64,000 nucleotides of DNA from Purpureocillium takamizusanense. Taxonomy: Eukaryota > Ascomycota > Sordariomycetes > Hypocreales > Ophiocordycipitaceae. Numbering within the stretch: the stretch's first letter is position 1; each line of letters starts with the position of its first letter. The position numbers and the translations under genes are program-made. The stretch is from assembly GCF_022605165.1 (NCBI RefSeq), contig NC_063070.1, positions 930,001 through 994,000 of the forward strand, written 5' to 3'. Below the pieces are notes generated by a model that was given only the letters and a program-made list of their open reading frames with translations, was not told where the DNA came from and searched no databases. Below, piece after piece: positions 1 through 64,000 of the stretch.

Positions 1-165
1 TGGCCCTACACTGAGAATTGTCTCAAGCACTTCATCGATGATGTCTTCGAATTCGTCATCATCGTCTGATGAAGCGGCATGGCTTAGGAGGTCAATTAGG
101 CGATCCTCGATAGATTGGTGCTCCTGATCGGATCTTGAGAGAGAAGGGAAAATCGAAACGTCCAT
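1..165 (-). CDS. Partial hypothetical protein, N-terminus, running off the left edge
   Basis: An open frame of 55 codons starts at an ATG (163-165) and stays open to the window edge. The peptide has a short Ser-rich start, then a helix-like stretch and an acidic patch (SSDDDDEFEDIIDEVLE). I do not recognise a family. No stop occurs in the visible part and codon choice looks normal, but 55 codons are too few to prove it is coding; a first exon is equally possible. The region upstream on the minus strand (166-590) contains no better start. Confidence 0.35.
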   Translation of the reverse strand, partial: MDVSIFPSLSRSDQEHQSIEDRLIDLLSHAASSDDDDEFEDIIDEVLETILSVGP

Positions 166-1184
166 TCGCTAACCGTTGAAGTCGAAGACGATGTCGGCGC
201 CGTCGCCGTCGCCGGCATGAACTTGACGAACCGCTATGTCGCGTGCAATGTCCATTGCGCCCGGCCGCCACATACGAAGCGAGAATCGTTACGGCTTGTC
301 CCATCAGGGAATGAGAGGACGAAGGCTCTTTGGGGAGCTGTGCGGGAAAGTCATTAACAGAGATGCTGCTTCAAGGACCCGTCGACAGCGACGCGGCAAC
401 GGTGCAAGCCTCTAGCCATGTCGCTATTTTCCTGCTGTTGTCTGGTCGGATTGCGATGGTCCACGAACGATGCCGCGCTGGTGCATGGATTCAATTGAGA
501 CGAGGGGGTCTAGCCGCGCCCGGAATAGTGGTTGAGCCGGGGCCCGACCCCTATTCTGTGTATATATGCTACGAAGTACGTGGTAACAAACGGCAATAAT
601 AGAGGCATCATATATAGGTAAATATATAGAGAAATACTATTTATAAAGGGAGAGAACTCTTAATATAAAGTATTTTATATTTTTCTAGGTCTATACCCTA
701 ACCTAATACTACGCTAGTTAAATAAATATTATTATTATTATTATTAATATATAGGCATAGAACGAGACTAATGCGCTATAACGCATGCTGATGTCTTTAT
801 TAAGAATTAAACTTTAATTAAACCTATATTGTTATAATATAACGCCCGCGATAGCGCGCTGTTATGGCTTAATTCTCTAAGTCACTTAAGTCGCTAAAAA
901 GCTGCCGAGTCGATCAGGTTACACTAATGCCCCGGGTTACCGATCGTGTCCCATTTGTGTATGCGGCTGCCCTTCGACAAGGTTGACTGGGCGAAATCCA
1001 TCGTTCTCATTTCTGAAAGAAAGAAGCTACCTGGACACCGTCCACCCTCCATTTAGCCACCGTGGTTGATGCCAAGGCCGGCGAAAGAGGCAAATGCCAA
1101 ATGTCTCGACGGCGTCAGTTACTATGGCGACCCATGATGCCCACGATACATGCGATGCTGCGATGCCGCGATGCTGCGATGCCG
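166..1184. other. Gene-free stretch with an AT-rich, RIP-like island
   Basis: No supported gene. About 590-850 is strikingly AT-rich, full of TATA/TAATA tracts and short of CA/TG dinucleotides, beside normal-GC DNA. This is the pattern left by repeat-induced point mutation on an old repeat. No terminal repeats or reading frame survive that would name the element. Short GC-palindromic pieces (GCGCTATAACGC, GCCCGCGATAGCGCGC) sit within it. Confidence 0.4.
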
Positions 1185-2290
1185 CTACAGCCACTGCCGC
1201 GTTCCCAGATGCGACACAAACGAACCTCCACTCCCCCCCTCGATGCTAGAACTCACAATAACCCGGTTAATCGAGGCGACCGACTCCGCCGGCGAGATGG
1301 GCCCCGTAAAGTGCGGCGCGTACGTCGCAAATTTCCGTCCCATGACAGCCACTTTCTCGAGTTGCTCGTCCGTAGCTAGTGTTTTCGGAGCACCGTGTCA
1401 GTCACCCATTGCTCTGCTCCACTGCCGTCTACTCACGTCCCCAAGGCAAAGTCACACTGACCGTGGGCAGCCTGGCCGGTTTCCACCAGCCCTGGGCTGA
1501 TGGACATGAAGAGAATGCCCTCCTGCTTGCACTGCGCGCTGTACTTTGCCACGGCGGCGTTGAGTGCTGCCTTGCTGATGCTGTACGGGCCGGCCATGGC
1601 GATGTCGTACCCGGCTATGAGGTCAATGTCCGCCATGCCGGTCGAGATGGAAACGACCTTTTTGGCGTGCCCGTTGCGGATGAGTGGGAGGAAAGCGTTG
1701 AAGAGGTGGATGTTGCCCGCGACGTTGATCTGGAATGACTGCAGGAGGTCTTTTTCGAGTGCCTCGGGGTCTTGACCGCTTTCAAGGTGTCAGTATATAT
1801 CCATCAGGCTTCCGCTACTGAATGCCCGATGAGCAGGCTGGGCAGATCGTACAGCGTCTCCATGTCATCGTAGGCAGACCACTCCGATAGAAATGCGGCA
1901 TTCGCAATCATGTAGTCGAGCTTGTTGTTGGTGATGCGCTTGGTCTCGTCCGCCGCTCTCTGTCACGCCGAAGGAGGGCAAGATGAGCGAGCTGCGCCAT
2001 TGACGCCTAATAAACATACACGCAGGGACGCACATACCTGCAGCGACGCAAAGCTGGCAAGGTCCGCCTCCAACACGTGAACGTTGGGCTTGGTGAGGTG
2101 TTCTGGCTCGGCCTTCTCGCTGGCGGCCTTGTTTCGCACCAATGCCACGACCGTGTTTCCAAGTTCGTTGGAAAACTGGCGAACAAACTCCAGCTGTGCA
2201 TCATAATCAATATTAGTGTGTGTGCGTGGCATTGAATACCAGACCTACCCCGAGTCCGCGGTTGGCTCCCGTGACGAGGTAAGTAGCCAT
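1185..2290 (-). CDS. Short-chain dehydrogenase/reductase (SDR), 270 aa, five exons
   Basis: NAD(P)-dependent oxidoreductase of the classical SDR fold; substrate unknown. Exons by splice consensus and frame: 2249-2290, 2038-2193, 1853-1959, 1462-1778, 1185-1375; together 813 nt. The protein opens MATYLVTGANRGLG, where TGANRGLG is the glycine-rich cofactor loop. It continues with LDYMIANAA (the NAG-type motif), an I-S-T-G catalytic serine strand, and the YSISK active-site pair (Tyr and Lys). It ends GGSFVSHLGTRQWL, typical of fungal members of this family. All four introns are short (55, 78, 74 and 86 nt) with GT-AG ends. No lesion seen. The neighbouring gene is a transcription factor on the same strand, but nothing ties the two functionally. 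Confidence 0.85.
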
Positions 2291-2865
2291 CGTGAAACTA
2301 CTTTGCAGTTGCGATGAAGGATAAGCGGTGGATGTTGACACGCAGAGCAGTGAGGCTATCGCGCAATATTTATTGGCAGCATTTTAACAGCCAGCGGCAC
2401 GAGCATAAAGGGCAAGCGGGTGAATTTGTAATATACATATTAATAATGGGCTCATAGAGAGTTTTGTGTCGTGAGTCTGCTTGCGATGCTGGGTGTGCCG
2501 TATTGCCGAGGGCAACTTTTGGCGAGCTTAGATCTACTACGAAGTAGCTAGCGGCACTCCCAACTACATGTCTTAGCCCACGCAGGTGGGACGCCACGAT
2601 TCTTTCGCTAGCCAAATCCAGGAAGCGCTAGGGACGTTCAAGAATAAAGCAACCTGGCGCACTGCTGACAGGCCCGGACGAGCTCGTGACGGCTCTAAAC
2701 ACATGTAGCCGGGTCCTGCTTCGTGTATGCCACAACTGGAGCGGCACGACGCCGCATTAGGTCATGATCATACATGTAAAATCCCAGTAACTGCGCGCCG
2801 CAGTGTCCCTGACAGCCTATGTTTTTTTCGCCAATACTTGCTCCGTGCCATCCGCACACAGCTCC
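2291..2865. other. Intergenic; no gene seen
   Basis: This holds the SDR promoter (its start faces this side) and the 3' flank of the regulator gene to the right. I see no open frame with family features and no repeat. Confidence 0.4.
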
Positions 2866-4562
2866 TTAGACAAGAAACGGCAAAGCTGAAGCAGAGCTGA
2901 TGGCAGCACTTAGCTTGCCGAGATAGTCTTGTCCCCCGTCCATGAGGTCATCGTGCACCCACAAGAACCGAACAATCCTTCCGACGCTTGCCAGGGAGTC
3001 CGCTGGAGACGTCTCCCGCGTCTTTCCGATGAGTCTTAGGACTGTCATCCTCTGCTCATCGGTCCGCGCCTCGTGTCCGAAGATAAGCAAAGCAAATGGA
3101 TACCGGTATCCGTCTATGTGAGCCAAGGCCTCGAACGCACGGGCGATACAGTCCGCGAGCTTCTCTGGATGACCCAAGATGGGCTCCGCGGCACGGTGCA
3201 GATATACCAAGATGGCCAGCCTGAATAGTTCCATGTCGTCGGCTTTCCCGCTGCTGTCCGCAAATCGGCCGCTCGTGAGGGCCGATCCAAGAAGCTCCAC
3301 GTCCTGTCGGTAGCCTTGGGAGTGATGGTGCGGCTTCGTCGGCTCTACGACCGTATCAATTGCCCTTCCAAGCAAATCGAGTAACTTGTGCGGTGTGTCC
3401 TCTAGATCCCCGACCTAATGTCTCTTAGTCTCAATCAATGTCTAAATTCGGTGATGGATGGCCACACATACCGGCAATGTTTTGCAGACTGGGGGCATGG
3501 TATCGTGGTAGCCAACATCTCTAGCAAATGCGAATTCCCTGGTCTCGCTGCGCACCCAGTGGCGCAGGCTGAATCGCGCCATGGTCGTGTAGTATTGCGT
3601 CCATCCCAGGAGAAGAGTGACACTGCCGTCCCGATTCGGGCGATCGAGGCGGCCCGCTTTGATGATAGTCTGGGCACCGCAGAGGTACCACAGCCAGTGG
3701 CCAGAAGCCCGCGTCTTGCTATGAATCTACGCATACAAATCAGTGATGTCATACGACACAACACAAACAGAGCCTTGCGTCATCTCTCACCTCGTAAGAG
3801 CATAGCAGCATGCCGGCGGCCACGTGCCTCACGAGGTCCATGGTGCTGCTAGGGCTCAGAACGGAAACCCTCAGGGCACTCAGCGCCTGGAGTTTTAGAC
3901 TGATCGACCTGCGTTGAAGCCCATCGCGATCCAGGGCGGCCAGCGCAAGCAAGGACAGCAGAACGGCTGTTGACGAAGGCGAATTGTCAGACATGGCCAT
4001 TGGCATGATGACACTGCAAAGGACACCTGGCTCGTAGCCGAAAGTTGGAAGCGAACGGGAGGTCACTGCCTCAACTATCGACACGTAAGTAAACACTATT
4101 GCTTCTTCCGCGCGGAGGGGAACCATCACGGCTCACAATACTGGAACAACGTCGTTTGCTCGTCATCAAGCTTAAAAGGCGTCCACAACGCACGGCTCGC
4201 AGTTGGCAGCGGGACCGCGTGGACGAAGCTCGACTTCCACCGTACTTTGGCACCTGTCGTTAAATCAGCCCAAAGTCATGGAACGCCTGCATATGCACCC
4301 GGTACGTGCCATATGGGCCGGCATCAGCGAGGTGATAGTGCATCGCCAAGTCGGCAAACGAAGTGTGCAGCCACTGGACCCGGGCGAGCGGTCCTGAAGC
4401 ACCGCCGCGCCATGGAGCGGACTCGGGCTTGCTGCGCGTCCGCCTCTTGCTGCCCGGCCAGGACAGCTGCAGGCCGTAGCCCGCGCATCTACGGCGCGAC
4501 TGGACACATCGTTGACAGACGGGGACGGTCCTGTCGCAGAGAACCCTGCGATCTAAACTCAT
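2866..4562 (-). CDS. Zn2Cys6 / PF11951-type fungal transcription factor; 5' end uncertain
   Basis: Nuclear DNA-binding regulator. Exons 2866-3414, 3472-3726, 3791-4074 and 4137-4253 join in frame and give the PF11951 middle and C-terminal region. Markers are WTPFKLDDEQTTLFQY, then RHVAAGMLLCSYE, then SGHWLWYLCGAQTIIKAG, and the tail ends ALPFLV. The first visible exon (to about 4306) encodes only the second half of the zinc cluster: LCDRTVPVCQRC, then RRRCAGYGLQLSWP. The first Cys-x2-Cys (usual pattern GCxxCRxRRxKCD) is not found in the next 700 bases in any frame that splices well. A CGCAG acceptor at about 4551 would fit a lost or distant first exon. I give 4562 as the first in-frame ATG, which would leave a half finger. 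The body is intact; the DNA-binding end is doubtful. Targets unknown. Confidence 0.7.
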
Positions 4563-4909
4563 TCGTGAGTCGAGCTCGAAACGGCTAAAGGCGGGCTGTG
4601 GCCGCACCTCGACATGTCCCGCAGCTCCGGGTCGGCTTCATTGCTCAGCAGGACGACGGCGGTGTCGTTTGGTCGTGGCAAATCAATGAATTGTCTTTTA
4701 GTCAAAACGGCATCTGGCGGGATATGCGCTCTCGGCAGAAGTTGCCATTCGTGGGCCGGCCGGTTGAAGAGACCGTTGACGGCGGTCTGGTGGATGACAA
4801 CGCAAGCATCCTCCGCGGCGATCGCCGTCCGGACTCCGCAAGAGCTGAGGTCTCTGGTATCGGCAACTTTTGGCGAGATTTGTGGGTCTTTGACAGACCA
4901 TGACCAGAC
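4559..4909 (-). CDS. Unrecognised open fragment upstream of the regulator
   Basis: A minus-strand frame of 117 codons is open between a TAA (4910-4912) and a TGA (4559-4561), with no convincing start codon. Its peptide looks protein-like rather than random, for example VVIHQTAVNGLFNRPAHEW and LPRPNDTAVVLLSNEADPEL. I do not recognise the family. It may be an internal or last exon of a separate gene, a decayed gene, or the missing 5' part of the regulator, although it has no Cys-x2-Cys motif. Low confidence. Confidence 0.25.
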   Translation of the reverse strand, partial: VWSWSVKDPQISPKVADTRDLSSCGVRTAIAAEDACVVIHQTAVNGLFNRPAHEWQLLPRAHIPPDAVLTKRQFIDLPRPNDTAVVLLSNEADPELRDMSRCGHSPPLAVSSSTHE

Positions 4910-5273
4910 TTACCAGAGACTGGAAGGGGGGGCGAGGGGCTGGCCTTTGAGTTACGGACTGAGCGGCATCGGCTGGACGGCTCAATACACCAACGTAAGA
5001 ACATGAATATAGCTCGTCCAGTCCCCGGCTCGTCTTCGGCTGGCTCACACTACTCACGTTTAGCACTATAGCGGTCTGGTTTTGTTGACGCCATAGGTAG
5101 GAGCTTGCCTTGTATTGTGAAGCTCCGGTCGGGTCGGGGGCTCCACCACCTCCGTTACGTCGGATCCGACGCCCCCACAACGCCGGAAGACCAGGGGGAG
5201 CGGAGGCAGATTTGCGATGGCAGTCCTCGAGGCACCTGAGGCGCGACCTCTCCACAACAACATTAAAGTCCCC

Positions 5274-6687
5274 TCAAGCTTTCTCGCTATCAAAAAGAGA
5301 CCGGAACTCCGCCTGATACCGTTCTTCGTCATCCACCTTGGCCTCCACAATTGTGTCTACCTTTATGTTTTCTTGCCAAAACGTCGAGACTTGCCTTACA
5401 TCGGCAATTAACCCTCTGTCGGTGGAAAACTTTGGAAGAATGTGGTCTTCAAACACAAATAGCCAGGCATTGATGGAGCGCAGACATGCCCAGAACCACA
5501 CCCCTTTCGATTCCCAAGCACATCGCATTGCGCTCGTGATCTTGACATTGTGTTGTTGTTGTGCGGGGATATTTGCGGCCTCCTCGTCCATGATGGCCAG
5601 AAACGCCCGTCGTGCCTTGTCAAAGGTGTCGTACTCATCGTCAATGATACCATCGATGCTGCAGGTTGTGATCCAGTACGGTACCGATACCATCTCGACA
5701 GGAAGAGCAGAAATCCACTCCAGGTCGATCAAGCACGTGACGTTCCAGTCGTCGTCTACGAATACATTTCTTTGATGGAGATCCGTTAGCTGTAGGAGGT
5801 ATGGCCCGTTCTGTGTATCTGCTGACATGAAGTAGTGCATGTCGGTTCGTAGCAGTGTCCCAATTGCCATTCGTTCGCGGGCATCGTCCTCGTCGCGAAC
5901 GGCATGAGGGTCATGTAGAAAATGAGTACCGCATAGCGAGAGCCCCGGAACAAGCGAGCTCTTCGATCGAAATCGCTCATATGTAATGTCCAAGTGCGTG
6001 ACAGCATCTGCCCAGTCTCGGGACCGATGTATTCCAAGAGCATGTAAGCGGTACCAATGGCAGGTCCAGATGCGTCGCGGCGATAGTTGGACAGCAAGGG
6101 AAGCCGAATGAATCGATGGATCCACCGCTGCAAGGTATGGTAGACTCTAACGTAGGGGGATTGCTTGCTGATATGGGTGAACTGAGCAAGGTCAGTCTCC
6201 TTCAATGAAGCAACGAAGCATAGTAGCATGGAGGACGAACGCGGCTGCCATCATTGAGACCGAAACCATGCAGCCTTGGAATCCCGATATCAGTGCAGTA
6301 TTCCTGCATCCACGTATATGCGGCTACTTCGCAACCGACTTTCTCATCAACCGTTCCAGGGTACTGCTCTTCAGCAAGCTTATGAGGCATAGGACATCGA
6401 AACACAAGACGTCCACTTAGGTCGCGAGAATCCACGTCAACGAGAATGCAAAGATTGAAACCACCCCGTATCCACGTGTCTGTAGGAAGGACGATGCAGA
6501 CATCGTCTGCGCGTAGGCCAAGGTGATGACGGACCACGGCTTCGATCAGCTCCCTCTGGTCCCACCGCCGATCGCGCAGGATCTCGGCGGCAGCTTGGTG
6601 TCGCACGGAAAGTAGTAGATTACTCTCGTCCTCAGCGGCTGACTCCAGCGAGCGTAATGTATTGTTCAGTGCGATTTTTCGGGACAT
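5274..6687 (-). pseudogene. APH-fold phosphotransferase-like gene, probably broken by an internal deletion
   Basis: Fungal relative of the aminoglycoside/choline kinase superfamily (APH); the cellular substrate of these fungal members is not known to me. The N-terminal part (start 6687, MSRKIALNN) splices at a GTTCGT donor near 6249 into FTHISKQSPYVRVYHTL and runs through AYMLLEYIGPETGQMLSRTW. The C-terminal part carries LLQLTDLHQRNVFVDDDW, which is the catalytic loop (Asp-Leu-His-x2-Asn), then LIDLEW, the metal-binding Asp, and stops at 5274. Between LFRG and HDPHAVRDEDDARERM, about 5930-5960, the frame changes with no usable GT-AG pair. Compared with my memory of the family, about 60-80 residues are missing there. 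I therefore read a deletion with frameshift, hence pseudogene. A sequencing error plus a short isoform is the alternative. Confidence 0.6.
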
Positions 6688-8145
6688 GGTGATGGGGAGT
6701 GGAGCACCAGAAAGTGCATGTGTTCAACTGGGATGGCCCAGTCAGCTGTTGCAACATAAAAGGCATGATAACTTGGGCACTAGCGTGCCGGTACACTTTT
6801 GCTCAATTGACGCAACATCAGCGCCGCCTCTCATGAAAAGGAAGCGTCAGTCTAGTCACGTGGCCGGTTGAGTCAAAAGCAGGGGCTGGACAGTATGCGG
6901 GAGGGATTCTATCCTTTCCGTGCCGACCAACGTGGGTATACTGGACTCGGCTGTGCTCCACGTTCACACTGGCAAGTCACTGGCGTCTATGTTTCTCAGA
7001 GACGCAAACTAAATGGATCACAGATCCGGCTGACTGCATCGCTTGTTCGAACCAATTCGACGTGGTCTGTCTTGTGTTAACTACATTGCTGCCTTTGTAG
7101 GATAGCGTCGCCGCACGGGCTGCCATCCCTACCCCGGCTAGGCTAGCCAACTGACGAAACACCTGCGTCAATTCATCATCAAGACGTGTTGATGAGACTG
7201 AGTAGAGCATGGCATACTCCTCCGACCTCATCATCACGCATCTTCAGCCACTCGGCCACCGCCTGCATGTACCAGCACGCGCGTATCATTAGAGGTCAAA
7301 AGGAGCTGCGGTGAACATTGATGCATGTGCTTTCATTTATAAATAATATCCTAGAGCTCATGGCGCCACTCCTGCATGGGGTAAAGAAATGAAACCTGAC
7401 TCGTGCAGTCCGGCGTTGCGATTCTGCGTTATTATAGGGGCCGAACATGCACGGAGCACAGATTAAGACAGATATGCGGCTCAACGAGCTGCATGAGACT
7501 TGAGCCAGAGGACACGAACTGACGGCCAAGATCGTCGTGTTACTTGGGCTTGTAACGGTTAATTCAAGTGCTCCAAGCGAGACGCTTCAAACAGCATAAC
7601 AAGCCCGAATCTTACCAATAGACACGGTGACAGGTTTTTCTCCTTGCAAACACATCGCCTTGCCTCACCAGATCCGTCTGTGCCGCTGCACTCACCACAG
7701 ATGGCCGCTGCGCCCGCACCGACCGTCACGCGGCTCAAGCTGACGGCCTGCATCCGAACCCCACGCGGCGGTCTCGCGACGACAACACCTACGTCAGGGG
7801 AATATGATTGGGCTTAGTGGGAAAGTACGTGACGGCTCGTGTCGGAAAACCAGTACGTTTCAGGTATCAGGATCACGGTCCTCCGTCTGTGCTTGAATGC
7901 AGCGACGTTTGACTTTGGGGTTGATGCAGTCTCCCAAGTCAAGCCAACGGCTTGCCAACCCGGCTCCAGTCACCTAGATGAAATTTCTGACGTAAATACA
8001 TGGCTGGAACCTCACTTTAGACTTTGGACTTTGGACTGCTTTGTTGGAGGAAACTGGCTAAATCTTCACTCATTTACATATACTCGCTTAATTCGCGACC
8101 ACACTCTCGTTACACTTTGCTATTCACTCCACCACAACTGCCACC
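6688..8145. other. Gene-poor interval
   Basis: Short open frames exist on both strands, for example a minus frame at 6977-7237 containing TRLDDELTQVFRQLASLAG, but none has a family signature, a good start context or a splice partner. The last 100 bases are the promoter of the small secreted protein gene that begins at 8146. Confidence 0.3.
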
Positions 8146-8379
8146 ATGCAAACCGCTTTTCTTTTCCCGGCGTTTCTTGCGGCTCTCGCCGTCGCTCTCC
8201 CGTCGCCGCCGCCTGAGGCGCCCAGCACCACCTTCAACGACAACGTGGTCCCGCTGCCCGTCGATGCGGTCCACGGCCCCAGTTCCAGCGACGCTCCGCT
8301 CCCAATTCCAAACGACAATCCACTTACAACTATCCATTATAAGTTCTCTGTCAGAAGGAAGCGCGATGCCTCCAGCTAG
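8146..8379 (+). CDS. Small secreted protein, 77 aa, candidate processed peptide
   Basis: Single-exon ORF with an excellent start context (CTGCCACCATGC). Residues 1-18 (MQTAFLFPAFLAALAVAL) form a clear signal peptide, with likely cleavage before or near PSPPPEAPS. The mature part is short, Pro/Ser/Asp-rich and has no cysteine. It ends FSVRRKRDASS, with a basic RRKR site that a Kex2-type protease could cut. No homolog recognised. It could be a secreted peptide precursor or an effector-like protein. The signal peptide and start context make coding likely; the function is open. Confidence 0.55.
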   Translation: MQTAFLFPAFLAALAVALPSPPPEAPSTTFNDNVVPLPVDAVHGPSSSDAPLPIPNDNPLTTIHYKFSVRRKRDASS

Positions 8380-8794
8380 CCCGAGTTGGGGACTTTCGTT
8401 AGCCGGAGGAATGCGCCTCCAAGTTAGAGACTTGGGGTTAGGGTCAAGGTTTTGCAGGCCACATCAAACGACTGGAGCGGCCGGCGTGGACAAGTCGTGA
8501 AGAACCTTGAGCGGGTGCTCCTGACATTACATGCTGCCGGAGTGGATCTCTTGCACGGCGAACAGCATGCGCTCGTGAATTTTTCGGGATTCATTGGAAA
8601 TCGTTACATTATAGGCGCTGCGCTATTACATGGAGCAACGGAGTTTTGACGGGTGCGGGCGAATTGGGCGCCGATACGTAATCATACAAGAGCCGATAGA
8701 TTTACTATTAAATACACGCCTCCAGAGGCCATCATCCAATAGCCCAAGGCAGCGGGCCCTGATAGACCTGGCGCTTGTCGTTCATGGCCAGCAA

Positions 8795-9471
8795 TCACAG
8801 GTCTACCGGATGCTGCGTCTGCGTCTGCAATATTGCAACACCAATGGCGACTACACACCCTGCTTTGTCGGGCATGGGATCAAGGGAGGAGTCAATAACG
8901 GCCTTGTTTGCCGCCAGCAGAATGTCGTCACGGGCGTGTTTGGCAGCGTCGGAACCTCTCAGAGATTGGAACAGCCTGGAAGCCGTTAGCCTGAGCGTAC
9001 GTGACAGGAAATGCATTATGGAAGCAACGTGCTTTCTAGCAGTAGAGACATCGCCTCCCGGGATGTCTAGTCCCTCGCGTCTTGCCGCTCAACCTTGGAG
9101 AGCTGCCTTTTCTCGTTGAGGCCCGTGAGGTCCGCGGCCTAGTTCGACATGTCTGCCTCAACATGAAGTTGGCGGTGACTGCCCGCCATTCGTCATCGGT
9201 GTGGTCGTGCGAGAGACGATAGCCCGCATAGGCCCATTTCCATTCGTGATCCGGTATGGAGCGACTCCGCTGAGCTTTGGGCACTGTCTGCTTCTTGGAA
9301 GGTATCGAGATGGGCCCAGACGCGCGACTTTATGATATGCCGCTCCATGGAGATGCTCACGAGGCGGTCTGGGTCATCCAAAGAGCCCATGCGGTTCTTT
9401 TGCAGCTTGTCCGAGGTGGAGGTTCCGTTGCTGCTCAGGAGCAGCTCGAGCTGGAGGAGGTGCTGGGACAT
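8795..9471 (-). pseudogene. Possible decayed coding region, unassigned
   Basis: On the minus strand, protein-like peptide appears in more than one frame. One stretch contains MSQHLLQLELLLSSNGTS and MERHIIKSRVWAHLDTFQE; another, after a stop near 9100, runs TARKHVASIMHFLSRTL to ILQTQTQHPVDL and stops at 8795. I found no GT-AG pair that joins them, so a frameshifted gene is one reading; a remote regulatory-protein origin is only a guess. It could also be chance. Confidence 0.2.
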
Positions 9472-10627
9472 ATTTATGGCGGGGGTGGGGGCATCGTGTC
9501 GTGGCGGAGGTGCATATCAGACGCTAGGATTTTCTTCGACATAGCGTTGATGAGTTGTGGTCTGGTCTGATGTTTTCCCACAGTGAGTCCCGGCAGGCCT
9601 CCGAGTGGATTACCGTGACGGATCTACGGTTGTAGCATTTCCTAGGCGAGCTCCTGCGGTACGTCTAATGCGGTGGTTCCTAAGCTGCTTGCACTAAACT
9701 CGGCTGGCGATCCTGCATCAGAGGCAGTGAGCCATGAGTTGAGGAGGAGAGAGCCGCAGACCTACATGTAACGAGGGACTCGATGGGAAGTCTACGTTTG
9801 CCATCATCGTCAATGTACTGTAGTAGCAGTCTCCTACATGTAGGCCTTGACTCAACGCCTAATAATCACTTCGTCGCATGAGGCTAGTAATCTCCCTCAC
9901 ATGCGCCACAATGCCATGGGGTCTAGGCCGGCTGTCCGCAAGGTTCGGCGATATTGCCTCTTGCGAGTAACATGATGAGAAGAGTTGTTGTTTGAGTTTC
10001 CCGGCCCGCACGGCCTCGCACGGCCTCCCTTTTCACCGCCTCTTACGTGCCCGGCCGAGCTGACACGGGCATCGTAGCAAAGAGTCTCTCCTAATTTTAG
10101 ACTTGGATCGAGTGCCAGGCAATGGACCAAACATAAGTGACAAGTGATGCGCGGTTTAACATTGTGTCTAGTCCGCGCTAGCGTACGCTTGAGTTGGATT
10201 AGCCCGAGATGCCATGTGAATTATCCGATAAATAATATTACTCCGCATCGAAGACATTGGCTGGACCAAGCAATCTGACAAGGACCAGGAGGGACCATGT
10301 TAGCGCTGCTCAGCAACAGACAGCCCTGCGTCACAAGGGCGACAGCAGTCAGCCGCGCCGCCGAAAGGAGGACATCCGAGTGTTAGGCTAGTTCACCGCC
10401 GGGCAAACCGCCACATATCCCAAAGCTTCGCCGTTTCGACCTTGATTGACGATAACATGGCGTTGATCAAAACCATATAACTCTCAGCTAGCCTAAGACC
10501 CATCACACACAGGCGTGCCGGTACCAGCGAACTTGGCCAACTAGCGTGCTCCAACATAACCTATCAAGAGCAATACATTTGCAGGCAACATTTCGTCATG
10601 CCTTCGAGAGCTGCTTGGCGGTCGCTG

Positions 10628-11600
10628 TCATGTATCCAGTCGCCGTGGCCTAACGTGCACGTAAATAGAGTGTCCAAAGATGGTCAAGTCAAGCTTAGGT
10701 ATAGCAGACAATAACGAGAAAAGGGGTGTCAGGGACGGCGGTGCCAGGGCCATATGCGCATGGTCTGATGCATGGCCTTGAAAAGAATGCATACCGCTAT
10801 ATAAAAAGCTGGAATCAAATGTGGCCTTCTCGTGATATTGCCTGATCCTAGGCTCATCCGAAACCGCTTGAAGGCACTGCTGCAGCGGGTCTTCGTGCAG
10901 AATGCCCCTACGGCCGGCCACAACCAGTTTGTTCAAGTAGGCCGAGCTCGAGCCCAATATTCCCAGGTCAATCCTTACGCTCGAGCGTGGCTGTATGATG
11001 CCTTCAGAAACGGCAGGCACAAGGGTCTTTCTGACGTTGCATGCAGCATGGGATGACATACAGGCACCAGACGTTTACTAGCCGAGAATCACATCTTATT
11101 GGTACTGGCTCTACATCCCTCCCTAAGCCCTGATGATTTCCCATGGTGAGGCTGTATACCTAGCGGCTGCTCCTTTCGGTAGCACCCGTGATATCCCACA
11201 ATGCTCTCATATACTGCGTCCCTTTCGAGAACGGCCACCAACCTGAAACTTGTACCACGGACTACATCGGGTCGGGATAACCTGTTATAGCCAAACCTCA
11301 TCATAATCAGGCACAATGCTATGGGTTATAACAAGACTGACTCAAGAGGTAATCGTTGCAGGGATCAAGGCGCACGAGTCTGTAGGCAGCCTCAGCATCC
11401 GCTTGTGCTTGGGCCATCGCCGCGTCATGGCGTGGTTCGGTGACGAGGCTGTGGCGTTGAGTAGCCTTATGGTCGGCTGAGAACATCCATGAGGCCGGGT
11501 CCAGGCGACATAGGAGATACCGTGAGGATAGGGCAGCAACCTTTGAAAAGGGGGAGTGTGGATGTCGAGATTCGAGCCATGGATTGGGCGATGCCAACAT
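10628..11600 (-). pseudogene. Possible decayed gene of unknown family
   Basis: A 143-codon minus frame (10628-11059) contains ILGSSSAYLNKLVVAGRRG and AVSDEPRIRQYHEKATFDSS, which reads like a conserved enzyme or regulator segment. Further 5' on the same strand, another frame (11319-11600) reads YLLCRLDPASWMFSADHKAT. The pieces are in different frames, are separated by stops and lack convincing splice sites. I cannot name a family. Best described as a coding relic; chance is possible. Confidence 0.25.
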
Positions 11601-12216
11601 AGAACCTCATATTTGCCCGACATTTTGTAACAGCTCAATTTCAACGTAATATGAAGTTGAACTATGCGACGCGGCATCGCGCCCCCTCGCAGGTCCAGAC
11701 ATGACAGGGAGCGGTTCTTCGGTACGTCCTACTAACCAGGCTTGCACTTGATAGAGCTACTGAAGATCGACCTCGTTCAAGGCCGGTCCTGGTCTCGTCC
11801 GTCGGTCCTTCAATATCTTATAAATTGCCACGCCACTAAAACAGTTTAGAGTCTACGGTCATTTGGGCCTGAGTCCTAGAGCTGCCTAGAAGTTATGCAC
11901 TTGGATGGCTTTAGCATTGAGGTCACACAGCCTCTGCGCATACGGGATCTTCAAGGCCTCCAGCCTTGTTAATCTAAGCTTGATTTACAGACTTGTCTAT
12001 TCGGGGCAGCGACTCCGGAGCGGTGTCAAAGTTGCGGCCGTTACATGTAATGATCGTCCAAATACATGACCGAAGGTGAGGCTGTGGACAACTTCCACGC
12101 GTCGTGACGACTTGGCCAGAAGGCTTAAATACCGTAGTCATCCGTGATGAAGCTCACAATAATTCTGCAACTCAATTACAACTCACACACTTGACTATCA
12201 ACTTCTTTTCGTCATC

Positions 12217-13492
12217 ATGTTTCTCAAGGCCGTCATCGCCACCGCGATAGCTATCGCCCCGCTGTCTTCCGCCACGCCCGTCGATCGTGCCACTTCATCT
12301 AGGGTCATCGATGGGAGTTACATCATTAAGCTCAAGAAGAACGCCACCGCCGACTCCCACCTACAGTGGGTGAGCAGCATCCATGCTCGCAGCGCGGGAA
12401 GGGACATCTTCCCTGGCATTCAACGCGAGTATAACAGCCAGGCGTTCCGTGGCTACTGCGGCCACTTCGATCAAGATACTATTACCAAAATCAACAATAG
12501 CGCCGAGGTACACTTCCAGTATTGTGTTGCGCTGAATAGCGAGCGAGACTGACGTTAGAACCTCGCAGGTTGCTTATGTTGAGCAGGACCAGATCTGGTA
12601 CCTCGAGGACCCCTTGGTGGAGCGGACGCTCACCACGCAGAACGAGCCACCATGGGGTCTGGCGGCTATTTCCCACCGTGAGCCGGGCGCTACCAAGTAC
12701 GTGTACGACGAAGCGGCTGGCGAGGGCACCTTCGCCTACATTGTCGATAGTGGCATCCGGACCACGCATCAAGAATTCCAGGGCCGCGCCTCAACTGGCT
12801 GGACCGGCTATCCAGGGGACGAGTCGGACACGGTCGGCCACGGCACTCATGTTGCTGGCACTGTTGGCGGCGTGACCTTTGGCGTGGCCAAGAAGACGTC
12901 ACTCATCGGCGTCAAGGTCTTCCAGGGAAAATCTGCCTCTACTTCTATCATGATAGCTGGTTTCGACTGGGCCGTCAACGATATCACATCAAAAGGCCGC
13001 CAGAATAAGGCCGCCATCAACCTATCCCTCGGCGGTCCCAAGTCGCAGGCTTGGAACGATGCCATCGAGACGGCCTTTAACCAGGGTGTATTAAGCATCG
13101 TCGCAGCCGGCAACGATAAGGTAGACGCGTCCGACGTCTCCCCAGCCTCTGCGCCGAACGCCGTCACTGTTGGAGCCGTCGACAGCAACTGGGAGGTTGT
13201 TACCAACTGGCCTCGCGGTCAGGGTTCCAACTACGGCCAGGTTCTGGATCTCTTTGCCCCCGGCGATAATATTATGTCGGCCAGCAACGTCGGTGACTCC
13301 GAGAGTAGGCTTGACTCCGGTACCTCGATGGCCTGTCCTCATGTCACCGGTATGGCTTTGTATGCCATGTCCGTGAACGGCGTCCAGGGCGCCAAAGCCG
13401 TTTCTGAGCATCTGCTCAAGAATGCGGGCCAGAATGTTGTCAAGGGACCCCTACGCGGATCACCGAACCTCATGGCCAACCTCGGCAACTAA
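12217..13492 (+). CDS. Secreted subtilisin-like serine protease (S8, proteinase K type), 404 aa
   Basis: Extracellular endopeptidase. Exon 1 is 12217-12507 and exon 2 is 12569-13492, with a 61-nt intron. The protein has a signal peptide (about residues 1-19), an inhibitor-I9 propeptide (about 36-105, opening YIIKLKKNAT), and the S8 catalytic domain. The triad is visible: Asp157 in YIVDSGI, His188 in GHGTHVAGT, and Ser350 in SGTSMACPH. The oxyanion Asn lies in AAGNDK. The length of about 400 aa is usual for the proteinase K / cuticle-degrading protease group, which cuts host or substrate proteins outside the cell. No lesion seen; the propeptide and catalytic core are complete. The gene is flanked by long gene-poor DNA on both sides, as is common for accessory secreted proteases. 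Confidence 0.93.
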
Positions 13493-15693
13493 ACGGTGAG
13501 CAGTCATGGGCATGACGTGTCTTCATGTTGCCGGGTGCAGTCTGGTGGGGGCCTGCCTTGGCCCGTTGGTGTGGTTAGATATGGTCGGGAACTGTATTAT
13601 AGACCAAGCGTTAGAAAACATTGCGACATTGTGAGCACGTTGCGGAACATTTGGCTTGTTTTATGCTTCCGAGTGACGTTTATAGCCCTGCCGACGATTG
13701 TGATCCTGGCCTGATCGCCCGTGGGACATGAGCCTTGGCTGTGTTCTGCCCACTTACGCTGGAAAGTCAGCGGTGAGGTATCGCATCACACCATCTTCGG
13801 TCCTATGCCCTCCAGTTCTTGTACATGACTTGCACGCAGAAACGCTGTACCCCTCCACATCGACTTTAATCTATGTCGATGTGGATGTGGCTACGAATTT
13901 TAAGCCCGTAACCAACCGTGCTTTGTTCTCGGCCGCCGCGCGTCCTCCGGCCCCCTGGCTCTCCAAGTGGGCCAGAGACATTCGTATTCGGGCGCCCTTT
14001 CGAAGACTGCAACAATCAAGTATACCTATATGCTACTGGACTAACTAGGGAGTTTTATTTTACAGGATAGGATATATACGTAGCAGAAAGTAGTTGTGCC
14101 TCATGGTCATTATAGACATATCCCCCCGTGATTCGAGCGCTGCATCGTGAATCTGACATATAGACACACCGCCATTTCATGCATAACATCAGCGTCACGG
14201 CAAGGAAAACTGTACAATCCTACGAATCATCAAGAGATTCAGAAAGGTACTAATGATAACTTCAGCCTTGATGACAGAAGATGCACAACTGCCTTCATGA
14301 GCCCAATCGCGGGTCTAACAAACCCTGTACTCGGTCTTAACATTCATCGGAACGAAACGAAGGTTTTGGGGCCGCTTGACGCGCGAGGCGCGACACAGCG
14401 TGGGGTCCGTATCGACAAGAAGACATCAACGACGAGAAGGATGAAAAACGCCTCGTCTTACGACACTGCCCGCCACGTCACTGTCCATTACATGTACCAG
14501 GATTGTGAGCACATATATAGACTAGTCATTGGGGGACCGCTAGGGGTCCAGGACTGGAAGCGACGTCTTGCACACGTGCAGCTTTCGCACCAAGTTTCCT
14601 CAGGATAGAAAGATCAGAGACTGCCCCAGGGATGTACGCAGGATGATCACGAGTCAAGTCGAACCAAATATCAAGCCGCCACACCCCACCCTCTGTTCTG
14701 TGTCCCAATCAAGCCAAACTGCCTAATCACCCGCCGCCGACATGCATGATACGTGTGACTTACGCATCAAAGCGTTTCGGACAAAAATAACCTGTGTATT
14801 ATACCGAAATCATGGTATGCCCCCCAAGTTCGCCAATAACAACAAAGTCCATTGGACCGAATTTCTCCGTTGCATACCTTGGCGGTCTTTAGCCCGCACC
14901 CTTGTGAGACACTCTGGCCTGGAACATCATTGCATCTTTATAAAGGAGTGAAAGGTTGGGTGACGTGAGAAACCAGGCAACGCTTTATATTGCCACACTT
15001 TCAAGAACAGCACTGAAAAGCCGAGACCGCCCTTGCACCTCACGGAGCACTGCTAAGGATAAGTTGGCAGACTCTGTTGCAATGCGGTACACATTTGACC
15101 AACTATGCAAGCACCAACTATGCAGACGCTTGCTTGGAAGTAGCCGTGCTGCAGTTTTACAGTACATAGGTACTGTAATATTGTGCTAATATCTGCAGCA
15201 GCACCAGCCCTGATCCTTGACGCGAAGAGTTACCGGAACCTTCTCATTGCCTCCCTGTCTTCAATCCGAAGTGATCGACGCAATAGCTCGAGGCTCTGAA
15301 GCGAGTCATGGTCACCGTGAACGTCGCGGCGGACGGTGCCAGCCATCCAGATACCTACATGTAACGGCGCTTAGACACACGACTCAAACTTCCCATGAGG
15401 ACAGTCACTGTACGGCTGCTGCACGGAAGATGGCCTTGCAACACGATCGGGTGATGTCGGGATTTATCGGCTATTACACGCCAGCACGAACACTGCTCGT
15501 GCTGAGGCAGCTCCGGCGATACTGGTAAAGTACCAGTTTGTTCCAAACACATATAAGGGATCGGCTCTCCGAGCTCAAGTCCCTTCATATCAAGTCGGTG
15601 ATTGAAATTACTAACGAAACCACTTTTCCTACCATTACTCCTTCCAAACTACCGCAGGCATACTAGAATTCTCGTTGAAAGCCTCTTGTGACA
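13493..15693. other. Long intergenic stretch, no gene seen
   Basis: 2.2 kb without a supported gene. The longest frame (14147-14608, plus) has no recognisable motif, poor start context and no secretion signal. Short TATATA tracts occur (about 14070, 14515). The last 150 bases are the promoter of the caspase-like gene. No tRNA or inverted repeat noticed. Confidence 0.3.
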
Positions 15694-17397
15694 ATGTACG
15701 TCTACGTCGGAAAGCTTGACTGGCAGAAGTACGCACAGAATGAATGTATAACGCTCGTCTTTCATTCGGGTGTTGCCCTCCTGGATCCCGTTTCCCTTTA
15801 CTGGCAGTGGACAATCGATGGTCAGGACGTTGTGAAGAAGAACCACATAGAGCATGCCTTGATTACCACCGTATCCAAGGCAACCAGCGACTACGTTATA
15901 CGATTCGCCACCTACTACAGCTTTGAGGCAACAATTTCATCCGATTTTGCTTTTATTACTCTCACGATGTCGGATCCCAAAGGAACCACGTCAAAAGCCA
16001 GGCTCTCTCTGGAGTACGCGGACCTCAGCCGAATTCCATCAGCGCAGGTTTTCACGGGAAAGATCGCCTGGTCCGAATTTAGCGTCAATGAGATGGCCAG
16101 TCTTATTGTGCCTGGTGAGATAGGCAACGGCGAGCCGATTATCCTGAGCCATCAGTGGACCAAGGACGGCTCGGGGAATCCAAAAGTCAAACACGTCGTC
16201 AAGGGTACCATGAGAGACGTCGTTCCCGGCATCGGCAATAGCATAAGCGGTAAGTTTGACGATGGTTATTACAAGTACGACTTTCGACTCGGCACACCAG
16301 AGGTATGGCTTAGTATGACGGATCCATCTGGGGTAGCCGCACCAACCGGGCAGCATCAGCTTTGGCAGACTGACAGCAGGGATCTTGGTATCAAGAAGGT
16401 ACAAAAGCCCCATCTACTGTGCTTCCTATCTGCTGCTTACATGGATAAGGCTTTGATCGTGCGCTTCAACACGGGCATGGATACCGGCATATTCAAGATC
16501 AAAGATATGCTACTCAAGCACCTGGGCTTCGCCGACAAGGACATCCAAATCTCTTACTTTGACATAGACCCGCCTAATGGGCCTAGAAAGGCCACGTTGT
16601 GGCAGGAACCTCCGACGGTGGCGAATTTCAAGGCACGATTCACCGAGCTCTGCAAAAGCGCACGCCCTGGCGACGTTCGATTCGTCTATATAGACGCGCA
16701 CGGGACTACCTTTCCCGATGCTGAAAACTCTGGAGAAGTGGATGACAACGACGAGGGTTGGGTTCTTGCAGAAAACGATGATGGCACTCGGAAGGCAATA
16801 CTCTCAGACGACTGGTTGGGACAAGCCATCCGTGAAGTACATTTCGACTGGTCGAGCACCCATCTTGGAAGACGAATTGCTGATCAAAGATTTCAATAGA
16901 ATCTTGCCAAGGGAGCCAATCTCACGATCCTGACATCATCTTGCATGGGCGGCGGAATGCTCGACACACACAGAAAGACGCCAGGGATCCTCCTCGCTGG
17001 CTGTCATGAGACCCAGTTTAACGTCAAAGCGTTGAAGGGCATGGACCCGTGGATAATTGGTATAACAACCTGCATCAAGAACCACGTACGCCGCAAACGG
17101 GGCATGCCAACGTATGCGACGATTTATAGCGAGGCAAAGAACTTTATTCGCGCGCAGTTGGCCAACGGTCAGCTCGGCCCTCGGTACAAAGGTCCCAGCC
17201 CGAAGGAGTGGGAGCCCATACCCCGAAATGCAAACGACCATACTAGCAACCAAGATCCTCAGATGGTCTACGACAGCGGTTACATCGACCCCGATCAAGA
17301 GCGGTTCCTTTGCCCATTTGCAGCTTGGAACAGTGGGGAGGCGAACGGAGGACTTGCCCGCTTTCCGAAAGACGAGTATGCCCATAGTGAGCTCTAG
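15694..17397 (+). CDS. Caspase-like (C14-type) protein with duplicated N-terminal domain, 546 aa
   Basis: Probable cysteine peptidase of the caspase/metacaspase fold, cytosolic (no signal peptide). Exon 1 is 15694-16836 and exon 2 is 16900-17397. The 63-nt intron is a multiple of three and carries the only in-frame stop (TAG at 16897), with a CTGAT branch. Residues 1-225 are two tandem copies of one domain: VGKLDWQKYAQNE / TGKIAWSEFSVNE, LYWQWTIDG / LSHQWTKDG, and LTMSDPKGTT / LSMTDPSGVA. The C-terminal half has the p20-like core. His336 lies in VYIDAHGT and Cys396 in ILTSSCMGGG, then ILLAGCHETQFN follows as in caspase-fold proteins. In fungi such domains often belong to cell-death or NLR-linked systems, but no NLR gene lies nearby here. 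The identity of the N-terminal domain is unknown to me; the repeated W and N-E positions suggest a beta-sandwich. Confidence 0.75.
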
Positions 17398-18755
17398 TCA
17401 TTGATTCAATAGTAATGACATTTGCGATTGAATTGGATCACGAACTCGGTGGCATGGATCATACCTGCGCGTATGCTATATATAACTAGCTTGGCTCGTG
17501 TGGGTCTCGACGGTGGCTCTCGGGTCTCGACCAAACATGAAGTCCACGAACATGGAGCTCGCTCAATCAGGCGCTCTCGTCCCTTTCCTGGGTTTGGCGT
17601 CATTTCTTCCTTCCTTCTCCACTGTTGGGATACTCGTTGCAGTTCCTCAGCTAGTTTTCAACACACTCAGTCGAGACCGTCACACTTTCTTCAAGCTCTC
17701 TTTTCCGTGCGCACCATTGGTTGTGATCAATGGCTCGAGGTCAAAGTTCCAAGAGGAGCATTCTGAGAGGACGAAGTTCGTGTCTTGCCTCCTCTGCGCC
17801 TCGCCGCTGCTGCCCTTTCCCCCATTCCGCCTCCGGAAGGCCCTTCGTGTGAGTGCCTCCCTCTCGGCGTCCCCATTAGCCCGAGCTCTCCCTCCTTTGC
17901 TCCTTGTTCCTTCTCAGTCGCGTGCTGTTCTAGGCCCTGTCCTCTGTTTTGACGTCCCCTCTCGCGGCTGCTTCCGCTTTGCTACTAGTGCCGCCAATTC
18001 CGTTTCCACTTGTGCTCTTCGCTGCATCAGACGGTGCCACTTGTCATTGATATCGGACATTCAAGGGTAATTATTGGGTGGATCGGGGATCGGAACCCAT
18101 TGATTCAACGTGAGATTGCCATTACTTGACAATGTAAAGATAGCCCAGAATCCGCTTCCAGTCTCTAAGCCCATCCCAGCATCAAATCCAGTGTCGCACG
18201 ACACGAATGCGGAGCTCGCTTATGACCGGGCGAAAGATGCCCTCTAAATCGGGCAAAGAAACTATCTCGGTCTATCTCATGGAGTGAACGCTGCACGTGA
18301 TGAGACCATATAACTACTAGTTGCTGCCAGCTACTGTTTATGAGTGAGCGACTTGATCTTGACATCCAGTTTCGTCGATATCTCACCGGATCCCAGGTCC
18401 CACCCATGAGATGACAGTAAAATGTCGCAAGAACAACTAATTTGGCTTGCTAGGATCTTTCTGGGGAACGCCGGTCCTGCAGGGGTGTGGTGGGGTGGGC
18501 GCAGGCGTTGTCGAGCAAGTTGATTACCTGATTACTTGCTCAGTCCCTCGTTGCTCTCTAGTCAGATAGTCAGATACACGACACAAAAGGCTTCAAGAGT
18601 CCAAAGATGTCTCGGTACCATGACCTGGCCGATTTCCAGTCACCTTTGTCCCTTCACATGCATCCATCCCATACCTTCATGTTCTTTTCGCTCCCAACTC
18701 CGAGTTTCGCCTTGGTGTCTTCTCTCTTGCCCAGGTTCAAGCTCCTCACCGCATC
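17398..18755. other. Intergenic; promoter of the siderophore transporter
   Basis: A plus frame at 17498-18070 (190 codons) is Ser/Leu/Pro-rich with no motif and is not called. The 3' part is the upstream region of the transporter and is pyrimidine-rich, as is usual for fungal promoters. It contains GATA cores, listed separately. Confidence 0.35.
18562..18577 (+). promoter_or_regulatory. Tandem GATA sites upstream of the siderophore transporter
   Basis: Two TCAGATA units abut (TCAGATAGTCAGATAC), about 180 bases before the ATG. Fungal siderophore genes are typically repressed under iron sufficiency by a GATA factor (SreA/SRE/Urbs1) that binds sites of the ATCWGATAA type. These match the WGATA core but not the full consensus. 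Regulatory role inferred from position and gene function only. Confidence 0.3.
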
Positions 18756-20495
18756 ATGGACCCGGTCCAGCACACAGCGGCACCAGGGCCGCCCGGCGGA
18801 GACGTCGAGAAGGACCAGGAAAAAGCAGTCCACGACCTGACAAGCGAGCTCGGATCTCCGGACGACATCCAAGTCCAACCCGGCGTCCAAAGAGTCGAAG
18901 CCATCGCTACCGTCTGGTCCCTTGCCTCTCTGATAGCCGCCTACATCCTCATCTGGATCGTCTACTTTGTCATGCTCATGACGCAGGCCTCCTCCAACGC
19001 ACTCATTCCCTTCGTGACATCGGCCTTTCAGTCTCATTCTCTGACGCCGACGGTTACCATCCTCAGCAGCGTCTTCGGCGGGGTGTGTAATCTTACCGTC
19101 GCCAAGATCCTCGACATCTCCGGACGCCCGCAAGGTTACGCGCTCAGCCTCTTCATCACGACGATCGGGCTTGTCATGATGGCGGCGACGACGAAAGTGG
19201 AAATGTACGCCGCCGCACAGGTGTTCTGGCAGGTCGGCAACAACGCCCTTCTCTACAGCGTCAACATCTTGGTCGCGGATACGACTGGCCTGCGCAACCG
19301 TGGGCTGATGACGGCGTTGACAGCCTCGCCGAACATCATCACTACGTGGCTGGGGGGTCCCATCTCGGAAGCTTTCCTCAAAGGCCCTGGCTGGCAGTGG
19401 TGCTTTGGAACCCTGTCAATCATTGTCCCCGTCCTATGCTCCCCCCTGTTTGTCCTCCTCATGTGGAACTACCGCAAGGCCAAGGAGCAGGGCATCGTCA
19501 GGGCCGAAAAGAGCTCCAAGGGCATTGGAGAAACAGTCCTCTACTACGCCCGCGAGTTTGACGCCGTCGGCCTCCTTCTGCTGTCCGCCGGCCTTGCTCT
19601 GTTCCTCTTACCGTTCAACCTCTATACGCTACAGCCCCTGGGTTGGAAGTCCCCGCTCATCATCTCTCTCCTGGTCCTTGGCATCGCCCTCATTATCGCG
19701 TTCGCCCTGTGGGAACAATTTTTTGCGCCTGTCACGTTTATCCCTTTCTCTCTGCTAGTCGATCGCAACATGGTCGGCGCGTGCATCCTCGGAACCGTTC
19801 TCTTCATCAGCTACTTCTGCTGGTTCAGCCTCTTTAGCTCCTTTCTCCAGGTTGTCAATGACCTGACCGTCACCGAGGCCAGTTACGTTGTGCAGATCTA
19901 CGGCCTCGGCGGCAGCCTATCTGCCATCGCTACTGGCGTCGCTATACGATATACCGGGCGTTACAAGACCGTCACGCTTGGAGCTATACCAATCTATGTC
20001 CTCTTCATGGGCCTCATGATTTACTTTCGTCATTCAGACATGAGCATCGGCTACATCATCATGTGCCAGATCTTCCTCTCTTTCGCGTCAGGGGTCATTA
20101 TGATCACCCCCCAAATTGCGGCCATGTCCGCCGTGACTCATCAGCACATTGCTGCCGTCATGGCCATTCTGTCCATGTTCTCGTCTATCGGCGGCGCAAT
20201 AGGTGCAACGGTTGCCGGTGCAATCTGGCAGTCCGTCTTCCCGGCCAAGCTTGTCGAATACCTGCCGGTAGAAGAGCAGGCGAACCTTCTCAGCATTGTC
20301 GGCATGCTCGAGGTCCAGCTCAGCTACCCTGTTGGAACACCCGCCCGGATTGCGATTCAACGTGCCTACTCTGATGCACAGGCAATGATGTTGACTGCCG
20401 GCACGGCTATCTGGGTTGTGGGTTTTGCTGCAGTGGCCATCTGGAGGAACACCGACGTTCGGGACACGAAGCAGGTCAAGGGGCATGTTATTTAG
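18756..20495 (+). CDS. MFS siderophore-iron transporter (SIT/Mir family), 579 aa
   Basis: Plasma-membrane uptake of ferric siderophores. A single exon of 579 codons begins MDPVQHTAAPG. A 55-residue cytosolic N-terminus is followed by about 14 hydrophobic segments, as in the fungal siderophore branch of the major facilitator superfamily. Family-like segments are LTVAKILDISGRPQG after TM2, ILVADTTGLRNRG in the middle of the N-half, and DAVGLLLLSAGLALFLLPFNLY in the centre, which is very typical of Sit1/MirA/MirB. The length matches (570-620 aa). No intron, no lesion. No siderophore synthase lies in the window, so the substrate (own or foreign siderophore) cannot be told. Confidence 0.88.
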   Translation: MDPVQHTAAPGPPGGDVEKDQEKAVHDLTSELGSPDDIQVQPGVQRVEAIATVWSLASLIAAYILIWIVYFVMLMTQASSNALIPFVTSAFQSHSLTPTVTILSSVFGGVCNLTVAKILDISGRPQGYALSLFITTIGLVMMAATTKVEMYAAAQVFWQVGNNALLYSVNILVADTTGLRNRGLMTALTASPNIITTWLGGPISEAFLKGPGWQWCFGTLSIIVPVLCSPLFVLLMWNYRKAKEQGIVRAEKSSKGIGETVLYYAREFDAVGLLLLSAGLALFLLPFNLYTLQPLGWKSPLIISLLVLGIALIIAFALWEQFFAPVTFIPFSLLVDRNMVGACILGTVLFISYFCWFSLFSSFLQVVNDLTVTEASYVVQIYGLGGSLSAIATGVAIRYTGRYKTVTLGAIPIYVLFMGLMIYFRHSDMSIGYIIMCQIFLSFASGVIMITPQIAAMSAVTHQHIAAVMAILSMFSSIGGAIGATVAGAIWQSVFPAKLVEYLPVEEQANLLSIVGMLEVQLSYPVGTPARIAIQRAYSDAQAMMLTAGTAIWVVGFAAVAIWRNTDVRDTKQVKGHVI

Positions 20496-20755
20496 ACCGT
20501 TCTGGGCTGTATTAAACCGTATCCTTTAATCAACTCACAACTCCACCACTGAAGCCTGACGCCCAACTTTGCCACAGACACCTCCCTCTGTGGACGGCGT
20601 CGGGTCGCGATCGCAATATCACGGAGCCCAAGATTACAAATTGCAAGGTGGCAAGCAAACACCAGGCGGGAAGGGGCAAAGCTAAACGCGCTCATTAATC
20701 CAAACACTGACTTGTATTCAACATTGGCTTCCCGCGGCCCCTTGACCATTGACCT

Positions 20756-23700
20756 CTACGAATCAAGGTCTTGGCTGGTGAGAAGCACTCCTTCCAACAG
20801 CCTGCCCAAATGGGTCTTCTCTATATCCCGACCCGATCGCAGGACCTGCGTCATCAATACCTTCAAGAACCGAACGGGACTTTCCCTGAATATGCTAGAC
20901 GCGTCGCGACCTGGAGGGTGATCCTCTGGCTCGATGAACCCGTCTGGTCCGACCCGCCGCCCCCCGGACGTTGCCTCGTGTGCCAAGCACAAAAAGTCGC
21001 AGACACTCACATACTGGTCGTAGGAGTCGAAGTAGTGTTGTCCGGAAAACAGCATGAGTTCAATCCTGATACGCACCGGGATTGGGTGAAAGGGCACGGG
21101 GGCGGACGGTATCGTGTACAAATCCAAGTTGTCGAGTGGTCTGAGTACCTGGTTCGTCCGTGGGGCGAAAAGGTGCAGCGTCACTGCTTTCGACGCCCCA
21201 ATCTCCGTCATCAGCTCGTTGGCCTCGAATGGGCTGAGAATGACAAAGGTCGTCTTGCGGTCGCTGAGAACCCATTGCACGGGCCGGACGTAGCTGTCCA
21301 TGCAGAATCCGGCAGCTGGTGTTGGAATGACGGTTCTCTCAAAGTCTTTGGTGACCAGCAGTGCTTGAGGGAAGTGGTCGAGATCTAGGTGCGCCGATGC
21401 ACTTGTTCGCCTGAAGACATCAAAAGCCAATGCAAAGGCCTCGTCTCTTGTTCCTTCATCGATAATACCGGTCTGGACGAACTTGCGCACGGCGTTATGG
21501 ACAGCATGCTTTGCGGGGTTAGCAGGACGAGGCCGTTCGAGTTGTCGCTCCTGTTCAATCTCTGGCGCGAGCTCGCGCTCCTGCTCCTCCTGCAGTCTGC
21601 TCGAGGAAATCTCCGTTTCTCCGTAAAGCTCGCATCTTTGTACGACTTGGTCGAGAATGGCTTGGTCGGTGGGGGCCTCGGTGGCTTCTGATATGCGGCT
21701 ACGGTCCGCGTGATTTGGGCGATACCGTACTTCAAGACTCTGAGCCTCGTCCTCCAGGAAATCCTTCGCCGTGTCACCATGAACCAGGAGCCCCCCATCC
21801 TCGCGCTCAATAGTCTCCCAGAGACTTTTGTTTCGCGCAAAGGTTTTGCCTTGAGTCGCCCATAAGGGTATTGACCGGCTGGTGTCGGCCCAGGTGCCTT
21901 GGATGGCCCATTCCAGTACGTTTCCCACGGTGATCGGTCCGTCTTTGGCGGCGGCGGCGGCCATGTCCCTCATCTTGGTCTCGATCTCTTCCGGTACACA
22001 GAACACGACGGATTGGCCGAAGCCAAGTTTGCGCATGCGCATGCAGGCTGTTACCAGTCAGTCAACAAGGTTCAAAGACGCGCAGGCATCAGCGACTAAC
22101 CTTGAATAAGACGGTCCTTTGTCAGGTCCGCACCTAGAGTGACCGCAGCTCGGTAGTCAGAGGGTAGGCGGAGGTCGATTCCCCTTGTGTGCGCCTCGTC
22201 GAGGAAGACGACGCAGCGACCCAAGCGTCCCCCAAACGGCGAGACGGCCAGCAGCTCCACCTGCCCACGGCGATCCAAGACACAAATATGGTCATCGTTA
22301 TTGCAGTAGACGACGGCTTCAATGTCGTCGCGGCCATCCGTAGCCTTCAACCATTCGTGCGCAAACTGCTCGTTTGTCATGTCGAGCACCAGAGCACCAA
22401 CGTCTAAGACGACCCGAACCTCGGGGCTCATCTTCACTATGAGCTGCAACAGTGCTTGCCCTCTGCAGATGCCCGGTAGGCCTTCTTCGCACAGAGACGC
22501 CACGGAATTTTCCGGACGTAAAAGGTGCTCCAGAACCAAAGCGTTGGTATGCTTTTGGCTGGGTAGTTCGAGTTGTACGATCGGCGTGGGGAGGACATGC
22601 TGGGAATCGTTGGTCCCACTGAAGCCGGTCAGGGGCTGCTGTCGAGGAGTCGCGAGGTCCCAGCCGCTGGCCGACAGTTTGTGAGGGAATTCTTTCATCT
22701 CCAGCGGGAAAACGAAATGGGAGAGAAAGTAATCGACGGCACCTTTTGAGCGCCTGAAGGAAGGGAATACATCCCTGAAGCACTGCTCCCGGTCGCGAAG
22801 ATTGATGCTCCTGGGGTGATGGAACGACTCACGAAGGCCGTCACTAGTCGCGACCCATGCCTTGTACTCCAAGTCCACCTGGTCTGATCGGAGGAGAAGA
22901 TCCAGGGACATGGTCAGGTCTTCGTCGCCCAAGCCGCCGTAATAGTACGACAGGCAAGTCAGGCAGACGACGACATCCGGGTGGCTGAACTCGGAGCGAA
23001 GGCTCGGACTGTCTTTGGCACGGTAGGGAACCGCCAGTCTTGTGCTGGGCTTCCGTGCCGGATCAAGCCCGTAGTTGACACGCCATCGCTTTTGGCCGAA
23101 TACAAATCTCAGGATCCCTCCAGCGAAGAGCCCGCGGAGAAAAAGGACGTTGTTCTTGAATCGCGTCCAAAATGGACCGCTTTCCACTTCCGTAGTAGTC
23201 TTGACTGGGGGGTTGGGATTCATGATGTAGTCTTGGATCCTGGATCTCATGTCCTCGCTCTGTCGTGCAATTGGAAAGTTCTGGAAGCCTAGTTCGCAGA
23301 TTTCGGCAACGCTCCGGAGAAGGATGCCATCACCAGCTGCGCTGCTGAGGAATCGTGTAAGCGGGAAGGAAGCTCGCGATTCCTCATCAAACTCCAGTCC
23401 TTGCGCAGACTCAGCCTTGGCCCGACGCGCGTACTTGACGATGATGCCCAGAACCAGCTGAATGACCGCCCATCGCTCTGGGCCGTGTTCGACCGTGCGT
23501 TGGTCGCCGATGGTGTAGACGAGCTCAAATTTTGTTGAGAAGTTCTCGTCGCTCTCGTCGACAATGTCTCGTGCTCCAAGGTTGAGCAATTTGAGCAGAT
23601 GCCACAACGTTCTGGCCAAACCTTTTTCTCCCCGAATTGCCGTCTCCACGGCGAGGAGTTGAAATGACAGCACATGCTCGGGCTGCACGACCATGACACC

Positions 23701-26700
23701 ACCGTCGGATACGCAACGCTGATACATCTTGGTGAGAGCATGTACCTGCAGCACGTCAAGCTTGACGGACCGGGAGAATGGCATCCGATATATGCGCCTG
23801 TTCATGAGGCCCCCGAGTTTGGACACCAAGACATCCAGCATCTGGCGTGACTGCGGTTTTGCAACGACGACCCTAACGAGCTGTGAGCCATTGGCAAGGG
23901 CTGCGGCGATGATAGGCACAATGACGGAGGATTTTCCCTCCCCCATGTTGAGTTGCATGACGGCACTACGGCCTCGTGGTGGTTCTCGCATAGCTGCTGC
24001 GATTCCCGCTTGGGTTCTCCGAATTCTGATGTTCCCTTCGATCTCGAGAAGCAACGAGTCAGGATACTCTTCGGGGTCCCAGCCTCGCGGTTGGAGCCCG
24101 GTGAGCTCCTTGTCAAAGTCCAGTCTGTTGTTCTTTGCCGTATAAAGACGCTCGACTGCTTGCAGGTCGCAGATGTTTGCACCAAGTGAAACGATCGCCG
24201 TCTTCCACTCGGCGGGTATCGCTCGCCAGTGCAGCCGGCCCAATAACGCTAACAGGCCTCTCCTCGATAAATCAGGCCAGACTTGAGTCTGAGCAGCCAC
24301 CTCCCAGGACGTATGCGCTTGTGTTTTGGGAGACGGGCTTTGGTTGCCCAGGAGTAAGGTGGCACGAAGCTGGCGCAGGAGATCTGCACATCGCTTGCGA
24401 TGCAGCTCAACAAGGTCCTCGAGTTTTGAACTGTCCAGGTTGTCGTAAATGACTTTCTGCTCCATGCTCATGTTGCGGGTCTGCAGGCATGAGACGCTCT
24501 CATCGAGCCGGTCAAGATACTGCATTTCGTGTCGATAAGTTGCCTTGGCCCTTAGACATTTGCTGAGTCGCTCAAGTCCACCGTTCTGTGAGGCCTCCCG
24601 CGCCACGGAGGTTGGGGGTTCGCGGTCGAACAAAACATCCTCGGACAATGGGATGGGACATGGAGCCACACTCTCCATAATGCTTGGTAGGTCGATGTGA
24701 AAGCAAGCCGCAGGAGGCGCGAGAGATGCCCGACTCGGGCTCTGAAGCGAAACATCCACTTCAATGACGTCGGCTTCGTTGAGTATCCTGCACACACAGC
24801 CAAGATATTGAAAGAAGCTCAAGTTGTGGAACCATGCTTGGGTATGCCGAATTATGGCGGTGTTGGCGTCCGCCACTCGGAAGGAGGTCGTGTTGATAGC
24901 CGTCGTTTCTGGCGTCTCGCAGGGCCACTGATGCTGAATGGACGCCTCTGCTTCGTTCGCTTCCCTCTTTACTCTTGCTTCGTATTTTTTGCGATGCCGA
25001 CGTACAGCGGCTTGCTTGCTTTCGGAAGGTTCGGGGGCAGCGGTTGCTTCTGCACTGGACATGAAACCTCGCTCTGCCTGCCTGATGGATTCGTTGATTA
25101 GGGCAGCTTGGTATTTGTAGCCTTTCGCGAGAGAGTAGGACCGTTCCGATGGAATATTAACATGACGCATTGCAGGGAGCGCAGCGAATGCCAGTAGAGC
25201 TTGAAGGCACGACGAATCCGCATCTCTGGCAAAGGCAAGCGTGGTAAGCCAACACGTCAGCTGGGTTGATCCGCACCCATGCTGAGTTTTCGCCAGCATG
25301 TGGTGGAGGCTGCACCACAATGGCGGAATAAAGGATGAGCGTGGTTCGAGCAAACCCGCGCGATATTGAATCTCGGCTGTTGGCAGTGGTTGAGCTCCGA
25401 GCGTAGGCTCAGAGCGGAGCGTAAGAAACTTGTAGAAGGCTGTTTCTGTGTAAGGTGACCCATTTGGAAGCAGGACGCCGCGACCTCGACGCATTGCGGA
25501 TCCAAAGCGAATGGCACGCCGCATTCTCTGGTGCATCTTTTGTGGCTCTTGCGGTTTCCTTTCGTAATTGCGATCCGGAAGAGTATGCATCCCGTCCCTT
25601 TTCTGTCCCCGGACGAATAAAGAGCGGGAGCAGCTTCTCAGCACGAGGTCGTCGTCTCCCCTCCTAAGATCCGCTTTAGGAACTGGGGTTTGCTGAAAAC
25701 ATTGCATTACTTTGGCATCATCATAAAGCTTCTGGCACGTTATTGCGAATTCTTCCGCCTGGGCGATAGGAGACATCACATTGTTCCAGGCTGCAACGTG
25801 CATCAGGCGCGCATGCTCGGGATAGAAAGAGCGCGACGGGGAGAGGCGAGCGATTCGCTCTAGGAGCGCAGCTTCCGCTTTTCCGATGTCCAAAGACGCC
25901 ACCCCGGCGGAGCTCAGGATGCTCAAAGCCTGAGAAGTTCCCATGGTGCCGGTGAAGGGGTCCGGAAGGAAGCCAGATGTCAGGGCGTGAAGTTCCGCAA
26001 TGAAAAGCAGCGATTTGAGGCTGCCGTTTCCCCGGAGCGCTCCAAGATGTTGGTCCAAGTAGTACGACTGGACAGACGTGGTGTCGCAGCCGATGGTGAC
26101 CACTGGGTGTGACTGTATCTTGTCGTCGAGTGTGGCCAAGGACATGCTCGGTCTGCCGTCCGGGATCAGAACTAAGCGTGAGTGCAGGGGCCCATCGGTG
26201 CGACAGAGTACGAGTTTGCTCTCAAGCCCAATAAGCGCGTCGATGCCTTGGTTCCGGTCGATGCGCATTCCGTGATATTGGCGCGACTGAATGCTATCGG
26301 ACTGGGGAGCCACAGAGAAATCTAGGTTCAATCGTGGAACATGAACATTCAGGACCTCGGACTGCTCATTGAACAGAATGGTCAGGCCCCAACTCTTCTC
26401 GATCGGTTCCAGAATATTTGCCAGCACTCTGCCCGTGCCGCTGTCGGGGAAAACCAGCCGGACATTGGCGTTGTCACGAACCCTCCATTTAGAGTCGGTG
26501 CGCAACATTGTCCAGCTCGATTCATGCTCGTCCCAAAGGTGACCATGAGGCCATAGTGAAATGCTTGAATTGGCGACGTCATACCAGTGGAAAAACCCGT
26601 CCACGAGCTGCGAAGGAAGACTCCCGCGAAAGATTCGTCGTGGTACCAGCTCCCACGCTTGTCCATCCTTGACAGCATGAACGATGAGGTCACTTCCCGT

Positions 26701-29700
26701 TTCAGCCATTCTGAAATGGAGCTCAAACCCGTGAAACAACTTGCTGGCTGTGAACGACATTTTTGGGTTTACGCTCGGCATCGCCTCGAACGCGGCGTGA
26801 CCAAAGAGCTCCGTGTACATTGCGTGGCGTTCATACTCGGCGGGAAGTCGACCTCTGGGCGACCCATTGACCAGTAACTCGCCTGTCACCAAATTGAGAT
26901 GAACACAAACCTTTGCGTCACTTCCGTCAATGTCCGCAGCTTGGGTGTCAATCCAGACAGTATTGACGGTTCGCCATGGACATTCTCTCGCACGTTGGAA
27001 ATTGTTCCAAGACGCTCTGATGGCTCGATCAAACCCTGTGGCGCTGCTCTCCATAGGGACGGCGATTTGTGTGAGCCGGTGACATCGCCAGACCAGATAT
27101 TGACACCGGAAGCCGAGATGAAACTGGGCCAGGTTGTTGTCATCGACGGTAAACTTGGTCTCGCGTAAAGTGATGAGGCTTTCCCAATAGTATCGCGCTG
27201 TATCCGGGTTGCGCAAGAGTGATACCAGGTACTCCTCCTCAACATCAAACGATAGCATGCAGACGAGGGCAGCTTCGTGAGTCCGCTGAAATAGATCGAG
27301 GCGCGTCTTAGAGTCCTGAGAGGTGATAGCTTTTTGTCGCAGCGTACGTTGCCATCCGCAGCCCACTTCGCGGCTTCGGGCGAGGAAGTCCAGGAACCCG
27401 CCAGACAGGCTGCTGCAGCCGAGTGACAACAGCCGAGCGGCCAGTAGAGTCAGCGTGGCGAGACCGAGGCGCGATTCCCAGCTTTCCTTGATTCTTTTCA
27501 GGGAGTTGTTCAAGTTGGCAAGGCATTGGCGAACAAATTGCGCGTCTCCAAGCCGTCCATGTGTCGCTCTTCTCCAGGTGGCGGACACCGGCCCGCACTG
27601 CTCAATGACTTGCCACACGTACGCCAGGGTCTCAACTTTGTTAAGATCGATAGAGGGCATGGCCAACTGCGTCAAGATGTTGAGCCACACAATGAGTCTC
27701 CCCTGGGGCAGTGTGGCTAGAGCTTTGAACTCGTCGATCGTCAGGTGCAAAGGGCATGTGTTCTGGGCAGAGATGACACGATTGGGCAAGGCTCCATCGG
27801 GGTTGTCCCACGGTCTCGACAGGAAGCATTGCAGGGACCGAGACGGGCCACGCAGCTGTATCGTGCAGACGTCGGAGATGTACCGCGACGGCTTGGGCCG
27901 TGATAAAGATCTTCCAGTCGAACCGTTCAGCAACATCCACCTTGGGCCCGTGTCTAGGCAGACGTTACTCTCGTCGGCGGTGCGGACAAATTGTTGCTTG
28001 CGGTGAGTGTTTGCGTGAGGTTTTGCCTCGGAAAACAGTTTCACCATGACGCTTGATGAATGTGGCTGGAAATGTTGCCTCAACTCGCTGTAATTTTGCA
28101 GCCGGCAGGTATATTCCGGCGTCTGGTCGCAAGATTCAAACTGCAAAACCGTCTGCAACACGAAGAGTGTGCAGTCCCTCCACGCGCCCAACGACCGTGG
28201 GACCCTAAGCTCAAATACCACGGCTTGGGCCAACGATTTCTCACGAGGCAAAGGCCACTCGTGTGCCCGTATCTTCAATGCCCTGGCCTCCCGTTCGAGA
28301 ACACACCTGGAGCAAAACCGGTCGTGAACAAGTCGCTCATCACCAAGCGTGTCGGTGGTGGCCCGATATGTGCAGGCTGAGCGCCTGACGTCGTCCATCA
28401 TCTGCTTATATTTGGCCTGGAGGCGCTGCAACTCTTCACACTTGGCTTCTCTCGCGTTCTGGGCGGCTTCCTCAATCCGTCGCAGTAGGTCTTGGTGACT
28501 TGGTGACGAAGAGAAGAACCGGACACCAAAGTCATCACATCCACCATGGTCGAACAGAATGGAGCGACGGAATGTCGCACGTCGCTTTCGCTCGTATAGA
28601 TACCTTTCCGCTGCTAACAGCCTCTTCATGTCGCGAGCCAGCTTCAGTAAGAGCGATCCGAATGGCTGAAAGGGGATCTCGGGTTCGTAGTCCTTGATTA
28701 AAGGGCAGAGCTTGATAGCAGCCTTGTCGCATGCAACCCAGAGCTCCACGATGGTCAAAAACATTCGTGAAAGGGCCTCTGGGCGTCCCTTGTATGCGTC
28801 CAAAGCCACGGCATGGTATGCCTCGATTGTGTCACGGAGATCAGCGCTGGTGCTGCTGTGGCCTCCATGCTTGGCAAGCCAAGAGTCGAGGTGTGCTTCG
28901 ACCCAATCTTCGAAAGAAGCTATGTTGTACAGGGCGTACGGTCCCGATTGTACCTCACTGAAGCGAGAGAGACGGGGGAGCGTGTCCCCCCTTAGTGACC
29001 ACATGTCTGGAGACGGAGGAACAAATGTTGTTGCAGCTCTGGATGCTCTGGTCGCGATGCTCTCTAGATAGTCATCCAGCGGGGGAATCTGGGAGGTGAG
29101 ATCCGAAATCGTCCTTGGCAGGTCAAATTTGGGAATGTCGAGGACTTTTTTATTCCGTAAAATCGTGTCTCGCCAGCGCTGATGGAGAGTCTCGTTCGCG
29201 CGTCCAACCGCCACGGCCACGGCGACCAGCCAGGGCTCTTTCTGGGTGTCGAGCTTCAGCAGGCGTCGGCCGATCTTGGCGTTGATGACAGCGAGCTCGT
29301 CGGACTGCATCGCCGAATCGAGACATCGCTCCAGGACTCGTGACATGAAGAAGATCATGAATCGTTTGTATAGGCCATGGCATCCGGGGTCTTGGGCCGG
29401 AGAGAGAGCCTGCTGCAGAACAACCCTGAGAAGCAGCCAGACCGGAGAGCGGCGCCATGGCAGCTTATTGCCATCGCTCCACATGACTTCTTCCCGGGTA
29501 TTTTTCCAAAAGCCCGAGGAGGCCTCGTCTTGTGAGCCGCCAAGACTGATTAGGATGGCTACCAGCAGGCTCTTGACGATGAAGGGCTCGGCCGTGTCTC
29601 GCTCCTCCACCTGCCTGGCGTTTGCTTTGGTTATCCGGGGCTGCATCTCGCTGACGATCTCACGGCTCATTGTCGTCAACGTGGTGGCCATGGTTTTCTG

Positions 29701-30252
29701 AAAGTCTCCGCGATTGAACACATCTTGAGGAACGGTGACCACATCTTCTGGAAAGTATCTCCGCAGCCGGCCGGACGTGCTGTAGACAGCCTCGTTTGGA
29801 GGTGATAGTTCAAAAACCTCGAAACGAATACCAGACGAAGTTGATCGAATAATCACACCCGCGTTTTGGGCGACAACGTGTACGGGAATAGTCACACCTG
29901 CGACTGGACACTGATTAGACCTGTGTCGACGCAAGGGAATGATGCTGTGCTTACCTTTGAGGGCTTGAGCCGCTTCATGTAAACACTTTTCTAAAGCCGG
30001 CTCCAAGATTTCACCCGTCTCCGTCCGAGTCTCCTGGAAGTTGCGTATGCTACCAATTGCCGCCTTTATGCAATCAAAATCATCCGTGTCGGTTCGATGA
30101 TCCCGGAACGTGCTCAGGGCCGACAGTATCAGTTCGATCAAAGCCGGCACCCAGCAGCCGTCGTCTTCGCCGGAGGGCAGCTTTGGCGGAAGGAAAACAT
30201 GATGGACGATGCTTTGCAGCATGGACCTTGTGATGCGCGATACAGGTGCCAT
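20756..30252 (-). CDS. Giant DUF6606-DUF3638-DUF3645 protein, helicase-like, 3,128 aa
   Basis: Exons 29955-30252, 22101-29897 and 20756-22047 sum to 9,387 nt. The 57-nt first intron (GTAAGC...CGCAG) is a multiple of three with no stop, so it looks like coding sequence if missed. The N-terminus (SIVHHVFLPPKLPSGEDD) is the DUF6606 start. In the last third, LNMGEGKSSVIVPIIAAAL at about residue 2080 resembles Walker A. DIVDESDENF (about 2213), VVFLDEAHTRG (about 2665) and ACMRMRKLGFGQSVVF (about 2700) resemble helicase motif II and VI regions. This architecture is widespread in fungi, often labelled 'ubiquitinyl hydrolase'. I see no cysteine-protease signature and would treat that name with caution. 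Function unproven; the motifs suggest a nucleotide-driven motor. No stop, frameshift or repeat expansion seen. The start is the ATG at 30252. Confidence 0.85.
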
Positions 30253-31152
30253 CACGACATGGCGTATCGAATTTCCTGAGTTCGTTGGTAGGTGCTGTCA
30301 AAGAGGATTCAGCAAAGCGCCTTGGTCCGGCTAAACCTCAGAGAACGTCGATCAAATGCGAATATGAAGGGCTAGGGGAGCCAAGATGAAGAAGGAAGAT
30401 GTGCGGCTGAGCCAGTTGTCGATGTCAGTTGGTGTGCGTCGCTGTTGGTATTGACCACCGTCAAACCTCGACAGAATGACAGATGCGAGATTTGATAGAG
30501 GCAGATGGTGTTTTGACTCGAGTTCCAGTGCACCTTCGGAGGGCCTCAGGCCAACCCTCGTGAGTGTTTGCTTGGGATTGGACATGGTATCGGACGGAAG
30601 TTGAGGACAAACGGAATAAGGGCCAGGGCTCTGCCGGTTTCAATGTCGAGGTGTGTTCCAGGTGCCTCGTCCCGTGCCGCTCTCGAGTTTTACTGTCTGT
30701 ATTATTACAAGTACGTATACTGTAAAGTCATGCCACTGCTGCCGCCGCCCGACGGCTTTTGACACATGCTATATTGCCCGATATGGCTCACCGACATTGT
30801 TATGCGAGTGTGCCTTCCTTGTGAATTCAAAGAGTAGTGCTGGCCGCATATACGTTCCTTCCACGTTTGCTTTTTTCTTCAAATATGCGCGTTGGCCAAC
30901 GGCGGCAACTACGCACATGGAACGGAAGGTGCCAGGGAGATATGCGAGGCCCACCTCTCGGAGTGTCGTTCATGAAAAGCCGTCATGGTGAGCAGAGACC
31001 AGCCTCCGGACGAAAGAGTAGTGTATCTGGCCCTGAAAATTATTTTTGCATGGGACAGAATGCCGAGAGTCGCCAGAACAGGGCCATACGCAAACTCGTC
31101 ACATGCAAGAAGCACAACAAACAGGAAGACGTCGCAGACCTGATTCGGGAAC
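30253..31152. other. Intergenic; promoter side of the giant gene
   Basis: A minus frame (30352-30585) and several plus frames are short and motif-free. A larger minus frame at 30909-31520 is the antisense shadow of the coiled-coil pseudogene. Nothing else seen. Confidence 0.3.
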
Positions 31153-31545
31153 ATGACATCGATAAACAAGCTTCGGCGCGAGATACAAGCCGCTACTGAG
31201 GGGCTGCAAAGAAACAGACAGTTTTTTCGCTCGAGGTTCGAGGACACGCTCAAGGGTTTAGCCGCACAGCGCAAGGAGCTGCAAGTATTGGAAGACAATG
31301 CCATTGCGTAATTGGAGAGAGAGGACAGAGAGTACCAGATCCTAGCCGGGAAAAACGTTGATGAGACAATCGCACCTTCTGAGGCTTCAATCTCAACAGC
31401 TGTGGAAAGAGGCGCGAACAGCATGACCAGTGCCGATGGTGCCGATGGCGCCGATGGGGACGAGAATGGTGACGATATGGAGGAGCCTGAAGGTCCTGGG
31501 GAGCATGACTCTAACGCCAACGAGGCTGGTGACAGCTTATCCTAA
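31153..31545 (+). pseudogene. Small coiled-coil protein gene interrupted by one TAA
   Basis: A frame begins at ATG 31153, with an upstream in-frame TGA and A at -3, and encodes MTSINKLRREIQAATEG followed by a charged helical stretch (FEDTLKGLAAQRKELQVLED). A single TAA at 31309-31311 cuts it. The frame then continues open to 31545 as LEREDREYQILAGKN and an acidic, Gly/Asp-rich tail (DGADGADGDENGDDMEEPEG). Both halves have the same character, so I read one 130-codon gene with a nonsense change. CAA to TAA at this spot would be a CpA-to-TpA transition, as made by RIP or cytosine deamination. Function unknown. Alternatively the 52-codon 5' part is the real product. Confidence 0.4.
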
Positions 31546-31722
31546 GAAGCCTTCGTTTCTCTTCTCCTTTGAATCCAAACGTTCCCATCCCCGTTTTGGG
31601 CGAGTGAGTGGAAGATTTGAGAGCGTCAAGTGGGACGTGGTTGGTGGAGGCGAGGTTGTGGAGCCAGACTTGCTTGACACAGCGAATAAAGAAAAATAAC
31701 GCAACACGTTTCAACAATCACA

Positions 31723-31821
31723 GGGCGGATGGTTTAGTGGTATAATTCTCCCTTAGCATCTTCATTCCTAATGAAGCGCCACATCTGGGAGAGGTCCGGG
31801 GTTCGATTCCCCGTTCGTCCA
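31723..31821 (+). tRNA. tRNA-Ala(AGC) with a 27-nt intron
   Basis: Cloverleaf by eye: acceptor GGGCGGA pairs with TTCGTCC, including a G3:U70 wobble, the alanine identity pair, and A73. The anticodon stem is CTCCC/GGGAG and the mature loop TTAGCAT, anticodon AGC. The intron lies at the canonical place after position 37 (about 31757-31783). It contains a perfect 7-bp hairpin CTTCATT-CCT-AATGAAG. The T arm is CGGGG-TTCGATT-CCCCG. The A-box (TGGTTTAGTGG) and B-box (GGTTCGATTCC) are internal Pol III promoters. A TTTT run at about 31845 can terminate transcription. Confidence 0.88.
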
Positions 31822-32165
31822 GTGTTCGGTTCTTCGGAACCTTCTCTTTTGTCGCTGACCACGGCGATCGTTTTTTCTCTTCGTCGCTTGCATCATTGCG
31901 TTGATTGACGTCGCGGTCAAGCATTGTTTTCCTTCTTTTTTTCTCTTTTCTGAATATCTGATACAGTCTTGTGGAATTGAATAAGAAAACATGACCTGAG
32001 AGGCCTGCTCGATTTCGTTCTTTCGGCCATAGATGCCCAGATAGGCACTTGCGAGGCCCAACATGAAGACTCGCAGCAGTACGATGGGACCCAAATCGAT
32101 TGTATGTGCTGCTATTCTGCTTGCCTACATGTACAAGTGGCGCCATCCCTCTGCGACCTAATAGC
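31822..32165. other. Intergenic between tRNA-Ala and the CFEM gene
   Basis: Holds the Pol III terminator (T run near 31845) and several further T-rich runs (about 31870-31950). No gene seen; a long minus frame here overlaps the tRNA and is rejected. Confidence 0.3.
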
Positions 32166-32664
32166 TCAGAGTACGAGTGCCCCGAGAGCCACCACGATGG
32201 GCCCGCTGACAACATGAAATCCAAGGCTGGCAGCTCCCGCCGTGGCAGTCGCGGAAGGCGAAGCGGTCCCCCGCGTACCAGAAGGGCTGCTCGTTCCGCC
32301 GCCGCTTCCGCTTTGCGAGCAAAGCCTCTGCGTAGCGGGAATGACCTCGTCTGCAGTACGTGTTAGTCACTGCTTCAATGTTGCGAAGCGCTTGCACATT
32401 GGGGAGTCAACGGAGCCTCGGGCACGTACTCAGCGCGACACTCTGGCCGCATTCCCTGAGGACGCATCCTACATTGTCAGAGTCGCGCCGGATGGCGTCG
32501 ACACTCCGGCAGATGCAAGCAAAGTCATCCGTGGCGCACTTGGTGTTCTTCTTGATGGACGCGTCAATGCACGGTAGGGCGCACTTGGGTATGTCGCTGC
32601 GTGACTGGGCAGCCACCATGGGGGCCAAGATGGCGGCGAGGACGGCGGCGGCGGATGGCTTCAT
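32166..32664 (-). CDS. CFEM-domain, GPI-anchored cell-surface protein, 139 aa
   Basis: Exon 1 is 32430-32664 and exon 2 is 32166-32350, with a 79-nt intron. Residues 1-19 are a signal peptide (MKPSAAAVLAAILAPMVAA). The CFEM domain follows with all eight cysteines: CALPC, TKC, FACIC, VGC, REC, and RLC just after the intron. The Asp two residues before the FACIC pair (TDDFACIC), the haem-iron ligand in Candida CFEM proteins, is present. A Ser/Gly/Thr-rich linker and a hydrophobic C-terminus (GPIVVALGALVL) indicate GPI attachment to membrane or wall. Known roles of CFEM proteins include haem/iron capture and host interaction; which applies here is unknown. A siderophore transporter lies 12 kb away but is not clearly linked. 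Confidence 0.85.
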
Positions 32665-33383
32665 GGCTTTCTGTGGAAGCGGTTTTGCAAAACGCGAGAA
32701 TGTCTCGTCAAGTCGTATGACGCGCGTTTTAGGGGTCGCCGAGGGCTGGAGAAATACGCAAGGGTGCGTCTTTCATTTATAGAAGATGAACGCGACAATA
32801 CGACCAGACGTACGGCAAACTTGTGTAGTAGATGAACAAAACGCAAACCCCGTGCTCCGACGCCAAGATCCTTGGAACAAAACGACAGTGTGTGATGGAC
32901 ATGTCCGAGTCAAGGAGCTGCCGCGCAGTTCCGTCTGGTGTACGCAGCGCGTAGCTTGGCGGCCTCACGTTGATGAAGCGGTGATGCGGCGATCGTCTTG
33001 GCGCCACGCACGCAAACACAATCTGCAAGAGATGGCCCAATGTGCTAGAGCCGCAATCCCTGTTCCGTGGAGGTGGCGGCTTCTTTTTTGGGCGACAGTC
33101 GTGGCGGTGCATGACTCGGGGGCTGCTAGATGTAAGAAGAGTGTTTGATGGACATGAAAAGGGGAGCACATCAGCAAGCCTGGGTGTCGCTGTTTAGCAG
33201 AGTTGGCATGATTCTTCATACTGCGACTACATATACGGTTCACAAGTTTCGATACGAGCACCGACACCGCATGTTGCACATTTTGCAGTGTCAATTGCTT
33301 ATATACACGCTAAAACGGCCGCTCCCCGCCTGTGGGTTTCGTGTTCCCATTGACTGTTGAAGTTTGACATCTCCACGCATTCA
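32665..33383. other. Intergenic; no gene seen
   Basis: Contains the CFEM gene promoter (32665-32900) and the 3' flank of the Dal5-type transporter. Opposed open frames of about 120 codons occur on both strands without motifs. Nothing called. Confidence 0.3.
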
Positions 33384-35278
33384 TCAAGCCTCGTACCGAA
33401 AGTTTTCGTTCTCGCGGTCCGTCATGTCCATAAACGCAGTCCGCGCGGCCTCTTCGTGGTTCACGAGCTTCACCTGGTCCTTCTTCTTGTTCAGACGAAG
33501 CAGGTAGAAGCGGAGGAAAGCCATGAGCACAAACGTCAGCGACATCATGGAGAGGATAATGGCCCAAGCCGTCGGGTAATGGTCGTCCTGCTCCTGGGTG
33601 CGCACGGTCAACGGAGCTATGCCGTTGGAGGCGCAAAAGGCCGCCCAGACGAGGCCGGAGGTGACGGCCTTTTTGGTGTGGCCGGCCGTGTTGGCCGCCA
33701 TGAGCGTGAGGACCATGACCAGGGTCGTCGCAAAGATGGAGCTCAGGTAGAAGCCCCAGAGGGGCGTGGTCTTGGTGCTCCAGTCCGACTTCCACACCAT
33801 GACGGCGCCGGCGATGACGGGGAGGCAGCTGACCATGCCGAAGACGGACCGGCTGTGGTGGATGTACACGGCGCCTGTGCCGCACACGATGAGGGACACG
33901 AAGAGCGTGGCGCCGGCTCCGCCGAGGAGGAGCACGGTCTTGAGAGGGGGATACTATACGTCCAAGAGTTAGTGAGCAGCTCGGAAGATGACGACGACGA
34001 CGACGACGACGACAGCACAGAAGGGGAGAGCTCTTACGCCAAACGACTGGACAATGATGGAGCCGAACCCAGACGTGGCCCCGTTGGTCAGGCTGACGGC
34101 AAAGACCATGACCATGTAGAGGTACGTCTTGGGGTCGGTAAACGCCTCGCGGACCTGCTCGCGCTTGATGGTCTTGTTCTCGATGCCAATCTGCTCGTAG
34201 CGCAGCCTCTCGACGGCCACGATCTTGAGCCTCTGGGAGAGGAAGCGCGCGGTGAGCGGACTGTCGGGGAGGACGAACCAGAGCAGGATGCCCCAGACGG
34301 CGGTGATGCATCCGATGATCATGAATTGGTATCTCCAGGCGGCCAGGGGGCCCTTGATCTGCCCGATGGCGTACAGGAGGAGCGTGCCGATGAGCACGCC
34401 CATGCCCGTGGCCGAATACCATATCGCGTATCTCAGGGGCTGCTCGCGGCGCTTGTACCACATGACGGTGATGAGAGAAAAGGCGGGTGCCATGCCCGCC
34501 TCGGTGACCCCGAGGAAGAAGCGCTGCACGAGCAGGCCTTGGTAGGAGTGCACGGCGACGGTGCAGACGGTGACGCCGCCCCATAGGACTGCCTGTGTGC
34601 GGAGGGTCAGCTTCCCAACGTTGCCGGGCCGGCTACAGAAGCCAGTGGTGGGCGGATACTGACAATGATGGAGGCGTATTTTCCGAGGGGGAACTTTTGA
34701 CTCAGATAGACGCCGGGGAGGACTGCGATGAATGCCTCGTTAGACCATCACGGTGGCGGAGTGAGTGTGTTTCATGTTCATGTTTTGGACGTCACTTACG
34801 CCCGAGAAGGTATCCCCAGTAGAAGATGAGGGACACGTAGGAATACCTGGACGAGTCGACGACGACCTTGCCTCCCTTATAACCGCTAGGCCGGAAATCA
34901 GTATAAGCAACCCTTCCCCCCCCCAAGGAGACGTCACAGCATGTTTGACTCAGGGGATGCGCACAGTGTAATCAGGTGCAGGTCCGTGAGGACGCCAAAC
35001 ATCGCGGCCCCCGTCAGGCAGGCCTTGTCCATGAACTGCAGCGCGTTGGTCACGAACATGATGGGCATGAGGACGCAGTCGATGCGCCGGAGCGTCTGCC
35101 GCTGCTCCGCCTCGGTGAAGCCGCCGGCGATGAGCGTGTCCACGAGCTGAAGCGCGACATCGCCGTCGCGCGACGAACCCCCCGCCCCATCTGGCTTGTC
35201 ATCGGCGCCGTGCAAGGTGGATTCATCGGCGTGCTGGTGGTGCTCCGCGGTGGTGCTTGGGGGCTTCTCTATATGCAT
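33384..35278 (-). CDS. MFS transporter, Dal5/allantoate permease (anion:cation symporter) type, 527 aa
   Basis: Plasma-membrane uptake of an organic anion or small nitrogen compound. Exons: 34965-35278, 34800-34885, 34664-34722, 34038-34592, 33384-33953, total 1,584 nt. Diagnostic segments are RRIDCVLMPIMFVTNALQFMDK (TM1 region of this family), YVSLIFYWGYLLG, LPGVYLSQKFPLGKYASI, and VQRFFLGVTEAGMAPAF with the MFS motif-like GVTEAG. The central loop has PDSPLTARFL. It ends ENENFRYEA. The first two internal exons are small (86 and 59 nt). The gene lies downstream of and co-oriented with a Zn2Cys6 regulator, itself divergent from an M20D amidohydrolase, so the substrate may be the acyl-amino acid or dipeptide handled by that enzyme. 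This is inference. Confidence 0.87.
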
Positions 35279-35965
35279 CGTGAACGTTGGCTGAGGCGTT
35301 CATTGACTAGGTCACTGTACATCAACTACGTACGACTTTGGTCACGTCAAGACATGGGGCCGTCTTATATATCATTTTCCCACGTCAGTCAATGCAGAGA
35401 CACCGCCGATCGAGGGGAACGTGCGTATACTAGGTTTGGAACCACCGTTGGAGTTGCAGCAACCCACAACACCACACTTAGATTGAGACTCTACAACATA
35501 TCGCACGGTCCAAGGCCCCCCCCCACGATCAACCCTTGTCCATCGACGGGTCGACCCCGAACTCCGGACTCGCCTCCTTCTGCGAGAAACCCATGATTGG
35601 CTCTGCCGGCAAATCGACGTGCATGATTGGCTGTCTCGGCAAGCCATCCCACATGCATCCAGCCATCCCCGGCCGGCCCGGATGGTTACAGAGTTAAAAG
35701 TGAAGCTAACAACGCAACCCCCCGCAAAATGCCAGATGGAGCATCGCTAGTGCCCAGAGTTCACATGGCTTCGTTCCCCCGCGTTAACCTCGCTGCCAAG
35801 CCTCGGCCTGCCTCATGAGCATCGCCAGGGAATCTTCAGCAAGAGGTGATGAGGGGTTACCACGCCATGTTGCCACTCACGAAGCGGCGGGGCCAGGTTG
35901 AGAGTTGAGACCGAGGTTGAAACTGAGAGTTTTGAGTCTTGACTCTTCATGCACGTCCGTCCAAT
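35279..35965. other. Intergenic; transporter promoter and 3' end of the regulator
   Basis: Two nearly identical 13-base pieces (CATGATTGGCTCT at about 35593 and CATGATTGGCTGT at about 35623) repeat in tandem, each with an ATTGGC core that resembles an inverted CCAAT box. No gene seen. Confidence 0.3.
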
Positions 35966-37860
35966 TCATGCAACGCGTGAATCCCAAAGGGGACCCAGGT
36001 GGTGGAACAGGCCTCGCGAGCCCAGCACCTGGTCGATGTTCTCTCCTCTCAGCAGCTGATGCGCCTCCGACTCCATGTACCGCCGCAACACGAGCAGAGG
36101 CCACTGCACCCGCACGGCCATCTCCCTGTCGTCGCGTATGACCCGGCGCAGCGTCGTCAGCGTCTCGGCGAGGAGCTCGCGCCGGCAGCATGTGTCCCGG
36201 CACGAGTGGCTCCTCCTCGACGAGCAGAACAGGCGGTGGGTGTACACGGCCAAGCTGCGGTATTCGGCCACGGCAAACTGTATCGCCTGGAGCTCGTGCT
36301 CGCGCATGTCGACGTCCGGCCGCCGGCCCACCGCTAGGAGGTCTTGGAAGCGCTGACAAACGGGACCGCGTGGTCAGCCACATGGATAGGCTTCAGGGCG
36401 CTAAATTGGTTCAGAGGGAGAGGGAGTGGGAGGGGGGGGAGGGGACCTACTCTGCCGATCTGATCTAGCTCACGCTGCCAAGCAGCCTCGTCCCCCGCGC
36501 CAGCAGACTGGTCGTGCTGAGCAAGAAGCAGCTTTGTCTTTAGTACGCAGCACTCGTGATAGAACTGCAGCGGTCGGGACACGGAAATGTCGTCGACTAG
36601 CTCCTCGGTGGGATACCCCGGCGTCCACATGTTGCGCAGCGCGTCCCTGGTGTTGTGGAACAGCTGGTCCATGACCGCGACGCACGACGTCTTGTGCCCG
36701 GCCTCGCGCCACAGCCTGGGCAGGGAGTCGGGCACGCTGAGGTTCAAGTTGATGTACCTGGCTCCATCGTGGTCAGAAAGAGAACCAACGCCGCCTGGAT
36801 GCAGTGCCGTGATATCAAAAGGGGGTTCCACCAACATGGTAAAGAGAAGCAGCTGCTGGCCGAGCAGCGGAACCCGTGCCGCCCACGACGAGTCCCCCTT
36901 TGTCGCAAACAGCGTCGCCAGGAACGCATACAGCCCTCGCAGGTGCGCCTCCATCCCGGACGTGTGCCGGCCAAACTGCTGCTCGTACACGACCATGAGG
37001 AAGAATGTGGCCAGCGCCTCGTTGAGGCACTGGGCCGACCGATAGTCGAGCCCGCGCAGCATGGCCCCAAAGTCCTCGAGCGCCCGGCGGTAGTACGCAA
37101 CGCCGTCGTGCCGAGGCAGGGCACCACCATCACGCGCCGGGGGCCTCGGCTTCAGCTGCTGTGCGCGGCGCATCGTCTCGAGCTCGCTCGCCGAGATGGC
37201 CAGGATCATGCCCATGGCGGCGGGGGAGCTCGATGCCACGCGGCCACGACGATAGTGCAGCGAGGACCATCTCCACGACTTGCCCAGCACCCGGATCAGC
37301 AGCGTGTGGGGGAAGAAGGCAAGATACTCGAGGTCCTTGGACGAGAGGAGCCCCCCCCCCCGTGGAGCAGAGCAGCCTCAGATCAGGGATGCTGCTGCTG
37401 CTAGTAGTACTAGCGAGCTGGGGGGCCGGAGCTGCCGGGGCCCCGCGATCCCTCGGCAGTAAGAGGCGATGAGACACCGCGGGGGCATCGCCATCGCTCG
37501 GGCTTCTTTTGGGTGCTTGTCTGCGTGGCTGATGACGTCGAGCCACGGCGAACCACTCACATGGCAACCGTGCGCCATGACACCGGTTGCAGACGGGCCG
37601 CGCCTCGTCGCATTTGACTTTGCGCGTCCGACAGGTCGAGCAACCTTGTGTATCATCATGAGACGGCGGGCAGAAATGGAAAATACATGTACAGTGTGGC
37701 GATACGAACCTGTCTTGGACCGCGTCCGCGTCCTCTTGGCCTCGGAGCAAGCATCGGACAGGGGCTCCGAAAGCGGCGAAACTGTCAATGGAGTCGACAT
37801 GGAGCTTTCATCCGGCCGGTTATCAGACGACGGCGAGCCTGCTGGTATCGTATGACACAT
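35966..37860 (-). CDS. Zn2Cys6 transcription factor, cluster regulator candidate, about 515 aa
   Basis: Nuclear regulator. Exons 37710-37860, 37561-37644, 36451-37376 and 35966-36352 sum to 1,548 nt. The N-terminus is Ser-rich (MCHTIPAGSPSSDNRPDESS). The complete zinc cluster spans the first intron and reads GCSTCRTRKVKCDEARPVC, then NRCHGARLPC. The PF11951-like body follows (LSSKDLEYLAFFPHTLLI, GMILAISASELETM, AATFFLMVVYEQQFG-like helices) and ends GPLWDSRVA. One point is open. Between the cluster and the body I use a 184-nt intron (37377-37560, GTGAGT donor, weak GAG acceptor). Without it, the frame reads on through a plausible linker until a run of 11 G (37351-37361), where one extra G breaks it. 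The gene faces the M20D gene across a 463-base shared promoter. Confidence 0.8.
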
Positions 37861-38323
37861 GGTTTTTGTTCTTGCCGTCGAGTGTGTGCTTCCCCACAGG
37901 TCCAGTCCCTTCGTCGTGTTGTCAACCCCCTCGAGCTCCCAGTTGCAGGACAACAAAGAGAGGGGAGGGGAATGGATGGACAGGACGGATAATAAAAAGG
38001 GTCTCCGGACCAAGGCCGCTTCTTATGCTTCCATTGGCTTGATCGTAGCGACGTTGGCCTCACAATTGGCTGCAGCGCCAACGCTAGAAACTTGCATGTG
38101 GACAACAGCATAGCGTCTCCACCTCTGCCAACCTTTGGGTAGGGGTTATTGTATCGGAATTCTGGAGCCGCTGGGGCAACTCATCCCGTGTAAGTCCCCT
38201 GATGGACTGTTCAAATACAAGCCATCTGGTTCGCAGTTTGAGCAAGAGAGCACATGGGTCAACTGAGAGTTGAGAACAAGACAACGAAACAGCTCGGCCA
38301 TTGCCCGTGAAGTTGACAACATA
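37861..38323. promoter_or_regulatory. Divergent promoter between regulator and M20D gene, with a CGG-N10-CCG site
   Basis: This stretch separates two divergent starts (37860 minus, 38324 plus). At 38155-38170 a CGG and a CCG face each other across 10 bases. Zn2Cys6 dimers bind such paired triplets, and yeast Put3 uses exactly N10. This makes it a candidate site for the neighbouring regulator to control both genes. A single match of this kind is expected by chance at moderate frequency. Confidence 0.3.
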
Positions 38324-39789
38324 ATGACCTCGACACAGGAAACAATTGCCACGCAGCAGGCCGAAATCGTGGCCAAGCACACGGAGGAGCTATGGAGGGT
38401 AAACCAAGAGGTCCGTTGGTACTTACAGTGTTCTCATCCCAAATCAACACGACACAACTCAACATAAAGGCTAACGTGAGAGAGCAGATTCACAGCCACC
38501 CAGAGCTGGCGTTTAAGGAAACGCACGCACACGACACAGTCTGCGGACTGCTTGAATCCCTCGGCTACAGCGTCACCCGCCACGCCCACGGCCTCAAGAC
38601 ATGGACGGCATTCGAGGTCGAAGCCGGCTCCGATGGCGGTGTCGTGGTGTACAACGCCGAGTACGATGCCCTGCCGGGCATCGGCCGCGCCTGCGGACAC
38701 AACCTCATCGCCACGTCGTCCATCGCGGCGTTCCTGGCTACCGCAGATGCCCTCAAGGCGAACAACATCAGCGGCCGGGTGCGGCTCCTCGGCACCCCGG
38801 GGGAGGAGGAGGGCGGCGGCAAGGTCGCCCTGCTGAGCGCCGGAGCGTACCGAGGCGTCGACGCCTGTCTCATGGGACACCCCGGGCCCCTCCTCGCTCC
38901 CGTCGACGGGGTCGTACACGTGCCGTTCATGGCGGTCGTCGGGGTCACGGTCACGTTCAACGGCGTCAACGCCCACGCCGGCAACGCGCCTTGGCTGGGC
39001 AAGAACGCCCTCGACGCAGCCGTTGGCGCTTACAACAACATCTCGATGCTGAGGCAGCAAATGTCCCCGGAGCAGAGGGTGCATGCGGTGATAACCCACG
39101 GCGGCGATCGCGCCAATGTCATCCCTCACAGGACGGAGATGAGGATTCTGATCCGCGCCTCGACAAACGCCGACTTGGAGGCAACGCGTCCGCGGATCGC
39201 GTCGTGCAGCCAAGGGGCCGCAGATGCTACGGGCTGTACCGTGGACTTGAGATGGTACGTCGTCGCCTTACTTTGCGGAAGCGGCCTTGCCTCGGACACA
39301 TGAGAAGAAAGAGCTGATGTTAACATGACCACAGGGACCATCATTACAAAGATCTCCAATGCAGCGGCCTCATCGAGAGCGCCTTTGCGAAGAACGCCGC
39401 CATGCAGGGCCGCACGTACATGGCAAAGGCGCCCACCGGAAGCGGAGCCTCGACCGACCAGGGCAAGTCAATAAGCCTCCATTCCAACATCAATGCATTG
39501 ATAAGACTGTATAGACACACACAAGACTGACAACTTCTTGACACACCCAGGAAACGTCAGTTACGAGATTCCAAGCATCCATCCAATCTTCCTCCTCGAC
39601 GTAGAGGACCCTTCCATCGGCCCGCACCACCGCAAGTTTGCCGCGACGGCGGGGACGAGAGCCTCGTTTGCGATTGCTCTCGAGTTCGCAAAGGTCATGG
39701 CGGCGACTGGGCTGGACATCCTGCAGAGCGGCGCGTTGCGCGAGGAGCTAACGTCGGAGCTCGCAGCGGCGCGAAACGGGCGGACTTGA
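38324..39789 (+). CDS. Peptidase M20D family amidohydrolase, 408 aa
   Basis: Metal-dependent hydrolase of N-acyl amino acids or dipeptides (M20D; relatives of PM20D2 and bacterial AbgB), cytosolic. Exons 38324-38398, 38470-39254, 39335-39462 and 39551-39789 sum to 1,227 nt. Motifs in order: HSHPELAFKETHA near the start; VVYNAEYDALPGIGRACGHN, with the metal-binding Asp/His strand; LLGTPGEEEGGGK, with catalytic and metal-binding Glu; NAHAGNAPWLGKNA in the dimerisation lid; NVIPHRTEM; then STDQGNVSYEIPSIHP at the last intron. The third intron has a GC donor (G|GCAAGT...CAG). No lesion. It is divergent from the Zn2Cys6 gene and near a Dal5-type permease, suggesting an uptake-and-hydrolysis unit for an amide-linked nitrogen source. 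Confidence 0.88.
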
Positions 39790-40297
39790 TTTTTTTTATT
39801 AATCTTTTTCCCTTTGTGTACCCGACGGGCGTAACGACGGCTGCCTATATAGGTGATATTGAAACATTGTCAGCGTAATTTGATATGGGAGCTCGGTTGA
39901 CGGCTGGGCTTAGCGTCAACATGAACGCAGGAGCGACATTGATCAATCGAATAACACTGTTGAACAGTCGAGACCAACAAGAGTTTTAGGTGCACGCTCC
40001 TGCCAGCCAGCGGCGTGACCTGATACATTCTAATGACCACGGGGCGAGAGATGAGTCCACGTGCACGCAGCTACATTTTGATGGTTGCCCCTTTAGGAAG
40101 AACATGAACGGCTCTCTACTGCTTTTGCCCGCTCACTATATATTCGTCGTTTTCAATCCCTTGACACCACCAACAGGGACTTTTCTTCTGGTGTGTTCCT
40201 TTCACTTTTTGCCTCTCGACCTGCACGTACAATAAAACACAAGCAGCTTTTCGCCTTTCCAGTTTCCCTCTCTTCTCCCCCCCGCGACTACCCCAAC
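39790..40297. promoter_or_regulatory. Upstream region of array gene A, diverged copy of the array promoter
   Basis: Carries the array TATA block (TATATATTCGTCGT, 40137-40150) and, further 5', a block CCAGCGGCGTGAC (about 40007-40019) also present upstream of B, C and D. It is less similar to the B-D promoters than these are to one another, fitting an older duplicate. Confidence 0.5.
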
Positions 40298-40838
40298 ATG
40301 TTCATGTTCCGACGTGACGAAGATGAAGACGACATCGTTTTCCGGGCAACACTCTGCTGGGAACTCTTTGTGGAATACATGGCCTTGCCTGATCTCCATG
40401 ACACACGCCGTCAAGCCGCTGCGCAATATGTGGGATCCTTCTGCAACTGGAGGTTTTGGGCCGGGATCCCTGTACATGCAGTGCTCCCACGGAGCACCTT
40501 GAACCCACTCGTGGCATGCGGCGGCCCGAGGAGGGTCGAAGCGCAGTGGTTGCTGTTCAGGCTCGAGGCTGTTCTACGCCTGGGTATGTAATTCTGCCCC
40601 CTACCTACTCCGTCTCAGCGGTCGCTGGTGGTTATACTCGGCACATTGATGATAGGGCTGACTCCAACATGACTCAGAAATCAACATGTTTCACCCCAGG
40701 CTTGCCAGCCTGCCCCTCGATCGACATTGGATTCCGGCAGGGGTGGAACTCCCACAGGGCCAGTATGCTTTTCAGCCGATCCGTGAAGGGTTGGATAGGA
40801 TGGCCGACGAAATGAATCACGCACGTCAATCGCGATGA
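40298..40838 (+). CDS. Array gene A: small two-exon protein of unknown family, 148 aa
   Basis: Exon 1 is 40298-40583 and exon 2 is 40678-40838; the intron is phase 1 (CTGG|GTATGT ... CTCAG|AA). The acidic N-terminus MFMFRRDEDEDD is followed by LFVEYMALPDLHDTRR, aligning with the hallmark of B-D (LF-x2-Y-x4-NLH-x-TRR), and exon 1 ends RVEAQWLLFRLEAVLRLG. Exon 2 differs from the others: INMFHPRLASLPLDRHW and a helical end. No signal peptide or membrane segment, so probably intracellular. It is the most diverged member of the four. Start choice: the first ATG after a CT-rich leader, with A at -3; a second in-frame Met lies two codons on. Function unknown. Confidence 0.65.
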
Positions 40839-41357
40839 ATGGACACGCGCATGTGCATGAACCTACCAAGGGCCACCTGATTTGATCGATTACGTCGTTC
40901 ATGGCGTCGGTCATGTCGTCGATCATCTGGGCCGCGTCGTTCAACCAGACATCAATGTACGAGTTACGACGTCTGACATCATCAATGTACCGGCCGGCGT
41001 GATGACGCTTCGTTGAACAAGTATGTTTCCTTTCTTCTTTTTTTTGTGTTTTTCTCTCTTGGGCAATCAATTCCTTCGGCCGAGGTTAAAGTAGTACAAG
41101 TCAAGGGGTTCAGTGTTCCAGAGGAGCGAAATTGACCGATAGACCACGTAGAGTCTGCCTCAATGTGTTCAAGTTCACACAACGACTCGACTGGACTGGC
41201 TAAGCGTGAGGCCTGGCATGGCACCAATCTCGGGCGGAGGCTCCTCATGATTTGCAAACTGCATTCGTTGATTGAACCAAGGCTCTCCTTCAGACACGAC
41301 TGCCAAACACGGGACGGTCTATCCTTGTTGACGGGACGGGAATACTCCAGTCGCGCT
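40839..41357. other. 3' flank of array gene A
   Basis: No gene. About 41030-41150 (a T-run, then CAATCAATTCC, TCAAGGGGTT, GACCGATAGACCACG) resembles the 3' flank of array gene D at 47695-47800 (T-run, CCAATCAATC, TCAAGGGTTT, CACCAATAGACCCG). It may mark the original end of the duplicated block. Confidence 0.35.
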
Positions 41358-41958
41358 CTAGCACTCAGACCTTATCGCATACCCAATGACATCCTGTGCA
41401 CAAGTATTGGCATCGACCACGCAAAGTTGGTCCTCGGGATCCTCAGGACACTGCAATTGATGTGGGTAGACGAACCATGGTTAGAAGATGACTCGAAAAA
41501 ACAAACAAAGAGTTGACGTGGTGGACTGGATCCAGACAATCTGCAAAACTTACATCTCTCGGAAAGCAATTGTGATGGGTCGTTTTCGAATCATACTTCC
41601 AGTAGCCGTCCCGGTCCGTCTCCTCACTAAGGTACCAGGCGACGGTCTCGCACTGGTTAGTGGCCGGGTCGCACTGTATAGAGAGTATGCAGATTCGCAA
41701 TCAGCGACCGCCTGGTTTCGGGAGCAAAAGGCCAGGCGTCGTCATTGAGATATGTAGCACTGGCTCAGCCACACACACCTTTCCGTTCCTCCTTACGTTG
41801 TGCCTCCTCGCCTGAGCTTTCGCCGCATTTTTATTCTTCTTGGGGGCAGGACGACCCCGATGCTTTGAGATGGTGCCGTGCTTTTCCACAAACTCGGCAT
41901 CAAGGGCGGCCGCGTGTTGCGCAACAAGTGCCAACGCGATGAGGCCAGCGACCCGCAT
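41358..41958 (-). CDS. Small secreted cysteine-rich protein, 130 aa
   Basis: Exons 41779-41958, 41554-41673 and 41358-41450 (60, 40 and 30 codons) all join in phase 0. Residues 1-19 are a signal peptide (MRVAGLIALALVAQHAAAL). A basic, Lys/Arg-rich stretch follows (RGRPAPKKNKNAAKAQARR), then a C-terminal half with seven cysteines: CDPATNQC, HHNC, CPEDPEDQLC, NTC, and a final SEC. The start is the ATG at 41958. An odd cysteine number leaves one free or paired in a dimer. No family recognised; such proteins in fungi are often effectors or antimicrobial peptides. It lies between array genes A and B on the opposite strand, so it was either captured by the array or is an old neighbour. Confidence 0.65.
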
Positions 41959-42534
41959 CGTCGCCAAGCTTGGAGGGGGAGGCTGGACGTCGGTGACTGG
42001 CGCTGGGCAATAGAGTCGGGCTTCTGAACAGGGTAGGGAAACAGGAAAAGAAAGGGCGGCGAGGGGTGAAGACGAAGATGCAGTCGTGTCGACAAGGAGA
42101 TCGGGGGGCCACCAGATCAGACCAGTCCAGTCGGGCGTGCAATATATGCATGTAGCCGTTGGTAACGAGAGAGACCGTGCTTCGAGTGATTGGTTAGTCG
42201 AAATCGTCGAGCACTGATTTTTCCAGAGAGCGACGCATGTCAGGCCATAGATTCTGTTACGTTGAGATTATGATATGTAGGACTCTTGACACTTGGTCTT
42301 ATCGCAACTGGACATTGATGGGGCGTGAGGCAGAGGCCCCGTCCCTCCTCCGCTTTCTGACCAACGTAAACAAGTAGTCATTATGCGTTTCAACCTGACA
42401 CAGAGAGGTATATGTAGTATACTTAAGGCGGGCCAGAAACATGAACAGACTGGGCCCGATCTTCATGTTCAGAGCAGTTCATGTTCGACTCAAGTCCACG
42501 GGTGTTCAATGTTCGATACATTATGTCACTGGGA
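41959..42534. other. Intergenic; promoter of the cysteine-rich gene
   Basis: No gene. It ends where the B-D repeat units begin (block GGCACGGCGCGCTCG at 42536). Confidence 0.35.
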
Positions 42535-42989
42535 GGCACGGCGCGCTCGGGGACACGCATTGACGCGGTTTCTGCTCCAATGCTAAGCAGCACACATCAC
42601 CTTAACTTGTTGGTCCCCCAGCTGGAGTCCATGCTCAAGTCGTAGACGGCGAGGGGTCAATGAGAACGTGCAGCGGCTGCCTAGATTATATGATGTCGGA
42701 AATCAACGCACTGGTCTAGATCGACCTCATTGACGGTGAGGGACATGGAGGGAGTTTATCGGACTGGCGGGCGCAGAACATCAATCAATTACTCGACTGT
42801 TTCGATAGTGACGGACTAATATGACACACGAGCTTCAGTGCTCGACGCACCCACCGGCCAGCGGCGTGACGTTAATGCAGATAGCGATGTGAGCATTTGA
42901 TCGCACCGAGAGCAGATGGGGGTGCAAGCACAGCACCAGTTGACCCGAGTACGTAATAACGCTCCATATCACTCCTCTGTGCCGCTTGC

Positions 42990-43005
42990 TACATATTTCG
43001 TCGTT
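42990..43005 (+). promoter_or_regulatory. TATA-type core promoter of array gene B
   Basis: TACATATTTCGTCGTT, 144 bases before the ATG. The same element is TATATATTCGTCGT (A, 40137), TATATATTTCGTCGTT (C, 44858) and TATATATCCGTCGTT (D, 46761), always 136-161 bases from the start. The B copy has a C inside the TATA core. Confidence 0.6.
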
Positions 43006-43133
43006 CCCTCCACGCTCACACAACCGTCGTACCTGACTCCAAGAGTGCTTTCCAATACGCTTTTTTGTCTCTCGGCCTGATTCACCCTAGAAACTATTTC
43101 CTGTTTCCCGTCTCTCTCTCTCTCCCTCTTATA

Positions 43134-43743
43134 ATGTCTCGGCCCGGGCCTCGATCTGGTGGCCAACATGAAGACGAGATCAAAAGCCGGGTAGCTAGAT
43201 GCAGAGCTCTCTTTGCTCGCTACGTAGCGCAGCCCAACCTCCACCCGAGTCGCCGCTTACACTTTTTGGCGTACGAGAGAGGCCTAGTCGCCTGGGCGAC
43301 GGTTGCAGGGGCCCTTCCAACGGAGGAATTAGCGGGAATATGGCCGGAGGGTGTCATGCACCCAGACTTGGCACAGCCTGGCCGGATGAGGACTCATACG
43401 ATTGAGTTACTCACGGAACTCGAGGCGTCCCTACATACGGGTAATACTACTACTTACTCCCGTCCCTGTGGGCATGGTGCTGACTCCAAAATTAGAAGTC
43501 TCCTGCTGGCTTCTCCACCGGCAGGATATTAGTGTTAAGGGGGTGAACATTCCGCCGACCGGCAAATATCCTGCCCACATTCATTCATCAGGCCAAGCCC
43601 TTATTGAGCCAATTATTACAGAACTTATAGAAACACACACTAGGTTGCTACCACAGTTGGTCGCATCGATGGAGTCGAGGCGAATGCAGGAGTTACGGCT
43701 GACGGCGTCGTCAAGGCCGACGGCGTCGCCGTCGCCAATATAG
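43134..43743 (+). CDS. Array gene B: small two-exon protein of unknown family, 184 aa
   Basis: Exon 1 is 43134-43440, intron 43441-43495, exon 2 43496-43743. Begins MSRPGPRSGGQHEDEI. Helical core LFARYVAQPNLHPSRR, then GLVAWATVAGALPTEEL, HPDLAQPG, and THTIELLTELEASLHTG at the exon end. Exon 2 starts after ACGG|GTAATA...TTAG|AA, as in C and D. It encodes KGVNIPPTGKYPAHIHSSG, a helical stretch (LIEPIITELIETHTRLL), and a low-complexity end SSRPTASPSPI. No signal peptide or membrane segment. Closest to C in exon 1. Exon 2 shows less similarity, so the two halves may evolve differently. Function unknown. Confidence 0.7.
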
Positions 43744-43786
43744 CGACTGTTTAGTCTGCTGCTTCGATAGGCCACGTCTTCCTACT

Positions 43787-44247
43787 GTGTTGGTGAGAGA
43801 AGGCGCGGAAGATGACTGCGGTAGGAGGTAGCCCAGGTGAAAAACGGCTAAAGGAATGGCTAGGGGTAAAAGAGACAGCAAGGATAAGACTATAAGGATA
43901 GCTATAAAAGGAGAGAGACCACCCTAGAGGAACGAGGACGTCACGCCTCTTTAGTCATAGCCGACCATACTCACTCTTTTGCCCCCTTCTTAATGCTTCA
44001 GATATAAGCATGCCTTAATAATATAAGTATCTTGCCTAAGCGCGAAAAGCCGTATAGTTTTGCCGAGGAGCGTAAATACGAGCATTCGACGTTAGAGACC
44101 ATTTAATCAGCTTATAACGGACCTCTTGACTATAGAAGGACTTTAGATTTAGGAATCCTTACGTTACGACGCGTTAAGCAGAGATGGAAGAAGAGAACGA
44201 CGAAGGAGATGCACTCCGTGGTTTGGTGTCTTTCTCGCCCCAATAAA
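43787..44247. mobile_element. 461-bp insertion in the 3' block of gene B, solo-LTR-like
   Basis: Units C and D read GTCCTACTAAACATG and GTCCTACCAAACATG without interruption; unit B has extra DNA flanked by a 5-bp direct repeat CTACT (43782-43786 and 44248-44252). The insert starts GTGTTGG and ends CCAATAAA. It holds a TATAAAAGG promoter-like box (about 43912) and becomes TpA-rich towards its right end, as after RIP. Size, target duplication and internal promoter fit a solo LTR. No coding capacity. The class cannot be named from this alone. Confidence 0.6.
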
Positions 44248-44993
44248 CTACTAAACATGTACCTTGGAGACGTAAAGGCCGGGCCGGGCGTGTTGAAGCT
44301 CTTTGATGATAGGGACTGGAGTCAGGGCGAATTGTATCCTTACATTGATATATAGTCCCTTCCTTTAGCTTAGAGAATATCATATACATACTTACTAAGA
44401 GTCATGGCGCGCTTGAGGACTAGATATAGACGCGGTTTATGTTTCAATGCTAAGTAGCGACAATCACCTCGACCTAATGGTCCGCCCGACTACATAGAGT
44501 CCATGCTCAACTCGTAGACGGCGAGGGGTCAATGCACGAGAACGCGCGGCGGCTGCCTAGCATTGCCCGGGGGAGGGCCTCGTCGGTCGGGCGCAGAACA
44601 TCAATGGAGTATACTCGGCTATTTGACGGACCAACATGAACCGAGTTTCAGTGCTCAACGCACCCGCCGGCTAGCGGCGAGACATCAATGCAGTTGGCGA
44701 TGTGACCATTTGATCGGACCGAGAGCAGATGGGGGGTTCCAGGCACAGCGCAGTCGCGTCCGTCGGTGCGTGTGTCAGAACCCAACCACACGGGTCATGT
44801 TGCTGCCCTTGATGTGAGTTGAGCACATAATAACGCTCATCCCTCTTTGCCGTCTGCTATATATTTCGTCGTTTCCTCCACCCTCGACAACCGTCGTACC
44901 TGACTCATAGCGTGCTCTCTAATACGCTTCTTGTCTCTCGGCCTGATCCGCCCTTGCAATCCTTTCCTGCTTCCTCCCTCTCCCTCTCTCAAG

Positions 44994-45573
44994 ATGTCTG
45001 GGACCCAGCCTCAACCTGGCAATCAACATGAAGACGAGATCATAACTCGGGCAACAAGATGCAAAGACCTCTTTCAGCGCTACGCAACGCTACCTAACCT
45101 CGGGGAGAGTCGCCGCGAACATACTCTTAAGAAAGAGAAATCTTTTATCATATGGGCGATTTATGCAGGGGCCCTTCCAGGGGTAGATGTAGGGGTGAAG
45201 TGGCCGGTGGGGCGAGTGCACCCCAAGTTAGCACAGCCCGGTCCGCATAGGAGTAATGTGATTGCTTTACTTACGCAACTCGAGGAGTTCCTATCTTCGG
45301 GTAATATTCACTATTTACTCTCTATCCTTGTGGTATTTTACCAGACCTGTCCATGTTGCTGACTCTAACTTAGAAATCGCCTGCCTGGATGATGGTGTTC
45401 AGGCGGTGGCCACTCCCACCGGCAGCCATCCTCACCACCCGGATACATCAGCCCAAGACCGTCTTGACCAAATTGTGGATAATTTACAACCCAAGTCCGG
45501 TTATGCGGCTGGGTCGATTCTCGATCAGTTGCTTATAAGAAAATTGGCGGCGTCAATGCAAAGGTACATGTAG
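44994..45573 (+). CDS. Array gene C: small two-exon protein of unknown family, 168 aa
   Basis: Exon 1 is 44994-45300, intron 45301-45373, exon 2 45374-45573. Exon 1 has exactly the same length as in B (307 nt). Begins MSGTQPQPGNQHEDEI. Core LFQRYATLPNLGESRR, then FIIWAIYAGALPGVDV, HPKLAQPGPHRSNVIALL and LEEFLSSG. Exon 2 (IACLDDGVQAVATPTG, SAQDRLDQIVDNLQPKSG, LLIRKLAASMQRYM) is diverged from B and D. No signal peptide. Function unknown. It has the best-preserved TATA block (44858-44873) and CT-rich leader. Confidence 0.7.
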
Positions 45574-45785
45574 CGACCGTTTGGTCTGCTATGTACTTTG
45601 ATGGGGCCACGCCGTCCTACTAAACATGTACCTTGGCAACGTACGGGCCGGGCCGGGCGTGTTGAAGCTCTTTGATGACCGGGACTGGAGTCAGCGCGGA
45701 TTGTTTCCTTATGTTCTCTTCCTCATGTCCTTACAGTCTCTTCCTCATGTCCTTATAGCTCTTCCTCAGGTTAATTTAGAGAATT

Positions 45786-46080
45786 CCTTGAGGAACGGAG
45801 TTCCGAAAGGATTTCTATAGCCCGGTTTTTGCATTCTTGAGGTAGTTAAGAGAGTATTTTCTAATTGAAGCTTTATTCCTATTAGTCTAGTTCTCATCTT
45901 CATCTCACAATCCACTGGCGTTTTTCCTATTATTATGATTACTACGTAAAGATAAACTACCGTTTCCTCCTTTCCCTTCTCTCAAGGCCAGAGGCCGGAG
46001 CTGCTGCCGGTCCCTAAGCTAGCTTAATGGCCAGAGACCCATACTGATGTCAAGACCGCTAAGGACTTCGTTCCTCAAGG
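45786..46080. mobile_element. 295-bp MITE-like element with terminal inverted repeats
   Basis: The left end CCTTGAGGAACGGAGTTCC (45786) and the right end GGACTTCGTTCCTCAAGG (finishing at 46080) are inverted copies: 12 perfect terminal bases, then AGT-C matches with two changes. The inside is AT-rich and non-coding. The homologous spot in unit B lacks it. I see no clear target-site duplication. Short, non-coding, with inverted ends: a MITE of an unidentified DNA transposon. Confidence 0.6.
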
Positions 46081-46908
46081 CTCGGTGTGCAAGGCATCCC
46101 TACATGTACCGTGCATTCCCCTATGTTATGTATATGCTTACTAAGAGGCACGGCGCGCTCGAGGACTAGATATAGACGCGGTTTATATTTCAATGCTAAC
46201 ATGAAGTAGCGCATATCAGCTTGACTTAATGGCCGGCGACTACATAGATTCTATGCTAAACCCGCAGACCACACGGCGAGCTGAGGGGTCAATACGAGCG
46301 TTAGGCGGCTGGGCGGCTGCCTATTGACGTCAACGTAGATGCCGTCATGTCGAAAATCAACGCACTGTATGTAGTCCGGTAGTCCGGTCCGGACCTCATT
46401 CGACGGGGAAGGGGGAAAGCCTGTTGGATTGATATTGAGGCGCAGAACATCAATGGAATACTCGACTGTTTCCATGTTGACGGCTGGGACCAACATGACA
46501 CCCGAGTTTCAGTGCTCGACGCACCCGCCGGCCAGCAGCGTGATGTAACGACAATGCAGCTGGCGATATGACCATTTGATCGGGCCGAGAGCACCAGCAG
46601 ATGGGGGAGTTTAGTCTGGTTTCAAGCACAGCATAGTGGCGCCCGTCGGTGCGTGTGTCTCAGAACTCGACTATAATCGCTCATGTCGTTTGTTGCCCTT
46701 GATTTGAGTTGAGCGTGCACATGAGAGCCCTTGATGGGCTCGCCCCTCTTTGCCACTTGCTATATATCCGTCGTTTCCTCCAGCCATGCTCACACATAAC
46801 TGTCGTACCTTGAATCCAAGTGTGCTCCAGTCTCCGTTACGCTTCTTGTCTCTCGGCCTGATTCACCCTCGCAATCCTTTCCTGTTTTCTCCCTGTCCCT
46901 CTCTTAAA

Positions 46909-47511
46909 ATGCCTAGGCGCCGCCCTCAACCTACGCGCCGACCTCAACCTACGTCCCAACCTCAACCTACTGCTGCCACAGACGAGATCAAGGCCCTGAC
47001 CGAGGAATGTATATGCCTCTTTGGGGAGTACTTAGAGATCTCCAACCTCCATCCGACGCGCCGCGAAGCCTTTGAGGGGTATAGGGAAGCCTTCGGCTTC
47101 TTCACGCTACTTATCGGGAGCGCCCCAGCGCCATATAATATACTTGGACCATGGCGGGCCGTTGGCTTGCAACCACTCTTAGCACGGCCCGGTCCGAAGA
47201 GGACCAAGGCGATTGACTTGCTCAAGGAACTCGAGCAGGCCCTAATATGGGGTAATACTATTACCACTCTTCGTCCCTGTGGTGTTTTACCTAGCTATAG
47301 TGCTAAATCTAACTCAGAAAAGAGCGTCAATGCTCTCCACGTTAAAGACATTAGCGTTGGCACGTTCGGCTCGAAAGAATCGAGTATCTATCATACATCG
47401 GGCCGAAGGACTATGCAGCCAATCATTAATAAGCTCATAAACTTCGAAAGTACGTTGACGCCACTGAACATGGCATCGGCAAGGCCGACAGCGTCGCCGT
47501 CGCCAATGTAG
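46909..47511 (+). CDS. Array gene D: small two-exon protein of unknown family, 178 aa
   Basis: Exon 1 is 46909-47251, intron 47252-47317 (66 nt, in frame and stop-free, so a naive reading would include it), exon 2 47318-47511. The splice sites and phase match A-C. The N-terminus holds a threefold repeat of RRPQPT/SQPQPT type (MPRRRPQPTRRPQPTSQPQPT), unique to D. Core LFGEYLEISNLHPTRR, then FGFFTLLIGSAPAPYN, LARPGPKRTKAIDLLKELE. Exon 2 ends SARPTASPSPM, nearly the same tail as B, so these two share exon-2 ancestry or conversion. No signal peptide. Function unknown. Confidence 0.7.
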   Translation: MPRRRPQPTRRPQPTSQPQPTAATDEIKALTEECICLFGEYLEISNLHPTRREAFEGYREAFGFFTLLIGSAPAPYNILGPWRAVGLQPLLARPGPKRTKAIDLLKELEQALIWGNTITTLRPCGVLPSYSAKSNSEKSVNALHVKDISVGTFGSKESSIYHTSGRRTMQPIINKLINFESTLTPLNMASARPTASPSPM

Positions 47512-47640
47512 CCACCGTTTTGGTCTGCTACTTTGATGGGGCCACGTCGTCCTACCAAACATGTACCTTGGCGACGTACGGGCCGGGTCGGAGGTGTTGA
47601 AGCTGCATGTGTTGATTTAGAGAACATCATGTTGGAACGA

Positions 47641-49882
47641 GTTTGTTGCAGCGCTCATTACGGTCATTCGTTTAGTGCTCCATGTTACTTTGCTTTTGTT
47701 TTCGTTTTTTTTTTCTTGTCCAATCAATCTAGACAATGAATTGAAATCAAGGGTTTCTCCGTATCAAGCAGAGTCAACATTCACCAATAGACCCGCGTCG
47801 TCAATGCTGTCATGGAAAGTTGATATAAACGCTGGACCAACTACATGACACGAGCGTGAGACCTTACATATAGTTTCGGGCAGAGTCTCGTCGTGGGTTT
47901 TGCGGGATTGCGCGGTTTGAAGAAAAGACGTAACCTCAAACACCACATAGACAGTCGCACATCAGACGGACGACTGGCAAACATGTACCGGACCACGCAC
48001 ATTAACACGGGACTTGATCCTCACGCTCCAGGCTCATGGGCAATCGTAGGCATCTTTCAATTGATCAAGCTCGCGTTGCACCAGACAACCACACGCACGA
48101 CTCACAGAGATGTTGACGGGGGCAGTCTTTAGAGGAATGGATGGGCCGGTAGAAGAGCGAGACGGACTGTTTCTCTCCTCTTTTTTTTTTGGCGTGGCCG
48201 GCGAGGATGCGACTGCCACATACATGGAACCTACATGTAGAACGCCCTCCTGGTCATCCCGACTTCATGTTGCTGCGTTTGATAATAAGAAGCCCACCCA
48301 CAATATGAGCAACGCGGCCAGCGCTCCTCCAATTGAAGATGGAGAGACTGGGCACATTTTTCCCGCCTCGATTCGTTGCGCGAACAAGGCCGCGCATGTC
48401 CACCGTTGTACTTGGCTTTGAGGAGCGTTATACTGTAGCCAGTCCTCCCAACCACTCGACGTCGGGCGGGACAGCAGCCGAGACAGCACGACGCTCAACC
48501 TCGCGTCACGCAGAGCACATGTCTGGTATCGCAGGGAGCCGCAAGCAACACCACCGCAAGCGAAATCCCACGGTGGTGCAGACGACACGTGAGGACGCGG
48601 TCGGGCGACGAGGGCTGTGATGCACGACTCGTGGGTCGTTCGGCTGCCTGCGTTGGACGATGCCATGTACAAGTACATATCGTGAACACGAAGGCGGCGC
48701 CTCGACAGTCCGATGCCTGGCGTCCTGAGGCTAGCACGCCCTCGAGGACGACGTACCACCAAGAGTTACACAAGGTTTGCCACGTTTCCCTCCCTTGTCT
48801 GCTCCTCCTGGCCGCATTGCGGATGATGGGAGCCACGGCCCTCTCTGCCTGTCGATGAGTCTATCAATGCGTCGACACGAGACACTGCCACGCATGGAAT
48901 TCCTGCATAGACAGGGTAAAAACACCCACCCTGTCATGTCATCCCTCTCTGATGACATCCTCTCCGCGAAAGCGTTTTGACCCGTGGATCCTCAGGACCT
49001 GAAAGGACTCGGGCTCAGCTGGCCATGGGTGATCGCGAACCCACATACACAAATAGCACCATGCGCACAATGCCGCTGCCCTGTCAACGGGCGGATCTCG
49101 AGGCCACCTATAAATGCACATGCGTAGTACGTTAGTAGTATAATGCATTCAAAAAGGCCCCCCTCTTCTCTTCCCTTGGCGTTCGCGCGGGGGTTGGTCA
49201 ATGCTAAAACCTTATTGCTCCCGTGGAATCCTATAACTATCGAAACGACTCCCTCTGGTCAAAACGGGGACAACGGCTTCTCCCTTGCTTGGCGGTCCAA
49301 ATCTGTCCTGTTTTTTAACTAACTAGTTACTCTACCACCGGTGAACCTGGTCTGCTGGTGGCGCTGACACTCAACCGCCATGTCACCGCATCAACCCCTT
49401 CCGTCCCATCGTCCACCAAGACCACATGACGAGAGGAGTAATTACATCACGACATGGGCAACACAGCCACCACCCAGTTGACCCAACAGACTGAGGATAA
49501 ATCCTGCTGCGCACGGTGGAACCGCTTCACGTATTGTCCCGCCCGGGCAACCGAATGAATGATTCACGGCACACAGGACCACCGCCGCCGCTCGTCCTCC
49601 CCCAGCAACACGCTCGTCTGTTCAGCAGCCGCGCACAACCCTCTCTCTCTTCCTCAGGCCACGCAATACCAAGGCACCTCTCTCTTTTTCTCAGTGACTC
49701 AGTGTCCGCCGCCCACGTATTTAGTTTTCTGTCATCGCGCGCCAGCTTGCCCAACTTTTTCCTCTTCCCTCCCTCACTCACTCCCTCGTCCTCCTCCCTT
49801 TCTACGCACCACCACGCTCCTAAGCACACACACACTTAAACTCTCCACAACGCCAATACACGCGCTCGCGTCCATCAAACAG
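47641..49882. other. Gene-poor interval after the array
   Basis: No supported gene. A minus frame at 48265-48762 ends in a hydrophobic tail (IGGALAALLILWVGFLLSNA) that would suit a GPI or membrane anchor, but it lacks a signal peptide and any motif. 49500-49880 is strongly pyrimidine-rich and is the promoter/leader of the next gene. Confidence 0.3.
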
Positions 49883-50274
49883 GTATGTTCGATTTCGTCA
49901 TTCCATCAAGCCGTCTATTTTTGCAGCCTGCTACCGTGTTTCTGGAACGAAGTATCGCAGATTCTGCGGTATCGCGTTCCTGCAACGCCATCCCTCGCGA
50001 AACCCACCCACCACCACCAAGGGACTCGCCTCCCTTCTCTCTCCCTTTTGACTTGGGTTCTTAACCCGAGGTCGGGAACACGGCTTTTTTTTTCTCCCCT
50101 TCATGTTGGGGCTTTGATTGTGTTTCGTTTTCAATCTTGAGAAAAAGACGGCTGTGCTGTGTTGCATCATCATCATCACATCTCCCTGTCTTATTTTCTC
50201 TCCCTCTTTCCCCTTCTGTCTCGCCCATCAATGTGCCATTTTCGTTTCTGACAATCAAAATCTCTGTGTCGCAG
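49883..50274 (+). other. Probable 392-nt intron in the 5'UTR of the GPI-type gene
   Basis: A strong donor (ACAG|GTATGT) and acceptor (GTGTCGCAG) with a CTGAC branch 22 bases upstream bracket a CT-rich stretch with no coding frame, ending 119 bases before the ATG at 50394. Long leader introns of this type are common in highly expressed fungal genes. Confidence 0.45.
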
Positions 50275-50393
50275 GCCAACGTTCGTTTGCCCTTCTGTCA
50301 CCCGACGCCTCTCTCCAGTCTGAGAGGATACGAACAACTCGTTTAATTGAATCGACTCGTGTCAAGACACCACCACACCGAGACTGAGACGAC

Positions 50394-50658
50394 ATGTTTG
50401 CGGCTAAGATGGCCATGGTCAACTGCGTCATGGTGCTCGTCACCATGCTCGCCGCCGGCGTCTTGGGCGCCGCCAACGCTCCTTACTGTGCGGATCCCCC
50501 CCCCCCCCCCGGCAAAGGTCTTCGAGATGCCTTCGTCGTGAACGCAGTGCCTAATCATGTGAATTCTACAGCGAACGCCCAGGCCACCGAGACTGCTGCT
50601 CCCCAGGAGCTCGGATCCGTCACCATCGGCGGTAAGCCCCACTTCCTCTTTCACACAC

Positions 50659-50690
<32 letters not shown>

Positions 50691-51034
50691 CATGTCTCCG
50701 CCTCTCACACTGGTTTCACGGTCTCTGACTTTCGGACATCAGGCTCGCTCGTCTACTCCCTCAACATGTGCACCATCGTCCACTCCACCAACTGTCAAGT
50801 CTCCATGTCGACCGGCGGTCCCGCCGCCCCCGGTTCCGGCTCCGGCAGCAGCGCCGCTGGCGGTGGCAACGGCGGCAACGGCGGCGGCGTCGACAGCGCC
50901 TCGGCCAAGCCCGCCTCGCCCACCGTCTTCACCACCACCAACGCCGGCGGCAGTCCCGTCGTCGTGACCCAGACCCCCGCCGCTCCCGCCGCCGACTCCT
51001 CGGCCCTCGCCGGCAGCCGCACGCTCTCCTCGGC

Positions 51035-51065
<31 letters not shown>

Positions 51066-51239
51066 GTCGTCCAGTCGTCGACCGGTGCCGAGGCCACGCA
51101 GTCGTCTGGCGGCGCTTCCGGCACTGCTTCTGGCTCCGGCGTGCCGCCCACCCCGACTGGCGGTGCTGCTAGCAACGCCGTTGGTCTCGCCAAGGGCGTC
51201 ATCGGCGCCGCGGTTGTAGCCATGGTCTTTGTGGTCTAG
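50394..51239 (+). CDS. Secreted, Ser/Gly/Thr-rich, probably GPI-anchored protein, 244 aa
   Basis: Exon 1 is 50394-50631 and exon 2 is 50743-51239. The 111-nt intron is a multiple of three and contains a (CT)n microsatellite. Residues 1-27 are the signal peptide (LVTMLAAGVLGAANA). A small N-terminal domain with cysteines (APYC, MCTIVHSTNC) is followed by a long Gly/Ser/Thr/Pro-rich region (GSGSGSGSG, GGNGGNGGG) suited to O-glycosylation. The hydrophobic tail (GVIGAAVVAMVFVV) is typical for GPI attachment. A run of 15 C in the coding sequence (50496-50510) encodes five prolines. Known fungal proteins of this build sit in the wall; no specific family recognised. Start: the first ATG after the leader intron. 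Confidence 0.75.
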
Positions 51240-51664
51240 AACCACCAGTCTCTTCTCGTTCGGCGATGATGGGCTTTTAATGGACACTCGGGGCTCATCG
51301 TTTGTGGACGACGGAATGGCTGGGGACTTTCTCTCTCTTTCGTCAGGCATGGGATCGGATGGAGGAAGGCATCACGAAGAAACACCCGTACATGATTTGC
51401 ATCGCGGCATCTTGCATGAGAGCGCCAAGGCATCGGCGTTTTAATACCCCTTTGTAGCTAGGTGCCGTCTTCGGCACGCAATACACGAAATGGTAATGAT
51501 TCAAAATGCAGTCCGTCGCGCCACGCCCTTGGTGATTGTATCGTGGTATCTAATTCGCACCGCACGCAAAGCTGATGAAGAGGTTGAACAAGCACACGCT
51601 CTCTGCCACGCAACGCCGTCGTCGTCATGCCGTGTATGTACGTACGTGCCTCGCCCGCCGACGT
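51240..51664. other. Convergent 3' flanks of the GPI-type gene and VPS41
   Basis: No gene; holds the 3' ends of two converging transcripts. Confidence 0.35.
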
Positions 51665-54600
51665 CTACGCCGCCTTGTCGTGGCAGATGGGGCAGCCGCC
51701 CTGCACCTTATCCTTGAGCAGCCGTGCCCTCATCACCTTCATCCCGATCGCGTATCGGCTCCTCTCCCCCTCGTCCGGGCCTAGGTCCACGTCCGGCTTC
51801 CTCTTGCCCTTGTGAAGCATCTCCAGCAGGTGGCTCACGTGGAACCCGTGGCCACAGGCAAAGCCCAGCAACGTCTCCATCTCATACTCGGTAAACAGCT
51901 CGTGGCAGCTTGCGCAGCGTCCGGGCTGCGGCGCTTGGGCGTCGGGTTGCGCTTTGCCCTCGTCGGCACCTTGCTGCCCCGAGCCTCCGCCCGCACTGGC
52001 GGCCGCCTTGCCGTCTAGCACCTTGGGATCGGGCAGCACAACCTCAAACTTGATGCCCCGCCGCTGCCCCGCGCGAAGTTCGTTCTGGGCAGACGCAAGC
52101 TCGCTCCTCAGTATTCGCGCGGCTCCGGAGCTGATGCTGTGCTGGAGCTCGTGCTCCTTCATCATGTGTGTCAGACCCTCCCTGAGACCCTTAATCTCAA
52201 GCCCCTCGGGTATGCGCCGCACCAGCGTGATGGGGTTGATGGCGGTGCCTACTTGCTCGAGGAGGGCGCGGATGAAGCTCGGCTTGTCCATGCTGTACCT
52301 CAGCAGGTCCTCCCACAGATCCGGGTCGTCCTGTTCCTTGGCGAACTCGATGGCTTTCTGCACGTTGTTGAGCCGGTCGATGATGAGGAACAGGGCTCGC
52401 TTCATCTGACCCGTCTTGGAATACAGATACACCAATTCGTCGTAGTACTCAAACGCCTCGCACTCGTGTACGGCCTGGGACATGTCGGGTTAGCACGCCA
52501 CGCCTTGGTCGCACGCCACGTCGCAAGAGCCTTACCTTTTCGAATGTGTACGATGTCGACGTCTTCAGGAACCCCATCAGCAGCGCCCGCTCGTACGTGG
52601 CAAAGAGATGCACCGCCAGGTCGGCAAAGCCGTCCACCAAGGACTGGCTGTCCAGGACCAGCCGGTCCATGTTCTCGCCGCTGTGCTCCTTGATGCCCTC
52701 GCCTCGCCACAGCCCCTTGAGGTAAAAGTACAGGTACCGATCCATGTGCTTCGCTTGCAGCTGCTCCACCACCACCTCTGGGCGCACGAGCCCGTGCTGT
52801 GCCTCGTCCACCAGCAGCGTGACCGCCTCCGACGTGGCGTCCACGAGCTCCTGCTCGGACATGCGGTCCACGCGCTCCGGCGAGACCCTCAGGCCAATGA
52901 AGCTCGGGATGTCGTCCGCGACCGCCTCGGCGAGGTGGCCTTCTCGAATGAGGCGAAACGCCGAGTCGGCATCGTGCAGCTTGATATAGCATCGCAGAGC
53001 ATCGCGGTTCCGCCCGCTGGCCTCGTAAAGCCGCGCCAGGCTCTCCGTGACGATGCGCCAGTCTCGGCCCTTTTCGCCGTCTTCGACGCTGTCTTCGCGA
53101 ACATCACGGTACTTGAGCTGATTCTCAAGCGTCGTGCTGACCGTGTTGACGTCGAATAGCTCGGTCGTCCAACGGTCGAGCAGCTCCCTAAACCTTGGCT
53201 TGTCACTCTGCATGTAATGGCCCAACAGCACTTCGTATATCGTCGACGGCAGCGGCGGGTGCATGGGCTCGCAGGGGATCGAGTTGATAATGTCGTCAAA
53301 CTTCTTGGCGCCGGCAAACGTCCACACCCATTTCTCCCAGCGGTCGGGTGTCGTGAGGACTCTGCCGCACACCCGTCCCGCTTCTGCCCAGTCGCCCTCT
53401 TCGACGAGCTCCTGGATCCAGAGCTCCCCTATCCTTCGTTTCTCCTTTTCGGTGGTGGACCATACGTTTCTCTGGTTGGAATCCGCGACAGAGTCGTCGT
53501 CGAAAAAGTCGTCGGTCCCGATGCGCCGCTTCGATGGTGTGGGCGGTGCCGCGTCCCCCGGCTTCTCCAAAGGTGTCGTCAGGATGTCTGGGTTCTCGTC
53601 GAGGAGCTCCCACGCCCGCGGATAATGCTTATGCTCCACCAGCCACGACAAGTGGTCCGCCAGGTCTCTCTTGGTCCCGAGGATGCATTCGTACGGGCTG
53701 TGGACGAAGATTTTCGCACCGGGTTTTGCGAGGTTTGGATGGACCGACGGAACTGTGTCGGTAATGGGTCGAACGATCCCGCCGGTGCTTACCGTCTTCG
53801 TTCCGGAGGCGCCATCTTCACCACTGTCCCTGCTTCGTACGCTTGCGCCGGAACTGAAGAGCGACCTCGGGTTGATGGCCGCGTTCCATACCTCCGAGCC
53901 AAACCCGGCGAGTGCCTCCAAGGCGCCTCGCGAGGCATTGGCCGACGCGGCGGTATGCGCTGGCAGCACCCCTAGGTGGTAGTCGGCGGCCGAGAGTCGT
54001 TCGAAGCGACTGATGCTGAGGCTGTTCCTGTCCACCTCTGCCTGCGAATTGAGATCGATTAAGCGCAGCTCCGGTGGCAGGTTGTTCTGCCGTCGGCGAA
54101 TCCCACCAGAAGGCCCGCTGCCTGTCGATCCGACCGACGACTTCGCCTTGTGGCCACGAGCGGGCGAGTGCGAATGCTCGTCATCCTCATCCTGCTCGTC
54201 CGGTTTGCAAAATGCAAGCACAAGCAATAGACTGTGGGTATATAAGGAAATTCCGGAAATGATGCAATCCATTCGGAGACTGTAGCAGTGTCAGCAGAAA
54301 TTCAATGCCGTCCCTCATCTGCAGAGCCCTCACATTTTGGCAATCTCAGCTCGTCCTGCGGTCCTCTCGCCGGCGTGCTTACCAGTCCCCAGGCCCCCTG
54401 GATGGACATGGATAAACCAGATGGAGCTGCCCCAGCCGACGAGAAGACGCTCTATGCTCTTGTTGCCGTTGGCGGCCTGCGTGCGTAGCCTGTTGGCAGC
54501 GTCAGATTGATGAAGCTGAGTAGTCTCGTCCGTCTCAACGGCCTTTTCATCTATCCACTCCACACGGCCGCGCCAAACACCGGCCATCGTCTCCCACTCG

Positions 54601-55826
54601 GCCGTCTGGGGTCGGTCCAAGTGGCCGATGCGTTTCCACGCATGGTCCGAGTCTGCGCTCTCCAGATGAGACTTGGACCGCATGATTTTGATGCCGTGCT
54701 CCGTCAGCCAAGTAACGTATTTGCCTGAGAGGGACCACTTGATGCAGCTGACGGTTCCTTCGCCCGAATGAAGAACCGTGTCTTTGCCGCTGTTGCTGCT
54801 GAGTCCCATGCTGCCGAGCCAGCCAGACGCCGTGGCCGCAGCGGTGCCCGTGGTCGTCGACGTGCTCCGGCCAGGTCCCCCGCCGACGGTGAGAATGAGC
54901 TGGCCCGCCAGGCCTCCGGAGAGATAGGTACGGTCCGTCTTGTAGTCGGGAGAGAGCGCCACGGCTTGGACCGGCCGGGCAAAGTTGCGTAGCTGGACGT
55001 CCTTGAGGTCCAATAGAGACTGAATGCAGACATTGCCATCCATCGACGAGGTGGCCACGTATATGTCATTGGATGGAATCCGTGGCAGCGGCGCGGGTTC
55101 CTTTGGTCGACGCGACGCCGCAGCCGGGGACGCTGTCGCATCCGATTGCCGCGAAGGGGGTCGTCCTTGAGGGGCGGGCGGTCGGGGGGCGGACTCGGTC
55201 TTGTCGCTGGACAGCGGCGGCGGGTATGGAGAGATGGATATGCTGGTGACCGAGGCCGAGTGCGCGTGGTAGACCCGAAGCGGCTGAAAGATGGGCAGCT
55301 GGAGGACGTGCTGCATGGCTGTTAGCTGGGCCGGTCAAACGTGAGCGTCCAACTCACAATGTTGCCGTTGTGCGTGCCGATGATCTGGTCAGGGGGCGGT
55401 TAGCATGACGTGGGCGACATCTAGGTGTGGTCTGGCTACCATTTTGTCGCCTGCGACGAGAAAGGCGCTTGTCGCATCGCCGTTGCGGTACACGGGCCGC
55501 AGATGCTGGGTGAGCGGCGCGTACTTGAGCCGCGGCTCCTCCTCCTCCTCTTCCTCTTCTTCTTCCTCGTCATCATCCTCTTGCTCCATGCCATCGTCAT
55601 CATCCTCGTCGTCGTCCTCTTCCTCATTGCTTATGTCCTCGCCCTCGTCCTCGTCCGAGGACTGCGAATTCGACTTGCGACGCATACGGGTGGTTGCCTC
55701 GTCCTTTTTTATCTCCGTCGACGACCTGGCGGCCGGATCCTCTGCCTTGCGCGCCTCATGGTGACCGTTGCTGCTGCCTCGCTGCGCATCGTCGTCTTGC
55801 CTCGGCTGGGGCGGCTGGTCCGTCAT
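51665..55826 (-). CDS. VPS41: Vps41, HOPS complex subunit for vacuolar fusion, 1,314 aa
   Basis: Tethering-complex subunit acting with Ypt7 on vacuoles and late endosomes. Exons: 55440-55826, 55358-55384 (27-nt microexon), 54334-55310, 52536-54279, 51665-52474; total 3,945 nt. The N-terminus is very acidic (D/E runs at about residues 60-95), then comes a WD40-type propeller: FLVAGDKMV, IIGTHNGNI (the microexon), HVLQLPIFQPLRVYHAHSAS. The middle is the clathrin-heavy-chain repeat (YPRAWELLDENPDIL to FEYYDELVYLYSKTGQMKRA). The C-terminal RING-H2 is complete: CASCHELF, FACGHGFHVSHLL, GCPICHDKAA. The microexon supplies a propeller strand conserved in the family. The start is the ATG at 55826; the gene is divergent from APC1 across 610 bases. 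Confidence 0.93.
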
Positions 55827-56436
55827 TGCGGCAGCCGCTCGAGCTCATGCTGGGGCAATGCGGGGCCCTCGGCATGCAAGTAGACTCAAGATACGGCGGT
55901 GCGGTCGTCTTCACAACGCATGGATAGCTTGCGGGCCGCCGGGCGGTCGTCGTCGTCGTCGAGCCGCGCGGGTTGAGGATGCAAAGGGTGGAGGAAGCCC
56001 GGCTTCATCTGGCGGGAACCTGAAGGCAGCAAGCGCTGTTAGTCGCCCGGCCGGCCGTACCTTGCAGCGCAGCTCCGGCCCAGTACGTCACGGGCGGCCC
56101 GTGCTAAGCTGAGGGGAGCTTAGGTCGCTGGGCACACCCTATTCCGAAAGAAGCAACCACCTGCAACCCCACCACAGCGCACCTCCTCCACTGCCGCCAC
56201 TACTAGTAGGTATTTCCAGCTTCTGGGCTACGAGCAACTCCCAACGTCCGCTAACACAGGCGCGTCGACACGCGACTTTGGTGCTGCCAGTCGTCTAGGC
56301 CTCCGCCCCTCTCGCCGCCACGACCGGTTAGCGATTCCACAAGTGGCTCGTCGCCGTCTCCCACAACATTGGTGCCAAGTACGAACTGAGCAGGCCGTCA
56401 TCGATAACACCACCGGCCCATGGCGCCGCCCACGCA
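55827..56436. promoter_or_regulatory. Shared divergent promoter of VPS41 and APC1
   Basis: 610 bases between opposing starts of two housekeeping genes. GC-rich with no TATA box near either start, as expected for constitutive genes. No specific site claimed. Confidence 0.4.
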
Positions 56437-59400
56437 ATGGCGACGGTCAAGTCCCTGGGGCTGCACAAGCCGGCCGGCCTCCACCATGCGGTCCAGGAAA
56501 ACCTGATCCCCGCGGACGCGCCGGCGTCGTCCTACGTCTGGGACGTCACGGTGGGCGATGACGACAACGAGGACGAGTTGCTGACGACGCAAACCTCGGT
56601 CGTCTGGTGTCGGGGGCGCATCTTCCGCAAGGCCTTCAACTTTAACCTCGAAAAGGAACCCGTCACGCAGGCTCTCCTCGCCTACTTTCCCTCGTCCGAA
56701 GCGGACAAGACCGAACACGATGCGACCAAGAAAGCACAACACGCTCCGCCCGCTCTCGAAAAGGCTCTGGTCGTCTTCCTCAAGACGCAGGCTCACATCT
56801 TCTTCCTGTCCGGCACCAGTCACATCGTCCACATGCCGTTCGAGGTCGAGTCCGCCGTTGCCGGGCCGGTAGGCGTCGTCATACAGCGAAGGGCAAAGGC
56901 CGAAAGCACGGCCCCGGTCTCTCTCAAGTTTCCCCGAGCGCCGCCGAGCTCCTTTGTGTCGTCGCAGATGACGGCATTCGACAGCTCGCAGCGGACGACC
57001 TTTTCCGTCGAGGGGCTTGGCAATCCAAAGGCCCTCCACCTCAGTCTACGTTCGACGCTGGAGAACATGTGGGACGCTCCTATGGAGCAACCGGAGTCAC
57101 ACTGGCCGCGGCTCCTATCGTTGACCGATCCCCTGGCGGAGATTGGCCTGGTGGTCGCAGAGGCCGAATCTCAGGGTCCTCGAACGAGACGGACCACTGC
57201 GGGGAAGCCCGCGTTCCTAGATCCGGCGGAAGAGATACTGCACATAGAGCAGATTGACCTGCCTGTGGCGTCGGCCAAGAAGCTACGCGACCCCGTCGTC
57301 CTCGGCGTCTCCATCAACCGGGAAACCAGCTCGTACAGCGTATGGCGCATGACGTATCTTCGGCACGAGGACCACTTCATCGGTCACAGCAAAACGGCCA
57401 GGAAGCAAGGCAATCGCCGCCGAAGCTCTATGCAGCCCGGCTTCGCGAGCGGCGCGTCGACTCCAGTCCAGCAAAATTTCCGAGAAAGCTTTGGTGTGCC
57501 GCTACCAGGAAAGCGACAGCGGAAGAGTGACAAGGTCGAGAAGCCGCTTGACCTGGTATCGTCACTCGAGCAGCAAGATGCGGAAGGCCCTGGGGTGGCC
57601 CGGCGGAGCTCTCGCCGGCTGAGCTCGATGCTCGCACGAGCAGATCTGTCGGCATCTCACGAGCGATCCGTCTTTGCCGACCAGCCGCTCGCGCCCAACG
57701 TCGGGGTTTCCAAACGGCACGAGCACGGGCGCTCAAGCTCCAGCTTTCATCATCCGGTGCGCCCGAGTCTCGGGAGCCTGCTCGAGGCACCCATCGATGC
57801 CGGGCTCGGCGAGGGTCTGCACAACATGGCACTGGACGACCACGATTTCGACGGTCTGCAGCGCGAGATCCTCTTCACCCGAATCCACACAATATCGCTG
57901 GACAACACCCACCTCCGATACTCAACTTCGACGAGGCCGGCCCGTGACCAGTCCAAGGTCTTTATTCTCACAGCCCCGGCATTTGCCATTGACGACCAGC
58001 AGCGCACCCAGCTGCTCATCGCTATTCAAGACTCGTTTGAGAGACGGCTGCAACTGATCACGCTGCATGTCAAGGTGCAGGACAAGTTCGGCCAGGCAGC
58101 CACGTCCATTGTCCCGCGTGAGCAGTGGAAAGTCCAAAACGTGGTGGACTCGTCCAAGCTTGTCGATGGCGACCTGTCGGTCATCCTGGTCCTTTCCGAA
58201 GCCATGGATGGGCGCCACGAGCTGAGCACCCAGGCGCCGTGGATAGAGCTGACCAAGGTCTCCCTGTCGCTGCTCTTCGTGGACGACACGAGAGACTTGC
58301 AATACCGGGGCCGGGCGCCTGATCGAGATGTCAAGCACAGAAAGTCAGAGGTCATTGATCTAAGCAATGGTGGCGTGACCGGTATTCGCTTTCCGCGTAA
58401 GAACGGCGTCGTTGACGTCGCGGACGCGAACGGCCGCCTACACCAACTCAAGATCCAGCTGCAGCCTCACTGCCCCCAAGTCCGAAGGGCCTTGGAGATC
58501 TGCAGGAGCGTGCTACCGGACTCACTAGGCGGGCGAGTCCATGCCGGGTGGCTACACGCCATGCAGTGGTTGGGCTCTCAGGACGAATCTGTCGTCAACG
58601 TGGAGTGGTCCGCATTCACCATCCTGCTCTTTGCGTCGTTCCTCAACCTAGGCAGATCAGACGTCAAGCCGGCGCCTGCAGCACGCCTGCCAGTGCGCCG
58701 GAAAAGGCCGCCTTCGGGCTCGTTCGGATCCATAAAGGAATCCGAGGACTGGCGGGCGATGGAAATGTCTGAAACCACCAATGCGCTTGGCTGTCCAGTC
58801 TGGATGCTGAACAAGGGGTGGCAGTGGGCGCTCGACGAGGACGAAGAGCCCACGTCACTGTCCCTCCAGAGCGAAAGCCCCAGGTTTGTCTCGAAGCACA
58901 TTGCCTTGGCGAGGGAGTACATGGCTTCGCAGCTGGGCGAGGCAGCTCTCGGTGCTTCTGGATACCTGCCTACCGCGCTTGGTCGCAACACGGATGCACG
59001 CCGCAAGGTTGCCGTGGACATCTTCATGGCGCTGCACCTTCTTCTCGAGGAACAGAAGCTGGACGTAACCACGCCAGAGTACATTTCGCCCGGGAGAGCG
59101 GACCTGAGAGTATTGCTGTGTCAGATTGCGAGATGGCTCAAGTGGCACGGGTTCTGGTCCATGTATGAGCTGGGCATCCAGGAGGATGTCGATTCGCGGC
59201 ACGATGCTGGTAGGTCCACCCACGCCCGCACCCCTCGTAATACATCCCCTCTGACCCTCAGCAGAGCTTAGTCTCAAATCTCCCATTCCACAGCCTCCCG
59301 TCATGCCAGACGTGCTCGGCTGGATCCAGTCGCGGCTTGTTGGATTGCGTGGGAAGCCGTGCCTGACGCCTGCCGACATCTACTTTGCCAGCTCGCGTCT

Positions 59401-62391
59401 TTCCGAGACGGAAAAGCTGGAGGACCGGAGGTGGGATCTGATTACCCCTCGTACTCTCATGCTGAAGCGTTTCTTCAAAGTCATCAAGCCAAAGTCGACC
59501 GCCATACAAATGGTGGAGGCGATGCGAGACTGCGGGATCACAAAGCTCGTCTTGGAAACCCTGCCAGAGGCCGTCCTGGCGCCTCTCCTGGACGCCATAT
59601 CCCTCTGCCAGCCGCATCCGCCCTCGCAATGGTCGCATGAGCTTCTCGAACTGATCAATCGCAGCGACATCAGCCTTATCCTAGCTGCGGACAAGCGGCC
59701 GCGCCTGGCGACATCGAGCATCCTGGTAAGGACGATCCGCACGTCGATGAAGAACAGCACTGACCTTCCGAATAGGCCCCCACACATGTGGCTTCTCGAG
59801 ACTTTCGGCTCCTTTGCCGCAGCGTGGAGGAGATGAACACCCTGGGATACGAGGAAGGCGGAGGCACCGAACGCCAGGCCGTCATCCGGGCACTGTTCAA
59901 GGAAGATCGTCGTCTCAACGAGGCCCAGGACCTGCTGGCGACGCACAAGGCGAGGGTCGTGCGCCTGGATCCGAACCCAAGCTGGCCCGAAAGCGAGTAC
60001 CTTGAGAAGCAAAAGGAGCTCGTCTCACGGATCGCTACGGGCACGCTGGCGATTCCGGCCGGGCGTGCGTTGCTCTACTTTAGCCTGCGATACCCGCTCA
60101 TCACGCAAAAGTTCCACATTGGTGGCTTCAATCTCAACTGCGTTGTCAAGCCGGCCAACGTCACCGTCGGCGTCGACAAGGCCTTGTTCACCGAAGAAAA
60201 GGTCTGCTGGGGCTTCTTCCACCAGGGCGTCTCGGCGGGACTGGCCATTTCTCCGCAGGCCAAGGGCATCGACACGTCGTGGATCCTGTACAACAAGCCG
60301 GGTCAGGAGCTGAGCAACCGCCACGCAGGCTTCCTGCTGGCCCTCGGTCTCAACGGGCATCTCAAGGGCGTCGCCAAGTGGGTTGCCTTCAAGTACCTGA
60401 CGCCCAAGCACACCATGACCTCGATCGGGCTGCTCCTGGGCCTCGCGGCTTCGTACATGGGGACCATGGACTCTCTCATCACACGTCTGCTCTCCGTGCA
60501 CGCCACGCGCATGCTTCCCCGCGGCGCGGCGGAGCTCAATCTTTCGCCCCTCACGCAGACGTCGGGCATCATGGGCATCGGGCTGCTGTACTGCAACAGC
60601 CAGCACCGACGCATGAGCGAAATCATGCTATCCGAGATCGAGCACGTCGACGACGAGGACGAGGAGGAGCCGCTGCGGAGCGAGTGCTACCGCCTGGCCG
60701 CAGGCTTTGCGCTGGGCCTCATCAACCTGGGCAGGGGCAACGATCTCAAGGGGCTGCACGACATGAGACTGACCGAAATACTGGTCGCGCATGCCACCGC
60801 GACAAAGAACGTCGACATTGTTCACATCCTCGACCGGGCCGCCGCCGGTGCCGTCATGGCGATTGCTCTCATCTTCATGAAGTCGGAGGACCAGATAGTG
60901 GCTCGCAAGATTGACGTGCCCGATTCCGTCCTCCAGTTCGACTACATCCGCCCAGACATCCTGCTGCTGCGGACCGTGACCAAGAATCTCATCCTGTGGT
61001 CCAAGGTTGAGCCGACGTTTGCCTGGATTCACAACAGCCTGCCCACCGCGTACCGTCCACGGCACAAGCTCATGGGCATCTCGAAGCTGCGGTCCATCGA
61101 CCTGTCTTTTTACAGCATCCTGACGGGCCTGTGCCTTTCGATTGCTCTGCGCTTTTCGGGCAGTGCGTCGACCAAGGTGCGGGACCTCCTGCTGCACTAC
61201 CTTGACCAGTTCATGCGCATCTCGAGGATACCCGCTACGCCTCGCGACCATCCCGACGCCGCGCCGCGTTATGATGAGGAACTCGCGCGGTCCAATGCCC
61301 GCATGTGTCAGGACATTGTTGCGCTGTCCTGTTCGATAGTCATGGCGGGCACCGGCGATGTGCCAGTTCTTCGCCGACTACGCGCACTGCATGGGCGAGA
61401 CGATCCCGACACGCCATACGGCTCGCATCTAGCGGCTCATCTTGCTATCGGCTCCCTGTTCCTCGGGTGCGGAACGGCCACCTTTGGCTCCAGCAACAAG
61501 GCAATCGCAGCCCTTCTCATCGCCTTTTACCCCGTCTTTCCCACGACCGTCATGGACAACCGCGCTCACCTCCAAGCGTTCCGGTACTTTTGGGTGCTGG
61601 CGGCAGAGCAGCGCTGCCTCGTCGCCAAGGACAGCATCACGGGACAGCCCGTGTCCGTGTCGGTGCAGATCAAGATGAAGGACGGCTCCTCGTGCGAGCC
61701 ATTGCTGCAAAAGACGACGCCTTGCCTGCTACCGCCACTCGATGAAATCGCCTGTCTGTCGACCTCCTGCGGACCCCAGTACTGGGACGTCCAACTTGAC
61801 TTTTCCAACGAGGATGTCAAGCGCGCCTTTACCGAGACGCAGAGTCTGTACCTCCAGCGTCGGCCCCCTCGCGAGGGCGAGTTCTCGTCCACCCTACGCG
61901 AGCTGGGCAAGGACAGCAGGGGCGAAAATCCGTTCGAGTGGCTCTTCAGCCTGGAGCCGCTGCAGGACGTGACGCACGCCGAGAAGGCGTCCCTCCTCGA
62001 AGCCACCAAACGCCCGGCCGAGGTTGGCTCCGCGCTGGACGCTCGGCTGGAGCTCGAGCGCGGCATCGCCGACGGCGGCGACAGGGAGCGCCTCGAAGGC
62101 GCGAGGCTCCTCTTCGAATGGGGCGCCACCCGCGATCGCCTCTTGAAGTCCCAACAGCCGCCGTCGCCGCCGCCGCCGCCAACATCACAGGACGCGGCTC
62201 ATTCGCAATCCTTTGACACCGCCGACAGCCAGTCTACCATAAGGCCGCCGCCGCCGCCCGGGGGCAGTTCGTCGCCCCCCGACACGCCCCCAACGCCGCG
62301 AGCGGGTGAGGATGTCTGGTGGATGCGGGACAGCGCCATCGATGCCCTCAAGGGCAAGGTGTGGCTGGCGGCGCAGGAGGATGCAGAGTAG
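56437..62391 (+). CDS. bimE: Anaphase-promoting complex subunit 1 (APC1/BimE), 1,950 aa
   Basis: Largest scaffold of the APC/C ubiquitin ligase that drives mitotic exit; nuclear. Exons 56437-59209, 59262-59725 and 59776-62391 sum to 5,853 nt. N-terminal WD40-like part (SYVWDVTVGDDDNEDELL, VVWCRGRIFRKAFNFNLE), then a Ser/Arg-rich insertion (about residues 325-450) that probably carries phosphosites. The middle joins by an ELSLKSPIPQPPVMPD exon start. The C-terminal half has the proteasome/cyclosome helical repeats (SIGLLLGLAASYMGTMDS, GIMGIGLLYCNSQHRRM, FALGLINLGRGNDL, LAIGSLFLGCGTATFGS). It ends with a Pro-rich low-complexity tail before VWLAAQEDAE. Length close to Aspergillus BimE. Intact. 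Confidence 0.93.
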
Positions 62392-63287
62392 TACGTCTAC
62401 GTCTCCCGTCAGGGCCGAATTGCCGGGGTAAAGGGAGGGAGGTGATGTTGTGTGCATGGGGGATGATGGCCGTGTGGTCTGTGGAAAATACCAGACAATC
62501 ATGATGTAAAGTTACGAGGCAAGACATAGATATACCACGGAAAAGACCCGTGCTCATGCGCGATAATCATTCATAGCTTCGTTTCGTTTCGCCGCCGGTG
62601 ACCCTCAAGCACCGCACTCGCCAAAGGCTTATTTCACTTCAGCGTGTTTTAAGGAACAAGGTAGGGAATCATCTTAATGAGATCATCGATTCATCCGCTA
62701 CCTCCACAAACGCCAGGAGGCAGCAGAAATACGTATTCCGCGACGTCTATGCCCCCGTCTCCCCCCTACACCTAACCTTTTTCTTCCCCCCGCCTACCTG
62801 CCTCCCCACCCAACGCAACGCAACGCAACGCAGACCAAGCTCCTCCCCTCCCGGATTTCCTTCCGAAACAGAGACTTTAAATAACGCCATGCAATGCAAA
62901 CCGCATCACCAGAGACCCAAAAAACAGGGACGGGAGGGGAGGAGGGAAGGGGGGAGAGGGGCGAGGCATGACAGTGGCATCCACCAGATATCTAGCCCCT
63001 GGTCAGACGGCGTGTTTTTCTATCACCCGTCTCGGGGTGTTCGACAACCCAACGACAAAAGTCTTGTATCTCGTTCCGTCTAGCAAGGCGCTTCGCTTTT
63101 AGCGACACACCGGAAGTCGCCGGCGACGCTCTGCAGCCCGTCCGCTCCAGAGAAGAGCGGGCGGGCGAGAGTCATATCATCCTCCCCACAACGGCAGCCG
63201 CTGAGCCTCCATCAGGCCACGGGCGGCACCCGCGGGGGGCGCGTCATATCGTCGTGTCCTCGCAGCGGCTGGCTGACGAGGGCAGCC
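62392..63287. repeat. Convergent 3' region with a (CAACG)n microsatellite
   Basis: Between the ends of APC1 and eIF3e. A pentanucleotide tract of about four CAACG units lies near 62810-62832, and a purine-rich GGGAGGGGAGG stretch near 62930-62962. No gene seen. Confidence 0.5.
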
Positions 63288-64000
63288 TTACTTGGACACG
63301 GCGGCGTTGAGGACCTGTGTCCTGAAGAAGCCGCCCTTGGTCTTCTCAATGACCTGCTGGTAGACGTTGTTGGGCGGGTGGTTCATGATGACGGTGCCGT
63401 CCTTGCTGTCGATCTTGGCGTCCAGCCTCGTCTCGCGGATCAGGTTGACGATCCACTTCTCGCCCTCGTCGGGGTTCAGGCCGAGCTTGCCGCTCAGGTC
63501 GCGGATATTCATGCGGCTAAAGATCTTGCAGTAGCTCTCGCAGATGAGGTGACGGGCGGCCGAGACAAAGGCGTCGGCCGAGGACGCGAGGAAGAAGTCG
63601 CTGCGGCAGACCTCCTCGGCCTCGCGGAGGGCGTCGCGGGCGGCGTCAAAGTCGTGGGCGATGTACAGCGCGTGGATGAACTGCGTGATGGGGTCGACGT
63701 ACTCGTACGCCTCCTGGCGGACGTAGCGGACCACGTCCTTGAGCTGCTTCTGCTGGATGGAGCTGTTGCGGGCACGCGTGCGGCCGGTGATGACGGCGGC
63801 GATCAGGTACCGCAGGACCCAGGGGCACGAGGTCTGGATGGTGTTGATGTAGGCGGCGGAGAAGAACATGTCCAGGATGGGCTCGCGGGCGCCGTCCCAG
63901 TTGAACAGGGGGAAGAGCGACCAGTGGATGAGCATGGTCCGGTGGTCGAGCTGCGCGCGCGGGTTGTTGAAGAGCTTGGTGTCGATGCCCTCCCTGACGT
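63288..64000 (-). CDS. INT6: eIF3 subunit e (INT6), C-terminal part, running off the right edge
   Basis: Subunit of translation initiation factor 3. The frame is open from the window edge to the stop at 63288, 237 codons. Diagnostic segments: [96 protein letters not shown], then the PCI winged-helix end [19 protein letters not shown] and [18 protein letters not shown]. The N-terminal half (about 200 residues of roughly 440) lies outside. No intron in the visible part; intact. Confidence 0.93.

Follow-up and report, generated by a model that had tools for sequence, protein, structure and literature searches.

The analysed window, a stretch of 64,000 nucleotides of the Purpureocillium takamizusanense genome, holds between positions 40298 and 47511 four predicted spliced genes, A, B, C and D, encoding proteins of 148, 184, 168 and 178 aa, respectively. 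All of them lie on the plus strand: gene A at 40298..40838 (exons 40298-40583 and 40678-40838, intron of 94 nt), gene B at 43134..43743 (exons 43134-43440 and 43496-43743, intron of 55 nt), gene C at 44994..45573 (exons 44994-45300 and 45374-45573, intron of 73 nt), and gene D at 46909..47511 (exons 46909-47251 and 47318-47511), whose 66-nt intron is in frame, lacks a stop codon and is read straight across by a 258-aa open frame. These coordinates and lengths, as well as the intron phase and the AG|AA acceptor, had been proposed in a first-pass annotation of the locus and were all confirmed in the sequence. Pairwise BLASTP comparisons among the four proteins gave E-values ranging from 3e-38 (B-C) to approximately 1e-8 (A-D), so that their likeness is not due to chance. 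The initial description of a four-gene tandem holds for B, C, and D, which are tandem units with ATG-to-ATG spacings of 1860 and 1915 bp and with the flanks included in the repeat unit, supporting local duplication. In contrast, gene A is more diverged than the tandem units (6e-11, 1e-14, and 1e-8 against B, C, and D) and is set apart, its start lying 2.8 kb ahead of that of gene B with an unlike minus-strand frame in between.

The family extends beyond the array, since the genome holds at least six members, including at least two more copies, E (C3, 2.666 Mb) and F (C10, 0.368 Mb). The six proteins range from 141 to 184 aa, and gene A groups with E at 87/70. The core LF-x2-Y-x4-(N/D)L-x3-RR, recognised at the outset, is present in A-D, whereas F departs from it (LFKLGRDFENMNGTRR). 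The RPTASPSP tail common to B and D was found again, at the DNA level too (49 nt, 88%), and the lack of a signal peptide or transmembrane segment agrees with hydropathy, the single criterion applied, the best 19-residue mean being 0.98 to 1.52 in the six proteins. A predicted phase-1 intron ending in AG|AA is common to all six members. Exon 1 had been said to end in Gly, but the split codon G|AA at the exon junction encodes Glu in every copy. In D, E, and F, intron length is a multiple of three and no stop codon interrupts the frame, which therefore makes splicing obligatory for A, B, and C alone; for D, E, and F, predicted splicing rests on an alignable GTAAT donor, a branch-like motif and the AG|AA acceptor.

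A 24-bp element nearly private to the small family was found upstream of the genes on the plus strand, at 42844..42867 for gene B (1 mismatch to the pattern), 44657..44680 for gene C (2 mismatches) and 46518..46541 for gene D (no mismatch); a diverged copy ahead of gene A (39991..40020), unmatched at up to 2 mismatches, was located by alignment. Outside the genes, the 3' flank of gene B carries a dispersed RIP-like repeat (43785..44250), defined by genome matches and RIP index, which has 41 matches in the own genome including itself, the others at 68-85%; the composite RIP index (CRI) reaches +0.70 for 43780-44245. A RIP-like shift is also seen over the array, whose three 2-kb bins have CRI values between -0.05 and -0.21, compared with values between -0.28 and -0.96 for the remaining 29 bins.

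Fast protein divergence, strongest in the second exons, had been noticed from the beginning and is supported by the comparison of B, C, and D, whose coding DNA has diverged more than the flanks and intron. Identity among these genes is 0.56-0.68 in exon 1 and 0.46-0.61 in exon 2, compared with 0.76-0.81 upstream, 0.70-0.78 in the intron and 0.70-0.72 downstream; pairs involving gene A show the opposite order. The proposal that this divergence reflects selection for diversity fared less clearly. In the dN/dS analysis that had been recommended, omega among B, C, and D was 1.08-1.37, but omega = 1 was not rejected (p = 0.07), and selection for diversity in these three genes is thus suggested, not proved. 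The genes might instead be relaxed, lineage-specific duplicates drifting to pseudogenes without any such selection, as an omega near 1, the repeat in the flank of gene B and the RIP-like shift would allow. However, no frame or predicted splice site is disrupted in any of the six genes, whereas a neutral one-lineage simulation (substitutions only, d 0.2) kept one frame in just 189 out of 5000 runs, and the excess of coding over flanking change in B, C, and D is accompanied by a B-C exon 1 poorer in transitions (42/55) than the B-C upstream region (58/33; Fisher p 0.006; C-D upstream, 62/48). Drift towards pseudogenes is regarded as unlikely.

The family had not been recognised at first, and no confident known family was found for it here. 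No Pfam family was detected at E≤1 for full-length A, B, C, or D, and protein-database searches with the family alone returned no relative, with nothing at E≤1. As a profile, however, exon 1 remotely matches the helical domain at the N-terminus of fungal AcuF-like C2H2 zinc-finger proteins (zf-C2H2_AcuF, PF26082). A search of the whole genome with exon 1 of F led to L021, one of the large own-genome relatives (E 0.0075), and L021 led back to F (E 0.013). In hhalign comparisons, the six-row small profile matched six own-genome large relatives with a probability of 93.3 (E 2.7e-7, score 42.1; maximum over 100 column shuffles, 19.7) and 81 outside proteins with a probability of 93.0 (score 43.9; best of 100 shuffles of the whole small profile, 14.9), that is, with scores 2.1 and 3.0 times those of the best shuffles. 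Probabilities over helices 1-3 were 93.0-93.4 (shuffles ≤6.2), and the A-D profile alone reached 73.0 (score 33.4) against outside and own relatives. When sequences were scored singly, only F was significant, and the score dropped to 24.8 once both F and L021 were omitted; since F is not among A-D, the four genes of the array do not all match a known family with confidence.

The shared core, C..xF ... F..W....G ... L..xL ... R....LL..L, runs over helices 1-3, and gene structure points in the same direction. In-frame splicing at a phase-1 intron right after helix 3, with sites chosen by eye, is possible in L032, L033, and L048, so that intron place and phase are like those of the small genes in three of the six own-genome large relatives; L021 has no such intron, and L023 and L035 are not settled. 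Differences are also evident: the small genes stop 50-80 residues past the domain, without the downstream C2H2 zinc fingers, their exon 2 neither matches nor aligns with the AcuF-like relatives, and they lack two stretches, GNIGAH and SLDYRLRD, that are common among the 81 relatives. Judged from sequence comparison, the small family is very probably a remote offshoot of the AcuF-like N-terminal domain or shares an ancestor with it, and this homology appears fairly secure.

The AcuF-like N-terminal domain itself appears weakly HeLo-like in sequence. Of the 81 outside relatives, 9 gave a hit to Pfam HeLo (PF14479) at E≤0.01, the best of them at 2.5e-6, as did the L021 N-domain (0.0018, under the cut-off), and 4 of the 81 carry UniRef names starting with 'Prion-inhibiti'; the own genome contains four HeLo loci. 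No match to Pfam HeLo was obtained with full-length A-D or with exon 1 of all six small genes. Structure prediction, another check advised in the first-pass annotation, modelled exon 1 of gene B as three helices (pLDDT 85.2) and F as four, with PDB neighbours of the latter including Rx CC, MLKL, and HET-s but also unrelated bundles. A helical bundle is thereby predicted, as in HeLo proteins such as HET-S of Podospora. In contrast with HeLo proteins, the N-terminus is polar: over the first 20 residues, hydropathy averages between -2.40 and +0.15 across the six small proteins, against a mean of 0.40 in the 81 relatives and values above 1 in two of the four own HeLo stretches, a rough comparison because these were cut at the Pfam match. 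No prion repeats were seen by eye in exon 2, and no NLR neighbour was recognised by looking over the neighbouring frames and by Pfam on 10 window frames. On balance, the small family would seem to belong, as a distant offshoot, to the HeLo/MLKL four-helix superfamily.

We propose that the small genes encode stand-alone soluble helical modules, in which exon 1 would provide helices 1-3 and exon 2 a fourth helix, preceded by a variable linker and followed by a free tail. Having neither a strongly hydrophobic N-terminus nor the regions found after the domain in the large relatives, these modules could bind related domains, either AcuF-like or truly HeLo, and tune or block oligomerisation or signalling. 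In intracellular recognition or regulated cell death, they would serve as regulators or decoys. A turnover of binding partners would then account for the copy number and the fast divergence of the coding sequences. As a whole, this is tentatively the best explanation, and the regulator or decoy role, with its partners, is put forward with somewhat greater reserve; the odds of this and the rival readings overlap and do not sum to one. The small proteins might alternatively be microProtein-like, dominant-negative partners of AcuF-like C2H2 factors that affect gene expression and not cell death, as a shared domain without its downstream part and the conserved upstream element, hinting at co-regulation, would suggest. 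Nevertheless, no support was found for dimerisation of the AcuF-like N-domain or for an action of small proteins on transcription, and the zinc finger of the own-genome relative L033 is weak in Pfam (zf-C2H2_4, E 0.055). This reading is considered improbable.

Even less likely are membrane-attacking death executors of the HET-S or RPW8 kind, inactive until triggered by a sensor. The modelled bundle of F and the fast-diverging cluster, by analogy with RPW8/HR, would fit; however, HeLo killing depends on the extreme N-terminal helix, according to the available part of PMC12881547, and the small proteins have the polar N-terminus noted above. Least probable is an unrelated orphan helical family resembling AcuF-like proteins by convergence of short leucine-rich helices, which the five of six non-significant single scores, the drop without F and L021 and the unmatched exon 2 would permit, but which the margin of the full profile over its shuffles and the intron agreement in three relatives speak against.

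The stand-alone, HeLo-like modules proposed here recall RPW8/HR of Arabidopsis, which, in the part of PMC6684095 available, likewise forms a non-NLR cluster with an MLKL/HeLo-like helical domain and a variable C-terminal part and copy number. That system, however, belongs to a plant and has 14/21-residue repeats at the C-terminus and perhaps a transmembrane segment at the N-terminus, neither of which was seen in the small family, and the likeness is by analogy only. A full fungal counterpart, with tandem, fast-evolving, stand-alone HeLo-like bundles that have separated from the AcuF-like C2H2 proteins, share a promoter element and function in self/non-self recognition or cell death, either as guarded decoys or as polymorphic partners, is a speculative, rather doubtful extension. 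Fungal HeLo domains are described, in the accessible portions of the literature, mainly as NLR-linked or amyloid-controlled executors. If the proposal is true, the array would represent a stand-alone, clustered, fast-changing HeLo-like branch tied to copy-number-variable AcuF-like C2H2 proteins, a parallel to plant RPW8/HR and a compact, testable way into the role of this uncharacterised family. The terms 'acuF-like', 'C2H2' and 'fungal' were not found treated together in the literature searched; in line with volatile copy number in these relatives, zf-C2H2_AcuF is, alongside HET, among the families with a high overdispersion rank in N. crassa in the accessible part of one report (PMC13412767).

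A search of the whole genome (35.6 Mb, 14 contigs; the window lies at C3:930001-994000), with the exon-1 proteins of B, D, E and F as queries, placed the small spliced genes A-D (148, 184, 168 and 178 aa; window 40298-47511) in a family of at least six copies, with E at C3:2.666 Mb and F at C10:0.368 Mb. The first-pass annotation had described a four-gene tandem array, which holds for B, C and D, repeated units with conserved flanks (ATG-to-ATG spacing of 1860 and 1915 bp), and fits less well for A, which is more diverged. Its claim, made for A-D, of one common phase-1 intron with acceptor AG|AA was borne out and extends to all six genes (donor GTAT in A and GTAAT in B-F; branch-like motif in all), and the introns can still be aligned to one another. 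The Gly that it read at the end of exon 1 is replaced by Glu in the spliced junction codon.

Direct searches found no relatives: A-D matched no Pfam family at E≤1, exon 1 of all six gave nothing better than E 0.15 against Pfam, and protein-database searches with B (133 candidates) and with the six-row alignment (2981 candidates) returned none at E≤1. Within the genome, F matched exon 1 of L021, a large protein (E 0.0075; reciprocally, 0.013). L021 in turn recovered L032, L033, L023 and L035, and L048 was recovered with both L032 and L033. A twelve-row alignment of small and large proteins matched 81 outside proteins at E≤0.1; the 15 with an organism name were all ascomycetes, including 11 Fusarium. 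The genome itself is probably that of a filamentous ascomycete, judging by the short introns and the neighbours. Precomputed annotation assigned the AcuF-like C2H2 family PF26082 to 22 of the 81 and HeLo (PF14479) to one, and four had UniRef names starting with "Prion-inhibiti". Our own Pfam scan of the same proteins detected HeLo in nine at E≤0.01 (best 2.5e-6) and PF26082 in none.

Comparison of the small-family profile with the outside set gave a probability of 93.0, unchanged when the own-genome relatives were added (best of 100 column shuffles, 1.4); against this combined set, it was 68.9 without F and 73.0 for A-D alone. Against the six own-genome relatives it reached 93.4 (full-set shuffles, at most 6.2), falling to 74.2 without L021, 73.8 without F and 25.5 without both, and to 33.2 for A-D alone without L021. 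Scored one sequence at a time, only F was supported. In a 26-row tree including 14 hand-picked proteins of the 81, with bootstrap unsettled and long branches for A and L035, A-F fell together on one side of a branch (99/98), and A-E separated from F (96/96). L032, L033 and L048 can each accommodate, immediately behind helix 3, a phase-1 intron whose splicing keeps the frame (sites chosen by eye), a further character agreeing with relatedness to the small family; L021 has no intron there. On the best-supported reading, the small family would be a new branch of the AcuF-like/HeLo-like N-terminal domain that stands alone, with a probable regulatory role in cell death or recognition. Both the decoy idea and the term microProtein are general background, separate from these results.

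A 24-bp pattern taken from the upstream alignment of the copies has six genomic matches with ≤2 mismatches (reversed-pattern control, 0), five sites lying 227-368 bp ahead of the start codons of B, C, D, E and F; the copy 5' of A is too diverged to match. Since the pattern was derived from the copies, matching them is not the point; rather, it is kept in F, despite another contig and a protein identity of about one third, while the rest of the genome has almost no copies. Around the sixth site (C7:2008567-2008590, 2 mismatches), no family member was recognised among the frames.

Among B, C and D, the upstream region was the most alike (identity 0.76-0.81) and exon 2 the least (0.46-0.61). Pairs with A showed the opposite order (upstream 0.43-0.49, exon 1 0.51-0.52), the upstream values being close to the mean of 0.42 for shuffled exon-1 sequence. 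The slow-looking flanks could also reflect promoter constraint or flank conversion. Pairwise dN/dS was 1.35 for B-C, 1.09 for B-D and 1.08 for C-D (pN>pS in 284, 210 and 192 of 300 bootstraps), and 0.59-0.84 for pairs with A; by exon, B-C gave 0.98 in exon 1 and, with uncertain alignment, 2.25 in exon 2 (299/300). Maximum-likelihood omega for B/C/D was 1.37 over the complete gene, 1.27 in exon 1 and 1.64 in exon 2, none significantly above 1 (p 0.07, 0.23 and 0.15, respectively). The least interesting reading compatible with the data, a less likely one, is that the small genes are relaxed lineage-specific duplicates. A mild RIP-like shift is seen across the array. The 3' flank of B holds a dispersed repeat (window 43785-44250; 41 genome matches at E≤0.001, itself counted) that carries a RIP-like signature.

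No NLR gene was recognised near the array, E or F, with 10 window frames scanned against Pfam and the rest judged from the beginnings of long frames. Four HeLo loci occur in the genome; in one of them (L037), HeLo is joined to DUF7580, with a weak kinase match. In N. crassa, zf-C2H2_AcuF, together with HET, stands high in a copy-number overdispersion ranking (PMC13412767). At L035/L053 (C12:420.7 kb), a candidate single gene, the AcuF-like/HeLo-like N-terminal domain is followed about 1 kb downstream by a Ras-family frame (Pfam Ras, 7.4e-39). The minus strand between A and B carries a short frame in two pieces (window 41443-41996; start MRVAGLIALALVAQHAAA) that looks by eye like a small secreted Cys-containing protein. 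Also on the minus strand, window 22096-30297 holds an uninterrupted 2733-aa open frame.
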